Assembly (NCBI GenBank): GCA_026770025.1
Contig: JAMXDE010000004.1
Coordinates: 3,397,501 to 3,461,500, forward strand
Length of the DNA stretch: 64,000 nucleotides
From: Craspedostauros australis
Taxonomy: Eukaryota > Bacillariophyta > Bacillariophyceae > Mastogloiales > Achnanthaceae
Reading direction: 5' to 3'
Shown here: positions 1 to 64,000 of the stretch, one piece after another
How the letters are laid out: each line of letters starts with the position of its first letter
Numbering within the stretch: the stretch's first letter is position 1
Made by a program: the position numbers and the translations under genes
Notes under the pieces: model-generated
Seen by the model: the letters and a program-made list of their open reading frames with translations, nothing else
The model's database searches: none
What the model was told of the DNA's origin: nothing

Positions 1-212
1 ACCAACAATTCCGCAACAACAACAAAGAACAAAAACGCTTCGACCATGACGTTCCATCCGCGCTCTGCATCAAACCGACTGCCGCCGATCTTCATTGACA
101 ACAACAATAACAATAACACCAACAACACCAAAGCCAGGAAGGCAGCGTCCCATTGAACCATTCCAACACTCCAGAGTAGTCCAATACAGGAGAGTATTAA
201 ATACAGCAGTAG

Positions 213-232
213 TATTATATAATATATAATAA
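213..232 (+). promoter_or_regulatory. TATA-like AT-rich tract upstream of RLP7
   Basis: A run of alternating T and A sits just before the start codon at 239, in otherwise mixed sequence. It is TATA-like, but only about 10-25 bp from the ATG, so it could equally be an AT-rich 5' UTR. Upstream, 1-120 is CAA/CAACAAT-rich low-complexity leader. Confidence 0.3.
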
Positions 233-238
233 TAGAAG

Positions 239-1156
239 ATGTCGATGATTGCGAAAGAACACAAGGACCTGCCGCTGGTGCCGGAATCCGTGCTGAAGCG
301 ACGCCATGATCTGGATGAGCTGCGGCGCAAGAAGGCAGCCCAGCTGGATGCCACCGGCAAGCTGCAGGTGCAGCCCAAGGGCAGCGGCAAGAAGAAGCTC
401 AACAAGTACGGCAAGCAGCGCAAGGGACAGTACGTCATCAAGCCCGCCAAGCTGCTGTCGATGGCCAAATCGCGCCGAAACCACGAGATTCGGTACAAGC
501 GCGTCAAGAAGAAGGGCATGCAAAAGCGGGGATCGGACAGCAAGGAGACCATCGTCAAGGAGATCCCGCTGGGCGACGACAGCCCCAAGAAGCGCAGGCG
601 TTCCAAGCACCTGGCCAAACCAGCCTCGGAGGCGGTCACGTACCAAACCAACTCCGTCGATGCCTCCATGGTCTTCGTCGTGCGCATCCGCGAGGATCAG
701 GGCAAGGCGCCGCCCAAGATCGTCACTGTCTTGCACGGATTCCGTCTGCGCAAGCCATTTCAGGGCGTCTTTCTCAAGTACACGCCCGCGACACGCCGTC
801 TGCTGCACATGATCGAACCCTGGGTGCTGTACGGCACGCCGTCCGAGGCCATGATTCAGGATCTCATGGTGCGTCGCAGTTTCGGCTGCATCGGGAAGGA
901 GCGCGTTCCGCTGTCCGATAATACCATTCTGGAGGACCATCTCGGCGAGGAGCATGGCATCATCTGCATGGAGGATATGATACACGAACTCGTCACGGTC
1001 GGGGATGCATTCGAGGCGGCGTCCAAATTCCTGTACCCCTTCCAGCTCACGTGTCCGCGCAGTAAGTTCGAAAAGGAAAAGCTAGGCGCGCATCAAGGCA
1101 AGGACTATGGTGACAAGGGCGAGCAGATGGATGAGTACATCAAGCAGATGCTGTAA
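239..1156 (+). CDS. RLP7: Ribosome biogenesis factor Rlp7 (uL30/L7-like, RPL7L1 family)
   Basis: A single-exon gene for 305 residues. The uL30/L7 family protein Rlp7 acts in the nucleolus in early 60S assembly, around ITS2 processing. Residues 1-125 are a long Lys/Arg-rich N-terminal extension that starts with an L7-like block (PESVLKRRHDLDELRRKK). The globular L7 fold follows from about residue 140: FVVRIRED, then GFRLRKPFQGVFLKYT, then the hallmark segment LSDNTILEDHLG...GIICMEDMIHEL near 225-255. Cytosolic L7 is about 245 residues; Rlp7/RPL7L1 proteins are longer. The LSDNTILE and GIICMEDMIHE blocks match the Rlp7 branch better than true L7. The ATG at 239 is the first Met in frame and lies just after an AT-rich tract. 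The gene converges on the cyclase gene downstream. It could be mistaken for ribosomal protein L7, but the length argues against that. Confidence 0.85.
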   Translation: MSMIAKEHKDLPLVPESVLKRRHDLDELRRKKAAQLDATGKLQVQPKGSGKKKLNKYGKQRKGQYVIKPAKLLSMAKSRRNHEIRYKRVKKKGMQKRGSDSKETIVKEIPLGDDSPKKRRRSKHLAKPASEAVTYQTNSVDASMVFVVRIREDQGKAPPKIVTVLHGFRLRKPFQGVFLKYTPATRRLLHMIEPWVLYGTPSEAMIQDLMVRRSFGCIGKERVPLSDNTILEDHLGEEHGIICMEDMIHELVTVGDAFEAASKFLYPFQLTCPRSKFEKEKLGAHQGKDYGDKGEQMDEYIKQML

Positions 1157-1540
1157 TTATGACTGCAACTGTGACGAGGTGTTGTGCGATCCATTCCTTT
1201 TTGGACACCTGGAGCCTATCGTTCTGTAACATAAACGATCTCTGTAGTACTCAACGATGTATTGGATTTGTATGCACTCATAGTCTGAATTCGTGTGTGT
1301 GAAGTGACATGGACATTGCTTGCGGATGTCTTGCCCGGAAACGTAAACTCGCTGAGACACCATCAAGCCATTAATTGCAGGCGCTGTGGCATACCTCAAA
1401 AGTGCATGTCTACTGTTACCTGCTGTATCCTCCAACGAGGATTCCTAAAGACGTAGCCCATCAGTCAGAACGTTATCTGCAAGCTACCTAGTAGATGTGA
1501 TAAACTCCCGTGGCACGAGTACTCCGGCTCAGCCATTCAA
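1157..1540. other. Intergenic 3' region between convergent genes
   Basis: This is the shared downstream region of RLP7 (+) and the cyclase-PDE gene (-). I see no coding signal, only short chance reading frames. Confidence 0.5.
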
Positions 1541-4500
1541 TCATTTCTGTCCTCCGTCTCCGCCTGCTGCTGTCGGTCCCGCCAGAGCGATATTCTCCTT
1601 GTCATGCACTGCGGACACCGCCGACGCTTCTGGTGCAGTCGATCTCATCGTCTGCGCATGCTTCTCGCGGGCCCGCTGCACCATCTCTTGCACGAGCTCC
1701 TCGCCGCGATTCTCCCACTCGCGTTTGTTCTCGCGTGCGTACGTCAGGCAATCCGACGACGACGAACCAAACACGCCGCAGGTCCGCAGCTTCTGCGCGA
1801 TGGGAATCACGAAGTTGTCGAAGAACCACAGCTCACTCTGGAACCAGCCGATGCTGGGATCGCGCGGCGATCGTCCGGCCTGGTGGGCGTTGTACATTTC
1901 CTGAAACAACCGTTCGTTCCATTTCTTGTAGATCGACCAGCTCTGCATCGTGGGGCTGATGTCGGCGGCCTGCAGCAAGCAGATCAGCACCATGGTGGCC
2001 TTCTGCTCCATGTCCGTCTGATCTTCGGCCTCGCGGGGTCTGGGTGCATTACTGCGCGAGTGCTCCTCTTCCAAGTACCCATCTAAGGCAAAGGCCTGCT
2101 CCCACTTCTCCAAACGCGTCAGTTTCAGGCGAGGGTTGAAGATCTCCGTGGAGATCACCAGGTTCACAACGTACAGACGGAACTGGGACAGCTCCTGCAT
2201 GTTGTCGCAGATGCAGTCCACGAGTTCCTTGTAGTCCCGCGTCATGAGCAGGGTCCAGGCAATCTGGAAGGAATTCTGCTCCAACGTGCATTGGTCCGAA
2301 TGCTCGGCGACCAGCGGTGATGATTCGTTGGACAGCTGGCCGTTGGGCACGCCTGGGTGATCGACGTCATGAATCAACGCGGCGAAGACGACGGCAAAGC
2401 GCACCAACGCGTTGGATGCGATGCCGTACGTCATGTCGTGGATACGATCAGGATCGGAGAGGATGCCGCCGTTGCTGTTGGTGTAGTTGCCGATGCGCTT
2501 CAGAAGCTTCACGGCAGACATCGTGACGTGCGCGCAGTGATCCAGATCATGGAATGGGACCTTGCGGTACTTGCGGCAGATCGTGGAGACGTACTTGCGC
2601 AGTTGTACGTTGACGAGAGACGGCAGCTGTACGGACTGGTTGACCTTCATACCTGTCGTCGCATTGCAGCGCAGCGGCATTGGGAAGATGTACGTGATTT
2701 CATCCAGGTCGACCTTTTTGGTCTTGGGTGAGGTCTTCCCATCTCCTATGGCACTGCCGCCACCGCCACCGCCAACACTGCTGTCATCACCATCCTTCAT
2801 CGGCGCCAAGTCGAACGATATTGCCTTCTTCGTGGCGTCGTTGCGTTTCTTGCCTTCCCGTTCTGCGATGATGTGTCGCAACTGCTCGGACAGAATTTCA
2901 GACAGCCATTCCACAACGCGATTGCTGCGATCGCCGTGGGAGGCGTTGCTGTGCTGCGAGTTTTGACGACGGCCGATACCTGACCCCCGTCGAAGGACTC
3001 CGCCACCTTCTCCACCGGCTGCTGCAGTGGCCTTGATACCACCCGAGTTCGCTCCACCATTGGCAAGCTCAACGTCGCTGACCTTCCATTCGTTGCTCTG
3101 GTTGGCATGCATCGACAGATCTGTGGTACCGAATACGTCAGACATCTCGGCTGACCCACCAGCTGACGGTCGTTGCAAGTGCGGCTGGCTTTCCAACACG
3201 TTCCTGTTGTGTCCCGTGTTGCCCGTGAGCCAATACGTGACGAGCATACCCTTGCCCTTCGCGTGCACAGCATCTTCGCGCAGCGTCAACCACGATGCCT
3301 TGCCGCTCTCCTTGAGCAAGTCGGCCGTGTGCTCCGACACCTGGATGCGGTTCTTGCGTCCCGTCGATTGCATGCGGCTGGCCGTGTTGATGGTGTCACC
3401 GAACAGTTGGAATCTTGCCTTTTCCCCCACCAGCACACCGGCCGTGACCGGGCCGCTGTGCATGCCGACGCGCAACCGCAGATCCATGGTGTCGCGGCCC
3501 AGCGTGCTCTGCAGGATACGAATATGTTGATGGCAGTGCGTCATGCAGTCCCTGGCGAATCGAGCCATGCGAGGCGCGTGGTCGTTCTGTGGATCTGGCA
3601 ATCCTGTCACGGCGACGTAGCAATCTGAGATGGTCTCCACCTTGAAGACCTGCCGGCGTCGTGCCAAGTTGTCCATGTTGCGGAAAAGGAACTCAAGCAA
3701 CGTGAATATCTGTTGATGATTATGCGTACGTACATATGCACAGTAAAAGAGAGGTTGAGACACAAGTGGTGAGGAGATAGTATTCGCAACCGAATCAACG
3801 TAGCAGCACATTCAACGTGGCAGCACATTCAACGTGACAGCACATACGGCAAGGACTTACCTGGTCCGGTTCCCGATTCGCGCTCCAAACATCAAAACCG
3901 GCAACGTCGATGAAACAGACGGTGCAATTTGGAAACAAATCCGCGATGGGTTGCTGCGTGATGGTGGATGATTTGCCAGATGGCGTCGTTCCCGGTGTGA
4001 TCATGTCCTTGGGTATGTGCTTCGTGAGCGGGTGGCTTGTCTTGCCTGTCAGCATGGGACGGAATTGCTGCGGGAACATCTGCGTGACGATCATCTGGTT
4101 CTCGTGGGATGATTGCTGGATGGTCCGGATCTGTCGATAGATGGTGGTGTCGTAATAGTAGAGGCTGGTGAAGACGATGATGAAGAGGGCGATGATGCCC
4201 AGGCCCATCGTGTACGGCAGCAAGGTGATGTAGTCCCCCTGGAAGGCATCGGATGGGTACACATGGACGGCGTGTTGGCAGAAGGAGGTCTTGATGCTAC
4301 CAAGATCGCGAGAATCGCTTTGCAGCGACAGGGTACGCCTCATGGAATCGTACCCTCGGTCATGGGCATCTTCGTAGCCCATGAATCGCACCTCGTTGTT
4401 GCCCCTCAGTTCCATGGAGAAGACTGTGTCGTCACAGGTGTTCTCAACCACGCAGACGATGTTGTGGTTGTCCATGGTCGAGTTGAACTGCAGGAACGTC

Positions 4501-6686
4501 GGCCAGTGAAGGATGGAGCTGATGACACCCAACATGGATGATTCGGCGCTGCTCGTGTAGGTGCTTGGTTGCTGCTCATTCTCGGCTGCCACGCTCACCG
4601 TGTCCTCCTCGCCATTTGGTGCCTGCGGGTACACAGGGACGAAGACCCATGACACAGGCTCGTTTCTGTACTCATCAATGGCGTGCTCGTCGCTGAGCCG
4701 CATCAGATTCTCGTAGAGCGCAGCCTCCTGCACCGAAGGGTTGGCATGAACTGGCGTGACGGTAAGCGTCGTTCGACTTTCGTTGCCATGACCATCAGAC
4801 TGCGATCGTTCCAGGAGATGACTGATCTCGTCGGGGTAGTAGACGTTAAGCAGATCTCCGTTGATCAAGGAGGTGTCCTTGACCGTCGTGTACTGCCATG
4901 CTGGGAAGTACGTCCTGTTCTCGGTGTCGAAGTACGGCAGCACCTGGAAGGTGGTCTGATTCGGATCCAGATGCCAGATGACGGGATACTGGAGCGGATC
5001 ATCCATGCTCGTCTGGTCGACCGCGTACCGCTCCCACTCTCTCTTGTTGCCCTGCACGACCGTGGGATGAAACGACGTCAAGAGCAGCATGCCCTCGTAT
5101 GTCGTCGCGTACCGTTCGAAGTCGACGATGGTGACGAAGGGCCAATCCTTCGCATCGGTTTCGACGTTGGCCGTGATGCTGAGGTATTCGAGGTTGCTGC
5201 TGATCATGCCGACGCGATGCTCCAGCGTGTGGATGAACTGCATCGCCACTGTGTTGAAGTGGGTGTCGAACTCGTCGAACTGCTGCGAGCGCAGGTAGAT
5301 CCCGATGACGAGAGGCAGGAGCAGCCACAGGTAGACGATGGAGATGCCGATGAAGTTGCGGAACTGGCGCAGCTTGTAGAAGGTGCCGCAGATGAGGACG
5401 TCCTCGTACAACCTTGACGACGCATTCGACGCAGCGGACACCGGATTAGGGAGGTCATCATCATCATCATCGCCGTCGTCGCCACCACCGGGATGGTTTG
5501 GTGCCTGGCCGGGCTTGCCCTTGGGTTGGCCAGACGATGCTGACGATCCATGGGGTTTCCTCCTGAGCGATCCCCCCGAAGTGCTGGCCGTCCTGGCCCC
5601 AGAACCGGCCTTGCCTTTGAAGTGCCCCTTGTTGGGTCGCGATCGTGATTGCTTGCCAAAGGAGAAGAAAGTCCGTTGGGGACGGTTGCGTTCCGCCAGG
5701 CCAGCCATGGTCGATCTGCTTTCGACGGAGTCATCATCGAGGACGAAGGACTCGGGGCTTTCCTCGTCGAAGCTGTATTCATCGTAGCCATTGGAGGACT
5801 TGCGGATGTCATCAGGTGAGAAGTTGCGCCGTGACATCGTGTTCCAGAAGGAACCTCCTGATCGCCGCGGCGCTCTTTGGAACTTGAGGGAGGTTCGGGT
5901 GTTCGGTGGCCTGGGCTGGCCAGGTCCTCTGGCGAAGCGTTCTTGTTGCTGCTGCGACAGCAGGTCCATCTGTTCGTGTGGTTCCATCGTTGCGTTCGCC
6001 TGTGTGTCCCACTCCTGCACCAGCCTTTGGCTTTCAGTTGTCAGCGGTGTTGTTGTTGTTTGTGATGATGTTTGTGATGTTTGTGATGATGTTTGTGATG
6101 TTTGCGATGGCCTTGGGTGGGAGCCTGTTCTTGAGTTTATTCTTGTTGTTACTGCTGTCGCTGTTGGTATTACTGCTCCTGTTGCTGTTACTGTTGCTGC
6201 TGTTGTTCGTGATAGTGAAGGGGAATAGTGCACAAAAGCCCGTTGCTGGTGTTGCTGTTGTGTATGTGGTGTTGCTGGTGTTGGTTGTTGCGATGACCGT
6301 GAATCTGGGCCAACACAGTGGTACACCATTCCCGTTCTTGAGCAGGATGTCCCAGATAATCTGGACGCTGTCCCTGAAGGTCGAATGTCCGCATTTGTGT
6401 CTATGGCCGGGAATGTCCCTGTGCCCGATCGGTTGCCGCTATGGGTTTTAGCTGGTCCGACATTGGCACCGCCATCCATCAATCCACCAAGATTCCCACC
6501 ATGATGGCGGTTTCGTGAATGATCCGGATGTCCCAGTGTCTGCTGTTGTTGCTGCTGCTGGGAGAACTCGCCCCACGTCTTTGGCGCGCGTGCTTTGGAG
6601 TGGTAGCTGGAATTCTGAATCAGCGCTTCCTTCATCTCCAGCGATGGAGTGCTGTGGCTGCTCCTGCGGTTGGATCTGGATGCCAT
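1541..6686 (-). CDS. Receptor-type class III nucleotide cyclase fused to a class I cyclic-nucleotide phosphodiesterase
   Basis: Two exons on the minus strand: 6686-3861 and 3709-1541, joined in phase 0 by a 151-bp GT-AG intron (1664 residues). Residues 1-430 are Gln/Ser/Thr/Pro-rich and disordered. TM1 is near 445-467, a loop of about 360 residues follows that is probably extracytoplasmic, and TM2 is near 827-847. The class III cyclase domain (about 910-1110) keeps the first metal Asp (CFIDVAGF), the second metal Asp in FKVETISD, and the transition-state Asn and Arg in NTASRM. The intron splits it just after REPDQ. A linker rich in Gly and Ser leads to a class I PDE domain (about 1310-1600) with FHDLDHC, ALIHDVDHPG and LLQAADIS supplying the metal ligands. 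Making and destroying a cyclic nucleotide in one chain suggests a self-limiting membrane sensor. The purine pocket has Glu (KVETISD), as in guanylyl cyclases, but Gln where those usually have Cys, so cGMP versus cAMP is open. The true first ATG is at 6686. Confidence 0.88.
3795..3845. repeat. Three tandem 17-bp repeats beside the cyclase intron donor
   Basis: Three head-to-tail copies of a 17-bp unit, tcaacgtNgcagcacat (the third copy differs at one further base), lie inside the single intron of the cyclase-PDE gene, 15 bp intronward of the donor site. Confidence 0.8.
6040..6110. repeat. Coding minisatellite in the cyclase N-terminus
   Basis: Tandem copies of a TGT TTG TGA TGA-type unit (plus strand) fall inside exon 1 of the cyclase-PDE gene. 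On the coding strand they read as repeated SQTSSQTSQ. A TG/CTG-rich stretch continues to about 6290 and encodes Gln/Thr/Ala-rich sequence. The reading frame is kept. Confidence 0.75.
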
Positions 6687-7848
6687 GACCACACGTTTTT
6701 GTTGAGCAGATCTTGTTGCCTCTTGGTTTTGGTGTTGTGGCCTCTCTTGGGTCTTGTCATTGGATTATGCGCAATTGGATGCATTGTGCTGAAATGCGAC
6801 GGGTTCTGATCTTTGTGGTGAGCTGCTTCTTGTGTTGATGCGAGGCAATGCAATGCAATGCAAGGCAATGTAATACAATACAACACATCCAACCATTCAG
6901 GCAATGCCATCACAACCCAGTGCCACATCGTTGGGCAGCATCGCCTGAAAGAGAAGATGGCGACTCTGCTCTGTCGGTACCCAACGCCGGAGGGAGAGGA
7001 GTGTCGAAGAACGAACAGGATTCGCCAGAGTTGTCTCGAACAACTCATCACAACACAGCGTGAGCGCAACCTCCATCCACAACAACGCTGTTCGCGTCTC
7101 GTTTGCTGTGCAGTGTTGTTGAAAGCGCATTCTGACATTTACTTCCCTATCCATCATCATGTGGCGTTCGAGTCCATGATTCGGGTTGGCATCGTCCACG
7201 AACAGCGAGGAAGTGTGTCACAATGTCATTCGAACTTCAACTGTCGGAGGTGATGACCACGGTGGGACTTGAGAAGGCAATACACAATAAGTTCATAACA
7301 GTGCCAACACTAAGCCCCATAGCACCGCTTGCGCCACTCAGTTTTATCACGACTCACACGCCCACGGAAAACATCAACGGTTTTTTATGCTTTCACTTCT
7401 TCTCTCGCCCATGGATGATACTTTCTGGCAGTTTGGATGCACGCGCCAATACTACACGGAATCTTGCTTGTTGTTGCCAAGAACACGCTTGGGGAGCAGA
7501 CTCTGTTGTCGGTGGCACGAGAATGGATTGGTGGCGTGTGCAACAAGGCCCAAACGCACACTTCCAGCCACAACATGAAACAAAGTCCAAAAGAACGATC
7601 ATGAGGACTCAGTGCGGGTCATGAGCGAAGCATGGCATAATTGCTACGTGTTCGCACCTGCTCCAGCTCTGTCACATTTTACGCACCTGTGCCCAAACAC
7701 GCACACGAAGCACGTGGCGGGATGCAGCTGCACACAAATTGCGCCATGAGCGAGATGATGGATGCGCCTTTCCTCATCCTCCAAGCCGCACCGCATTCTG
7801 AGTCCTCTACTTCGACTATGCACAAGATCGAAAATCCCATCTCATCTA
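6687..7848. other. Intergenic region upstream of the cyclase gene
   Basis: No gene is supported here. 6845-6885 holds a degenerate GCAAT/ACAAT pentamer repeat. A 133-codon plus-strand reading frame at 7223-7624 has a true ATG but no recognisable domain or composition signal, and I do not call it. Confidence 0.4.
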
Positions 7849-8400
7849 TTATAAGCGGCACCACAAGCACGATGGGAGGAAAGGCCGAAGGGTGAGGAAA
7901 CGAGCAAGGAGCACGACGCTCTCGTGGATGTGAAAGCGCATCGGCACAGGAAGGCCATCCAACTGTTTGATGGATGCAGAGCCCCAGGCGCCTGATGCAA
8001 AGAATTGTGTCGACTGAACTAAAACGCGCTTCGCATCTGTCTCCATGCTGGACCAAACAGACGTCTGTTGTGTGCCATGTGCGTGCTGTGGTTTGAACGA
8101 TCGCTCCGCCGAGGTGATCATCTTTCTCCAATTCGTCTCCAAGAACGCTGTTTTACTCCCCAACACCTCCACGACCACACGCTCCTCCGTCTCTCCCTTT
8201 CGGTATCTGGGAAAGACAAGATAGGGGCTGCTGTGATGGCTTGTCCCTTCCTTGGAGGCAATGAAAATGGGGCGAGGGACAGAGGTTGTCTCCCTGAGCC
8301 TTGCAAGATAAGTTCGCAGGTGGGAGAGCGATACCCACGCGTGTTCCTCAAAGAATGGTTTGATGTTGCAGCCAACAAGAACGTCGCATTTGTAGTTCAT
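7849..8400 (-). CDS. Hypothetical protein, weak candidate
   Basis: An open frame of 183 residues from a true ATG at 8400. It reads like a folded protein at first (MNYKCDVLVGCNIKPFFEEH, then PYLVFPRYRKGETEERVVVEVLG), but the last 60 residues look less convincing. I recognise no domain. In the 350 bases upstream on the same strand, two other frames also look protein-like (around 8528-8750 and 8400-8560). This may therefore be part of a spliced gene or a decayed one. It lies between the cyclase-PDE and ankyrin genes, all on the same strand. Confidence 0.25.
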   Translation of the reverse strand: MNYKCDVLVGCNIKPFFEEHAWVSLSHLRTYLARLRETTSVPRPIFIASKEGTSHHSSPYLVFPRYRKGETEERVVVEVLGSKTAFLETNWRKMITSAERSFKPQHAHGTQQTSVWSSMETDAKRVLVQSTQFFASGAWGSASIKQLDGLPVPMRFHIHESVVLLARFLTLRPFLPSCLWCRL

Positions 8401-8859
8401 GGTTGATTGGTGATGTTCATGGTTCCAAGATGGCAATGTCCATCAATTCGCCTGATGTCGCCCCCACGATCGAGATGGGCGGTATCCTTGCCGACGAACA
8501 CGGAGCGTGTTGTACCCATCCAACACTTCAACGTCCCATACGCTTGAACATTGACACATCGTTTCGGATGGTGATATGTGGCAGGCTCGGTCCGCGGCGA
8601 ACATTCACAAACTGCGCCAATGCGTCTGGATGATACGAGCTGCGACTGCCCCCAAGCCACACAACACTCAACTCTGCATTGGTATGTTCTGTTGGTCTTC
8701 TCCCTTTGCTCCCTGAGCTCCACATTTCTGGACCATACTCAAGCGCATACAAGAACAGAACATGTGATGCAAAGTATGTAGAGTTACACTTGTTAAATTG
8801 CTCCCCTCTTGTTGATCACGGCGCTGCTCGTATTGGTACGTCTCAGGGAAGAGCGCTCA
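8401..8859. other. Region with protein-like but interrupted minus-strand frames
   Basis: Short minus-strand stretches with plausible protein composition occur in different frames. I cannot find a splice pattern that joins them convincingly. It is otherwise intergenic, between the ankyrin gene's 3' end and the weak hypothetical. Confidence 0.3.
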
Positions 8860-11800
8860 TCAAAAGCCATGATCGTGCTCCCGCTCACGGCTGTACCATG
8901 ACAGCATCCGCGAGCAGAGCATGACGATGTCCACGCTGACGGGGGAATCGACTTTGATGTTGGGATGCATCATGAGCGACATCCGCGGCACCACCATGCG
9001 ACGGAACAACGACTGCAGGTCCGCAATGTTCACCAGTTGCTGCACGATCTCGCGCGGCATGCGATACGGTGGCTGCTGGAGGATCTCCTGCAATTTCGGC
9101 GAACAGGCGAGGCGTTGCAAGTACTGTGCCTGATGCCGAATCTCGCAGATGGTCGGCTTCGATGGATTGCGCGGTGGTGGAATGGTGGCGTGCGTGATGT
9201 TCGTGCGCCGCCGTTGCTCATGCTGTGGCTGCTGATCCAGGCCTGGCAGCGCAGCTCTCGGCCTTACCCCTTCTCCCATGCCATCATCATTGTTCGCATC
9301 ATCCATGCCATCGTCTGCATGATCATGGTGCTGCACGGGGGCATTCATAAACTGCCGGGGGAGAATCAGGTCGTCATCATCGTCACTATCGTCCCCGCTC
9401 TGATCTTGCTGAGCTTGTGCAGGAGCTGGTCGTTGCGCTTGTGCATTGTCTCTCCTCGCAGCCCCCGGGGATGCCGTCGATGCCAGTACGCAATTGCAGC
9501 GCATCCATGCCTTCCACTCCGCCTGTTGTCGTATTTGTCACCGCCAGCATCCAGTAAACAAATAGTGTATTCAAAATCATATCACACCATAGAAAGAGAG
9601 AGAATGATGAGTAGACACAATCAAGAAATGTGAGCCTGGAAGTTCGTAATGAGCATCTCCATCGCTCTCCCATGCCGTGCGTCCCAATCGTTCGCAACAC
9701 TGCTCTCGCAACCGTAAGTTGATCGTGCACTTACCCAGCTTTGAAATGGAGCCGTGGGCGGTTCCAGCTGCGCCGCATCGCAGGCATCACAGAATCCGCC
9801 TTCCTCCAAGATATCGTCGAGCAGATCCAAACCAGACAGCACGGCGATGTTGGCATTCTTGAGGGATCGATGCGTGTAGAGCCCGATCAAAACATCCCAC
9901 ACGGGCGGCAACGGAATGTAATCGCAGATGGTCTCGACGAGACTTGCTGGGAGGATCATGATCTGGGACATCAGCGAATTCCATGTCGATGGCGCCGACA
10001 CGATGCATTGCTGCATCATTTGTTGTTGTTTGCCGTTTGGCCGTTGCCGATCTAATGACAGATGCATCGGCCTTGGCGGATGCCGCTGCCCTTGTCGGTG
10101 CTGGCCACGTTCGATGCCATCCGCATGCTCCTCCAATTGCATCTGCGGTGACGCATCCTCTTGCTGCTCATGCTCGTCACCAACATCTCGACAATGGTAC
10201 TGCCAGTACAGATTCTGACGAATACTGACTCTGCGTTGCTGAAAGAGGGTGTAGAGACGCACGATCTCCCAAACGACACGCTTGCGCCTTCGTTTGCGCA
10301 TGAGGTTGATTTGCATCTGGGTTTTGAGGAAGGGGATGAGATGCCAGCGCCCGTGCTTCATGGCGATCTGCAGCGGAGTCTTGCCTTGATCATTCTGTTG
10401 GCACAGCTCCGCGCCGGATCCCACGAGGACCTTGACGGCGGCCAATTGTCCTCGTTTCGATGCCAGGATCAGCGGGGTGGATTGCGTCGTGCTGACAGCA
10501 TCGACTTCGGCCCCGTGATCGATCAAGATCTGGCAGACCTCGCCGTGATTGCGCTGGGCCGCAAGCATGAGGGCGGTCATGCTGGAGTTGTTGCGACGAT
10601 TCGGAAGGGCGCCGATGCAAAGCAGGTACTTGACGACCGCCAGGTGGCCCTCTTGGCTTGCGCGCATCAAGGGCGTCGTGTTGCTGTGGTTGGCCACCTC
10701 GATGAGGCGACGCGAATTGCTGTGACTTGCCGTGCTGTGACTTGCCGTGCTGTGGCTAGATCCAGCAAACGCCGCCGGATGCATTGAGGAGGAGTGCAGC
10801 GGTGATGCCTGCCGTTGTTGCATCTGGTGTTCCAAGATGGCCTTGAGGACCTTGAGATGACCAAAGTGAGCCGCCTGCAGCACGGCCGAGGCACCCGTAT
10901 GCGAAGTGGAACCGACGTCAACAGGTGCACGGGCATTGAGCAGCCATTCGACGATGCGCAGGTCGCCTTCTTGGGACGCCAGTATGAGCGGCGTGACGTG
11001 CTTGCGGTTGCGCACGTTGGCGTCGATGCCGTGCTCCAGCAGGGCGATGGCTGCGTTGGTGGCCTTCTTGCGGATGGCGACATGCAGGGCAGTGTCGTTG
11101 TCCTTTCCAAATCGCGACTTGACGGGCACGCACGGTCGGCTGACTGCATTGGCACCGCTGCTGTTGCGAGCCGTGGCATTGCCTTGGTCCTTGCCGTGGT
11201 CTTGGTCGCCGGACTTCCCATCTCTCGCCCCATCCGACGAGGATGATGATGACAACGACGAGGCCGATTCGGGTATCAACAGGGATGCTGCAGCGGTCGT
11301 GGACGATGATGCGCCGTTCATCTCCTCCGTGTCACCGCCGCTGCTGCTGTTCTTGTATCCCTGGTCATCGCGCGCTGCGGTCTTCTTGTTGCCATCATCC
11401 GCGGATGATGACGAGCTGTCCACGATGTACCGTTCGTCGATCGCTGCAAGCCTCACCGTCTTGATTTTGGTCGGCGGGGTCATGTAGGTGGTGATGTCGG
11501 TTGTAAACCACTCCGGGCGAGGCTGGAAGATGAGGTAGGCCCCGTTGCGCAGGTAGGCATCGAGGGAAGGTGCGATGCGCCGCGTTGGCATCGGCTGCTT
11601 CCGTCTGTGGTGGTCTGCCGAAGGTGATGTTGAAGGTGACGCTGACGCTGACGTCAGTGTCGAAGCAGTGGCAACACACGGACTGTTTGTGGTCTCCTTG
11701 CTGCCTGCTTTCGTGTGCTCCGTTTCATTTCCATTCCCATCTTGGGTGTGGTTGTGGTTGTGGTTGTGATTATCTTTCTGAGTACGAGTATGTTTGCGAT

Positions 11801-12335
11801 TGTGGTTTCGTTGCTGTATTGACCCACCGGCTGAAGATGGCGGTGCTGGCTTCTTCATCGATGTTGCTACTGCCTGCGTTGCTATTGCCTTCGTTGGTGC
11901 TGTCTTTGAGTGATTGGATGCAGACGAAGTTGTAGTTGTAGTTGTAGTTTCAGTTGTAGTCGCGGTTGTAGTCGCAGTTGTGGTTGCATCCACATTTGCA
12001 TGCGCATTTCCATGCTTGTGGCGATGCTCTTGGTGTCTCTGGGATGAACTGGAGCCATCCTGGATGGTGGTAGCATGGTCGCTTCCTGTCGATGTCGTGG
12101 AGACCACAGAAGTGGATGGCGTTGATGGTGTGGGTGGTTCTCTTTTTGAATTTTCTGAGCAGCCCCTGTCACAATCACGACTGTTTCCGCCAGAACCAGC
12201 AGCAACAGAACCACCAACAGGGGGCCCTGTTTGTGTGTGGTCGCTACCGCCGACACTGCTGCTGAGCTTCATCCTCTTCCTTGGTATGTCGAGGTGCCTC
12301 ACGTCGTCTTCCTCGTCGTCTCGCTTCGAAGACAT
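8860..12335 (-). CDS. Ankyrin-repeat protein with long disordered N-terminus
   Basis: Two exons on the minus strand, 12335-9735 and 9522-8860, separated by a 212-bp GT-AG intron in phase 0 (1087 residues). The first true ATG gives MSSKRDDEEDD and is followed by a nuclear-localisation-like RKRMK. Residues 1-400 are Ser/Thr/Asn/Gln/His-rich low complexity. Seven ankyrin repeats span about 410-672; typical blocks are TALHVAIRKKATNAAIALLE, TPLILASQEGDLRIVEWLL, TALMLAAQRNHGEVCQILID and TPLQIAMKHG. The set is interrupted after repeat 3 by a Ser/His-rich insert with a duplicated STASH unit. A basic MRKRRRKR segment follows, then a helical region, and exon 2 adds an acidic stretch and a His/Gln-rich C-terminus. 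Ankyrin arrays bind proteins. No enzymatic domain is visible, so it is most likely a scaffold or regulatory factor, perhaps nuclear. Confidence 0.8.
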
Positions 12336-13085
12336 GGTGGGGTTTCCAAAGGGGTTCAGATCATAAGATGCTCCACGAGTATCGCTTTGTGTTTGATGTG
12401 CGCTGGCTCGCAGTCCATCAAGGGTGCCGTTCCACAAAACCCTGAGAGTATCGTCAGTTGTGGAGCTGTTTGTGTGCGAAGATGAGCGCTTTTTTGCAAC
12501 TCATCCACGATTTCTCGCTGTGTTTGTGGGTGTGTTTTCTTGTGTCGTGCTGATGGTACGAACATCCGAGTTGCGTCCGAACCACCTGTGTTGTTGCCAA
12601 CCACCACAAATAGCACTTGTGGGGTATTGTTCTCCAAAGTACATATATAGTCTCTAGTTGAAACTCATGTCGAATCATTTGCAGGGCCCGATTGATACAT
12701 CCGATTCAGAATTAGCGCTTGGATAGTTTCCCAAATCAACGAATCAGAATTCTTCGTCGTTGTTCCTGCGGTTTCGCGGCGCGAAATCCGAGACGTGGAG
12801 GAACACTCAGGACGAAGATCGGGAGGAGAAACAAGATTGAAATGCCACAATGACGAGAGGATCTTTGGTATGTGGGTGGTGGGAGTGCGCTCATCCTCTC
12901 TCTCTGACGGATCCAACGGCAACGAGAGAAGACACCACCTATGCATCGCACTGCCAATACTATTCTCTCCAGATGCATCCACCGCCATCCCCTGTGACGA
13001 CAAGCACTGATCACAATAAAGCGCAAAAAAACACTCAACAATAGTCACTGAAGAGAGAGAGAGAGAGAGAGAGTAGAATCCAACC
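12336..13085. other. Divergent intergenic region
   Basis: The shared upstream region of the ankyrin gene (-) and the CRAL-TRIO gene (+). No additional gene is supported. The plus-strand end carries a pure GA repeat just before the CRAL-TRIO start. Confidence 0.5.
13051..13075. repeat. (GA)n microsatellite before the CRAL-TRIO start
   Basis: An uninterrupted GA run ends about 10 bp before the start codon at 13086, so it is probably in the 5' UTR. Confidence 0.9.
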
Positions 13086-14291
13086 ATGTCCGCAACGACC
13101 AGTAAGTTTGAAGTCACCGACGGTGAGATCGACAAGGCCATCATGAAGGCCGACTCAACCATGAGCAGCACCGCCGACGCCTCCACCGCTGCATCCTCCA
13201 CAACAGCCACGAGTAGTGCAGATGAGGATCCATCCACGATCAACGGCATGGTGTCCGTGATGCGCAAGCACTCCGACGGGACCAACGTCATCAAGGAGTC
13301 CATCCAGACCTTCTCCAATCCCGACGGATCGGACAAGAAGGGCGACAAGTGGGTCGACGACAAGGAGGACGGAACGGTGCTCATGGCCAGATGGGTGGAA
13401 GAAGCACGCACGAACCCCAAGGTGAAGGCCGCCAAGCGTGAGAAGTGGAACTTCGATACGTCGCCGCATGAACAGTTTGGCAAGACGAAGGATGATCTCT
13501 ACACCGCATTCGTCATGTGGTCTCGTGCTGCGGAGGGCGATCTCAATGACAACGACAAGAAGAAGAAAGAGAGCAAGCAGACAGAGCAAGGTACCAACGA
13601 TGCCACCAACGATGCCACCACCACTACCAACAACGACAACACCAAGTTCAAATACAACATCTCCAAGGCCTTCCGCCGCCTCGAATCGTACGCCAACTGG
13701 ATGAAGGACAGCGGCGGCGACGAGATCTCGAAGCCACCGTTGACGGCCGACAGCGTCCGCGACTGCAACAAGGCCTGGGGCATGCGCTCCTCCATCAGCA
13801 AGACGGGCCAATTCGTGTGGTGGTTCGACTTTAGCAAGATCGATCTGGATGCCATCAAGCACAAGTTCAGCGTGACGCAACACACGCGCGCCTTTGTTTG
13901 GTTCGCGCATGCCATCATGTACCATCCCAACGCGCAGGAGCACGGCATGGTGTTCTGCGAGGATGTGAACAAGATCGGGTTTCTTCAGACGTTCACGTTG
14001 GTGCCGCCCAAGTTGGGCACGAAGCTGGATCGCTTGACGATCGGCGTGCTGCCGGTGAAGATGACGGAGATGTACATGCTGCACACGCCCACGTGGATGG
14101 ACATGTTCATGAAGTTCATGGGCATGTTCATGAGCAAGAAGATGAAGCAGCGCATGCATCCGCTGAAGGATAACGAGTGGGGCAAGCTGGAGGAAGCGCT
14201 TGGCGGGAAGGAGTACATCCTCAAGGGTTTTAGCACGCTCGATGGAACGCTGGAGGATGAGCCCATTGAGGCACTTCACTTCGCTGACTAG
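13086..14291 (+). CDS. CRAL-TRIO (Sec14-like) domain protein
   Basis: A single-exon gene for 401 residues. Residues 1-60 are Ser/Thr/Ala-rich. A helical region follows, with an Asn/Thr/Asp insert near 155-190. From about 225 the sequence matches a CRAL-TRIO lipid-binding fold: FVWWFDFSKID, then HTRAFVWFAHAIMYHPNAQE, the strand GMVFCEDVNKIGF, and the C-terminal gate-helix region VLPVKMTEMYMLHTPTWMDM followed by basic KKMKQRMHPLK. CRAL-TRIO proteins bind small lipids such as phosphoinositides, tocopherol or retinoids and move them between membranes; the ligand here cannot be read from sequence. There is no signal peptide or TM segment, so it should be cytosolic. It is flanked by GA microsatellites on both sides. 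Confidence 0.72.
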   Translation: MSATTSKFEVTDGEIDKAIMKADSTMSSTADASTAASSTTATSSADEDPSTINGMVSVMRKHSDGTNVIKESIQTFSNPDGSDKKGDKWVDDKEDGTVLMARWVEEARTNPKVKAAKREKWNFDTSPHEQFGKTKDDLYTAFVMWSRAAEGDLNDNDKKKKESKQTEQGTNDATNDATTTTNNDNTKFKYNISKAFRRLESYANWMKDSGGDEISKPPLTADSVRDCNKAWGMRSSISKTGQFVWWFDFSKIDLDAIKHKFSVTQHTRAFVWFAHAIMYHPNAQEHGMVFCEDVNKIGFLQTFTLVPPKLGTKLDRLTIGVLPVKMTEMYMLHTPTWMDMFMKFMGMFMSKKMKQRMHPLKDNEWGKLEEALGGKEYILKGFSTLDGTLEDEPIEALHFAD

Positions 14292-14312
14292 CGAGAGAGA
14301 GAGAGAGAGAGG
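14292..14312. repeat. (GA)n microsatellite after the CRAL-TRIO stop
   Basis: A GA run begins immediately after the stop codon, mirroring the run upstream of the same gene. Confidence 0.9.
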
Positions 14313-14605
14313 GAGTTGTGAAGAGTAATCATCGTTGAAGGGACGCATGGCTCCTGCCGTCTGGTATCTGGAGGATGGCGGTGAAGGTGTTGGAAAAGTT
14401 TGGATCGATGGAACGTCCTCGTAGAGGTGGAGTAAGTAGATAATGAATGAGACACGTTGTGAAGGGCAGTGCACCTGCATACTCATATAGTACATAGTAT
14501 ACCACGTAAGCAACTTGAGGCCGCGTAATGGTGCATGCCATTGCATCTAGTGGCAACAACAGAAGCAGTGGCATGAACGAGAAGTGGACACACACTGCCG
14601 ACGAG

Positions 14606-14923
14606 TTACAAATACAGGAACGTGCGCTCAACCTGCATGTTCGTCGAGTATGGTAGCAGCATTCGCGCTCCAGACTCGAGCGGCATACATCCAATCCACT
14701 CTTCCCATCGCCGCAGCGTGTTGCTCATCTGCCCCGAAGGAGAGCAGAACAGGAATCCAAACCGCGCTCCGATGGAATGGAAGGATGGAGACGAACAGAA
14801 CATGTGTGCACTGTCAAGCAAGAGTGTCATTTCATTTTGTCCTGACGACTCACCTGTGCTGAACAAGGTGCAGCTGCAAGGGGTGCCACGGCGAGTGCCG
14901 TTGGTGCCACACGGCGACCACAT
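14606..14923 (-). CDS. Small hypothetical protein or terminal exon, weak candidate
   Basis: 105 codons from a true ATG at 14923. The C-terminal 65 residues look like real protein with GC-rich third positions (FGFLFCSPSGQ, LRRWEEWIGCMPLES, MLLPYSTNMQVERTF). An alternative is that it is the last exon of a spliced gene. A 43-bp stretch beginning with a GTGAGT donor at about 14869 and ending at a CAG acceptor could be an intron, joining an upstream minus-strand frame that runs to about 15089. I recognise no family. Confidence 0.28.
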   Translation of the reverse strand: MWSPCGTNGTRRGTPCSCTLFSTGESSGQNEMTLLLDSAHMFCSSPSFHSIGARFGFLFCSPSGQMSNTLRRWEEWIGCMPLESGARMLLPYSTNMQVERTFLYL

Positions 14924-16374
14924 GCCTCAAATCAGCTGGTGATACTTTGCGAATTGTTCGTCTCGCAGAATCGGCAGCTTGCCGAAGGGACTGAAATCGC
15001 ATCTGTCGACTGCCGTGACGCAAACGTGACATCTTGCTTGCCTTGCGAATGATTTCGGTTCGTTCGGTACCCCTGAGTACCGCAACCACGTGGGCGCACT
15101 ATGTAAGCACCGATCAGAATGACGCACCTGCGCACTCTGCTGCCAGCGACTGTTGGACGGGTACAGTTGTAGGGGATGACGCATTCGCTGTCATCACTGT
15201 GTCGTTATGTGGAGATTGTGTTCTGTTGATTCCAAAACGTGTTTAGAAGACGGATTGTGGATCCTTGTCACGGCATTTGCGGCTGTGCCGACCGTTCTGG
15301 AGTGGACTGACATCTGGAGTTTTGACACCTTCGTTCTCGTTTGTGTGTGTGTTGCTTGCGTGGAGTGCGAGGTGGTTGTTGATCTTTTTCTCTTTGCTCT
15401 TGGTTGAGGTCGGTGGTTTGTGTGGATTTCTGCGCCCGCCAAGAATCACGACAACGAAGGCACGAAAGGCAAAAAGGAGAGAAAGGGTGAGGAATGCGAG
15501 CGTTTTGACGGTGCGCCATCACTGCGGCAATTGTCGTTCGTCGGTTCTCGTGTTGATTGTCGCTGCTGTCGCTTTCTCTTGCACACGAGCAAGAACGAAG
15601 CGCACAATAAAATCTGCTGTCTCTGTTCGTGAAGTTTTGCTGCTCGTTCCTCTCAAACAACCTCTCCCCTCAACACATCATCACATCAACACATCATCAT
15701 TGTTGGTGTTGTTGCTGACCATCATCCTTATCGTTCTCATCATCGTTGACATCATCGACATCGTTGGCAAGCAAACACGCTCGTCGACTTGGTTCGTGTC
15801 CCCAACAAACAACCGCACCCCTTCCAAGACCATCGCAAGCACCTTCGCAAACACCTTCACAAACACCATCGCAGGTCGGAAGAGCCATCAAGCGAAGGCG
15901 CAACCGAACGACCACGAAAACAACACCCGCATCAGATCAGTTGTGGAGCATTGACTGTATCGGGGAGACTGGACTGCGCAGCAAACACAAGAGCAAGCGC
16001 GCGACCGAAAGGTGGATTCCGCAACCAAACCGCAAACTATCTTCGCTTCGGTGCAATCCATCCTTATTGCTCCAATCCGTCCTCATTGACGTCGCTCACT
16101 CCCGCGCTTTTCGATAAACTCCGCAAAAACAGCGTCAAAACGAGAGCAGAAGAAGGGACGACCTCTTTCTCTCTCTCTCTTTGTGTGTGTGTCTGTCAAC
16201 GAGCGCAGAGGGGAACAGACAAGAAAAGCACTCTGCATCGTTCAGTACTCATAAAAAGACTCATAGAGCAGAATCGTTCAGCACTCATACACAAGACACA
16301 TCGCAGCGCACCACGCACATCACAGCAAAACCCATCACACATCACAGCAAACCCATCATATCACAGAATCGACA
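14924..16374. other. Upstream region of the diatom cyclin gene
   Basis: No firm gene. It contains T- and TG-rich stretches (15300-15420), a CATCAT/GTTGTT-rich segment near 15670-15770, an ACACCTTCG-type degenerate repeat near 15830-15870, and CT/TG dinucleotide runs at 16165-16195. Repeated CATCACAGC-like blocks occur at 16310-16370, just before the cyclin start. A 229-codon plus-strand frame (15265-15954) is low complexity and is rejected. Confidence 0.45.
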
Positions 16375-17403
16375 ATGGCATTGCGAGGTTCCGGCCCAAG
16401 CGCGGCTTCTGCTGCCACCAGCAACCATGGACACAGCAGCAGCATCTCCCCATCACGAACGGCATCAGCTGATGCAGGCAGCGGCGCAGCATCTTCCTCG
16501 CTGGCACCACCCCCATCCGCATCTGCATCATCAACGGCATCATCAACGGCATCTCTACCAACACCATCACTCCAGACTCTGATGCAAACCGAAGAGGCCG
16601 GCCTCCGCACCGCCGAATGGACAGCGCTCAAGACGACGCAGCCGGGCGCCTTCCAGAACTCCATCTGGCGAGAGAAGGTCGTGCAATGGTTCTACGACCT
16701 CGTGGACCACCTCGGAGAACGCAGGGACGTGGTGTACGTGGCCATCAACATCCTCGACAAGTACCTCGCCGTCACGCAATGCGGAGATCATCTCGACCAG
16801 TGGAGGTACAAGCGGACGTCCATCTCGGCGCTCTTCCTCACGATCCGGTTGGTCGGCAAGCAGAACGTGGACCTGCCAAGGCTGCTGCAGCTCACGGGCG
16901 CCGGCGACGTCACCGTCCAGGACGTGCTGTCGACCGGCAAGCTCATGCTGCAGAGCATGTCGTGGGAGCACCGCATCCTCACGCCCACGCATTTCGTGCG
17001 ATCCCTGCTCACCATGCTCCAGCCGGACCTCGACATGACGGAGCTCGTCAACATCCTCGAATGCGCGATGTACCTCACCGAGCTGGAGTCCTTCGACACC
17101 TACTTCCTGGCGTGGCCTCCCTCGTGTCTCGGCGGCATCGCCGTCATGCAGGCCATCGAACAGAGCATACGATCGCAATCGCGACAGGATGCCCTGCAAG
17201 CGCGCGTCGCGGCGGAGTTGAACGGATACATCGCGCAGAACAGTTCCTGCGTCAAGGTGCTCGAGAGCGCCGTGGCAAGGCTGCGATCGTTGTATCGGCA
17301 GAGCGCGGAGCACACGACGACGAAGGACTCATCCGGGCCCAACGTCATTCCCATCATGGAGGAGGATTACAGTGTCAACGATGGCGCTGCGGGGCGCACC
17401 TAG
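16375..17403 (+). CDS. dsCYC: Diatom-type cyclin (dsCYC family)
   Basis: A single-exon gene for 342 residues. Residues 1-70 are Ser/Ala-rich and disordered. The N-terminal cyclin box covers about 95-235: WREKVVQWFYDLVDHLGERR, then VVYVAINILDKYLA, then YKRTSISALFLTIRL, with the Lys/Glu-type CDK contact positions in the expected order (W-x(6)-DL-x-D and LDKYL). The divergent, shortened cyclin fold with this WFYDLVDH signature is characteristic of the expanded diatom-specific cyclin family. The C-terminal cyclin-fold half is only weakly recognisable. dsCYCs are thought to link nutrient, light or cell-size signals to CDKs; no specific CDK or trigger can be inferred here. There is no PEST-like or D-box motif I would rely on. 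The 5' flank is rich in simple repeats. Confidence 0.82.
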   Translation: MALRGSGPSAASAATSNHGHSSSISPSRTASADAGSGAASSSLAPPPSASASSTASSTASLPTPSLQTLMQTEEAGLRTAEWTALKTTQPGAFQNSIWREKVVQWFYDLVDHLGERRDVVYVAINILDKYLAVTQCGDHLDQWRYKRTSISALFLTIRLVGKQNVDLPRLLQLTGAGDVTVQDVLSTGKLMLQSMSWEHRILTPTHFVRSLLTMLQPDLDMTELVNILECAMYLTELESFDTYFLAWPPSCLGGIAVMQAIEQSIRSQSRQDALQARVAAELNGYIAQNSSCVKVLESAVARLRSLYRQSAEHTTTKDSSGPNVIPIMEEDYSVNDGAAGRT

Positions 17404-17660
17404 TCTCCTCAACGTTACAAGCGGTACGGGAGACGGCATCATGGCTTTCGCATGATACAACCAGGAGCGAACAAGTAATGAATTGGAACGTTTCATCATC
17501 ATCATGGATCGGCAGCAGCAGCAGATGTCCAAACGCTCCCTGGCAGTCCCTGTCCATTCCACGCAGGAACACGGTTCGACTGCGACGCTGCTCCTTCAAC
17601 AACAACGTCAGCGGCAGCAGCGACAACAGCGGTGCGAAACTCAAACAGAGAAGTTCCAAC

Positions 17661-18012
17661 TCAAGAGGGGGGGGATACTGGAAGACTTGCCTCAACCGAT
17701 GATGGGCCAGCCACATTGAATGACATGGCATGGCACGCACGAGGACAGTCGATACGGAGCATCGCCATGAGCATGATCTGTTCCAATACACTCACTCTGG
17801 AGAAGGAACAGCAGCACTCCATCCATTGATTGGCCGGCGAGATACTCACCCATGATCCGCACATCAACGTGCTTCATCAGAAGCAACAGCTCCGCCAACA
17901 TCACGAGCGCATCCGCACCATAACCATCATCGACAACCACAAACACACAGAACCAGGGCGCAACCATGGCAGCAAGAGCAAGGGCGAGAAAGGTCACATT
18001 GCTACGGAGCAT
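17661..18012 (-). CDS. Small hydrophobic hypothetical protein, two exons
   Basis: Proposed exons 18012-17850 and 17794-17661 with a 55-bp intron bounded by GTGAGT and a pyrimidine-rich CCAGAG acceptor (98 residues). The N-terminus MLRSNVTFLALALAAMVAPW looks like a signal peptide or anchor. An amphipathic, Leu/Met-rich helix continues across the splice (MLAELLLLMKHVD, then VLEQIMLMAMLRI). The unspliced frame is also open for a while, so the intron is not certain. I recognise no family. It lies about 260 bp beyond the cyclin 3' end, on the opposite strand. Confidence 0.32.
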
Positions 18013-19924
18013 GCGCACGTGCCCCATCCACCACAACAACACACATCGCATCACAGTGTGTTGAGCATGCGAATGGTTCCAATGCATCCCCAGAGTGGAT
18101 GGACACACAACAATGGAAGACAAAGCGAGGCCACGGAAAAACATTGAACAAGGACAAGGCGAAAAACAAATGACCACACCGTCGGTTCGGCACTCAGGAG
18201 AACATGACGCACCCCACTGCGCTTCAGTGCGCATTATGAGCGGAACGTGTTCGTTGCCGACCTAAAAAGGCCCCTCACCCGACAGAGTTTCACACAGGAA
18301 ACCAACCGGGCGATCACCATCTCCCATCACAAGACGTTGCGACGATGTCATTTTTACAATCAAATGGCGCGAGGGCAGACATTTAAGCAACGCACAAGAA
18401 CGACGGAGAGAGTCGACACAGGCTCGCTCCCCTACACCACACAAGCACCCAGAGGCGAGGATTCTTCCATGAATCGAGGCATAAAGCAGCTACTCCTGCT
18501 TTACCATAGAGGAGAGGGCAGGACACACACACACACTAGCGAGTACAGCAACATAGCACCACACATAACATTCATACGTAAAGCATCCCCAGTTGTGTTG
18601 CCAAAACGAAGATAGAAAGAACGATGGTATAATACTTGTCTCTCGCACATGGCGAATGTGCAATGTTTGGATGTTTCCGACGCAGTGACACCGTGCAGAC
18701 GCATGAGTGAGTATTGGCAGGGATGAACATGCCCTCTGCGAATGGGAAAGAGAACTGGCGACAGATACACAATACAGCAGAGGACGGGGCACAAGATGAT
18801 CTGGAAGTGCTGGGATTGTATTGGAAGCCGCATGAGCAGGAACCATTGGAATGGATTGGTCAATGAATGAATGGATGAAACAGTTGGCGGATGAAGTGAA
18901 GGAAGATATGGATGTGAGTGGGATGGATGCTGGGGTGGAACGAGTTCGTAAGTGTGGTATGCTACTTTACTCCATCGCGTGACGCCTCTTGTGCCGCATG
19001 CAGACGCGCTTATGACGCACGTGCATACCACGAATGCAATTCGTATGCCTGCTTTTCCTTTTGCCTTGCTCAGAGAGTATGGTCGCTTATTGTAGTTCCT
19101 CATGGAAGTACCGAGATCCCTGACGGGACCATCAAAGCACATTCCCAAACGTCGGATCATCCCCTATGAAATGAACCCACGAGCTCCACCACGAATGATG
19201 CGGCTCAAGTGGATCCACTTCGAGATGACAAAAATAATTCTCTAATCATCACAAGGAAGGAGCAGCAGCAGCAACGATGGTGCATGCGTATGCGCACGCA
19301 TGGGGGTGTGATACGTCCTGGGAGCACCGACTTTCATGGCATCTTCCCTTGGCCTTTCGCACTCACCATCGACAACTGACGCACTGACTGATGTATGTAT
19401 TGAATGCCAATCCGTGTTCATCACAGCGTCGTTGGACTCCTTTGCTCCTTCATGATCCGGACTGCCACTGCGTCTTAAATCAGAGTAGATGGTATGCACT
19501 GTCCATGCTGGGGTCAGCGTGTGTAAGTGGGCTGTGTGTGCATTGTAATTGTGTCACCAAACCGGATGACGTCCTGGGAGTTTGCAGAGACGATGGACAG
19601 TGTGCATGTGAGAGCGAATGTCTCCGCTTGGCTCCGTTGATGCTGTTGATGTGGTTGTCGCTGTTGTGCTTTGCTTCGTTTGACGGGAAAATCGCTGGTT
19701 GTGGGATCGTGTGGTTGTTGTTTCCACGATCGTGGGACAGACGATGAAACTAGCGACACATCGGATCTAGAGATTCAGCGCAACAAAAGATCGCCGAGCA
19801 ATTGTAAACCAAGCAAATCTACTTCTCACTCCGTTACTCTCCAATTGAGAAATGCCCCCCGCATCATTGTGACATGTCATACTTGTATGTCTGATTACAT
19901 TCCATTGCACACGTGCATCTCACC
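18013..19924. other. Gene-poor stretch
   Basis: Several open frames exist on both strands, but none has a recognisable domain, consistent codon bias or convincing splice signals. I see nothing else, apart from a short CA repeat near 18520-18537. Confidence 0.4.
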
Positions 19925-21640
19925 TTAATCATCGAGAGGCTCCGGCAGCTGGTGTTTCTCAAAGTACTGCTGCCTCGCCCGACGGTACCATGCCAAGATC
20001 ATGCCTTGGCCATCCTCATCGTCTTCGAATTCTTCACACTTCTCGCACGCCGCTGCACAAGCATACTTGATGACGTCTTCGTCCTTGTGCTTGTCGCATT
20101 CCTGCGACAACGCCAACCGCGCGCACATATCGTAACCGAGTTTGCAGTACTTCTGAACCTCTGGCTTCAGGCCCTGCAGATACTGTTGGATGGTGACGAC
20201 CTTGCGTCGCACGCGGTTGCGCACCATCTTGGGATCTTCGTCGTCAGGGAAGATCTGAGGTACTCCGATGTCCAAATCGAAGTCGCGTTCATCCAGGTGC
20301 ACGTCGCACACGCCACAGCTGACGGGGCAGAATTCGACGACGAAGTTCGCGTCGATGGTGTGCAGAGATTGGCTGCCGTGTTTAGCACGCCAGTCGCCAT
20401 CACTGTGAATATAAAACGATGTGGTGTATCACGAGTACGATGAGATGCGTGATGGTTGTCCATGTGAGCGGAAGAGTGGTGGCGGCGTGCAAGTCATCAG
20501 TGAATGTGTACGTGAATGCATTCAGTCAGGATAGTTGAGAAACGGATGCGATCGAGTGACGACAGACAAACTGCCTTACATAGATCTGCGCAGTTGCTGT
20601 ATCGTGCAATGTATGTGCATTTTTGCAGTAGCAATGTAATCGAAACCACACACGATGCACGCGATCACCTCAACTCCGAAGTGCAGACGCAGGCGCAAGC
20701 ACCATTGACTTACCACAATCCATCCGTCTCGGACCACTGCTGGCATTTGTACTTTGCATCATCCTCGCACGGTGGCTCAGGCTCATGAACGTCCAGACAT
20801 GCGCCGCAGCTCTTGGCACAGTTGAGATTCATGAAGACTGGATTGTCCTCGCTGCCGTCGTGTCAAGTTGTGATTGTTCGCGTGCGCGTTGAACAAAAGA
20901 TGGATGACAATGAAATGGGATGAGAGAAGTTGACGGTTGATGGTTGGCGGCTGATGTTTGATGTTTGAGGAGGCCGAATCTTGAGGCAACACAGCGACTG
21001 CATATTCTTCAATATTCGATGCTGTCCCAACGGCCATTACATGAATCAGCTGCACATATCAACTTCCCACAACGCGCAAGAATCAACCAACTCACCATTC
21101 GCCATGCCACGCCCAGATGCGACATTGCCTTGTGCCTTCCACGGCCGTGTCGGTGCACTCGCCGGATTCGCACAGACAGGACTTGTAGCAATGCTGCAGC
21201 ATGAAGGCTGGGTTTGTCTCGCATTCGCCATTCTGCGCCCAACCCCAACATTCCGGCTTGTCGTCGACGCACTCGCGTTGACAGACCTTGCAACTGCGAG
21301 GGCAGTCCTGACGCAGGGCTTCATTCTGACATGCGCCAACCTGCTTGGCTTTGGCGTAGCAATCGGGTTTGTGGTCGGTGCAGTCATCATTCGACTTGAT
21401 TTCTTGTGACGCTGTCTCTTGCGTCTGCGTTGTCTGTACTACTTTTGGTGGATCGCCGCCGATGGCCACGGGCTTCGATGGTGGATTGCCACCAATCTGA
21501 ACTGGCTGGGACGATGGCGCGGCACAGGAGCCGTCGGCATTCTGCGAATTGGCAGAACAGGAACCTTCTTCCTGCTGCTGGGCGGCCGCAATGACCGTGC
21601 CCAAGGCAAGCCACACCAGCAATCTGGCGCTCAACTTCAT
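19925..21640 (-). CDS. Secreted multi-ShKT-domain protein
   Basis: Three exons on the minus strand, 21640-21096, 20851-20714 and 20402-19925, with introns of 244 and 311 bp (386 residues). The ATG at 21640 begins a clear signal peptide (MKLSARLLVWLALGTVIAAA). A Pro/Gly/Gln-rich linker with repeated IGGNPP/IGGDPP follows. Then come ShKT cysteine modules: three in the region encoded by exon 1 and its junction, a fourth across the second junction, and a degenerate fifth in exon 3 (ALSQECDKHKDED...ACAAACEKC). Both introns are phase 2 and split the third-type Cys codon (GE-C and GL-C) of modules 3 and 4; joining the exons restores WAWHGECEDNPVFM and SETDGLCDGDW. ShKT domains are six-cysteine toxin-like folds that block channels or act as protease or peroxidase appendages. 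This one has no catalytic domain, so it is probably an extracellular or cell-wall protein. It ends in an acidic, basic-interspersed tail. Confidence 0.85.
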
Positions 21641-22196
21641 TGTGCTCGTTTGTTCCAATTTGTGTTGCGCAATGGCTATTGCGAGTGACATGCAAATAGG
21701 ACCCCCGCGAGTATGCCTTGGATGTTGGTTGTGGTTGAGTATGGGGGAATGGCCCAAGAGCCGAGCTGAGTTGTGATGCTGGTGATGCTGATGTTGGTGC
21801 TTGTTGGGAAGTGGAGGAAATGTCGCTTTTGGATCCAGAGTCATTTTTTGGCGAAGCAACGCACCCGTGACTGACATGGATTCTGAATCGTGGATTGGAG
21901 ATCTCATCGTCATTTCGTGATGACAACTTCAACTTGCCTGTTGATCACAAAAGCAGAACAACAACGCAAACAAGTGGCGAAGAAGGATCTGCATGATGCG
22001 GATGCGCACACACACACAGGTCCACGACGATTGCAATCTGTTCTCTGATGCATCTTCATGATGTGCCCACAAATTCACAAACTCCACTATTCTCAAGACA
22101 AACAAGTTGACGGCAAGCGACAGCAATCCCAAGACCGAAGTTTCCACGCTCCGTCCGTTTCAATCCATTCATCCATTTCACACGTTCACTGCCACC
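21641..22196. other. Divergent promoter region
   Basis: The upstream region shared by the ShKT gene (-) and the plastid protein gene (+). The minus-strand frame runs open to 21913 above the ShKT start, but that extension would bury the signal peptide. A short CA run lies near 22008-22018. Confidence 0.5.
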
Positions 22197-22667
22197 ATGA
22201 TGCGAACCACCATCCTCCTTCTCGTCGCCCTCCTCGGATCAGCGGCCGCCTTCACCGTGTCCCCAGGCTCGCCGCTGAAGACAGTGCGTGTCGCCACCGT
22301 CCCATCTGTCGTAACGACGGCGCTCAACATGTTCAATGCCGACGACGACGACAAGACGAAGGCCGCGCCATCCGCGTTGCAGGTCACCGAAGAGACCAAG
22401 CCCGATTCCAGCGATATCACTGCAGCACCAGTGGCGATCACCACCGACGAGAAGCCACAGGCCAAGGCCGTCTACAAGAACTTGGCCCGCGGCGGGCAGA
22501 TGGAGGAAGTGCAGTGGACCGATCCAGCCATGTCGGCCAACACCAACCCCTTCCAGATGTCGTGGTGGGCCTACCTTCTCTTTGGCTTCCCATTCGTGCT
22601 CCTGTTGAACGACGCCTTCCACTTCTTGCCCACCGAGGGTCCATTGGCATTCCTTACCAAGATTTAG
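22197..22667 (+). CDS. Plastid-targeted single-span membrane protein
   Basis: A single-exon gene for 156 residues with a favourable GCCACC context before the ATG. Residues 1-18 form a signal peptide (MMRTTILLLVALLGSAAA). It is followed at once by Phe19 and a Ser/Thr/Pro-rich, acid-poor stretch, the ASAF-type bipartite signal used in diatoms to cross the four plastid membranes. The mature part has an acidic, Pro-rich linker, a short conserved-looking block (KNLARGGQMEEVQW) and one transmembrane helix at about 122-142 (WWAYLLFGFPFVLLL). It ends shortly after (FHFLPTEGPLAFLTKI). Size and layout resemble nuclear-encoded small photosystem or cytochrome b6f subunits, or FCP-associated thylakoid proteins, but I cannot assign it to a named subunit. 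Confidence 0.8.
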   Translation: MMRTTILLLVALLGSAAAFTVSPGSPLKTVRVATVPSVVTTALNMFNADDDDKTKAAPSALQVTEETKPDSSDITAAPVAITTDEKPQAKAVYKNLARGGQMEEVQWTDPAMSANTNPFQMSWWAYLLFGFPFVLLLNDAFHFLPTEGPLAFLTKI

Positions 22668-23355
22668 ATTGGTTTGCGCACGAGTGCATACATGTGCGCC
22701 AGTTCATATTGACAAACATGATGTGATGGATGAAAGATGGCAGATGCAGTGTGACGATCGCATGAGAGTATTGCAATGGCATCAATCGTGATAGTATCCG
22801 CCAAGCACATTCATACGAAGATGCAAATCATCATTCTGGCAGCACCAGTGGGCATCACAAATCACGATCCCATCCAACCAGAATCCAAGAGTTGTCAATT
22901 TGTTTTTGGGACCAGCATCATTTCCGGAAGATGATTCTGAATCAAGAAGTAATCGTGGCTTTCGGTGCGCTCTTCGATCTTCATCAATCGTATCAAAAAC
23001 AGACAGGATAGCAAATGATACGGTAGATTGAAATGGTTTTCCATCATGCGCCATCCGCATGCCTGTTGTCCCATCGATGATGACGCTCGGTTTGTGATGC
23101 AAGCACAAAAGACAGCGTGTGACCGCGTCGTATGTCTCCTTGGCAAACGACGACGCAAACAAGCAAATGGAATGCAACTGTTGTGGACGGAGATCCTGTC
23201 GAGGATGCGTAACTAGTGACGATGCAATCGTTGATTGATCGACTCACTCCTCCAGGTGCAAAACGACAACACCACCCAACCAAGTTCCATTTGTATGATT
23301 GGATTTCATACAACAGGGTACTTTCGTATCAAACTGGATTGTATTGTATTAGTAT
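22668..23355. other. Intergenic region
   Basis: Lies between the plastid protein gene (+) and the cytochrome b5 reductase gene (-), which converge. A 131-codon minus-strand frame (22782-23177) has no true ATG near its start and no domain; I do not call it. Confidence 0.45.
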
Positions 23356-24345
23356 TTAAAACTTGTACACCTGCTCGGCCGTGTATCCCATGTCGGCCAA
23401 CAATCCGGACACCTTATCCTGCTCCGTGCGTGGCCCGCACAGGGCGTTGTACATGGGCGGTGGACCGCACACGAAGATGATGGTATCCTCGCCGGTGCTG
23501 GCTGGTGCGGCATGCTCCTCCATCATGGCCTTGTTGATGTATCCGCGTCCGCCCTTCCATCCGGAGTCGGCCGGTTCGTGCGACAGCACGTGGATCAGCT
23601 TGAATTGGTCGGGATATTCGGATGCCCAACGATCCAGCATCTCCTGCGCCAGAATATCCTCCTTGACGCGTGAACCGTAGAGGAGGGTGACGTTGATCTT
23701 GGAGTCCTTGTCGCCCAAGATGGCGTGCAAGGCCTGGATGATGGGCGTGATGCCCGTGCCGCCGGCGATCATGACGATGTTCTTGTATTCGAACGGTGCC
23801 TGGATCTTGACGTTGAAGGCGATGTGCTTGAAGGCGAGCTGGTCGCCGACCTTCATCTGGTGCATGTAGTTGGACATGTTGGCCTCTGGTCCGTAGTTCT
23901 TGACGAGGAGATCGAAGCTACCGATGAGGTCGTTGGTGGAGATTGGAGTGTATGGACGCACGACGGCCTCGCCCTTATCGTCGTCGTACTTGGCCAGGAT
24001 GCAGGCGCACGTGCTGAGGTTGAGCGGCTTGGTGGTGTCCGGCACACCGAATCGGAAGACGGTGGATGTGCTGGAGACGGTGTGACGGTCGACCAGAGAG
24101 ACGGAGACGAATTCATCTCCGAACTGGCAGTTGCCTGGTGTGACGAGGCTCTTGACTGGAGCGGAGTTGTACGAGGAGGAGGCGTCGGAGGTGCTCATGG
24201 TGCTGAAGGTTGCGAGGAGGAAGGTGATGGAGTGGAGGGCTCCTGTTGGTTTGATGCTTGGGGTGATGCGTGTGCGGGATGCTCGAAAGACCTGCTTTGC
24301 GGATTGTGAGGCTGAGCGGAGAGCGGAGGGGAGCAGTCTGATCAT
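23356..24345 (-). CDS. NADH-cytochrome b5 reductase
   Basis: A single-exon gene for 329 residues. It transfers electrons from NADH through FAD to cytochrome b5 for lipid desaturation, sterol synthesis and haem-protein reduction. The FAD-binding barrel carries VVRPYTPIS (about 128-136). The NAD-binding half has MIAGGTGITPIIQ (about 192-204) and the C-terminal VCGPPPMYN (about 289-297), the three diagnostic motifs of the ferredoxin-reductase-like family, and it ends in a typical short aromatic tail (QVYKF). Residues 1-50 are basic, Ser-rich and amphipathic (RLLPSALRSASQSAKQVFRA) with a following hydrophobic stretch (ITFLLATFS), suggesting mitochondrial targeting as in yeast Mcr1. An in-frame Met at about residue 50 (MSTSD) could start a form without that leader. 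Confidence 0.92.
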   Translation of the reverse strand: MIRLLPSALRSASQSAKQVFRASRTRITPSIKPTGALHSITFLLATFSTMSTSDASSSYNSAPVKSLVTPGNCQFGDEFVSVSLVDRHTVSSTSTVFRFGVPDTTKPLNLSTCACILAKYDDDKGEAVVRPYTPISTNDLIGSFDLLVKNYGPEANMSNYMHQMKVGDQLAFKHIAFNVKIQAPFEYKNIVMIAGGTGITPIIQALHAILGDKDSKINVTLLYGSRVKEDILAQEMLDRWASEYPDQFKLIHVLSHEPADSGWKGGRGYINKAMMEEHAAPASTGEDTIIFVCGPPPMYNALCGPRTEQDKVSGLLADMGYTAEQVYKF

Positions 24346-25401
24346 TTTTGTTTCTGTTGTCGTGCGTGTGTGTGCGCACCAGTGGAGATGGAAATGGAGA
24401 TGGAGCAGACGAGAGTTCTACTTGGATTCCTGGTATAGCCCTACGAGAGAGAGGATCGCTGAAGAGGGATGTTGAGAATCACGATGGCGAGAGTGGGGGC
24501 GGGGCAAGGGTGAGGGCGAGGATGATGGCAGATACCTAAGATCTGTCCGTGGCGTGTTGGAGGGATGACGATGCCCGTTCCCAACTACCTTTTCCTCCTT
24601 TCTTGCGTGCACGTCAGCCATCAAAAAGAACCTGGGTAGGAACCAGAGAGCACTCCTGGATGTTCGTCGATGATCCGTCGGACCTGCATCCGCGCACTGA
24701 CTCAGCACATCAAAACTCAAATTCCAAGTCGTGCAAAATGGCTGATGATCGGCATGTTTCCCATCTCTCTCGCCACGGAATCAGTTCGTACAATGTTGCC
24801 AGGTATTCTATTATATCTTGCGGGAGAGAGAGACAACGGGGAAAGATGGATCTATCTGCAGAATAATACTCTACGATACAATATGTGCGATATGACAAGT
24901 GGCGTATGGCACAGTATGAGTGAAAGAGTGCGTACCTACACCATTCTCGCGACTGCGCTGCAAAGGAGATTCTGGCCCATGGACTTGAATTGATCCTGGC
25001 ATCCTCGACGATCCCATCCATTCGGATGCGAGTCGTCGTCAAGGAATGAGGAAGATATGGAGATGACACGAAGAATTGGTGCTGAAGCAGACACACAATT
25101 CACGGTGTTGGGAGGCTGGACAGTACTCCACGAGTGGTCAGACAGATGGAATACATGAATCGTTGTTGACTGTATTCGCGACGCTCAAGTCGTCCCAGGA
25201 GAGTACTTGTGTTCCCGTTCCCCCCTCCAAATATGATACTTGAAGTCAGTAGGCTCTCTATCTATCTCTTTGATTGTTTGAGATGTTTGTGAATAGTACT
25301 GCTCTAAATGTATTTGTGATCGCATTACCATTGCTTAACAAAGTCTGTTTTGATGTGGTTCTCCGTCGTACCATGCCGTGGACGCTTGCATTGGGATTGG
25401 A
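24346..25401. other. Intergenic region
   Basis: Between the cytochrome b5 reductase start and the 3' end of the 5'-nucleotidase-C-like gene, both on the minus strand. Reading frames on both strands are short and unremarkable. No RNA gene recognised. Confidence 0.45.
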
Positions 25402-26475
25402 TCACATTCCGGCGGAGAATACAGGTCTACTCCTTGCCGTATGCTGAGAGTTCACGCATCCAACGTGATGCACCATCTTGGATTCTCCGTAACTCGCCAA
25501 GGCTTCTGCCTCTGCTTCCCGAAGGCGTCGTGCCGCTTTAGCTTCCTTCGTTTCGAGTCGGCACAATGACTGGGTGTGCGACCAGAAGGTGTGCGCCTCG
25601 CTGTTACCAGTCACCTGCTTGATGACCGCGGCTTGCAGAGCTCTGTAGCCTTCGTGATGATCGAGAAGATGCCGATTCGTCAGCACGGTGTAGACCTGGT
25701 CGAATTGAATATCCTGCCAACCGCACGATGCTGACAGAAATTGGACGTCCGACACATGGATGTCCTCACCCACGAGCTGATATTTGTAGCGCATCCCCGC
25801 CGTTGTGGGAAAGGATCCCCTCGCGTTGTGATGATACGCGTGGTGGATAGCAGTGGCGATGGCCTTTGCCAGATCACGTCCGTAGATCATGAGCGACATG
25901 AGCTCTTGATTGTTGGGCAGCAGCCTCAACGCATCGTGAGGACCGAACGTGCCTTCGGCGATTCCGCCATCGCACATGCCTTGGTGCAGAAGGACGGCGT
26001 CGTACATGGGATTCTCAGCGAAAATAGCTGCCGTCACGTACGAGCATGCGTCCTTGCGTTCGTTGTATTCGGAGCTGACAATGTCGCTGTTGCCAATCGT
26101 GTTGCGATTGTTCTGGCTATCACAAGTGCCATTGTCGTCGCTGTTGCTGTTGGAGCTCTCTGCGGCGGCTGCGTTGCTGCAAGTGAGTTGGCTGCTCTCC
26201 CTGAGCTGTTTCATCGGGTCGGCGAGGTGATGGAAAGATTCATGAATGTCCACCTTCTCGCATGGCTCTTGCCACTTGCGCCGACGGTCTTCCTTGAGGC
26301 ATTCCTTGAACGCGTGGGATGGGGTGCTTTGCGCCAATGCGATACATACGCATCCAAGCAACGCAGCCGCCAAGTTGGATGAATAGCGCCTGCGAGACGT
26401 TCGCAAAGGCTTGTGTCGCAGATGCCGATGCCGATGCTCCAGCTGGTGCCGCTGCTGTGATGATGAGTTATTCAT
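25402..26475 (-). CDS. Secreted protein with only the 5'-nucleotidase C-terminal domain
   Basis: 357 residues from the ATG at 26475. A His/Arg-rich N-terminus precedes a hydrophobic signal segment (NLAAALLGCVCIALAQ, ending THA-like PSHA) near residues 34-55. The region at about 135-290 matches the C-terminal substrate-binding domain of the UshA/CD73 5'-nucleotidase family. It contains the MYDAVLLHQGMCDGGI block corresponding to the ALLNGGGIR-type strand, LRLLPNNQELMSLMIYGRDL corresponding to the LPF-N-x(5)-G segment, a GMRYKYQL strand, and VYTVLTNRHLLDHHEGY corresponding to the Y-x-V-x-TN...GGDGY end. The N-terminal metallophosphatase domain that carries the catalytic metals is absent. The protein is therefore unlikely to be a nucleotidase; nucleotide binding or a structural role outside the cell is possible. 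It is Cys-containing, with a Ser/Asn-rich insert near 110-130. The C-terminus is Ala/Glu-rich helical. Confidence 0.7.
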   Translation of the reverse strand: MNNSSSQQRHQLEHRHRHLRHKPLRTSRRRYSSNLAAALLGCVCIALAQSTPSHAFKECLKEDRRRKWQEPCEKVDIHESFHHLADPMKQLRESSQLTCSNAAAAESSNSNSDDNGTCDSQNNRNTIGNSDIVSSEYNERKDACSYVTAAIFAENPMYDAVLLHQGMCDGGIAEGTFGPHDALRLLPNNQELMSLMIYGRDLAKAIATAIHHAYHHNARGSFPTTAGMRYKYQLVGEDIHVSDVQFLSASCGWQDIQFDQVYTVLTNRHLLDHHEGYRALQAAVIKQVTGNSEAHTFWSHTQSLCRLETKEAKAARRLREAEAEALASYGESKMVHHVGCVNSQHTARSRPVFSAGM

Positions 26476-27430
26476 CGTGAGTTGTTTGTTTGAGAGTGTA
26501 TGTGCAAGGGAGTGGAGTATTTCAATCGAAGAGTGGTATCGCACAATGTCCATCAACACTCGTTTGCCCGATCCTTTGCCAGCCTTCATTGTGAGGCGGT
26601 GTGGACAATTCCACCATCGAAGCACTCGGAGCGTGGACGCCATAGCGAGGCCTCTTCCGCATTCTCCGTGTCCTTCCATGCTTTGGCCATCCAATCCATT
26701 TTTCCATTTTGTCGAGGACTCTCTGTCTCTCCACCTCCTGCCTCCCATACAAACGCACACATGGATTCCCACCAACACTCTCTTTTTCTTTGATCATGTC
26801 CCACGATGAGACCTTGTGACATGATGTGATGCCATCATGGTACTGCTACTGTACGAGCTATTCACAAGACTCGGTCACATGATTTGCGTGAATGATTTTT
26901 GGCGTGACATGTCACGGTGCGCGCAGCCAGGTTGCCGACCGTTGAGCCAATCAATCCGCAAAAGGAAGAAGAACAATTCGAGACTTGCATGTCCAACAAC
27001 TGCCACACCGACAACGATGACAATGATGCTGATCATTGTTGTGTGTGTGCACTTCGGAAGACCCACAAGGCGCAGCTCCAGACCTTGAGAGGGGTGCTGC
27101 GCCGTGTTGTCTCATGTCGACGTTGTGCCAACTGTGTGAAGCGTGGACACATCAATCATGGTTTTGTGCAATGACTCAAGTCACGAATATTATTCGTGAT
27201 TCTTTCAGTCGTGGTATCAGACGTGCACTATGGCTTCCAAACGTGGACAAATCGAAAGGGCAGATCGCGAACCAGACCACACTCTGTGAGAATGCAAACA
27301 ACACAACGCACACACTTCGGGGCGGCGCAGTGCAACGCATGTTGACGAGATGCAGGAGATCTCATAAACTCAAGAAAGAGTGATAGAGAGAGACAAAGAC
27401 AGAGATACACGCACTTGAAGCGCACACAAC
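26476..27430. other. Divergent intergenic region
   Basis: The upstream region of the 5'-nucleotidase-C-like gene (-) and the RNA-repair-like gene (+). The minus-strand frame stays open above 26475 without adding protein-like sequence. No further gene supported. Confidence 0.5.
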
Positions 27431-30400
27431 ATGCTGCAAAACAAGAAGCAGCATCACTGCGAGACATCGCCAAAACGAAAGCTGAGAACGGCCGCCGAAG
27501 TCATCAATCGCTTGAAATGGTCCGGCATCGAAGAAGCGTCGCCGTCCAACGTGCTCATGGGATACGACTGCAGGATCAACGGACCGATGGAGAAGTGCGT
27601 CGAAGACTACACCAACATCAATGAAGGTGGCGACATTCCCGAGCACCGGATCCAGTACTTCCGCAAGACCGTGAAGCCGGCGCCTGACGATGCGGAACTT
27701 TCGCGCAGCGTCATGTGGGATAGAGCCGCACGCGTGGATCGGTTGTTTGGCTCCGGCCACGGCAATAGCATCCTGCCGGCGCCGCAGACGGTACACAACA
27801 TCCGTATGGCGATGCAGACCATGCGACGACTTGCCGAAGAACGCAAGGAAAGGATGGAGGAGAAGAGGAAGCAACGAGCACGCAAGGCGGCCAGGCAAAC
27901 GGCGGCTGCGAAAGCGAATGCAATGAAGAATGGCCACACCGCGCCATCGTCGCAGTTGGCAACATCTGGAGGAACAATTCAAACTTCAGGATCATCCAAC
28001 AACTCAACGAAGTCGCATTTTCCACAGAGGCATTGTTGGAAGAATCTGCCAGGCTCCTACGCATTCAATCCAAAAGTGACACCCGCATCCACACAGACTG
28101 AGAACAACCAGCAGCAGCACTGCATACAAGCACATGCGAATGCTACCAAACTGCAAAGCGATGACGATGACTTGAAGCTCGTCACGTGGAACGTGCTGTT
28201 CGATCTCCATCGCGATGCGAACGACAAGCTGGCACAGGGCGACGACAGCCTCTTGTCTGATTCCGACTCCACATGCGATCGATGGCAGCGGTTGATGGAC
28301 GATCTGGAGCGTTCAAATGCGGACATTATCGCACTTCAAGAAGTGACGCCACGATTTCTCAAGCTGTTGGAACGACAACCGTGGGTTCGAAGGACGTACG
28401 CCCTGTCTGATGTGCACTCGCGTTGGCAAAGCACCAGAGCGTACGGCAACGTGATGTTGTGGAACAAGACCAAATTCGAAGCCGACGATAGCTTTGTTTG
28501 TGTGGAAGGCGACCGTGACAGAGGCATGATCGTGACATTGCTGCACGGCACACGCGTGTACAACGTCGCTAATGTTCATCTGCCTGCTGACAAGTTTGAT
28601 CATGATACGCAGACCACCAGCACGAGGTCACAAGCGCGGCGACGAGAACTTGCAGCCTTTGTTGCTAAGCTGCAGCTGATTCAGAGGGAGCAAGAGGCAA
28701 CGCAGATACGTCCCGTCACCTTCATCATGGGAGACTTCAATGACGGTGCGGATGCCATCCCGTATGCCTCGGCCAGGTACTTTGACGATGCTTGGGTGTC
28801 ATCGAAGAGCAAGGGCGAGCACCATTGCACCTTCGACTGGAAGACCAATGCCCGAGCCAACAAGACGAGGCAGTACGGCCATGCCGAGAATCCTCCACGA
28901 CGAATCGACAGAATCTTCGTCGTCAAAGATGTCACGATGCCGAATAGACTCCCAATCCAACCAATGGAGGCGTCGTTGTTGGGCAGACATCATTCCGACC
29001 CGTTGCCACCATCAGATCACTACGGCGTGTGCGTTCGATTCGAGCAGCGTGGTCTTTCGCAAACGGCACATTCACGAATGGAAGCATCATCGTCGGCCAT
29101 CGACTGCAATGCATGGGCTGCAACGGTTCCAACAAGCACCGATTCGATCCTTGCCATCCAGCTCAATCAGAAGCAGTTCTATGGCCTGGATATGTACGAT
29201 CGCGCATCTTCCCTCCCAATCCCGCACATCACCCTCATGTACGGATTCGTTGAACTCTCCAATGCCAACGCGATGGACATGGCCACGCGCGGTGTCAAGA
29301 TGGCGATTCAAAGTACGTTCGCACAGCAACCGGACGGGTTCCATCTGCCGATTGATGCAGCTTCCTTCCGTGTCTTTGAGCATGCGCAGTCATCATCGCT
29401 TGTGTACACTCCCAACATGTCGGATCCTCGCACCAGATGGTTGCAAGATCTGTACGCCGTACTGCGAGTTGCATTCCCCAACTGCCACGATCAGGAAAGC
29501 CGTTTCAAGGATGGATGGACACCTCATATCTCGCTGGGCAAGTATGCAACCGTCGACGCTGCCAGACAACAGCTGCAACGCATTCGCTTTCATTTTGAGA
29601 ACCAACCGAAGCAGCGCACCAATGCCCAATCCAATATGCAAGAAGATGCTGCATGTCTGGATTGCCACTCCGTGGGGATCTTCCGACGCAGCAGTCTCGA
29701 CAAGAGCTTCTACTGCTGCGGATCGATTCCGCTCGCGGGACAAGACAAAGCGAAAATCCCGGTCAATGCAACGAAGTCCTTCATTAATGACAGCGGGTCC
29801 AGCCGCAAGAGCTTCTTCGATGGTACTGCGTGCGGAACGTTGCACGAAATCGAGCGAGCCTGCCACACAGTTGCCGCGAAACAGTTTGGAGATGCAGTCG
29901 AGGTGCAGATGCGTCCATTCGGCTCTCATGCCACGCGCTCGACCTTGCCGGGCATCTCCGACGTTGACATGGTTGTAGTCCTGCGGTCCAAGGCTCGTGG
30001 TGACGATGTGAACCTGATGGAAAGCAACGCGGATGAATTCTTCAACGCCCTGCAAGTCCGTATCAAGTCATTGCATGGACAGAGCAGATGCCGACTGAGA
30101 ACATCCAACGCTTCAGGCCGCGTCTTGTCTGTGCTGACAGTGAGGCTTATGCCTGCAACGCCAGCTGTCGACATCCAAATCTGCTTCGAAGACGGGGATG
30201 GCCAACCATTGGACAGTGCCAGTGCAGCAGCTCTTGCATCAGTCCACGACGTCGATATCATCGTGGAAAGGCTGCGCCAGATCGCAACACAGGTTCATGA
30301 AAATCACACGAACATGGTCGATACATTCTCCGGAGCACTCAGGATCATCAAACTTTGGGCATCGCGTCGACAGATCTACGGAACTGGCGTGGGGTACCTG

Positions 30401-31306
30401 GGTGGATATGGATGGACCATCTGGCTTGCTTCTATCCTGTTCCATGATCTTGCCAATGGATCGCTCGTCCTTCCTACCAATCAGCCCGCGCAGGACACGC
30501 AAACGCAAACGTACCAGCAGAAGCAGCAGAGAGATGCCATCAACACTATCGTGGTCCACTTCTTCAAAGCAGCCAACCACATGCGCCATTCCAGTCCGTT
30601 GCTGGTCATGCTACCCAAAGAGATGTACACTGCGGAAAGCATCAACAGCATGGATGCAGCAAAACAAGTCGCTACGAAACGCAAGACTATGGCGGTGGTC
30701 GCACCAGTGAGCGGTGGCAACTGTGCTCGTAGTTCCACGCCGTCGACGACGCAGAGCATCATCGATGAAATCACAAGGGCTGCCAGCATGACACAAAACG
30801 CAGTCGGTGATGATGGAACTGTTTCCATTGATGCGTTGGTCCACACGCTGTTGCCGTTCAATGCTGAGATCGAAGAAGGCAACAGCAGCAGCAGTGGCAG
30901 CACCCATTGCCTCGTGTTGCAAATCAACCAACGACACAACGAGGAAAGGCTCCTTCCAGCACAAGTGAAGCATTGGGGATCGTTGCACTTGTTGCAAACA
31001 GTGTTGGCGACGGAGTCCTTCTTCAACCAGACGGATTCGATTCGACCATCTTCCAAGATGTACCGGAGCAGGACGAATGCGGCAGGCGGCGGTGGTGCTG
31101 GTGGAGATTTTGCCTTCGTCATCCAGATCAAGAACAACGTCTCATTTGAGCAACCCAAACTGAAGGATTGGTTGCAGGAACGCAATGCCATCTTGAATGC
31201 CAGTCAGCGCGTTGCCCTGCCGAATGCGGAGGTGTCCTTGTCGTTTGTCGATAGTGATGAGCTCAACGCGTTTGCCGGTGGCCATACAAGATCATCTGCA
31301 GAATAA
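27431..31306 (+). CDS. Four-domain RNA end-processing/repair protein (MJ1316 + EEP + 2H + poly(A)-polymerase-type NTase)
   Basis: A single uninterrupted exon for 1291 residues. (1) About 20-105: MJ1316/DUF504 RNA cyclic-end recognition domain, with EVINRLKWSG, MGYDCRINGPMEKC, GGDIPEHRIQYFRK and VMWDRAARVDRLFGSG. (2) A Lys/Arg helix, then an endonuclease/exonuclease/phosphatase domain at about 248-535 with LKLVTWNVLFD, IIALQEVT, IMGDFNDG and PPSDHYGV holding the catalytic Asn, Glu, Asp and His. (3) A 2H phosphoesterase at about 555-725 with its two HxT/S motifs, PHITLMYGF and PHISLGKY. (4) A poly(A)-polymerase/OAS-like nucleotidyltransferase from about 800, with FGSHATRSTLPGISDVDMVV and the third Asp in AVDIQICFED, then a PAP-like central domain (LRIIKLWASRR, YLGGYGWTIWLASI). 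A C-terminal region with low-complexity inserts ends the protein. Cyclic-phosphate ends could be recognised, opened or trimmed and then extended by one chain. There is no organelle signal. An AATAAA overlaps the stop codon. Confidence 0.9.
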   Translation: MLQNKKQHHCETSPKRKLRTAAEVINRLKWSGIEEASPSNVLMGYDCRINGPMEKCVEDYTNINEGGDIPEHRIQYFRKTVKPAPDDAELSRSVMWDRAARVDRLFGSGHGNSILPAPQTVHNIRMAMQTMRRLAEERKERMEEKRKQRARKAARQTAAAKANAMKNGHTAPSSQLATSGGTIQTSGSSNNSTKSHFPQRHCWKNLPGSYAFNPKVTPASTQTENNQQQHCIQAHANATKLQSDDDDLKLVTWNVLFDLHRDANDKLAQGDDSLLSDSDSTCDRWQRLMDDLERSNADIIALQEVTPRFLKLLERQPWVRRTYALSDVHSRWQSTRAYGNVMLWNKTKFEADDSFVCVEGDRDRGMIVTLLHGTRVYNVANVHLPADKFDHDTQTTSTRSQARRRELAAFVAKLQLIQREQEATQIRPVTFIMGDFNDGADAIPYASARYFDDAWVSSKSKGEHHCTFDWKTNARANKTRQYGHAENPPRRIDRIFVVKDVTMPNRLPIQPMEASLLGRHHSDPLPPSDHYGVCVRFEQRGLSQTAHSRMEASSSAIDCNAWAATVPTSTDSILAIQLNQKQFYGLDMYDRASSLPIPHITLMYGFVELSNANAMDMATRGVKMAIQSTFAQQPDGFHLPIDAASFRVFEHAQSSSLVYTPNMSDPRTRWLQDLYAVLRVAFPNCHDQESRFKDGWTPHISLGKYATVDAARQQLQRIRFHFENQPKQRTNAQSNMQEDAACLDCHSVGIFRRSSLDKSFYCCGSIPLAGQDKAKIPVNATKSFINDSGSSRKSFFDGTACGTLHEIERACHTVAAKQFGDAVEVQMRPFGSHATRSTLPGISDVDMVVVLRSKARGDDVNLMESNADEFFNALQVRIKSLHGQSRCRLRTSNASGRVLSVLTVRLMPATPAVDIQICFEDGDGQPLDSASAAALASVHDVDIIVERLRQIATQVHENHTNMVDTFSGALRIIKLWASRRQIYGTGVGYLGGYGWTIWLASILFHDLANGSLVLPTNQPAQDTQTQTYQQKQQRDAINTIVVHFFKAANHMRHSSPLLVMLPKEMYTAESINSMDAAKQVATKRKTMAVVAPVSGGNCARSSTPSTTQSIIDEITRAASMTQNAVGDDGTVSIDALVHTLLPFNAEIEEGNSSSSGSTHCLVLQINQRHNEERLLPAQVKHWGSLHLLQTVLATESFFNQTDSIRPSSKMYRSRTNAAGGGGAGGDFAFVIQIKNNVSFEQPKLKDWLQERNAILNASQRVALPNAEVSLSFVDSDELNAFAGGHTRSSAE

Positions 31307-31469
31307 ATGCCAATATAGAGTACTCTCCTGTTGCTACGATTTTGTTCGTGTATGTGGCAAGAACGGGGCATTGACGCCAATGTCGTTCAACTGAATACTT
31401 CACACGAAGAGGCACCGTCCTCCTTCTGTCCATTGCGAAACGCGACGGTCATCACCACTGCCTCATCAT

Positions 31470-32474
31470 TCATTTCTGCGCCAACTCCTTCTCCAACGAT
31501 TCGACCTTTGCCTCCAGCGCTTCCAATCTTGGAATAAGGGCCGCCAGTGCATTCTCGGAATACTTGCCGAGCACATCGACCTCGATGTTCAGCTTGCCAT
31601 CCACCATCTTGCTCGGAATGATAATCTTCTTCTGCGTGTAATCGACCAACATGAATGTGAACCACTTCTCCTGCGCGTTGACCTCGACCACCGTCAAGCT
31701 CGTTCCATCGATGGCGATGAAGCCCTTCGGCACGATGTACTTCAAAATATTCGCATCGACCTGCACTTTGTAAAACAGGGAATCTTCATCCTGCCACCGA
31801 TCAATCACGGTGCCGACGCCGTCGACGTGACCTTGCACGAAATGTCCCGAATTGCGACCGCCAATTTCCGAGGCACGTTCCAAGTTGAGGGGCTCGCCTG
31901 CCTGCAGATCCGTGAAGTAGGTGCGTCGCAACGTTTCGGGTGCCAGACCGACGCGGAAGACGTTGTTGTCAAAATCCAATTCGGTCGCCGTCAAGCAAAC
32001 GCCGTTGACGCAGATGCTGCATCTGTTTGGTTCCGACAGTAAGAGAAGGCATGGAATGGAATGCAACGAAATGGATTGAAGGCGTGATGAAAGATGAAAC
32101 AGGGTGTCAGAAATAGATTGGCACACGGACACACAAAGAGATGAACAGTTCAAACGGTGCATTGTACGGCAACAGAATAACCCGTTCCTTGTGATGTAAT
32201 CCAACACCACACATCACACGTACCCCAAGTATGCGCCATCCATGACGACTTCGCCCTTGACCGTGAGCTCGGTGCCCTTCCCCTTGGTGCCATCCCAAAG
32301 CATCATGTCATCACGTTCCTCCAACGAAACCACGCTTCCCATCTCCTCCACGATTCCGGTGAACATCCCGCATGCTGTGTTCTGCACTCGTCCGCCACCG
32401 CTGAACGGCACGAAACCTGCCGCGAACGGAAGCAGCACGATCGTGGCGAATATATTTGTTGCAATCGCCATCAT
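31470..32474 (-). CDS. Riboflavin synthase, plastid-targeted
   Basis: Two exons on the minus strand, 32474-32224 and 32022-31470, with a 201-bp GT-AG intron in phase 2 (267 residues). The enzyme makes riboflavin plus pyrimidinedione from two molecules of dimethyl-ribityl-lumazine, the last step of vitamin B2 synthesis. Residues 1-20 are a signal peptide that ends in an ASAF-like PFAAGFVPF, marking import into the secondary plastid. The enzyme's own start, MFTGIVEEMGSV, lies at residue 37. The splice restores YLGCSICVNGVCLTA, matching the family's G-D-S-x-x-V-N-G-V-C-L-T block. The second lumazine-binding barrel has NSGHFVQGHVDGVG and GTSLTVVEVN. The C-terminus adds a short coiled coil (LEALEAKVESLEKEL). 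It converges on the RNA-repair-like gene, 163 bp away. Confidence 0.93.
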
Positions 32475-33021
32475 GATAGCCGTCGTTGCTGTCTCGGAAT
32501 GTCTCCTCCCTCGCGATTGCGCTGCTGTGTTGTCTTTGATTCCATGGTGCTTCTTCTCTTTGCTGCAGCGTGTGATCCAACGTGGATCTTCGTTTCAGTT
32601 CGTTTCGGCGAAGTGAATTGCTTTGTCGTGTCGTTTGATGTGTTGTGACGTTTTTGGGAAAGATGATGATTCTTCGAAACTATCGGGAGACAGACAGACA
32701 GAGGGGGGAAGAAAAAAAGCACCACGAATAATTCGATTCAAGTGGAAAGGGCCTACACAAGTCCATCCGATCTGTTTTCGTGGAAGTTTGTTGGTTTGGT
32801 CTCGTTCTCATTTTCAGTCTCATCTTTTGTGTTGGTCTGTTGCAAACGTGTGGAACAACCGCGACAACATCATCCATCACAAAGCCAACGCACGCAAAGC
32901 AACGACAGGAGAGCCTGTTGAGAAGAGGAGGCCAGCGAGTCGGTGCTGAGGAAAAGAAAGGCAAGGAAAGGACGAAGAGAAGGAGAAGGAGGATATGGTG
33001 GAGCAGTGACACAGTACGAAG
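32475..33021. other. Divergent intergenic region
   Basis: Upstream of riboflavin synthase (-) and the methyltransferase gene (+). T-rich and AAG-rich tracts only; no gene supported. Confidence 0.5.
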
Positions 33022-34203
33022 ATGAAGGCACCGGGCAAGAACAACGCGTTGGTGGGACTGGCGACGCTTGGATTGTTGGTGGTCACCGTAAAGGTGTCCA
33101 GCTCATTTCGCAGAACGTCAACACCAAGCGCATCCTCACCAAAGTCACAGGGAATACAGGATGGAAGAGATGCATCGGCGACCGTGTCGTCGAATGTCAG
33201 CTCAAATGTCAATGCCAATGCCAGTGTTGAGGGCGATGTTAAGGGCAACGCAAACGAGACATCCCAAATCTCCACAACCACCAAACCGAAACTCAAATCG
33301 AAGCGCGGCCCTCAGTGGAGACCAGAAGACTACATCAACCTCGCCAAGCAGTTGGGCGTCGAACCACCCACCACATCGTGGCCCCGGTGCCTCAAGCTAC
33401 TATGGCTCCGCACCACGAAACGCGTCATTCTCGGTTTGGAATTCATTTGCAATCCCTTGCGTCCACCCAACTCGAGCCTCTCCCTCATGTGCATGTGGTG
33501 GAAGGCCATGGCCACCATGTCCCCCACCTCGCCTGTGCATGAATATCACGATCTGTACTATCGCCTCCTACCGCGATGGATACGCCGCGGCATTGTGCAG
33601 TCCATCGGATCGTACCCGAGATTCCTGCAGACCAACATCGAGATTCGCATGACGTACTTGCATCGCTCCATTCAACAGATCTTGCGGCAGCATCACGGCG
33701 ACGCACCCATTCAGATCATCACGTTTGGTGCCGGATACGATATTCGTACCATCCACTTGTTGCAGGCCAGCAACGCAATTGAGCATGGCATCGAATTGGA
33801 CATGCCCGATGTGATCCAATGCAAACGTCGAATGTTGGAACAGCACTATGGCAAATGCAAACGATTGCCGGAATTCTTTGAAGTCGATCTCAATGATTGG
33901 GATCACGTGCAGACGATCTTCTTGCTGTGGACATTGCGGCAGCAGCAGCAGGCGCAGGACGTTGTCACCATCTTCGTGTTCGAAGCCGTGCTGTTGTATT
34001 TGGACGAAGGCGTGCCGACGAAGTTGCTGGAACTGTGTTCCCAATGGTCAGGGTATCTGTGCTTCGCGGATCGGTTGGAATTAGAGGATGACGATCGCGA
34101 GACTGCGGCAGCTATGTTGGAACGGTGCGGGTGGAAACTTGAAGACTGGATGGCGAAACCGGGTGCCACGCGGCACTTGGGTTGGGCCAGGACGATGGTA
34201 TGA
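33022..34203 (+). CDS. LCMT-like S-adenosylmethionine-dependent methyltransferase
   Basis: A single-exon gene for 393 residues. Residues 8-27 are hydrophobic (ALVGLATLGLLVVTVKV), a signal anchor or secretory leader, followed by a Ser/Asn/Val-rich linker with a repeated NVNANAS-type stretch to about 95. The catalytic fold spans about 120-390. Motif I is IITFGAGYDIRTIHLL (about 231-246) and the acidic SAM-ribose loop is ELDMPDVIQCKRRML (about 258-272). The LCMT-type FEAVLLYLDEG segment (about 315-325) matches the family's EG-V/L-L-x-Y-L block. Classical LCMT1 methylates the C-terminal Leu of PP2A in the cytosol. Members with an N-terminal anchor are usually uncharacterised, so the substrate here is unknown. 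The closing WMAKPGATRHLGWARTMV is unlike LCMT1. Confidence 0.78.
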   Translation: MKAPGKNNALVGLATLGLLVVTVKVSSSFRRTSTPSASSPKSQGIQDGRDASATVSSNVSSNVNANASVEGDVKGNANETSQISTTTKPKLKSKRGPQWRPEDYINLAKQLGVEPPTTSWPRCLKLLWLRTTKRVILGLEFICNPLRPPNSSLSLMCMWWKAMATMSPTSPVHEYHDLYYRLLPRWIRRGIVQSIGSYPRFLQTNIEIRMTYLHRSIQQILRQHHGDAPIQIITFGAGYDIRTIHLLQASNAIEHGIELDMPDVIQCKRRMLEQHYGKCKRLPEFFEVDLNDWDHVQTIFLLWTLRQQQQAQDVVTIFVFEAVLLYLDEGVPTKLLELCSQWSGYLCFADRLELEDDDRETAAAMLERCGWKLEDWMAKPGATRHLGWARTMV

Positions 34204-34542
34204 GGATGATACTGAAGCGAGGACACGACTTGGACAAGAGTTGAGTACAGCACTCTGCAACGTATGTAACTCGCGTTGTATACATAGCTTTGTTTCATCA
34301 CTCTCATCACTCTACTGTAATGGTTTTATCGTTACCTCTTGAGAGTAGGAGAATATACGTCGTGCTCGGTCTGCAGGAGTGTTCCACCGTTGCCGCATTC
34401 GATGAGGCTTCCTGCTCCATGGCAAGTTGAGCAGTAAGATTGGATGTGATGCTCGGCAGTCTGTCGCAATACAATGCGACAGCATGCAATGAAAACGACC
34501 AAAGAGTCCGATATACTCTACTATGCTCTACTCGCATGCGCT
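34204..34542. other. Intergenic 3' region between convergent genes
   Basis: Between the methyltransferase (+) and the charged low-complexity protein gene (-). No coding signal seen. Confidence 0.5.
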
Positions 34543-35597
34543 CTACCGCTCGTAAACCTGCTTCTCTTTCTTGGACTTTTTCTTCTTCTTGTTGGCATCC
34601 GCGGCCTTCTTGGCCTTGCTGAGCTCCTTGGCGGCAGCGGCGGCGGCGCTGCTGGATGCCGTGGATGACTTCTTCTTGGCCTTCGCCTTGAGCACGGCGG
34701 CCACATCGACGGGACCATCCTCGTCGGCCGGTGCTGCCTTTTGATCAGCGTCGGCCTTGCCCTTCTTCTTTTTCCGGCTGCGTCGTCGTTTGGTGGCGGC
34801 AGCCGCAGATACGGCCGGATCGGCGAGGGCCACTTCCACCTCGTCATCCTCCTCCTCCTCCGCAGCAGCAGACGCATCAATCCCCATCTCGTTGAGAATG
34901 TCATCGAGGTTGTCCAGATCATCATCTAACGATTTCTGCTGTTTTTTGGCCTCCTCTTTCTTTCGTGCCGCCTCGCGGGCTGCTTCTATTCGCTGACGTC
35001 TCTCCTCCGCGTCCTCCTCTCTGTCATTGTCGTCCGCATCGTCGTCGTCGTCTTCATCCTCCAGATGGAATCTGCCCTTCAGTTGGGGGACCGCGATATT
35101 CTCTTCCTGTTTGATCGGTTCCATGAGCTGTGTTGGCGGATGGTGCAGATTTGAGTATGCAAGGAATGGTATGGTATGGTGCGTTATAAAGTAAGTATGT
35201 GTATATGGTGCGGGTGTTTGGATGTTGGAAAGCAAGGGAAAAGAGTGGGGTTAGTCATGGGTTGGGCTTGATGTGATAGATCAAGTGAGGTCGGGTGGGA
35301 AAGCAGCAGTGCAATGGACGATACAACACTTCCAGTGCCTCTCCGCCAACACTTGAGACAAGGGCAATAGACAATAGACATTGGCGACGACAATGATCCA
35401 TCTGAGCTGATCTGGTCCGTACGTACTTGCTGGGGTGTGATCTTGGTGATGATGTGCTCCTCCTCATCATCATCGTCGCCGTTGCCGGCCGCACCATCTG
35501 CGTTTGCATTGGCGTGTCCATTGGCATTGATGGTTGGCTTGGAATCAGGGACGAAGTAGTCGTCCTCATCATCCGTGGAATCGCCCCATCGACTCAT
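34543..35597 (-). CDS. Highly charged low-complexity protein, unknown function
   Basis: Two exons on the minus strand, 35597-35427 and 35127-34543, joined in phase 0 by a 299-bp intron (GTACGT donor, ACACAG acceptor; 251 residues). It begins MSRWGDSTDDEDDYFVP, with acidic clusters either side of an Asn/Ala stretch. A short non-acidic block follows (AVPQLKGRFHLED), then a Glu/Arg/Lys coiled coil (RRQRIEAAREAARKKEEAKK), an LDNLDDILNEMG motif, and a Lys/Ala-rich C-terminus with several nuclear-localisation-like runs (RRRSRKKKKG, KKKKKSKKEK). The overall pattern of an acidic start, a charged helix and a lysine tail recalls translation-initiation factor 3 subunit J or nucleolar proteins. I cannot align the core to eIF3j, so I leave it unassigned. 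Confidence 0.72.
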
Positions 35598-36775
35598 CTT
35601 GTGCTGTTGATGTGTTTCGATTCAATCTTTGCACTCCGATCTGCCCTTCTGCTCCAATCTGTTTGATCGCTTTGTCTCTGAAACCTGGGATGTCTTCAGC
35701 CTTGTTCGTCTCTCTTCGGCTTTCGCGGATCTCTCTATTCTCGCTCTGTTTGATGACCGTCGGCGTCAGAGGCTTCAGCGTTTGATCTCTGCAACGAGAG
35801 ACGCCCAGCTGGGATGAAATGAGATGGGATCGATGTGGTGCTCTCGGCAGCGTGGGGTTCCACGATCTGGAGCCGAAATACGAATGGTGCGGATGGTCTG
35901 TTTGGGATCTTCCTGGGATCTCTGAGATGGTGGTGACGGCTTGCGCAGGGATATCAGTGCAATGATGTCCAGAGCTGGTACCTGGCGTCTCTTCTGTTGG
36001 TGGTTGACCTCTTGGGATGAGCTGTCCAAATAATTCACTTCGTGTGAACTCGTACTCGTGCTTTCGCTCTGCTTTGATTTGATTTGGTCTGCTCTTTGAT
36101 GGTCGAGAGGAGTTGCTCCATCCGAGAGAGCGAGAGACACGATGTCCATCACGACAGCCAAAACCCTCCACGCGCACAGCACAACACACCAACTCGTGCC
36201 ATCGTCACCAACAACAGACCACCACTGCGGGCAGCCGATGGCGGCCCGTGATTGGTGGTGGTTGTGCGTCGCCGTGTCTGCCTCCTTGTTGCGTCACACC
36301 AAACACATCAACCTCAACAAGACCGTCGACGAATGGACGCACCACGTCTCGTTGCATACACGACTAAAATTTGCTCAGTTGTGTTCGGAGGAGTCGGAAA
36401 TCCTCACGACCACTTCAGAGACTGCACGCAAACCGGACAAACGAACACCACGAACAACGGAGCGACCATGGTGGTTCCATTTGGCGGCATCGCCAATTCC
36501 AGTGCCAACCCCAACGCATCCGTCCCATCAAGAGGTTGTAATCGCCGTCCTGCGCTGTTTGCACGCAGCTACACCAGCACAGCGCGATCATCGCCTCAAC
36601 ACATCCGTTCCACCAAGAGGTCATAAATCGCGATCTCGCCTCGACTGTACTGGGCTGTACCAGGACAGCACGACGGCGGACGGATCAGCGCCCAAACGGC
36701 CCGAACACGCCAGCTGTTGAACTTTTCACTGCGCTCAAGTCCGCTCCACTCGAAACACAGGCTTGAACCAGCACG
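35598..36775. other. Divergent intergenic region
   Basis: Between the charged protein gene (-) and the PPR-like gene (+). Overlapping plus-strand frames at 36142-36720 include protein-like patches, but none has a domain or clear splice sites, so no gene is called. Part is probably the 5' UTR and promoter of the PPR-like gene. Confidence 0.4.
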
Positions 36776-38299
36776 ATGCACGCCGGTCGTCATCTCCGCA
36801 GAATCTGCCAGCGCGTTGCCACAACTCCACAGCCACGCGCAATATCACGCAGAACTGTCGCAAGCAAACCAGCAGCCCGCGTCGATGCACGCAGCGGCGC
36901 GTGGTGGAGGAGATCGCTGCATCGCAGAACGGCGCGCCCATTCTCATTGAGAACGGTATCCACGCGCACCCAGGACGATCAGCACATCCCCGAAGGTTAC
37001 TCGTTCTACGATGAAACAAACGACTGGCAACAATGGTTCCGGCAGGAGGAGTACCTCAACCCATGGAGCTCCTCGACGCTCGAAAAGCCCGTTGGCAAGT
37101 ATCCCCACATCGATAGGTGGCCCCTCGATCTAGAGCCCTTGCCCCACGCGCGTCTGGATAACCAGACCAGATTCACCCTGCAGCTGTTGCAGGAGCTCTA
37201 CAACATCGGCCTCACGGGCACCGCCGATAGAATCACCACGGAACGATGCAACGCCGCCATCGCGGAGCTCGCCAACAATCGCAATTTCCAACACCTCCCT
37301 GGCAACCGCCTCGTCTACCAGAGGGCCGAAAGGGCCTACCGCATCCTGCGGACCATGCACGGCCTCTACTACCCCTTGCACCAGCACTTCCTTCGCAACG
37401 ACATCCGATCACCCGTGCAGCTCCCGTTGCCCAACCAAGAGACCTATTTCCTCGTTCTCAGACTGCACGCATCCAGCACGTTGCATGGCGAATCCCGCAT
37501 TCCGCAGCGCTGCGAACAGCTCGTGCACCAGATGGAGGAGTACTCGGAAAAGGATCCCAGGATGCGACCGCACGCCGTGCACTGGAATCAGGTCCTGGCG
37601 GCATGGTCCAACTCCAGGGATCCCAGCCGATCCATCGAGGCGGCGCAGCTCCTGCAACGATTGGATACTGCGCGGCCTGTCGAGGAGAAAGCGCCCGCTG
37701 CCGATGCTGCGACGGATGCGAGCGTTGATCATCTTGATGACGATGCTGCACCCGCCAACGGCAACGTCGATGACAATGCCAGTTCGGCGGCAGCTGGCAG
37801 CAACCAATCGATTACATCCAGACAGCCACCTCCACTGACCGATGAATCCTCCTTCGCGCATGCGCTCCAGGCATGCACATCGTTGCAAAGACGTGCACAG
37901 GACGCAGACAGCGTTGAAATGCTCAGCGTCGCCTTCCGCGTGGCTGGTCAGCTATGGAAGGCCTTGCAAGCGCATCAACGCATCCGCACCACCAGCTTCC
38001 ACTACGCGCACTACCTACGATCGTGCCGCAATCTCGCCAATGCTTCGACCTCGTCCTCCAAGAAGGACCTCGAACACCGCGTCCTCGCCGCCACCAAGCA
38101 ATGCATCGATGCGGGCAAATTCAACATCCACATCCTGCAGGAGTTCCGAGCAGTCGCGCCCGACCATCTTAAAGCCCATTTCTTTGGACCCCTGAACATC
38201 GATGAAAAAGCATGGAGGCACGATGATTCCTTGGCAATCGTCAAGCGGTTGCCAGAATCGTGGTTTTTTGACGCTGACGGGAAGAAGTACACGTGGTGA
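36776..38299 (+). CDS. Mitochondrial PPR-like helical-repeat protein
   Basis: A single-exon gene for 507 residues. Residues 1-60 are strongly Arg-rich and lack acidic residues (MHAGRHLRRICQRVA), a classic mitochondrial presequence. From about 110 on, the protein is built of helical pairs that resemble pentatricopeptide units: RAERAYRILRTMHGLYYP, ETYFLVLRLHASS, RCEQLVHQMEEYSEK, HAVHWNQVLAAWSNSRDPSR followed by SIEAAQLLQRL, and DSVEMLSVAFRVAGQLWKAL. An acidic Ala/Asp linker splits the array near 305-350. PPR proteins bind organellar RNA and act in processing or translation. The repeats here are degenerate, so the number of units and the RNA target cannot be given. Loose TPR-type proteins are the main alternative. 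Confidence 0.62.
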   Translation: MHAGRHLRRICQRVATTPQPRAISRRTVASKPAARVDARSGAWWRRSLHRRTARPFSLRTVSTRTQDDQHIPEGYSFYDETNDWQQWFRQEEYLNPWSSSTLEKPVGKYPHIDRWPLDLEPLPHARLDNQTRFTLQLLQELYNIGLTGTADRITTERCNAAIAELANNRNFQHLPGNRLVYQRAERAYRILRTMHGLYYPLHQHFLRNDIRSPVQLPLPNQETYFLVLRLHASSTLHGESRIPQRCEQLVHQMEEYSEKDPRMRPHAVHWNQVLAAWSNSRDPSRSIEAAQLLQRLDTARPVEEKAPAADAATDASVDHLDDDAAPANGNVDDNASSAAAGSNQSITSRQPPPLTDESSFAHALQACTSLQRRAQDADSVEMLSVAFRVAGQLWKALQAHQRIRTTSFHYAHYLRSCRNLANASTSSSKKDLEHRVLAATKQCIDAGKFNIHILQEFRAVAPDHLKAHFFGPLNIDEKAWRHDDSLAIVKRLPESWFFDADGKKYTW

Positions 38300-38859
38300 G
38301 GACGGCGCATTCAAAGTGAATCCCTCACTTAATGATGCAAAACTCATAGGTGCCATTGTGACAGGTTATACATATGAGGATTTGTCTCATCGACATATCG
38401 TATTTATGAAGATTACATAATGATGCGTGCCTCAGAAGTTCGCATCCGAGTCGCGGGTTCCGAATACGGAGACAAGTGATCGATTGGGTCGACGGACCAA
38501 TTTCAGCAGCACAGGAAGCAGTCAAACGCGTCGAAGAACACAGCAGCTCACAACAGCAGCTCACAACGGCATCTCGTCACACACAAACGAGACAACGAGA
38601 CAACAACAGCCAAAAGCCACAGCAGACAAAAGCAACCAGAAAAGAAAAAGCAGCAACAACCGGTTGGGATTGCAAATTTCAGTATGCACTCACAACTGTC
38701 GCATGGTCCGGTATCATCACAGCTCTATCCTCAAGTGCATTGTTGCCATCCTTATCCATCATCCGCCCTCTGAACCACTGCCGCCATCACCGAACTCTCC
38801 GGGCACCTCCAAAGCACAACCCAACGTGTTCCCTTGAGAACACCATCATACGCACGGCC
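38300..38859. other. Intergenic region and 5' leader of the DUF6824 gene
   Basis: Contains CAACAA/CAGCAG-rich low-complexity sequence at 38500-38660. The DUF6824 frame is open upstream to 38476, but the extra sequence is low complexity and I prefer the Met at 38860. Confidence 0.45.
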
Positions 38860-40013
38860 ATGGCTCAGGAACCTCAACGCGACTGGATCATCAGCGGTCA
38901 AAGCAAATCGCACCACTCCCATCCTGGCAATAAAGAATTATACGAGTTCATTGATAATGGCTTGGACTCTTTCGATGAAGCTCCCAATAGAACAGAGTAC
39001 AGCCGAGCAATCCTCGAAGAACTCCAAGGACAAGGCAGGCAGTTCTACGAACAATTGAAAAATGGGACATGGGAACAGCTATCACAGGACGATGCCGTCG
39101 AACGGGTTCGAAAAGCATACTATTATCGCCTCAAGGAGAGAAATAGAGCAAAGCAGGCTGCGGAGCAAACGGTAAGTGTGCTCACGACTCTTGCCCTATT
39201 CGATTGGCTTGCAGTAGTGTCTTTGCCACCGATGCCTTCTCACCATCTCTCGTTTTCTCTTCCTTCTCGCCGAACAGCATCCAAATCCAGAAACGATACC
39301 GGCAAACGTGACACCGGACAACAGTGAAAACCCCGAAGCAAAGGCTGTGCCAATCGTTTGGTCAGATGCGGGACAAGGCCATCCACCCAGCCTTCCATCC
39401 CTTGATACCACGCAAGATTCGCGTCATCAAGCACCGGCTCTGAAACGACGCAATCGTGGGGAGGATGACGACCGCAGGCCTCAAAACCGTCCAAGTATGA
39501 GGCATGGTAAGTGATGTCCCTCGCGTGCTGTTCCCACCAATGATGAGTCGAATGCCGTGCGAGTTTGCAGTCCACTACGTCATCGATGCGCGTGGATTGC
39601 CAGCAGACTGCTACTAACACGCCCACAACCTGCTAACAACCTCTGTTGCTCGTAATCATCCTTACCCATGTCCGCACGCTCCGACCTGGTTCAATACAGC
39701 TGGGGAAGGTGCCTTTGATTCGGCCTTGCTAAATAAGAGCGAACATCTTGCCCCACGACGCAACGAACCAGCGAACACCGACAGCCACCCAGTTCGCAAA
39801 AAGCCCAAGCATAGCAACGACGATGCAAGACCCCTGGGGGATTCGATCCCCACACAGCAAAGCTTGGGTGAAGCATCCAGCTCTTCAGACCGCTATCTTG
39901 ATTTCCTGTATGGCGACGACTACGTTCCGATCCGTCTTGATGAAACTGAAGGGTCTCCCGGCAGGACACAGGACGTGGATGCACAGGAGGACCCCCTACT
40001 GGCCATTATTTGA
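38860..40013 (+). CDS. DUF6824-domain protein
   Basis: Three exons, 38860-39171, 39278-39506 and 39700-40013, with introns of 106 and 193 bp (phases 0 and 1; 284 residues). Residues about 7-95 match the DUF6824 domain that is greatly expanded in diatoms: DWIISGQSKSHHSHPGNKEL, then YSRAILEELQGQGRQFYEQL, then WEQLSQDDAVERVRKAYYYR. The family signature is a G-x-S/G-x(4)-H-PGN-x-x-F/L block followed by a basic, helical end with alternating R and K. Exons 2 and 3 encode a disordered Pro/Asn/Asp-rich tail with a basic patch (LKRRNRGEDDDRR and RKKPKH) and a C-terminal acidic RYLDFLYGDDYV. The function of DUF6824 is not established; nuclear DNA binding has been suggested from composition. The first intron follows the domain directly. 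Confidence 0.78.
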
Positions 40014-40630
40014 TGTCGCGGATGAAGAGTGATGTTGCGAATCAAGAGTGATGTCACTCTTCTCGCGTGCCGGAATTTCTGCAAGACCACCGCTTCCGCA
40101 CGCCATGGCCATCGCATAGAAAATCATCGCTCGCCAACCGTCCGTTCGTTCGCATCAGCACACACGACCCTATACATTCACACTTGCACAGGCGACGGAC
40201 TGTCACTTGCGCTGTTGTGGGTGTGAGCTAACAGTAGTTTGGATCAATTGTAGCCTAATGTTATGGTATGCTGTTGGTATGATTTCTTTTGATCAGAATT
40301 GATGGAATGTATGATGTAGCGTGGGTAGTCGTGCAGAGTGCGCCTCCGATATGGAAGGCGCTTCCACCAGTGGAATGTAATCATCGCCTGGTTGCACAAG
40401 TGATGGGATTGGTGTAATGAAGACGGAAGTGGCGATCATGAAGATTTGCAACGGAGTGCTTGCCAGTGTGGTAGTTGTGCGGTGCTCTGTGACGAGGGAG
40501 CCGGTCCGTCGTTGACCGTCGAAGTGTGCCGCTCGTATGGGTACGCAAAATTGTAGAGATACGATTCCATTCCGTGCGTGCGTGCGCGTGCGCGTCCGTC
40601 GCCATGGAATGATGTAGAGCACCCCGCTGC
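40014..40630. other. Intergenic 3' region between convergent genes
   Basis: Between the DUF6824 gene (+) and the lactate permease gene (-). A tract of alternating GT/GC (CGTGCGTGCGTGCGCGTGCG-like) lies at 40575-40600. No gene supported. Confidence 0.5.
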
Positions 40631-42845
40631 TTAGAAGCGGAAGTAGAGAACGAGCATGACGACGGTGGCGATGCTCGTCAAGGAGAAGACGAAGCGGGCC
40701 GTGCGGGCCAGGATCTCTCCTTCGCCAACCTTCAAACCGACCACAGCGCATGCAGCGATGATGTTGTTGAGGCAGATGCCGTTGCCTGCGGAGCCACCGA
40801 TGGCCTGCAGAGCGAGCATGGCGGTGTCGGACACGCCGATGGATTCGGCTGCGATGAGCTGGATGCCACCAAAGGTGAGGTTGGAGACAGTTGTGGAACC
40901 GGAGAAGAAGGATCCAAGCGCACCGATCAATGGGCAGATGATGACGAAGCCTTCCTTGAACCAATCAGCGAGGTTGGTTCCGATGATGAAGGCTGGTGCG
41001 GCGGTTCCGGAACGGATCATGAGCTGGACCAATACGAGCGCGCCGAGCAGTGCAACGGCGGGGTTACGAAGGCGCGCGATGGTGGTCTTGGCGATCTGGA
41101 TTGGCGATGATCTGGCACCCTGGCGATAGATGATGAAGGTAAAGAAGGAGATGACGATGAAAGGCATGAAGAATGGGATGTAGAGGAGCTCGTACTTCCA
41201 GTTGAGGTTTGGGTAGGTCAAGATGTGATTGAGCTGGAAGACGAGACTGCGGGAGAGGCGGAAGATACCCCACGATCCAAGCACGATCTCAAAGTTAGGC
41301 TCCTTGTCCACGAGGTGTTCCTTGATTCCAATCTCTTCGATGCGGGTGATGATGAGCAAGAGGACGACGCCCCAGATTGGGAGCGTGCGGAGGACGGCCT
41401 CTGTCATGTACTCGGCTCCGAATGGCTTGCGTGCACCAAGGTGTTCCTCAGCGGCTGCCTCTGCGGCTCTGCGCTTTTTCTCGGCGATGGCGGCCTCGGT
41501 GAGTCTGGAGCCATCGACGGTCTTGTTGTCATTCGCAGCTTCTGGATCGTCGCTGTTGCTGTTCTCGCGATCTTCGGATTCGTTCTCGCTGCTGCCACCT
41601 TCGATGATCTTGACGTCGTCGCCATTGTCGCCGGCCATGTCCTTGTCGTTGGCGATGTTGATATCACCGGATTCCTGGTTGTTGGTGGCGGATGATGCCT
41701 TCTCTGACGCCTCTGCGGCCATCTGTTCGCGTCGCTCCATCCAGGCCTGGTTGTCTTCTTCGGACAGTGGGGTAAGGCCGATCTTGAATTGGCTGAGCAT
41801 GCCGGTCACGAAACAACCGACGACACCACCGAGCAAGGAAGGGAATTCGTAGCTTGTGAAGGAAAGTCCCAGGGATGGCAAGACGGTTCCTGCGATGGCA
41901 AGGATGACGAAGAGGAAATTGCGGCGGATAACACTCCAAGGCATGAGGATGGTGAGGGCCCATGGGAGCAGCATGAATGCGGCAATGGTCATGGCGATGG
42001 AAGCGCGGTTGCCGACCTCCTTGAGGTCATCTTCAGACAGACCAAGGGAGCCGTACCCGAACCAGATGGGAGTACCCACGGCACCCCAGACTGTGGCAAA
42101 GGTGTTGAAGACGAGAAGCATGACGACGGACTGGAGGGCTGGATGTCCCATCGAAACGAGCATCGGGGTTCCAAGAGCAGCGGGGGTACCGAATCCGCTG
42201 GCTCCCTCCACCATGGTGGCGAAGGAGAAGAGGATCATGCCCTCGGCAACTGGGTGTCCTTGGGTGAGGACCTTCATCTCACGGATCATGTACGGCATGC
42301 AGTAGGTCGATTCCATGGTCTCGAAGAGGAAGATGGCACCAGCCATGATGCTGAGCGGTGTCCATGCCTCGTGGAGTCCCTTGATCACGCATCCGGAGGC
42401 CTGATTTCGTATGGTATGGCGGTGTGTTATGCGAGCAGGGGATCGTACAATGTCAAGGGTGAGAGTATGGTACTTCGATGCATGCATGCGTGAAAAGGAA
42501 GGCAAGCGGAGTGGGCGGCGCCGACAAGTTGAGACAAGTTCGAGTACTCACCAACAACGGATCCGATCCAAAGTACATGGTTCGGATGGCGAACATCATC
42601 GCGGCCGCGAATGGCAGGCTCTGGGTGGTGGGCCATGGATTCTTCTTGACGGTGACGACAAGGAGAGTGATGATCGGCAAAAGCCCAAACACGACGTCCA
42701 TGAAGTCGCCCCAGTCACCAGAGGCATCCTTCTCGATGGTGGCGCAATGGCAAAGATTGCACTGCTCGACGGTGACGCAGGTGCGTGCGCATTCCAATTC
42801 TTCCTTGGTTTGGCACACGTAGGTGAAGTCGACGGTTTCGGTCAT
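40631..42845 (-). CDS. lctP: Bacterial-type L-lactate permease (LctP family)
   Basis: Two exons on the minus strand, 42845-42552 and 42400-40631, with a 151-bp GT-AG intron in phase 0 (687 residues). LctP carriers bring in L-lactate (and glycolate) with protons. A Cys-rich N-terminus with no obvious signal (ECARTCVTVEQCNLCHC, residues about 17-34) precedes TM1. The splice restores GSDPLLASGCVIKGL followed by HEAWTPLSIMAGAIFLFETM, matching LctP's AWTPLSI block. The conserved EGASGFGTPAALGTPML and the C-terminal SFFSGSTTVSNLTFGGIQ, then GGSAGNGICLNNIIAACAVVGL, are diagnostic. About 12 membrane spans can be traced. Residues about 306-431 are a charged, mostly acidic insert between spans that E. 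coli LctP (551 residues) lacks; it is probably a cytoplasmic loop. The plasma membrane or mitochondrial/plastid membrane is possible; no leader decides. Confidence 0.93.
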
Positions 42846-43656
42846 GGTTAGATCGTTGGCTGATTGATTGGTTTGTTTGGATGTATGTGCGTGCTGTGAG
42901 CGCGGCGTTCAAAAGCTGTGTGTTTGTGTTTTGATTTGCTTTTGCACGATCTTGATTTTTGTGAGCCTCTTTCGTCTCCTTGCCCCGAGGTTGATCTTGG
43001 TTGTCGCGATTGACCTCGATGCTCTCGCGGTTGTAACTGCGATCGTAGTCGTAGTTGTGGTAGTTGTTCCTGAGGATGCTCCCGATGCTACTGGTGCTGT
43101 TGTTGTTTCTCTGTGGTTGCCGGTGATGCTCTGACGAGACAGGGCGGAACACAGCACAGCACGACGCTGCGCAAAATGTGACGAAGCGTCGCGGAGGGCA
43201 TTGCCTCCGGCGCGTGCCAAGAAGCAATCCAACGAACAATCCCCAACATGACTGTTTTCTTCTCATTTTATCTCGTTGGTTCGGTTTTGGGGCGATGTTC
43301 GAACGTGTGCAACCCGAACGCCGTCGATGATGGGTTGGTTGCGGAAGAGAATGTGACGGATTGATTCTTCCACATGTCTTGTCAAACATCAACATTGATA
43401 CACATACCTGCGGGACACTGCACTCTCTTGATGAGCGACTTTCATGTGTGAAATGTTCTGTGTGGGCCACACGGTGTTGTGCCGCAGTGGGTCGCGTGAA
43501 AGCACGAGTGTGCGGCGGCTTGCTCTGATGGCGCAGGGTTGAAAGTTCGACTTTGCATGAGCAGAGCTAACGGAAACAAGAACGAGGAGGCGGTTGAATG
43601 GGGATCTATTGCCTCCAATGATGCATGGTATACTCGTCGTGCGTCCTCGTAGAATG
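42846..43656. other. Upstream region of the lactate permease gene
   Basis: T/G-rich sequence with GTAGTTGTAGTT-type repeats at 43030-43070. No gene supported. Confidence 0.45.
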
Positions 43657-43812
43657 TTAGAATCTGGTAGAGCATTGTCGGTGGTTTAGGACAGACATGA
43701 CGACGATGACGACGGCGATGGCGTGGACGTAGAGGGAGATGGCCCGTGCACTCGAAATACGATTGAGGTAGAAGAACATCGTCGGAGACACCGCGGGATC
43801 TTCCTTGCCCAT
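43657..43812 (-). CDS. 51-residue single-span membrane protein, candidate
   Basis: A short ATG-to-stop frame with GC-rich third positions, unlike its surroundings. The N-terminus is polar (MGKEDPAVSPTMFFYLNR), and a hydrophobic helix follows at about 25-41 (ISLYVHAIAVVIVVMSV), then a short basic tail. It resembles a small subunit of a membrane complex or a tail-anchored microprotein, but no family is recognised. It could also be the last exon of a gene whose upstream exons I did not find. Confidence 0.38.
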   Translation of the reverse strand: MGKEDPAVSPTMFFYLNRISSARAISLYVHAIAVVIVVMSVLNHRQCSTRF

Positions 43813-44940
43813 TGAGGAAGAATCTGTCGCAGGAAGTGTGGTGGCTTGATGCTTTGTTTCGGATTTGAATCACTTGGATTGAAGGCTTTCACGCCAAGAC
43901 CAGCATCAAATCCGATCTCTTTGGCTGAAGTGTGACATGGCAGCACAAGAGCACGTGTGTGTCTGCATGTGCGTGTGTGGGATACGATTGCTTCAAGGTA
44001 CAGAGAGCCAACATGGGGGCACGAGAGGGAGGATGGTCTGGGAGCTTTCGAGGATTGGTTGTTGACGCAGACGTGCGGAGCAGAGGGGAGACGGAGAACT
44101 GAGGAATGTCGATTCTTCGCATTTGTCTTGTGCGTGTGCTGTGTGCTCGTCCGAGCTTTGAGTACTGTCATCTCCTTCTCTTGTGCAGCTCATCCGTTTC
44201 TCCTCTCCTCTGGTCTCGTCTGCGTTGGTGTGGTACATACGAGTGCCCGCACAAGTATGCCCTCTGTGTTGATGTGTTGGCTCTGTTGGTCGATGATGGG
44301 AACGCCAAGGGAGAGAGAGAGAGCAGCAGCAGCAGAACGAAGAGAGGAAGAGAGACACGGTTCGCTGTGTCCCCAGCACCACCAGTGTCTTGTTTGTTGG
44401 ATGGATCGGCGTTCGGTTTGCGACAGACATCAAGGATTTGTTCTGAAGAACAGACGTGCATTGTCAGTGTTCGGATTTTCATGTTCTGAAACGGATAGAT
44501 GGACGAACGTGGATGAACCGAAGTGAACATATGTCGTATTTGTGTCTCTTTGAAACGTGTATTTGTCACAGGAAGCAGATTCTGACATCATGAAGCACTA
44601 ACTGAGTATCATAAACTATCAATGAAGAATAGGCACTGAAGAAGAGGAGAAGAAGTGAATGAGGTGAAGAACAAGACACGAGCAAGACGGGGATCCACAG
44701 CAACCATGTCCTTTTGAATTTGAACTGTAGCCATCCTGTTATACGTACACCAGATTCATTCTTCGTTCATGGCTCGTATTCGCACAGTGTCGATGTGATT
44801 GAGGGTGTTGCTATCAACAAGCGATTTATTGGCAGAACCCAGTTGTCAAGAAGTAGTCGTATGGTACGAGCGCTCAATGGCGACTGGATACGATTGAACA
44901 GGAACGAAACATGCTTCTCTGCTCTGCTCTAGAGACTGAT
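43813..44940. other. Intergenic region left of the Copia array
   Basis: Contains GA-rich and TG-rich tracts (44310-44365). Overlapping minus-strand frames are low complexity. The bases at 44941-44944 (gtat) are repeated at the far side of the element array. Confidence 0.45.
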
Positions 44941-44944
44941 GTAT

Positions 44945-45113
44945 CAAACTCTCCTACTGGGAAAAGGCATGGAATTGGAAGTAAACAACGGATTATGAGC
45001 TCAAGGCACGAGCCATTTACCTCTGATGCGGTCTCTACTCTGCTGCGTACGATTCAGCTGCAAGTGCCCAGTCTAACGCTCAAATAACCGGTAATAACGT
45101 CCGTATCTGCTTG
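44945..45113 (-). repeat. Left LTR (3' LTR of copy A)
   Basis: A 169-bp LTR. It is preceded, in element orientation, by a purine tract (GAGGGG at 45116-45121) of the kind that primes plus-strand synthesis. Confidence 0.88.
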
Positions 45114-45309
45114 GTCCCCTCGATATGCGGTGGCTCTGCTGCTCGTCAGATCGTCTCAATCTCTTCGGTGCTCTCGTTCATATTCATTCGTACGGTATGT
45201 ACCTGCTGCATGTCTTCATGAATAGACACCACAGGGCGCTCATCCCATCCACCAGGAAGTTACTCCCCAGCCGACCATCCGATGGGTACTGTCGCGCAGT
45301 CTCACAAAC

Positions 45310-48300
45310 TCAAAATAGAATGTGTTGTGATTGCTCTCGTCTTCGTGGACCTGATTGTGGCTTGGTCAACATATCAGCCAGGTTGGTCTCCGATGGTTCA
45401 TATTGGATGACTGCCACTCCTGCCGCCACATTCTCTCGGACAAAGTGATATGCAATTGCGTTGGCTTTCTTTCTCAGTTGTGATTCGGGTGCGGATGCGT
45501 TGTAGACGACGCTCTGGTTGTCAACTCGGATATCTGCCGGTCCCTCCAAAGGCACACCCATCATTCGAAGCTTGTATCTCATGCCAATCACAATCTCCAT
45601 GGCGACCTTGAGTGCTGTGAATTCTGAACCAAATGTCGATGTCTCGATTCCATTCTGCTTCTTGCTGTACCATAAGATGGGTGAGGAATTCAAGAAAAGT
45701 AAAACACCTGTTCGAGATCGTCGTGTGTATTGATCTCCTACATGATCTGCATCAACAAAACACGTCATCTGCACTTCTTTGCCTCTTGGTTTTGGCATAT
45801 CATGTGGTATCAATTCGCGTGCGTCTGGGTAGAAGGATGCCCAATCTGGTGTTGGAATGGTGTTCTTCTTGACGTATGCATCGTCAAACACCAAACGTGA
45901 TCGGTCATGTGAGTTGAGATAGGCAAACATATGGAAAAGTACACGCAAATGCCCTGTTCTGGGGGCAGCACAGTATGAAGACATCATGCTTGTCTCGCAG
46001 CATATGTCGATCCGCCCCAACTCGACGATCCACCTCAGGATCCCAATCAGCTGTTGATAGTAGTTCATCTCCTCTGGATCACAAAGGGCGGTGGCGTCAA
46101 GCTCTGGACGGTATCCGTTTGGTATTACGCTTTTCGCGCTGGTACGGAATTTACCGCCACGGGCCTCAAGCCATTTCTGCGCCATCTTTGTGACCTCTCG
46201 GACGTATCGCTGGGATCCCATACTCCACTTCGGCCGCTCCGGTTCTGCTGTGAGATGGAATGGAGCGATTGTAGAGCCGAGGTATGTTGTTGGTGGACCG
46301 ATCGAGGCGGGTTTGAGAAAGAAGTAAGAACCAATGTGTGAGAGTATCGCGCTGGGATCTTTGGAGATCGCCAGAATGTCATCAGTGTACACGAGGATGT
46401 ACTCGTAATATTCAGACCCATCGCTCGTCACTGCTGGCTTCATCCAAACATCGCTGTCTGCACGACACGAGGTGAATCCAAGTGAGTTCTGCAGTGTCTC
46501 TGCAAGGTGTGCCCTCCAGGCAGCGCCGCTTGACTTGAGCCCATAGAGTGCGCGACAGATTATCGCTACCTTGCCTGCGTCTGCCCCGAACTCAGGTCCA
46601 CATGTTGTGTAGACGCGTTCGCGGCATGGCGCGTTGAGGTATGCGTTCATCACATCTGCTGCAAGCACATCGAGGTCGTTCAGCGCCGCCAAGAGGAATG
46701 CGATTCGCACACTTTCGCGTGTCACCACACTGGCATATGTTATGCTGGATGGTGCTTCAGTCATGTGACCGCCTGCCACAAGTCGCGCCTTCCGTGTGAG
46801 GTCGACTTTGATATCGAAGATCATGTGACATGCAATGTAGGTGTGCCCGACTGGTGGCTTCGTGTCTTCGGTCTTGATGTCGAAAGCTGGTCGAACGTTC
46901 TTCATCTCTTTCTCTAACGCTTTGCGCCAGAAGTCGGTTCCTGTCTCCTCGTCGATCGCAAGAGCACGTTGGACGCTCTTCGGTAGTTCGAGACCATATT
47001 TCTCATTTCGTCGGAAGTATTGTTTGCGGTTGGCCATCAGGATGCGGTTGCGCCGCTTCATTGTGTATGGAACCCACCATCGAAAGGCAGGCTCATTGGT
47101 GAGCTGGTTGTTGGTTGCGTATTCGGCTGTCTTCACAGGATCAGCCTCCTTGGCATCGCGTAAATGAATCCATGATGTAGATCCGTCTTTCCATAACACA
47201 CACAGCTTCCATCCCTTTGTTGTCTTCGTAGCTGTCTTGTCATCAGCGGTTGCTGCAGTAGGAAGTCGCTTGTGGTCAATGATGTCCTCCATCAGGAGCG
47301 TCGTGTATCCGTCGTCGTCTGTTCGTGCGTAAATATTTTCTGCGATCTGATTCGCATTGAACACTTCGCTGTGCCCGTCGACAAATTCAACCTCATACAT
47401 GGATGTGTCAAGAAGTGGATTTGAATGTGAGTGACCAATCAGCTTCCCGCTCGCATCGCGTTTTCGGCGCTTCACAGTACCAAATTGGATGTCATCACCC
47501 GCAGGTAGCTTGACTCGAGCGGACAGATATCGATCATATGCGTCTTCGTCGGCGTCAGCTGGCTCTATCAAAGGTTCCAGTGATGTGGTCTGCTCCAGGA
47601 ATGCAATGTCTTCGGCTGTGTCGTCGACGTCGTCTCCGTCGTCCCCTGGCTTGATGCCTTCCATTCGATCTTTCCATTTGTTTCGTAGATTGGACATGAA
47701 GTCGGATTGTTGCTGTTTAACTGCTTCACTGTTGAGGTCGACATCGGATAAAGGAATGACAGAGGATTTAGAAACAACAGCGCCAGAAGATGTGAGAATG
47801 TACGAGCACATCGCCTCACCCACGGCCTTCGACGGACCGAGGTAGCGACCAAGATGTTTTGTGTTCATGTTTGCTCCCTGGAGATTCATGTACCACACAA
47901 AGTCGAACCACCCAAATTCTGAAATGTGTGAGATGTCGGTGGTGTCGCCAGTCAGGATTGTAGTTGGTGTCTGGCCATGTAGATCATATATCTGAAGTGC
48001 TGTGTTGCTTCGAATCTCTGCACAGTACTCAAAACAATAATCCCACAGGTATGCAGGTGTGTTCGTCGATGTCATAAGCCGCCGATATTGACGTCGAAGT
48101 TCTCTGATCGTTGCCTCCGCTTTGTTCTGATTGTGAATATACGCCTCCACGGGACGGATTGAGACTTGAGCTTTGAGAAGTTTGCTCTTGAAGTTGCCCT
48201 CAACTAGCTCTCGTGCATTGTCTGGTATCATTGTGTGTGGGATGCCGTAGTCTCTGAATAGCTCATCGAGTGTCTGTGCGGCCTCTCGCCTTGCCGCCAT

Positions 48301-49245
48301 TGGGTACACTTTGACCCAATGAAATGGTGTACAATAGATCATTGCACAGATGTTCCCACGTATGGACTTTGTCTTCGCGAACATCGTGTCAGTGTACATT
48401 TGTGTGTTGAGGCGTCGGTACCGGAGCTGCATCGCATAAGGATTGAGTCGACGTGTTCCTGTCGTTGTAGTGAAATCACGGACTGCCAATTGCGTTGTCA
48501 CATCGAGTGTTCGTCTTGCTGCTTCGATTCCGATTCGCCATCTTGCTGCCAGCTGCTCTGGCGTTATCGTCCCCTTTCGATTCGAGGTACGCGTGTGATG
48601 TATTGTTCGATTGTCATGCTCGTATCTGATCGGTGATTCAATATGCATCTGTTGATCTGCTTGAAGTTTCGCACGTATCGCTGCTTCATCGTCCCCTGAC
48701 GACAGCTGTGATGGATCCCAATATGCATCTGATGTCATGTATACATGGACGCAATCTCTGTCGGACTGTATCTCGTCTCGCGTCGGTTGTCGAATATGGA
48801 AATAGGATACCGTTCCGTTCAGCTGAAGTGGGATGTGCAAATCATGATGTGAAGAAAGAATAGAATGTGAGTATGAATGACGATTCTCCTCTGGTAGCAT
48901 GACCAAAGGTGTCTCATTGACGATAATACCCGCCATGCGCATTTGATGCGGACACAATAGCGGATGAGGAAGAGTTTCAAAATATAGTGATTGAGGAAAG
49001 AAGAGGATGTAAGTGGTGTACGAAACAGGATCGTCATACGCAATCGCTGCTGTGACAATTGGTACGTTTGTGACGTCCCCCAATGTGTCCAAGAATGGCG
49101 ATGTTGTGACGGTCTGTGTAGTTCGGTGTACAATGTATGCAGTAGTACCAAAAGCACAAGTGTCAGCATGTGAGTCCAATTCGGCTCTCGGTGTCTCAGA
49201 TGGAAGGGACTGGCTGATCGCCGTTGCATGGCGTCGCCCTCCCAC
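45310..49245 (-). CDS. pol: Copia pol polyprotein, copy A (fossil-type entry)
   Basis: A frame of about 1311 codons. In order it holds an aspartic protease region, a DDE integrase with its C-terminal part, a Copia-type reverse transcriptase and RNase H. Integrase ahead of reverse transcriptase places it in Ty1/Copia. It looks whole. Confidence 0.92.
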   Translation of the reverse strand: MGGRRHATAISQSLPSETPRAELDSHADTCAFGTTAYIVHRTTQTVTTSPFLDTLGDVTNVPIVTAAIAYDDPVSYTTYILFFPQSLYFETLPHPLLCPHQMRMAGIIVNETPLVMLPEENRHSYSHSILSSHHDLHIPLQLNGTVSYFHIRQPTRDEIQSDRDCVHVYMTSDAYWDPSQLSSGDDEAAIRAKLQADQQMHIESPIRYEHDNRTIHHTRTSNRKGTITPEQLAARWRIGIEAARRTLDVTTQLAVRDFTTTTGTRRLNPYAMQLRYRRLNTQMYTDTMFAKTKSIRGNICAMIYCTPFHWVKVYPMAARREAAQTLDELFRDYGIPHTMIPDNARELVEGNFKSKLLKAQVSIRPVEAYIHNQNKAEATIRELRRQYRRLMTSTNTPAYLWDYCFEYCAEIRSNTALQIYDLHGQTPTTILTGDTTDISHISEFGWFDFVWYMNLQGANMNTKHLGRYLGPSKAVGEAMCSYILTSSGAVVSKSSVIPLSDVDLNSEAVKQQQSDFMSNLRNKWKDRMEGIKPGDDGDDVDDTAEDIAFLEQTTSLEPLIEPADADEDAYDRYLSARVKLPAGDDIQFGTVKRRKRDASGKLIGHSHSNPLLDTSMYEVEFVDGHSEVFNANQIAENIYARTDDDGYTTLLMEDIIDHKRLPTAATADDKTATKTTKGWKLCVLWKDGSTSWIHLRDAKEADPVKTAEYATNNQLTNEPAFRWWVPYTMKRRNRILMANRKQYFRRNEKYGLELPKSVQRALAIDEETGTDFWRKALEKEMKNVRPAFDIKTEDTKPPVGHTYIACHMIFDIKVDLTRKARLVAGGHMTEAPSSITYASVVTRESVRIAFLLAALNDLDVLAADVMNAYLNAPCRERVYTTCGPEFGADAGKVAIICRALYGLKSSGAAWRAHLAETLQNSLGFTSCRADSDVWMKPAVTSDGSEYYEYILVYTDDILAISKDPSAILSHIGSYFFLKPASIGPPTTYLGSTIAPFHLTAEPERPKWSMGSQRYVREVTKMAQKWLEARGGKFRTSAKSVIPNGYRPELDATALCDPEEMNYYQQLIGILRWIVELGRIDICCETSMMSSYCAAPRTGHLRVLFHMFAYLNSHDRSRLVFDDAYVKKNTIPTPDWASFYPDARELIPHDMPKPRGKEVQMTCFVDADHVGDQYTRRSRTGVLLFLNSSPILWYSKKQNGIETSTFGSEFTALKVAMEIVIGMRYKLRMMGVPLEGPADIRVDNQSVVYNASAPESQLRKKANAIAYHFVRENVAAGVAVIQYEPSETNLADMLTKPQSGPRRREQSQHILF

Positions 49246-49251
49246 CTCATG

Positions 49252-50748
49252 TCAGGATTGGCCTTGTTGATTGCGACGTGTCATGAATGCCCCGATGCCG
49301 TTCTTACGCTGGTCGGCAGAGGCACTTCCCGAGGCAACAGGAGTCGTCGCGTCCTGACTATCTGTTCGCTGACGTTTGTTCTGTCCTTGCGTATCAAGTG
49401 ATGCAACTCCTCTTCTCGCATCTCGTTCTTGTCGAAGTGCAATGGCACGTGCACGCTGAGCGGCAGACATGACTGCCCATTCTTCTCGGTCGTAATATCT
49501 GTCGGTCACGTTCATGTTGGCATTGTATTGTGGTTTGCCTTTGTCGCCGCCTTTACCACGTCCGCCCCTGCCACCCCGGCCTTGGCCTCCACCGCCACCT
49601 GAGCGGCCTCGGTTCTTCCTGTTATTGCCTTGCATCCCTGCAATACGTCGACTTGTTGTTGTGTCAGTGCGCTGATCAAGAGACTCTGCAAGATAGTTCA
49701 TCGTTCGATGAAAGCTGGTCTTGTACGTTTTTGTTGCTCGTACGACTTCGCATGCTGGGAACAGACGTTGGTCTCTGATTCCTCGCATAAGGCGTCTGAC
49801 TTTTGCTTCTTCCATCTGCGGTTCACCTCCCTGCGCAAGATCTTCAAAGGCTGCATTCAATCGCTGCGCGTACATCTCAAACGTGAAGTTTCGTGCTCTT
49901 CCGTCGAAATATGTTTCTGCGATCGTTTTGTCAGCCAATGCTTTCGTGCGTGCTTGAAATGAGTCTCCACGATAGTGTTGTTCAAGCGCCTGATGAGCTG
50001 CTCGTCCGTCTTTCGATCTCTCGAATCCCTGTACCCAATTCCACGCAGGACCACCGTGTGTTGCAGCTCGAACGACTTGCCAAACTGCTGCTCTGTCTGC
50101 TTTGTAAATGGAACCGGAATGGGGTGCACGGTCAATCAGCTCGTCCAACATGGTTGGTTCTCCAAATGATGTTGTGACAGCGGGAATTCTGTCCTCTGGC
50201 TTCTCTGAGTCTGGTCGAACAACGTATGCAAGTGGAATGTCTTGACTCCCAAGTGTGTTGTCCAAGTAATTGCGGATGTCCTCGAGTGTCTCTCTGACTG
50301 AGTCCACCTTGGTGAGTAGCTCGGGTGTTGGTAGAGGATCACTGCTCTTGATTCGTTTCTCGTCTTTAAATAAGGTCCAAGCTGCGTTGAGTCGGGGTAG
50401 TGTGGCACCTGATGATGTAAATGATCGTTGAATGCGGCTGTAGTGAAAGCGAAGGTAGCGAAGCTTCCGCAATCGCATCTCATATACCCATCCAAGAGGC
50501 ACTCCTGGGTTGCGGATCATTACCGGTGTCCCAGAGACTGGCTTTGAGGGTACGTATGATGGATTTGCGATGTAACCACTGCCTTTCCGAATGCGTTCAC
50601 ACAACGCTTGTATGTCGTCGTCGTCGAATGAAAGCAGGTCGTCAAATGAAGATATTCCCTGCTCCTTGATCGCTTCACCAATTGTATCATCCGGAAACAG
50701 TAGCACATTGCGAAAGTAATTCTGGATTTCGGCTGCTGCTCCTGCCAT
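49252..50748 (-). CDS. gag: Copia gag, copy A
   Basis: A frame of 498 codons ahead of pol. It has a helical capsid-like N-terminal and central region and a Gly/Arg-rich basic C-terminal part suited to nucleic-acid binding. It looks whole. Gag and pol are consecutive reading frames. Confidence 0.85.
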   Translation of the reverse strand: MAGAAAEIQNYFRNVLLFPDDTIGEAIKEQGISSFDDLLSFDDDDIQALCERIRKGSGYIANPSYVPSKPVSGTPVMIRNPGVPLGWVYEMRLRKLRYLRFHYSRIQRSFTSSGATLPRLNAAWTLFKDEKRIKSSDPLPTPELLTKVDSVRETLEDIRNYLDNTLGSQDIPLAYVVRPDSEKPEDRIPAVTTSFGEPTMLDELIDRAPHSGSIYKADRAAVWQVVRAATHGGPAWNWVQGFERSKDGRAAHQALEQHYRGDSFQARTKALADKTIAETYFDGRARNFTFEMYAQRLNAAFEDLAQGGEPQMEEAKVRRLMRGIRDQRLFPACEVVRATKTYKTSFHRTMNYLAESLDQRTDTTTSRRIAGMQGNNRKNRGRSGGGGGQGRGGRGGRGKGGDKGKPQYNANMNVTDRYYDREEWAVMSAAQRARAIALRQERDARRGVASLDTQGQNKRQRTDSQDATTPVASGSASADQRKNGIGAFMTRRNQQGQS

Positions 50749-51328
50749 CGTGGATGTCTTTGGATGTTGCGATATCGTCTTGTTTGATGCTGTTGATGTC
50801 TGTGTTTGTGTTTAATCGTGTTTCAATCGTGCGAGATTTGGAAATTGTGAGCAAAGCGAATGCATTCCGTGATGCATGGGAAACAACAGACCAACAAGCG
50901 CAACATAGCAGATCATATGCTGGAACAAGGCTGTCTGCTCTAATACTCGTCATGCCCTAATCCCACAAGTAGCTGCGTGCTACTGCGCATTCCTTCCATA
51001 TCTGGTGAAGTCGAGAAGCGGGAATTTTGTATATACCCAGGATCTGTTCCGTCACAGCGGACGGGTTGACTCAAGGAATCACATGTTGGTCTCATGGTCG
51101 ATGCGTCCATCGATGCCACTCAATCGCGCAAATGCGTCACATTGAGTTGACGTCCCTCTGATGTTGACCAATATACATCAGCACATGATTGTCATAGGAG
51201 ACGCCGCACTACGCAGGCTGTGCCGGCCATGGCGGATACTACACGATTCTGCAGCTCCAGTATTATCGTAGCCTCCTCAGGCTGTTCCTCTCATGTTGCT
51301 CAGAAAGAGCGACGAGTCAATGATAAAC
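50749..51328 (-). other. Untranslated leader of copy A
   Basis: 580 bp between the central LTR and gag. The primer-binding site should lie next to the LTR end at about 51315-51328; I could not match it to a specific tRNA. Confidence 0.6.
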
Positions 51329-51497
51329 CAAACTCTCCTACTGGGAAAAGGCATGGAATTGGAAGTAAACAACGGATTATGAGCTCAAGGCACGAGCCAT
51401 TTACCTCTGATGCGGTCTCTACTCTGCTGCGTACGATTCAGCTGCAAGTGCCCAGTCTAACGCTCAAATAACCGGTAATAACGTCCGTATCTGCTTG
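51329..51497 (-). repeat. Central LTR shared by both Copia copies
   Basis: The same 169 bp as the outer LTRs. It serves as the 5' LTR of copy A and the 3' LTR of copy B; the flanks on both sides are element-internal sequence, not host DNA. Confidence 0.9.
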
Positions 51498-51693
51498 GTC
51501 CCCTCGATATGCGGTGGCTCTGCTGCTCGTCAGATCGTCTCAATCTCTTCGGTGCTCTCGTTCATATTCATTCGTACGGTATGTACCTGCTGCATGTCTT
51601 CATGAATAGACACCACAGGGCGCTCATCCCATCCACCAGGAAGTTACTCCCCAGCCGACCATCCGATGGGTACTGTCGCGCAGTCTCACAAAC

Positions 51694-54600
51694 TCAAAAT
51701 AGAATGTGTTGTGATTGCTCTCGTCTTCGTGGACCTGATTGTGGCTTGGTCAACATATCAGCCAGGTTGGTCTCCGATGGTTCATATTGGATGACTGCCA
51801 CTCCTGCCGCCACATTCTCTCGGACAAAGTGATATGCAATTGCGTTGGCTTTCTTTCTCAGTTGTGATTCGGGTGCGGATGCGTTGTAGACGACGCTCTG
51901 GTTGTCAACTCGGATATCTGCCGGTCCCTCCAAAGGCACACCCATCATTCGAAGCTTGTATCTCATGCCAATCACAATCTCCATGGCGACCTTGAGTGCT
52001 GTGAATTCTGAACCAAATGTCGATGTCTCGATTCCATTCTGCTTCTTGCTGTACCATAAGATGGGTGAGGAATTCAAGAAAAGTAAAACACCTGTTCGAG
52101 ATCGTCGTGTGTATTGATCTCCTACATGATCTGCATCAACAAAACACGTCATCTGCACTTCTTTGCCTCTTGGTTTTGGCATATCATGTGGTATCAATTC
52201 GCGTGCGTCTGGGTAGAAGGATGCCCAATCTGGTGTTGGAATGGTGTTCTTCTTGACGTATGCATCGTCAAACACCAAACGTGATCGGTCATGTGAGTTG
52301 AGATAGGCAAACATATGGAAAAGTACACGCAAATGCCCTGTTCTGGGGGCAGCACAGTATGAAGACATCATGCTTGTCTCGCAGCATATGTCGATCCGCC
52401 CCAACTCGACGATCCACCTCAGGATCCCAATCAGCTGTTGATAGTAGTTCATCTCCTCTGGATCACAAAGGGCGGTGGCGTCAAGCTCTGGACGGTATCC
52501 GTTTGGTATTACGCTTTTCGCGCTGGTACGGAATTTACCGCCACGGGCCTCAAGCCATTTCTGCGCCATCTTTGTGACCTCTCGGACGTATCGCTGGGAT
52601 CCCATACTCCACTTCGGCCGCTCCGGTTCTGCTGTGAGATGGAATGGAGCGATTGTAGAGCCGAGGTATGTTGTTGGTGGACCGATCGAGGCGGGTTTGA
52701 GAAAGAAGTAAGAACCAATGTGTGAGAGTATCGCGCTGGGATCTTTGGAGATCGCCAGAATGTCATCAGTGTACACGAGGATGTACTCGTAATATTCAGA
52801 CCCATCGCTCGTCACTGCTGGCTTCATCCAAACATCGCTGTCTGCACGACACGAGGTGAATCCAAGTGAGTTCTGCAGTGTCTCTGCAAGGTGTGCCCTC
52901 CAGGCAGCGCCGCTTGACTTGAGCCCATAGAGTGCGCGACAGATTATCGCTACCTTGCCTGCGTCTGCCCCGAACTCAGGTCCACATGTTGTGTAGACGC
53001 GTTCGCGGCATGGCGCGTTGAGGTATGCGTTCATCACATCTGCTGCAAGCACATCGAGGTCGTTCAGCGCCGCCAAGAGGAATGCGATTCGCACACTTTC
53101 GCGTGTCACCACACTGGCATATGTTATGCTGGATGGTGCTTCAGTCATGTGACCGCCTGCCACAAGTCGCGCCTTCCGTGTGAGGTCGACTTTGATATCG
53201 AAGATCATGTGACATGCAATGTAGGTGTGCCCGACTGGTGGCTTCGTGTCTTCGGTCTTGATGTCGAAAGCTGGTCGAACGTTCTTCATCTCTTTCTCTA
53301 ACGCTTTGCGCCAGAAGTCGGTTCCTGTCTCCTCGTCGATCGCAAGAGCACGTTGGACGCTCTTCGGTAGTTCGAGACCATATTTCTCATTTCGTCGGAA
53401 GTATCGTTTGCGGTTGGCCATCAGGATGCGGTTGCGCCGCTTCATTGTGTATGGAACCCACCATCGAAAGGCAGGCTCATTGGTGAGCTGGTTGTTGGTT
53501 GCGTATTCGGCTGTCTTCACAGGATCAGCCTCCTTGGCATCGCGTAAATGAATCCATGATGTAGATCCGTCTTTCCATAACACACACAGCTTCCATCCCT
53601 TTGTTGTCTTCGTAGCTGTCTTGTCATCAGCGGTTGCTGCAGTAGGAAGTCGCTTGTGGTCAATGATGTCCTCCATCAGGAGCGTCGTGTATCCGTCGTC
53701 GTCTGTTCGTGCGTAAATATTTTCTGCGATCTGATTCGCATTGAACACTTCGCTGTGCCCGTCGACAAATTCAACCTCATACATGGATGTGTCAAGAAGT
53801 GGATTTGAATGTGAGTGACCAATCAGCTTCCCGCTCGCATCGCGTTTTCGGCGCTTCACAGTACCAAATTGGATGTCATCACCCGCAGGTAGCTTGACTC
53901 GAGCGGACAGATATCGATCATATGCGTCTTCGTCGGCGTCAGCTGGCTCTATCAAAGGTTCCAGTGATGTGGTCTGCTCCAGGAATGCAATGTCTTCGGC
54001 TGTGTCGTCGACGTCGTCTCCGTCGTCCCCTGGCTTGATGCCTTCCATTCGATCTTTCCATTTGTTTCGTAGATTGGACATGAAGTCGGATTGTTGCTGT
54101 TTAACTGCTTCACTGTTGAGGTCGACATCGGATAAAGGAATGACAGAGGATTTAGAAACAACAGCGCCAGAAGATGTGAGAATGTACGAGCACATCGCCT
54201 CACCCACGGCCTTCGACGGACCGAGGTAGCGACCAAGATGTTTTGTGTTCATGTTTGCTCCCTGGAGATTCATGTACCACACAAAGTCGAACCACCCAAA
54301 TTCTGAAATGTGTGAGATGTCGGTGGTGTCGCCAGTCAGGATTGTAGTTGGTGTCTGGCCATGTAGATCATATATCTGAAGTGCTGTGTTGCTTCGAATC
54401 TCTGCACAGTACTCAAAACAATAATCCCACAGGTATGCAGGTGTGTTCGTCGATGTCATAAGCCGCCGATATTGACGTCGAAGTTCTCTGATCGTTGCCT
54501 CCGCTTTGTTCTGATTGTGAATATACGCCTCCACGGGACGGATTGAGACTTGAGCTTTGAGAAGTTTGCTCTTGAAGTTGCCCTCAACTAGCTCTCGTGC

Positions 54601-55629
54601 ATTGTCTGGTATCATTGTGTGTGGGATGCCGTAGTCTCTGAATAGCTCATCGAGTGTCTGTGCGGCCTCTCGCCTTGCCGCCATTGGGTACACTTTGACC
54701 CAATGAAATGGTGTACAATAGATCATTGCACAGATGTTCCCACGTATGGACTTTGTCTTCGCGAACATCGTGTCAGTGTACATTTGTGTGTTGAGGCGTC
54801 GGTACCGGAGCTGCATCGCATAAGGATTGAGTCGACGTGTTCCTGTCGTTGTAGTGAAATCACGGACTGCCAATTGCGTTGTCACATCGAGTGTTCGTCT
54901 TGCTGCTTCGATTCCGATTCGCCATCTTGCTGCCAGCTGCTCTGGCGTTATCGTCCCCTTTCGATTCGAGGTACGCGTGTGATGTATTGTTCGATTGTCA
55001 TGCTCGTATCTGATCGGTGATTCAATATGCATCTGTTGATCTGCTTGAAGTTTCGCACGTATCGCTGCTTCATCGTCCCCTGACGACAGCTGTGATGGAT
55101 CCCAATATGCATCTGATGTCATGTATACATGGACGCAATCTCTGTCGGACTGTATCTCGTCTCGCGTCGGTTGTCGAATATGGAAATAGGATACCGTTCC
55201 GTTCAGCTGAAGTGGGATGTGCAAATCATGATGTGAAGAAAGAATAGAATGTGAGTATGAATGACGATTCTCCTCTGGTAGCATGACCAAAGGTGTCTCA
55301 TTGACGATAATACCCGCCATGCGCATTTGATGCGGACACAATAGCGGATGAGGAAGAGTTTCAAAATATAGTGATTGAGGAAAGAAGAGGATGTAAGTGG
55401 TGTACGAAACAGGATCGTCATACGCAATCGCTGCTGTGACAATTGGTACGTTTGTGACGTCCCCCAATGTGTCCAAGAATGGCGATGTTGTGACGGTCTG
55501 TGTAGTTCGGTGTACAATGTATGCAGTAGTACCAAAAGCACAAGTGTCAGCATGTGAGTCCAATTCGGCTCTCGGTGTCTCAGATGGAAGGGACTGGCTG
55601 ATCGCCGTTGCATGGCGTCGCCCTCCCAC
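51694..55629 (-). CDS. pol: Copia pol polyprotein, copy B
   Basis: A near-identical partner of the copy A pol frame, 6384 bp away, with the same domain order. It looks whole. Confidence 0.92.
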   Translation of the reverse strand: MGGRRHATAISQSLPSETPRAELDSHADTCAFGTTAYIVHRTTQTVTTSPFLDTLGDVTNVPIVTAAIAYDDPVSYTTYILFFPQSLYFETLPHPLLCPHQMRMAGIIVNETPLVMLPEENRHSYSHSILSSHHDLHIPLQLNGTVSYFHIRQPTRDEIQSDRDCVHVYMTSDAYWDPSQLSSGDDEAAIRAKLQADQQMHIESPIRYEHDNRTIHHTRTSNRKGTITPEQLAARWRIGIEAARRTLDVTTQLAVRDFTTTTGTRRLNPYAMQLRYRRLNTQMYTDTMFAKTKSIRGNICAMIYCTPFHWVKVYPMAARREAAQTLDELFRDYGIPHTMIPDNARELVEGNFKSKLLKAQVSIRPVEAYIHNQNKAEATIRELRRQYRRLMTSTNTPAYLWDYCFEYCAEIRSNTALQIYDLHGQTPTTILTGDTTDISHISEFGWFDFVWYMNLQGANMNTKHLGRYLGPSKAVGEAMCSYILTSSGAVVSKSSVIPLSDVDLNSEAVKQQQSDFMSNLRNKWKDRMEGIKPGDDGDDVDDTAEDIAFLEQTTSLEPLIEPADADEDAYDRYLSARVKLPAGDDIQFGTVKRRKRDASGKLIGHSHSNPLLDTSMYEVEFVDGHSEVFNANQIAENIYARTDDDGYTTLLMEDIIDHKRLPTAATADDKTATKTTKGWKLCVLWKDGSTSWIHLRDAKEADPVKTAEYATNNQLTNEPAFRWWVPYTMKRRNRILMANRKRYFRRNEKYGLELPKSVQRALAIDEETGTDFWRKALEKEMKNVRPAFDIKTEDTKPPVGHTYIACHMIFDIKVDLTRKARLVAGGHMTEAPSSITYASVVTRESVRIAFLLAALNDLDVLAADVMNAYLNAPCRERVYTTCGPEFGADAGKVAIICRALYGLKSSGAAWRAHLAETLQNSLGFTSCRADSDVWMKPAVTSDGSEYYEYILVYTDDILAISKDPSAILSHIGSYFFLKPASIGPPTTYLGSTIAPFHLTAEPERPKWSMGSQRYVREVTKMAQKWLEARGGKFRTSAKSVIPNGYRPELDATALCDPEEMNYYQQLIGILRWIVELGRIDICCETSMMSSYCAAPRTGHLRVLFHMFAYLNSHDRSRLVFDDAYVKKNTIPTPDWASFYPDARELIPHDMPKPRGKEVQMTCFVDADHVGDQYTRRSRTGVLLFLNSSPILWYSKKQNGIETSTFGSEFTALKVAMEIVIGMRYKLRMMGVPLEGPADIRVDNQSVVYNASAPESQLRKKANAIAYHFVRENVAAGVAVIQYEPSETNLADMLTKPQSGPRRREQSQHILF

Positions 55630-55635
55630 CTCATG

Positions 55636-57132
55636 TCAGGATTGGCCTTGTTGATTGCGACGTGTCATGAATGCCCCGATGCCGTTCTTACGCTGGTCGG
55701 CAGAGGCACTTCCCGAGGCAACAGGAGTCGTCGCGTCCTGACTATCTGTTCGCTGACGTTTGTTCTGTCCTTGCGTATCAAGTGATGCAACTCCTCTTCT
55801 CGCATCTCGTTCTTGTCGAAGTGCAATGGCACGTGCACGCTGAGCGGCAGACATGACTGCCCATTCTTCTCGGTCGTAATATCTGTCGGTCACGTTCATG
55901 TTGGCATTGTATTGTGGTTTGCCTTTGTCGCCGCCTTTACCACGTCCGCCCCTGCCACCCCGGCCTTGGCCTCCACCGCCACCTGAGCGGCCTCGGTTCT
56001 TCCTGTTATTGCCTTGCATCCCTGCAATACGTCGACTTGTTGTTGTGTCAGTGCGCTGATCAAGAGACTCTGCAAGATAGTTCATCGTTCGATGAAAGCT
56101 GGTCTTGTACGTTTTTGTTGCTCGTACGACTTCGCATGCTGGGAACAGACGTTGGTCTCTGATTCCTCGCATAAGGCGTCTGACTTTTGCTTCTTCCATC
56201 TGCGGTTCACCTCCCTGCGCAAGATCTTCAAAGGCTGCATTCAATCGCTGCGCGTACATCTCAAACGTGAAGTTTCGTGCTCTTCCGTCGAAATATGTTT
56301 CTGCGATCGTTTTGTCAGCCAATGCTTTCGTGCGTGCTTGAAATGAGTCTCCACGATAGTGTTGTTCAAGCGCCTGATGAGCTGCTCGTCCGTCTTTCGA
56401 TCTCTCGAATCCCTGTACCCAATTCCACGCAGGACCACCGTGTGTTGCAGCTCGAACGACTTGCCAAACTGCTGCTCTGTCTGCTTTGTAAATGGAACCG
56501 GAATGGGGTGCACGGTCAATCAGCTCGTCCAACATGGTTGGTTCTCCAAATGATGTTGTGACAGCGGGAATTCTGTCCTCTGGCTTCTCTGAGTCTGGTC
56601 GAACAACGTATGCAAGTGGAATGTCTTGACTCCCAAGTGTGTTGTCCAAGTAATTGCGGATGTCCTCGAGTGTCTCTCTGACTGAGTCCACCTTGGTGAG
56701 TAGCTCGGGTGTTGGTAGAGGATCACTGCTCTTGATTCGTTTCTCGTCTTTAAATAAGGTCCAAGCTGCGTTGAGTCGGGGTAGTGTGGCACCTGATGAT
56801 GTAAATGATCGTTGAATGCGGCTGTAGTGAAAGCGAAGGTAGCGAAGCTTCCGCAATCGCATCTCATATACCCATCCAAGAGGCACTCCTGGGTTGCGGA
56901 TCATTACCGGTGTCCCAGAGACTGGCTTTGAGGGTACGTATGATGGATTTGCGATGTAACCACTGCCTTTCCGAATGCGTTCACACAACGCTTGTATGTC
57001 GTCGTCGTCGAATGAAAGCAGGTCGTCAAATGAAGATATTCCCTGCTCCTTGATCGCTTCACCAATTGTATCATCCGGAAACAGTAGCACATTGCGAAAG
57101 TAATTCTGGATTTCGGCTGCTGCTCCTGCCAT
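55636..57132 (-). CDS. gag: Copia gag, copy B
   Basis: A 498-codon frame with the same predicted protein as copy A gag. It looks whole. Confidence 0.85.
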   Translation of the reverse strand: MAGAAAEIQNYFRNVLLFPDDTIGEAIKEQGISSFDDLLSFDDDDIQALCERIRKGSGYIANPSYVPSKPVSGTPVMIRNPGVPLGWVYEMRLRKLRYLRFHYSRIQRSFTSSGATLPRLNAAWTLFKDEKRIKSSDPLPTPELLTKVDSVRETLEDIRNYLDNTLGSQDIPLAYVVRPDSEKPEDRIPAVTTSFGEPTMLDELIDRAPHSGSIYKADRAAVWQVVRAATHGGPAWNWVQGFERSKDGRAAHQALEQHYRGDSFQARTKALADKTIAETYFDGRARNFTFEMYAQRLNAAFEDLAQGGEPQMEEAKVRRLMRGIRDQRLFPACEVVRATKTYKTSFHRTMNYLAESLDQRTDTTTSRRIAGMQGNNRKNRGRSGGGGGQGRGGRGGRGKGGDKGKPQYNANMNVTDRYYDREEWAVMSAAQRARAIALRQERDARRGVASLDTQGQNKRQRTDSQDATTPVASGSASADQRKNGIGAFMTRRNQQGQS

Positions 57133-57712
57133 CGTGGATGTCTTTGGATGTTGCGATATCGTCTTGTTTGATGCTGTTGATGTCTGTGTTTGTGTTTAAT
57201 CGTGTTTCAATCGTGCGAGATTTGGAAATTGTGAGCAAAGCGAATGCATTCCGTGATGCATGGGAAACAACAGACCAACAAGCGCAACATAGCAGATCAT
57301 ATGCTGGAACAAGGCTGTCTGCTCTAATACTCGTCATGCCCTAATCCCACAAGTAGCTGCGTGCTACTGCGCATTCCTTCCATATCTGGTGAAGTCGAGA
57401 AGCGGGAATTTTGTATATACCCAGGATCTGTTCCGTCACAGCGGACGGGTTGACTCAAGGAATCACATGTTGGTCTCATGGTCGATGCGTCCATCGATGC
57501 CACTCAATCGCGCAAATGCGTCACATTGAGTTGACGTCCCTCTGATGTTGACCAATATACATCAGCACATGATTGTCATAGGAGACGCCGCACTACGCAG
57601 GCTGTGCCGGCCATGGCGGATACTACACGATTCTGCAGCTCCAGTATTATCGTAGCCTCCTCAGGCTGTTCCTCTCATGTTGCTCAGAAAGAGCGACGAG
57701 TCAATGATAAAC
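57133..57712 (-). other. Untranslated leader of copy B
   Basis: 580 bp between the right LTR and gag, the same sequence as the copy A leader by eye. Confidence 0.6.
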
Positions 57713-57881
57713 CAAACTCTCCTACTGGGAAAAGGCATGGAATTGGAAGTAAACAACGGATTATGAGCTCAAGGCACGAGCCATTTACCTCTGATGCGGT
57801 CTCTACTCTGCTGCGTACGATTCAGCTGCAAGTGCCCAGTCTAACGCTCAAATAACCGGTAATAACGTCCGTATCTGCTTG
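57713..57881 (-). repeat. Right LTR (5' LTR of copy B)
   Basis: 169 bp, identical by eye to the other two. Host DNA resumes at about 57882. Confidence 0.88.
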
Positions 57882-57885
57882 GTAT

Positions 57886-58260
57886 AATACTCTGCTGTAT
57901 TCGTTTGTTGTTTGAGATCGGATGTTGCTATTGTTACATATGTATATTATAGGTGATAGAATATGTGATATTGTACAGGTTCATCTTGTGGATGCTTGTT
58001 CATCCACGCTTGTTTGTGTGTGTGTGCGCGTGCATATGATGTTGGATCGATTGGCAAGAGGTCTTCTTGCGTCGTCCTCGTGGGTGTTGGCGCATCAAGT
58101 CTGCTCGTACGGCTGATGCGCTTTGTGGCTTTCATTCGTGGGGATGCCCCACCCTTCGTTCTCTTTCATCTCGTCGATTGAACGGCGCGCCATCTACCGT
58201 TGCGAAGGAATCCCATCGCGTCGTCGTTCTGACTTGTTCCATGGCGTTGCTTCTCGCGCT
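57886..58260. other. Host DNA right of the Copia array
   Basis: TG-rich sequence (near 58012-58030) without a supported gene; the 3' flank of the small membrane protein gene. Confidence 0.45.
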
Positions 58261-58461
58261 TCATTCAAACAAAAAATCGTCGCTGTTCACGGAGAGGAAC
58301 GTATCTGCCACTGCGTCCGAATCGAGAGGAACCCAAGCCTCCACCACTGTGAGGCCAGCAACCTGCGAATGCCGCTGGTTGATGAACATGGCGAACAGGA
58401 GGTTGAGGACCGTGAAGCCGATGGGCACGGCAAGGAAATTGAATGCTGTTGTGGAACTCAT
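58261..58461 (-). CDS. 66-residue single-span membrane protein
   Basis: An ATG-to-stop frame with good coding composition. MSSTTAFNFLAVPIGF is followed by a hydrophobic helix (about 9-28, TVLNLLFAMFI), then NQRHSQVAGLTVVEAW and an acidic end (SVNSDDFLFE). The size and the helix-then-acidic-tail layout fit a small subunit of a respiratory, ER or photosynthetic membrane complex; no family recognised. It is the nearest host gene to the right edge of the Copia array. Confidence 0.5.
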   Translation of the reverse strand: MSSTTAFNFLAVPIGFTVLNLLFAMFINQRHSQVAGLTVVEAWVPLDSDAVADTFLSVNSDDFLFE

Positions 58462-59006
58462 CGTGAAGGTTGTGGATGCGATGCTTGATGGAATTGTTTG
58501 ATGAGCTTTGCGTTATGTTGTTTTGCGTTGTGAATGATGGTCTTTGACTCTGCGTGCTCTCTGTTTTGTGAGATGATCGCGCAATCGCGCAATTGATGGA
58601 CTTGTTCCTCAGAAAGCAATTGATGGATGATGGAGCAAAGTGGAATACTCAGATGAAGAGATGCGCGACCAATTTTGGGCTGCGCTTTCGATGCTTGTGT
58701 TGTTCCTGTTGGTGACGAAACCAATCCGAGGGCTGCGATGTCGTTGCGGTCGAGCACGAGTACTCTATTGCCGTGGGTGCTGCTCCGATTGCCCGGGTTC
58801 GGGTCGAGGGTCGCCTGCCTTGCTGGTTGCTTCCTGTGTGCTGATTGCCCCCAGGATGACTTGGCCGGTTGCCGAAATGAACGATGAGCGAAAGTGGTCG
58901 TGTGAGGTTGCAATGTTCACAACTGTGCGAACAGCTCAATGGTGCTCCTTTGCATGTGTTGGAATGAGTGAGGCGATGAGTGTTGCGGCGGGCTTCTTGT
59001 TGTCGT

Positions 59007-59037
<31 letters not shown>

Positions 59038-59569
59038 ATGAATCATGAAATTTGTGTCTTGTGTGCTGCGTCAGGTGTGATTGTTGTTGCTGTGCCCCCT
59101 GAAATTGCGAAGCCGCCGATCACTGTTGTTTTCGATGATGTCGTGGTTGATGTTGTTGTTGACGCTGACGGTTGGGTTTGGTGCCGATCTTTTTTCCATG
59201 TGGTTGGCGTTCTCGTTTTTCCGTTTGTTGTCATTGTCGGAGTTTCTCCGTGTTGGTTGTGCGACTGTCTTGGTGTGCGTGTTACGTTCGTGGTCCCGAT
59301 CCTCAACATTCAACCAGAGATTCTCTTTTTGAATTCAGGAAGCTATTCCACACCCAATCAGTCCGACTAGCATACAACAACATCAGAGTTTGAAACTCAG
59401 ATTGTTGGTACGACGATACTTGTAAATGTTAGACTCCCATGACATAGGAGAAGCAACGACATCGGCAACCACGGCAGCCACTCAGGACCAACAATGTGAC
59501 ATCATTGCCACAACTCTACTCTTAGTATACATGCCATACTATACCATACATGTATTGAATACAACGTGC
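58462..59569. other. Intergenic region
   Basis: Contains a (CTGTTG)n-like run at about 59000-59037 and TG/GTT-rich sequence to 59240. No gene is supported on either strand. Confidence 0.45.
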
Positions 59570-60907
59570 TCATGCTTCCACAGGCTCCCATTCCTCCTCT
59601 TCCTCAGCCACATCCTCGACCAAAGGCTCGTCATCATCACTTTCCTCGATTGATTCAACGCCACCAATCTGTTCCTCCACGATCCGGCTATCTCCACTAC
59701 TGGCAGTATTCGCACCAGCTTCTTCCACATCCCGTGACACGTACAGCTCCACGGATTCCTGGTCTTCCTGCGCCATTTCGCGCCACTGCAGCACGGTAAT
59801 TTCGGGCAGCTCGGCGGATGACGTGATGCCACCCACCGCCGCCATCACGTTTTCCTTGATGTTGGATTTGATCAAGCCTTGCGTGTACTTGTCAATCAGC
59901 TTGGTCGCATACTGCAACGGCGACAGCAACCATTGCGGCACGCCTTCGCGTAGATGCAACTCTTTGGGTGTGAACATGGGTTGCGGCAACGGACTCCAGA
60001 CGATGCTCCAGATCTGCTTCCACATTTCGGCCAGCAGCAGTTTGCGCATGGTCGTGCGCATGGTCGGCAGGATTGTTTGAATGAGATACTGCCGCACAGA
60101 GGAAGTCTGCAGCATCACGAAGGCGGCCGACGACAGCTCCACCCAGCCGACTCCCAGCGACTGCTGAACGTCGCCCAGCAGCAGGATCGGTATCCACGAC
60201 AATAGCAGAGCCGAGATGGAGTCCTTGGCGAGCTTTTGGAGACCTTCGATGGATACCGTGGTGATGGTGGGATCGAAGACTGTGGCAATGCCAAGCAGAG
60301 CGCCCGTACCCAGCAAGGACAACAAGGAGGTCTGTGGCGATTTCTGTAGGAATCTGCCCTGTTTCTGTGCTGTGGCGGCCTCGTCTTCATCGAGCTCTCT
60401 CTGCCGTCGCCATTCCTGCTCCTGGCGTTGCAACTCTTGAACGAAGGGATTGGAGTGATAATGAACTCCGCCGGTGCTGTCGTCGCCATCATCCGTTTGC
60501 AACAGCGACGTTGCCACTTCGGACAACATCAATCGCGCTTGTTGCTGCGATGCATCTGCTGTTGGATCATCATCATTATCATCAAGCTCAGCATTCATGT
60601 GCTGTTGCTGCAGTGATTGCCGCGATCCAACCCGATTCCTGTACGAATGATCGAGCGACCTGATCGTCGGTCGCTGCATCTCACTTTGGGACTGCAAATG
60701 ATCCTGACTCCGACGCTGGCTGCGATGACTTAGGAATGCCTGATTTCTCCATTCATCCTGAGCTTTGCTGCTGCTGCTGTCATTGTCATCGTTCGCAGTG
60801 TTGTCGAGATGAAATGCAGGGACTGCTTCCACAGTTGCTGTCAATGCCAATGCCAACGGCAGCAGCATCGCCAGCCGTATTGATTTCGCACGCGTCATGG
60901 CCGTCAT
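59570..60907 (-). CDS. Secretory-route membrane-associated protein, unknown function
   Basis: 445 residues from the first true ATG at 60907. An N-terminal signal peptide (RLAMLLPLALALTATVEAVP) is followed by Phe/His, loosely like an ASAF motif (AVPAFH), so plastid import is conceivable but weaker than in the two clear cases. Residues 35-180 are Gln/Asp/Ser/Arg-rich and disordered. Residues about 192-275 are hydrophobic with two or three possible helices (LLSLLGTGALLGIATVF; SALLLSWIPILLL; VELSSAAFVML). A Trp-rich amphipathic region follows (WKQIWSIVWSPLPQP), then a helical part, and the protein ends in a strongly acidic tail (EEEEEWEPVEA). No domain recognised. Confidence 0.65.
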   Translation of the reverse strand: MTAMTRAKSIRLAMLLPLALALTATVEAVPAFHLDNTANDDNDSSSSKAQDEWRNQAFLSHRSQRRSQDHLQSQSEMQRPTIRSLDHSYRNRVGSRQSLQQQHMNAELDDNDDDPTADASQQQARLMLSEVATSLLQTDDGDDSTGGVHYHSNPFVQELQRQEQEWRRQRELDEDEAATAQKQGRFLQKSPQTSLLSLLGTGALLGIATVFDPTITTVSIEGLQKLAKDSISALLLSWIPILLLGDVQQSLGVGWVELSSAAFVMLQTSSVRQYLIQTILPTMRTTMRKLLLAEMWKQIWSIVWSPLPQPMFTPKELHLREGVPQWLLSPLQYATKLIDKYTQGLIKSNIKENVMAAVGGITSSAELPEITVLQWREMAQEDQESVELYVSRDVEEAGANTASSGDSRIVEEQIGGVESIEESDDDEPLVEDVAEEEEEWEPVEA

Positions 60908-61648
60908 CGTGGATGTCGATATCACTATCGCTGAGGACGTTGACGTTGACGTTGGCTTCCTTCCGATCTATTATATTATACTCTGCTCGAATAGTCGCAC
61001 TCGGCAGAAACGCATTCACTGTCATCGATTGTGTTGTATCAGCAAACAATGCCTTCCATTGTTGCATCCCTTCTTCGCAGCACTCTTCTTCATCCTTGCA
61101 GTCGACGTTCTCATCGTGTGTGACGTTGCATGTTGGTTCATAAATCCCTTTTTCCACGTTTCATGTTTCATTTTTCATTTTTTCTTCTTCACCTTGTTCT
61201 TTTGTCGCGTTGGAGATTCGACACAAGACTGACTCACACACGACTGGTCCTTATTGAATCCCGAGTACTTCTTCAAGTTGGACTTGAGAGGTCCTTCTTC
61301 GAGCTTTATCGTGTTTTCGTGTTGGGTTCTCAATCATGGCGATGGTGTCACACCCAATCACGATTACTTTTAAATCCTTTCGTGGGGTATCTTTGGCGCC
61401 ATCACCGTGTTGATCGTGATGCGCCACGTTGTGCGGCGTTTCTCCAGGCACTGCCCTCGACACGCATCCCTCATGACATCGTATCTTCGCCTTCCACCTT
61501 TCTCATCCAGAAGCATCTTGGAATCTTGATTCCTCCTCTCCAGATCGTAGCCACCCTCCCGAGTTTCGCACTGGAAGACATCGTCCACAAGACACAACTC
61601 GCAAGAAGCCACAAATCACAGATCTCAACAACAACGACGACGACCAAG
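60908..61648. other. Divergent intergenic region
   Basis: Upstream of the unknown secretory-route gene (-) and the coiled-coil gene (+). T-rich at 61140-61200. The plus-strand frame is open from 61130, but the extra sequence would hide the signal peptide, so it is not used. Confidence 0.5.
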
Positions 61649-62101
61649 ATGATGAAGAACCCAATGACGATGTTCCTGCTGCTGGTGCTCGCAATGAGCT
61701 GCTGCATCACGGACGCCACGGTCTGGCGATTCGGTCAATCCACCGTCCTGCCCGACAACGGCGTCGAGCGCGACCAGAGCAAGAAGAAATCCGTGGAGAA
61801 GCTCAAGGCCGAGGCGGAGGCCGTCGTGTCGGATGAGACCAAGGCATGGTTCGGGATGCAAAAGAAACGCGTCGAGGAACAGGCCGAGGTGCTGGAGAAG
61901 GAGGCCGCCAACGCCAAGAAGCAGCTGAAACGGGAGCGTGTCAAGCTGGAAAAGAAGCAGAAGGAGGTCATGCGCAAGGCGGACAAGGTGAAGGACAAGC
62001 TGCAGGAAGAGAAGGATGTGCAGACGTCGCACTTTCAGAAGACGAAGGAACGCTGGGGCAAGATCTGGAAGGAGCAGTTCGGCGATTCGGAGAAGGAGTG
62101 A
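61649..62101 (+). CDS. Secreted or lumenal coiled-coil protein
   Basis: 150 residues from the ATG at 61649, the first Met of MMKNPMTMFLLLVLAMSCC, a clear signal peptide cut near residue 23 (ITDA). The rest is one long Lys/Glu/Ala/Gln-rich coiled coil (about 45-140; VSDETKAWFGMQKKRVEEQ then KKQLKRERVKLEKKQKEV), ending GKIWKEQFGDSEKE. There is no cysteine pattern, retention signal or anchor after the leader. Such helical secreted or ER proteins are common in diatoms and poorly understood; no family recognised. It is followed by the convergent basic-tailed gene. Confidence 0.65.
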   Translation: MMKNPMTMFLLLVLAMSCCITDATVWRFGQSTVLPDNGVERDQSKKKSVEKLKAEAEAVVSDETKAWFGMQKKRVEEQAEVLEKEAANAKKQLKRERVKLEKKQKEVMRKADKVKDKLQEEKDVQTSHFQKTKERWGKIWKEQFGDSEKE

Positions 62102-62353
62102 GGTGGTTGAGGGAGTGCAGCATTGAGCGCAGTACATGCTGCGCTTCCGTCTCTCACAGAATCCGTTGCAACAATCCTATGCCAGTCATAGTGGAGCAAT
62201 GCATACACTTGCGTGCATGGCCAATATAATGATGATTTCGCATACACATACAAACACACACGAACACAACAAATCCGGTGCAAACCTCAACATTTCAAAA
62301 TCATAGAATAATTACGGACGTACTCCCATGACATTACTTTAGACCGCGTTTGC

Positions 62354-63760
62354 TTACTTCTTCTCCCTGGTGGACTTTCTGCTGCGCTTGGAACGCGACG
62401 AGGAAGTGCCCTCGACAGAGCGATCGCGCTTGCCCTTCTTGGATTTGGAAGAGGAACGCCGGCTCCTGGACTTGGAGGATCGGATGGTGGGTGGGGCTTC
62501 CGGACTTTCATCTTGTGGTGACTGGATTTGTTCTGTTGCGTCCTCCTCTTCCTTCATGAGTTTCGCTGCCTTGGCCGCTGCGGCCTTGGTGGGCGCCTTC
62601 TTCGCTGGACCCTTGGGCGCGGCCGTTTTTGGTGAGGCAGGCTTCCTCGTTGGGCTCTTGGGTGGAGCCGTTGCGTCGTCCTCCGACTTCGTGGTCTTTT
62701 TGCGGGTGCGCTTGGTGAACTCGCGGAACTGGTCGTTGGCGCGGTGGATGACGGCAAGGCCAGCCTCGATCTCACTCTCGCCGTACTCGGCGTTGACGTC
62801 GATGACCATGTCTTCTTCTTGGAGCTGATCGAGGAGGGCCTTCTCGAGGAGGATGAGCTCCAGCGAGTTGAAGACGATGTCGGACACACCTTCCTCTTCC
62901 GTCACCACGACATCGGTGGTTCCGAAGCGCGCGCCGCTCCATGTCGCATGCACTTCGGCTTCGAACTGGGCGTTGGAGATGGCCTCCTTGAATGCGTTGG
63001 GGTCGCTGGGTGCGTTCGTGTTGATCTGCAGCACTCTCTTGTGAGTGGCTTCCGTCGGACCAAACAGAGTCAGCTTGTTGTGCAGACACAGGCAGGAGTC
63101 TGGCTTGGTGTTCGACGTGTCCTGACTCTGGAATCGCAGATGGTCCCAAATGAGATCCGTTGGCGTCAAAACACCTCGCGCTGCCAGCTTGACTTCGTCA
63201 TCGCCGGATGTGCAGGAGCTGGTCGACAGACCCACGGGAACGCGGGTGATATCGGCGAACTTGACCGGGATGGTGCCGACCGCCTCATCCATCAGGACCA
63301 AGGTTTCGTATCCCGCGCCGTACGTGAGGATGGCAACGTTCTTGTCGCCGATGCATCGGCGCAGGAGCTTGATGAGCCAATCGGGGTTGGATTCCACAAC
63401 GGATCTAGTCCATTCGCCGACAGTCAGCGGTTGGTTGGTGTCGGCGGTTCTGCGGGGGACGGTGCACTTGGTGACGTGGACGCTGTTGAGGGATTTGGTC
63501 TTGAAGGGCGCCACCTTCACAGTTGCCACCATTGGGTAGGCGTATGGTTCGGGTGCCGACTGCTCTGGGATGGTGGCGGCCGGCATTGTGATGAGAGCAG
63601 CATGGTTGTTGGCCGGAGGCACGGGGACGACGACGGAACTGGTCTTCTTGTCATTGCCATTGTCCTTGCCATTGGTTGTGCCGTTGCTCTTGCTCTTGCC
63701 CTTGCCGTTGGGCTTGCTTGGGCTGCTTGGAGCCGAGATCTTTTTGCTAGCTGTCATCAT
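62354..63760 (-). CDS. Hypothetical protein with a histone-H1-like basic tail
   Basis: A single-exon gene for 468 residues. Residues 1-45 are Lys/Ser/Asn/Gly-rich. A globular middle (about 75-345) has patches such as VGEWTRSVVESNPDWLIKLL, NVAILTYGAGYETLVLMDEA, GVLTPTDLIWDHLRFQS and VSDIVFNSLELILLEKALLD; I recognise no family. From about 350 the protein becomes Lys/Ala/Pro-rich with KSPTRKPASPKTAAPKG and then Arg/Ser-rich runs (SKSRSRRSSSKSKKGKRDR), like the tail of linker histones or RS-type nuclear proteins. Nuclear, nucleic-acid-associated function is the simplest inference. No signal peptide. The frame is intact, and the antisense strand is also largely open, which reflects codon bias. Confidence 0.68.
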   Translation of the reverse strand: MMTASKKISAPSSPSKPNGKGKSKSNGTTNGKDNGNDKKTSSVVVPVPPANNHAALITMPAATIPEQSAPEPYAYPMVATVKVAPFKTKSLNSVHVTKCTVPRRTADTNQPLTVGEWTRSVVESNPDWLIKLLRRCIGDKNVAILTYGAGYETLVLMDEAVGTIPVKFADITRVPVGLSTSSCTSGDDEVKLAARGVLTPTDLIWDHLRFQSQDTSNTKPDSCLCLHNKLTLFGPTEATHKRVLQINTNAPSDPNAFKEAISNAQFEAEVHATWSGARFGTTDVVVTEEEGVSDIVFNSLELILLEKALLDQLQEEDMVIDVNAEYGESEIEAGLAVIHRANDQFREFTKRTRKKTTKSEDDATAPPKSPTRKPASPKTAAPKGPAKKAPTKAAAAKAAKLMKEEEDATEQIQSPQDESPEAPPTIRSSKSRSRRSSSKSKKGKRDRSVEGTSSSRSKRSRKSTREKK

Positions 63761-64000
63761 GCCTTCTTGCTTCTCTTTGCTTCTAACTTGCCTTGTTTTG
63801 GATGATGCAATGGATGATGTGTGTGTGTGTGTGTTCGTGAGGGCAATGGATGATACCCGGAGGATGCTTTGCCTCGATGGCTTTCAAATTGTGAGCAACT
63901 GGATGATGTGGGCTGTTTGGATTGACCGACTCGATGTGGTTGACTTTGCCCTTTGGGACGACCAGTGGCTGCCAAAACTGTTTTTTGCTGCTTCTGTTGT
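63761..64000. other. Upstream region at the window edge
   Basis: Probable promoter and 5' UTR of the basic-tailed gene, with a (TG)n run at 63816-63832. No gene seen. Confidence 0.4.
63814..63834. repeat. (TG)n microsatellite
   Basis: A short uninterrupted TG dinucleotide run. Confidence 0.85.

Follow-up and report, generated by a model that had tools for sequence, protein, structure and literature searches.

Gene structure and domain composition

The window, a stretch of 64,000 nucleotides of the Craspedostauros australis genome, carries on its forward strand a single-exon gene whose reading frame runs from an ATG start to a TAA end with no internal stops and encodes a protein of 1291 amino acids (Table 1). 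The earlier note had described four modules with intact key motifs in one frame and one exon, and both points were borne out by the Pfam matches, all of which fall in the uninterrupted frame, and by the conserved catalytic residues. The peptides P0012 (Ditylum) and P0025 ('Odont...'), with MMETSP (transcriptome) sources or labels, each carry all four domains, arguing against several separate genes; the matches listed in the homologue search included no transcript of the window gene itself. The intact frame, the Pfam matches in one frame and the family profiles thus ruled out a chance frame or separate genes. No Rfam families were found in the window at gathering scores.

Table 1. Features of the four-domain gene and its product, with positions in the window
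Feature	Residues	Positions	Strand	Evidence
Whole single-exon gene (MJ1316 - EEP - 2H - PAP-type nucleotidyltransferase)	1291 aa	27431..31306	+	
MJ1316 domain, predicted reader of RNA 2',3'-cyclic ends	19-79	27485..27667	+	PF04457, E 2e-5
Long helix joining MJ1316 and EEP	118-167	27782..27931	+	AlphaFold2 model
EEP metal-dependent phosphoesterase domain	251-530	28181..29020	+	PF03372, E 2.8e-16
2H phosphoesterase domain	590-722	29198..29596	+	PF13563, E 1e-9
2H motif	H599-I-T601	29225-29233	+	
2H motif	H699-I-S701	29525-29533	+	
Nucleotidyltransferase palm	G831-S832, D844-x-D846, D914	29921..30172	+	
PAP_central signature	965-1002	30323..30436	+	PF04928, E 1.1e-12
C-terminal beta-alpha-beta-beta-alpha-beta (RRM-like) region, poly(A) polymerase-like		30905..31252	+	Secondary structure of model m4e11aaff9510

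The domain search that had been proposed as a check gave the MJ1316 domain 25.6 bits in hmmscan, slightly below the Pfam cut-off of 26.3, and 30.7 bits, above that cut-off, in a six-frame search of the genome. Among 122 sequences including that of the window, R48 was conserved in 116, H72 in 120, R73 in 122 and D97 in 117. MJ1316 is reported to recognise RNA 2',3'-cyclic ends (PMC6514570). The AlphaFold2 block of the helix leading from this domain to the EEP domain has pLDDT values of 92-97 across most of its length and 77 at its end. In the EEP domain, the residues N254, E304, H383, D435, N437, D493, D529 and H530, with metal-binding or catalytic roles (N, E, H, D-x-N, D, D-H), are all present; of 121 sequences, at least 119 keep each of them, and the others have gaps there. 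A tree of the EEP domain built from 40 selected rows placed the window protein with that of Cylindrotheca closterium in a four-row group (100/96) and in a 15-row group (100/100). The 2H domain fits two H-x-[T/S] motifs, both histidines of which are kept in 120 of 120 sequences, the window included.

The nucleotidyltransferase was likewise recovered in the domain search through its PAP_central signature, the match to NTP_transf_2 (residues 824-858, E 0.013) being under its Pfam cut-off, and phmmer matched poly(A) polymerase chains (best E 5.4e-4). The palm G, S, D and D were aligned in 106 of 108 sequences and D914 in 101; GS..DxD is also present in P0044, P0048 and P0051 (the last gapped in the alignment) and is absent from P0040 only. 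Fold comparison covered the EEP and nucleotidyltransferase domains, as TDP2 and poly(A) polymerases took up its lists. For the EEP domain, TDP2 was the nearest fold and ANGEL2 scored lower, while canonical poly(A) polymerases headed both nucleotidyltransferase lists (Foldseek E 2e-14, versus 8.5e-7 for CdnC), and the alignment with yeast Pap1 extended to residue 742 of the AlphaFold2 model. Family profiles and the fold matches of this predicted structure thus support the identity of the domain, which combines GS...D-x-D, a third Asp, a PAP central domain and an RRM-like C-terminus as in nucleotidyltransferases of the poly(A) polymerase class.

Distribution of the family and comparison with known proteins

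The first homologue search returned at least 10 relatives, and a profile search over 7990 scored candidates found 150, of which 120 were used. In the resulting set of 123 proteins (122 distinct listed proteins plus that of the window), with domains called by family profiles, all four domains were present in 106, the window counted, and 102 of these share the window's order. Four-domain proteins, in three domain orders, occur in actinobacteria, diatoms, dinoflagellates, a fungus, a springtail and a planctomycete; the transferase is shortened in at least three of them (P0027, P0029 and P0110; 669-846 aa). A diatom-only architecture was rejected, since the profile search found relatives outside diatoms, and NCBI already labels bacterial members automatically as 'RNA repair domain-containing protein' or 'poly(A) polymerase'. 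When viral_contigs was scanned twice, 4 and 52 pattern stretches were obtained, and tblastn identified no relative encoded in any of them. No study of the four-domain protein or its gene pair was among the literature matches listed; the 2016 RNA repair survey of Burroughs and Aravind may already describe one or the other.

The actinobacterial MJ1316-EEP-2H-PAP proteins (e.g. P0054 of Streptomyces) share with the window protein the four domains and their order, the EEP residues, the 2H histidines and the nucleotidyltransferase residues, though the identity is 23% in alignment A3 and the first 2H motif is mostly H-x-N instead of the window's H-I-T. In human LENG9, MJ1316 is joined with a 2H domain, and the bacterial mini-proteins L086, L087 and L089 likewise share MJ1316 and 2H but have no match to EEP or nucleotidyltransferase. 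TDP2 acts on 5'-tyrosyl ends, and its matched chains have none of the other three domains. ANGEL2, the weaker match, belongs to the CCR4/deadenylase group. A C12orf65-like release factor is also fused to MJ1316, and its authors suggest a link to RNA repair (PMC6514570); this fusion and an MJ1316 plus RF-1 protein of the window's genome (L001) share MJ1316 with the family, but a peptidyl-tRNA hydrolase domain replaces the RNA-end enzymes.

Association with RNA ligase and kinase

The actinobacterial gene usually adjoins a gene for a ligase-kinase. By tblastn, a ligase-kinase homologue lay directly upstream on the same strand in 74 of 80 actinobacterial loci, ending -15 to 143 bp ahead of the healing gene (five loci were without it and one was at a contig edge); the gene caller called the healing gene in 60 of the 80 loci, and in 46 of these 60 the gene at position -1 was the ligase. 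The next most frequent neighbours were an alcohol dehydrogenase type (13/60 loci) and EF-Tu and EF-G (9/60 each), which we read as reflecting a shared chromosomal place. In 200 genomes of one family, that of the Streptomyces G001, the ligase-kinase query matched 60, MJ1316 matched 61 and both matched 59, and in all 59 the two genes lay on one strand within -20 to 177 bp; the Fisher p of this co-occurrence (3.6e-47) takes no account of kinship among the genomes, and G001, the centre of the sample, is itself counted. An example ligase-kinase examined by Pfam (L080) matched RNA_ligase (PF09414, E 9.6e-34) and AAA_33 (E 8.8e-22) with no recognised phosphatase domain, a function that 2H together with EEP could provide.

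In the window's genome, unlike the bacterial members examined, no ligase-kinase gene adjoins the healing gene; a ligase and a kinase are encoded elsewhere, on another contig and at a distance of about 160 kb. The ligase (L083), which shares 29% identity with the bacterial partner across 223 aa, has the same sequence as P0123, whose sources are MMETSP/EukProt (transcript-derived). The separate PNKP-like kinase (L085) matched the PDB chains 9drz (E 6.5e-18) and 9d8a, a Rhizopus kinase (E 2.1e-17), and PNKP (E about 6e-8). In the Ditylum version, a kinase is inserted within the healing protein; it shares 37% identity with L085 across 181 aa and 33% with the kinase of the ligase-kinase chain P0142 across 147 aa. 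Because the bacterial relatives examined are mostly paired with an RNA ligase-kinase and the diatom genome encodes a ligase and a kinase elsewhere, the stand-alone system envisaged in the earlier note is unlikely.

Discussion

The interpretation as RNA repair is thus partly supported: the domains, the intact residues and the bacterial gene context speak for it, but a stand-alone system is unlikely and the architecture is not special to a diatom. Considering these results, we propose that the window protein probably heals RNA ends, and possibly also refills them, within a heal-and-seal repair pathway. The domains, intact catalytic residues, conservation, actinobacterial pairing with a ligase-kinase, and diatom ligase and kinase all support this scenario, from which we infer the catalytic activities, their order, the RNA substrate and the joint action of the diatom ligase and kinase with the healing protein. 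Cleavage by a ribonuclease would generate a 5'-OH together with a 2',3'-cyclic phosphate; MJ1316 would dock on the cyclic end, 2H would open it to a 2'-phosphate and EEP would take off this phosphate, giving a clean 3'-OH to which the PAP-type transferase could add nucleotides; the 5'-OH would be phosphorylated by the separate PNKP-like kinase and the two ends sealed by the Rnl-type ligase (PF09414). In T4/Clostridium Pnkp-ligase and yeast Trl1, the heal-and-seal logic likewise combines kinase, end healing and ligase; the proposed arrangement here differs in using EEP with 2H as the phosphatase and in the extra nucleotidyltransferase. A precedent for the healing step is ANGEL2, an EEP enzyme reported to convert 2',3'-cyclic ends to 2',3'-OH via a 2'-phosphate, and 5'-P and 3'-OH ends are given as the substrate of RLIG1 (PMC13247085). 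A more tentative and rather doubtful extension is that, ahead of sealing, the transferase replaces nucleotides missing from the broken end, such that a tRNA missing a nuclease-removed base, for example, would become repairable; the diatom kit would then comprise the healing protein, kinase L085 and ligase L083, joined by the MJ1316-tagged ribosome-rescue factor L001.

The fusion of MJ1316 with a fungal-type tRNA ligase phosphodiesterase domain in P0010 and the similarity of L085 to PNKP and the Rhizopus kinase would also suit housekeeping RNA processing in the diatom, with healing in tRNA splicing or in a HAC1/XBP1-like mRNA splice instead of damage repair. This reading is unlikely, however, considering the patchiness in bacteria, where MJ1316 was matched in 61 of the 200 Streptomyces-family genomes. 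In a phylum sample of 296 genomes, only 2 had the healing protein at E<=1e-20, and G003, on which the sample was centred, was one of them. Such a patchy pair suits conditional repair better, and bacteria are not known to have eukaryote-type tRNA splicing. A transferase of the poly(A) polymerase class, whose C-terminal region is RRM-like, might instead belong to a factor that would clean 3' ends, whether cyclic or phosphorylated, and add a short tail for exonuclease destruction without sealing, though the tight bacterial pairing with a ligase-kinase makes little sense for pure decay and renders this quite improbable.

Oligonucleotide signalling, in which oligonucleotides of the 2'-5' or cyclic type would be made by the transferase and degraded by 2H and EEP, for which AKAP7 and PDE12 provide the comparison, is very improbable; a CBASS cyclase matched weakly in NCBIfam (E 0.15) and the presence of CdnC and PDE12 in the fold lists point to it, but canonical poly(A) polymerases top both nucleotidyltransferase lists and the bacterial partner is a ligase-kinase. 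Furthermore, at E<=0.01 neither the window protein nor the bacterial P0054 was matched by PADLOC, and its one match for L080 (mad3, E 0.0025, residues 457-482) was weak and fell on the P-loop stretch; a known anti-phage system was rejected on these results.

One four-part healing enzyme is shared by bacteria and several eukaryote groups in three domain orders, and the heal-and-seal pathway would exist in a two-gene version in Streptomyces and in a proposed three-gene version in the diatom. The near one-to-one tie to the ligase-kinase in the 200-genome sample makes the pathway definite and testable. The need for a template-independent polymerase in a repair enzyme is puzzling and can now be tested directly.

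Results

Domain architecture and conserved residues

The relative set combined 10 homologues from one search with the best 120 of 150 from a profile search, giving 122 distinct proteins, to which the window protein was added. The earlier note had placed MJ1316, EEP, 2H and PAP-type nucleotidyltransferase (NTase) domains in one chain. Family profiles found all four domains in 106 chains among these 122 listed proteins and the window protein. The domain order of the window protein was seen in 102 of the 106, the others being 2H-MJ1316-EEP-NTase in three (P0040 and P0044 of Symbiodinium and P0048 of Effrenium) and 2H-EEP-NTase-MJ1316 in one (P0067 of Fusarium), and this occurrence of one domain set in differing orders suggests that the four domains are functionally linked. 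By the same profiles, the remaining 17 chains comprised 13 with MJ1316-EEP-2H only, some of which may be fragments, and four with other partial sets.

With the window protein counted among the rows, EEP positions were conserved in 119 to 121 of 121 sequences, the exceptions being gaps, and both 2H histidines in 120 of 120. The first 2H motif was H-x-N in 72/120, nearly all bacterial-type rows, and the third position of the second motif was T or S in 106/120, the others being gaps or misaligned ends. The NTase G-S-D-D motif was found in 106 of 108 sequences and the third Asp in 101 of 108; at two alignment gaps, the motif is actually present in P0051 and absent from P0040, and the NTase is cut off in the short chains P0027, P0029 and P0110.

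Other MJ1316 fusions were observed. In the window's genome (L001:628-2658, contig C37), MJ1316 (E 1.4e-14) is fused to an RF-1-type peptidyl hydrolase (E 6.6e-21), the same kind of MJ1316/release-factor fusion as that which Burroughs and Aravind reported in 2019 (PMC6514570). In P0010 (1591 aa, source 'ena'), the partner of MJ1316 is a phosphodiesterase domain of the fungal tRNA ligase type.

Bacterial gene pair

Relatives were encoded in 204 stretches identified by scanning genome contigs; analysis continued with the 80 best loci, whose titles all name actinobacteria. At the example locus L080, the product of the gene immediately upstream combines an RNA ligase domain (PF09414, E 9.6e-34) with a P-loop kinase at its C-terminus (AAA_33, E 8.8e-22). 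A homologue of this ligase-kinase adjoins the healing gene, which encodes the four-domain protein, in 74 of the 80 loci, with gaps of -15 to 143 bp (tblastn). One locus (L073) stops at a contig edge, and tblastn found no homologue beside five (Catellatospora L044, Streptomyces L045, and Actinoplanes L061, L063 and L068); the genome of L061 (G003) holds a match to the ligase part on a different contig.

Among 200 genomes of the family of G001 (Streptomyces by title, G001 itself counted), the ligase-kinase query matched 60, MJ1316 61, and both 59. In all 59, the two matches lay side by side on the same strand, with -20 to 177 bp between them; the ligase match in G437 contains a stop. The sole ligase-only genome (G344) had a match limited to the ligase part. 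MJ1316-2H frames accounted for the MJ1316-only genomes G371 and G443 and for second MJ1316 copies in G001 and G437, three of the four being confirmed by Pfam. The system is patchy, because in the 296-genome sample of the G003 phylum just two genomes, one being G003 itself, yielded the healing protein at E<=1e-20.

Separate MJ1316-2H open frames (L086, L087, L088 and L089; 274-426 aa) were also seen in Streptomyces-family genomes, with or without the four-domain protein; L086, L087 and L089 were confirmed.

Ligase and kinase in the genome of the window

One PF09414 ligase (L083, 378 aa, E 4.2e-31) was found in the window's genome, with 29% identity to the bacterial partner over 223 aa; its sequence is the same as that of P0123, an entry drawn from sources that include MMETSP and EukProt. 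The kinase gene L085 lies on the same contig as the window gene, about 160 kb upstream. Its product matches PDB chain 9drz, chain 9d8a (from a Rhizopus kinase) and PNKP. There are also partial matches to the NCBIfam models for polynucleotide kinase-phosphatases, both eukaryotic and bacterial, with scores far under the whole-protein cut-offs. An AAA_33 kinase is on the ligase chain in 31 of 103 ligase homologues according to precomputed Pfam matches, P0138 and P0142 having been checked, and in the Ditylum healing protein P0012 a kinase is inserted at residues 891-1063, with 37% identity to L085 and 33% to the P0142 kinase. Bacterial and diatom-type kinases had the P-loop stretch alone in common in BLASTP.

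Precomputed Pfam matches also place additional protein-phosphatase-like domains, of dual-specificity or tyrosine type, on the ligase-kinase homologues P0176, P0180 and P0198, whose sources are Ectocarpus, an unnamed source and the rotifer Rotaria.

Phylogeny and other features of the window

In an EEP-domain tree of 40 chosen rows, the window protein grouped with P0001 of Cylindrotheca closterium (support 96/70), nested in a four-row group (100/96) and then in a 15-row group including Ditylum (100/100); three dinoflagellate rows formed the next branch (97/91), the root being the drawn root only. From this placement, the window gene looks native to diatoms. Elsewhere in the window, an RVT_2 match (E 1.5e-16) in the 1311-aa frame of the first frame-pair copy suggests that the two pairs are neighbouring copia-type retroelement copies.

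Other features of the window
Feature	Position	Strand
Single frame with guanylate cyclase and cyclic-nucleotide phosphodiesterase (PDEase_I) domains	1541-3811	-
Gene with lumazine-binding (riboflavin synthase type) domain, convergent to the window gene	31470-32210	-
Frame pair, first copy (1311 aa and 498 aa)	45310-50748	-
Frame pair, second copy (equal lengths)	51694-57132	-

Discussion

The window protein adds a new member to a known family whose names come from automatic annotation. Among the matches listed in literature searches, neither the four-domain protein nor the gene pair was the subject of a study; the key 2016 survey lay outside these searches, and we thus make no claim of first description.

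Sealing by ligases of the PF09414 class, as by T4 Rnl-type enzymes, requires a 3'-OH. PMC13247085 gives the same requirement for RLIG1, and describes ANGEL2 as an EEP enzyme that carries out a cyclic-end opening and dephosphorylation reaction via a 2'-phosphate. In the putative pathway that we propose, 2H would open the cyclic end and EEP would then dephosphorylate it, leaving a 3'-OH for the ligase, and the NTase may next refill lost nucleotides or tail ends that could not be sealed. Pfam recognised no phosphatase domain in the L080 ligase-kinase, in which about 265 residues between the two domains were unmatched. Rival explanations for the system are tail-and-decay, housekeeping splicing of tRNA or mRNA, and oligonucleotide signalling. 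As for the proposed end-healing and sealing, the kinase occurs variously on the ligase chain, on the chain of the healing protein or by itself, which ties the ligase and the healing protein into one putative pathway.
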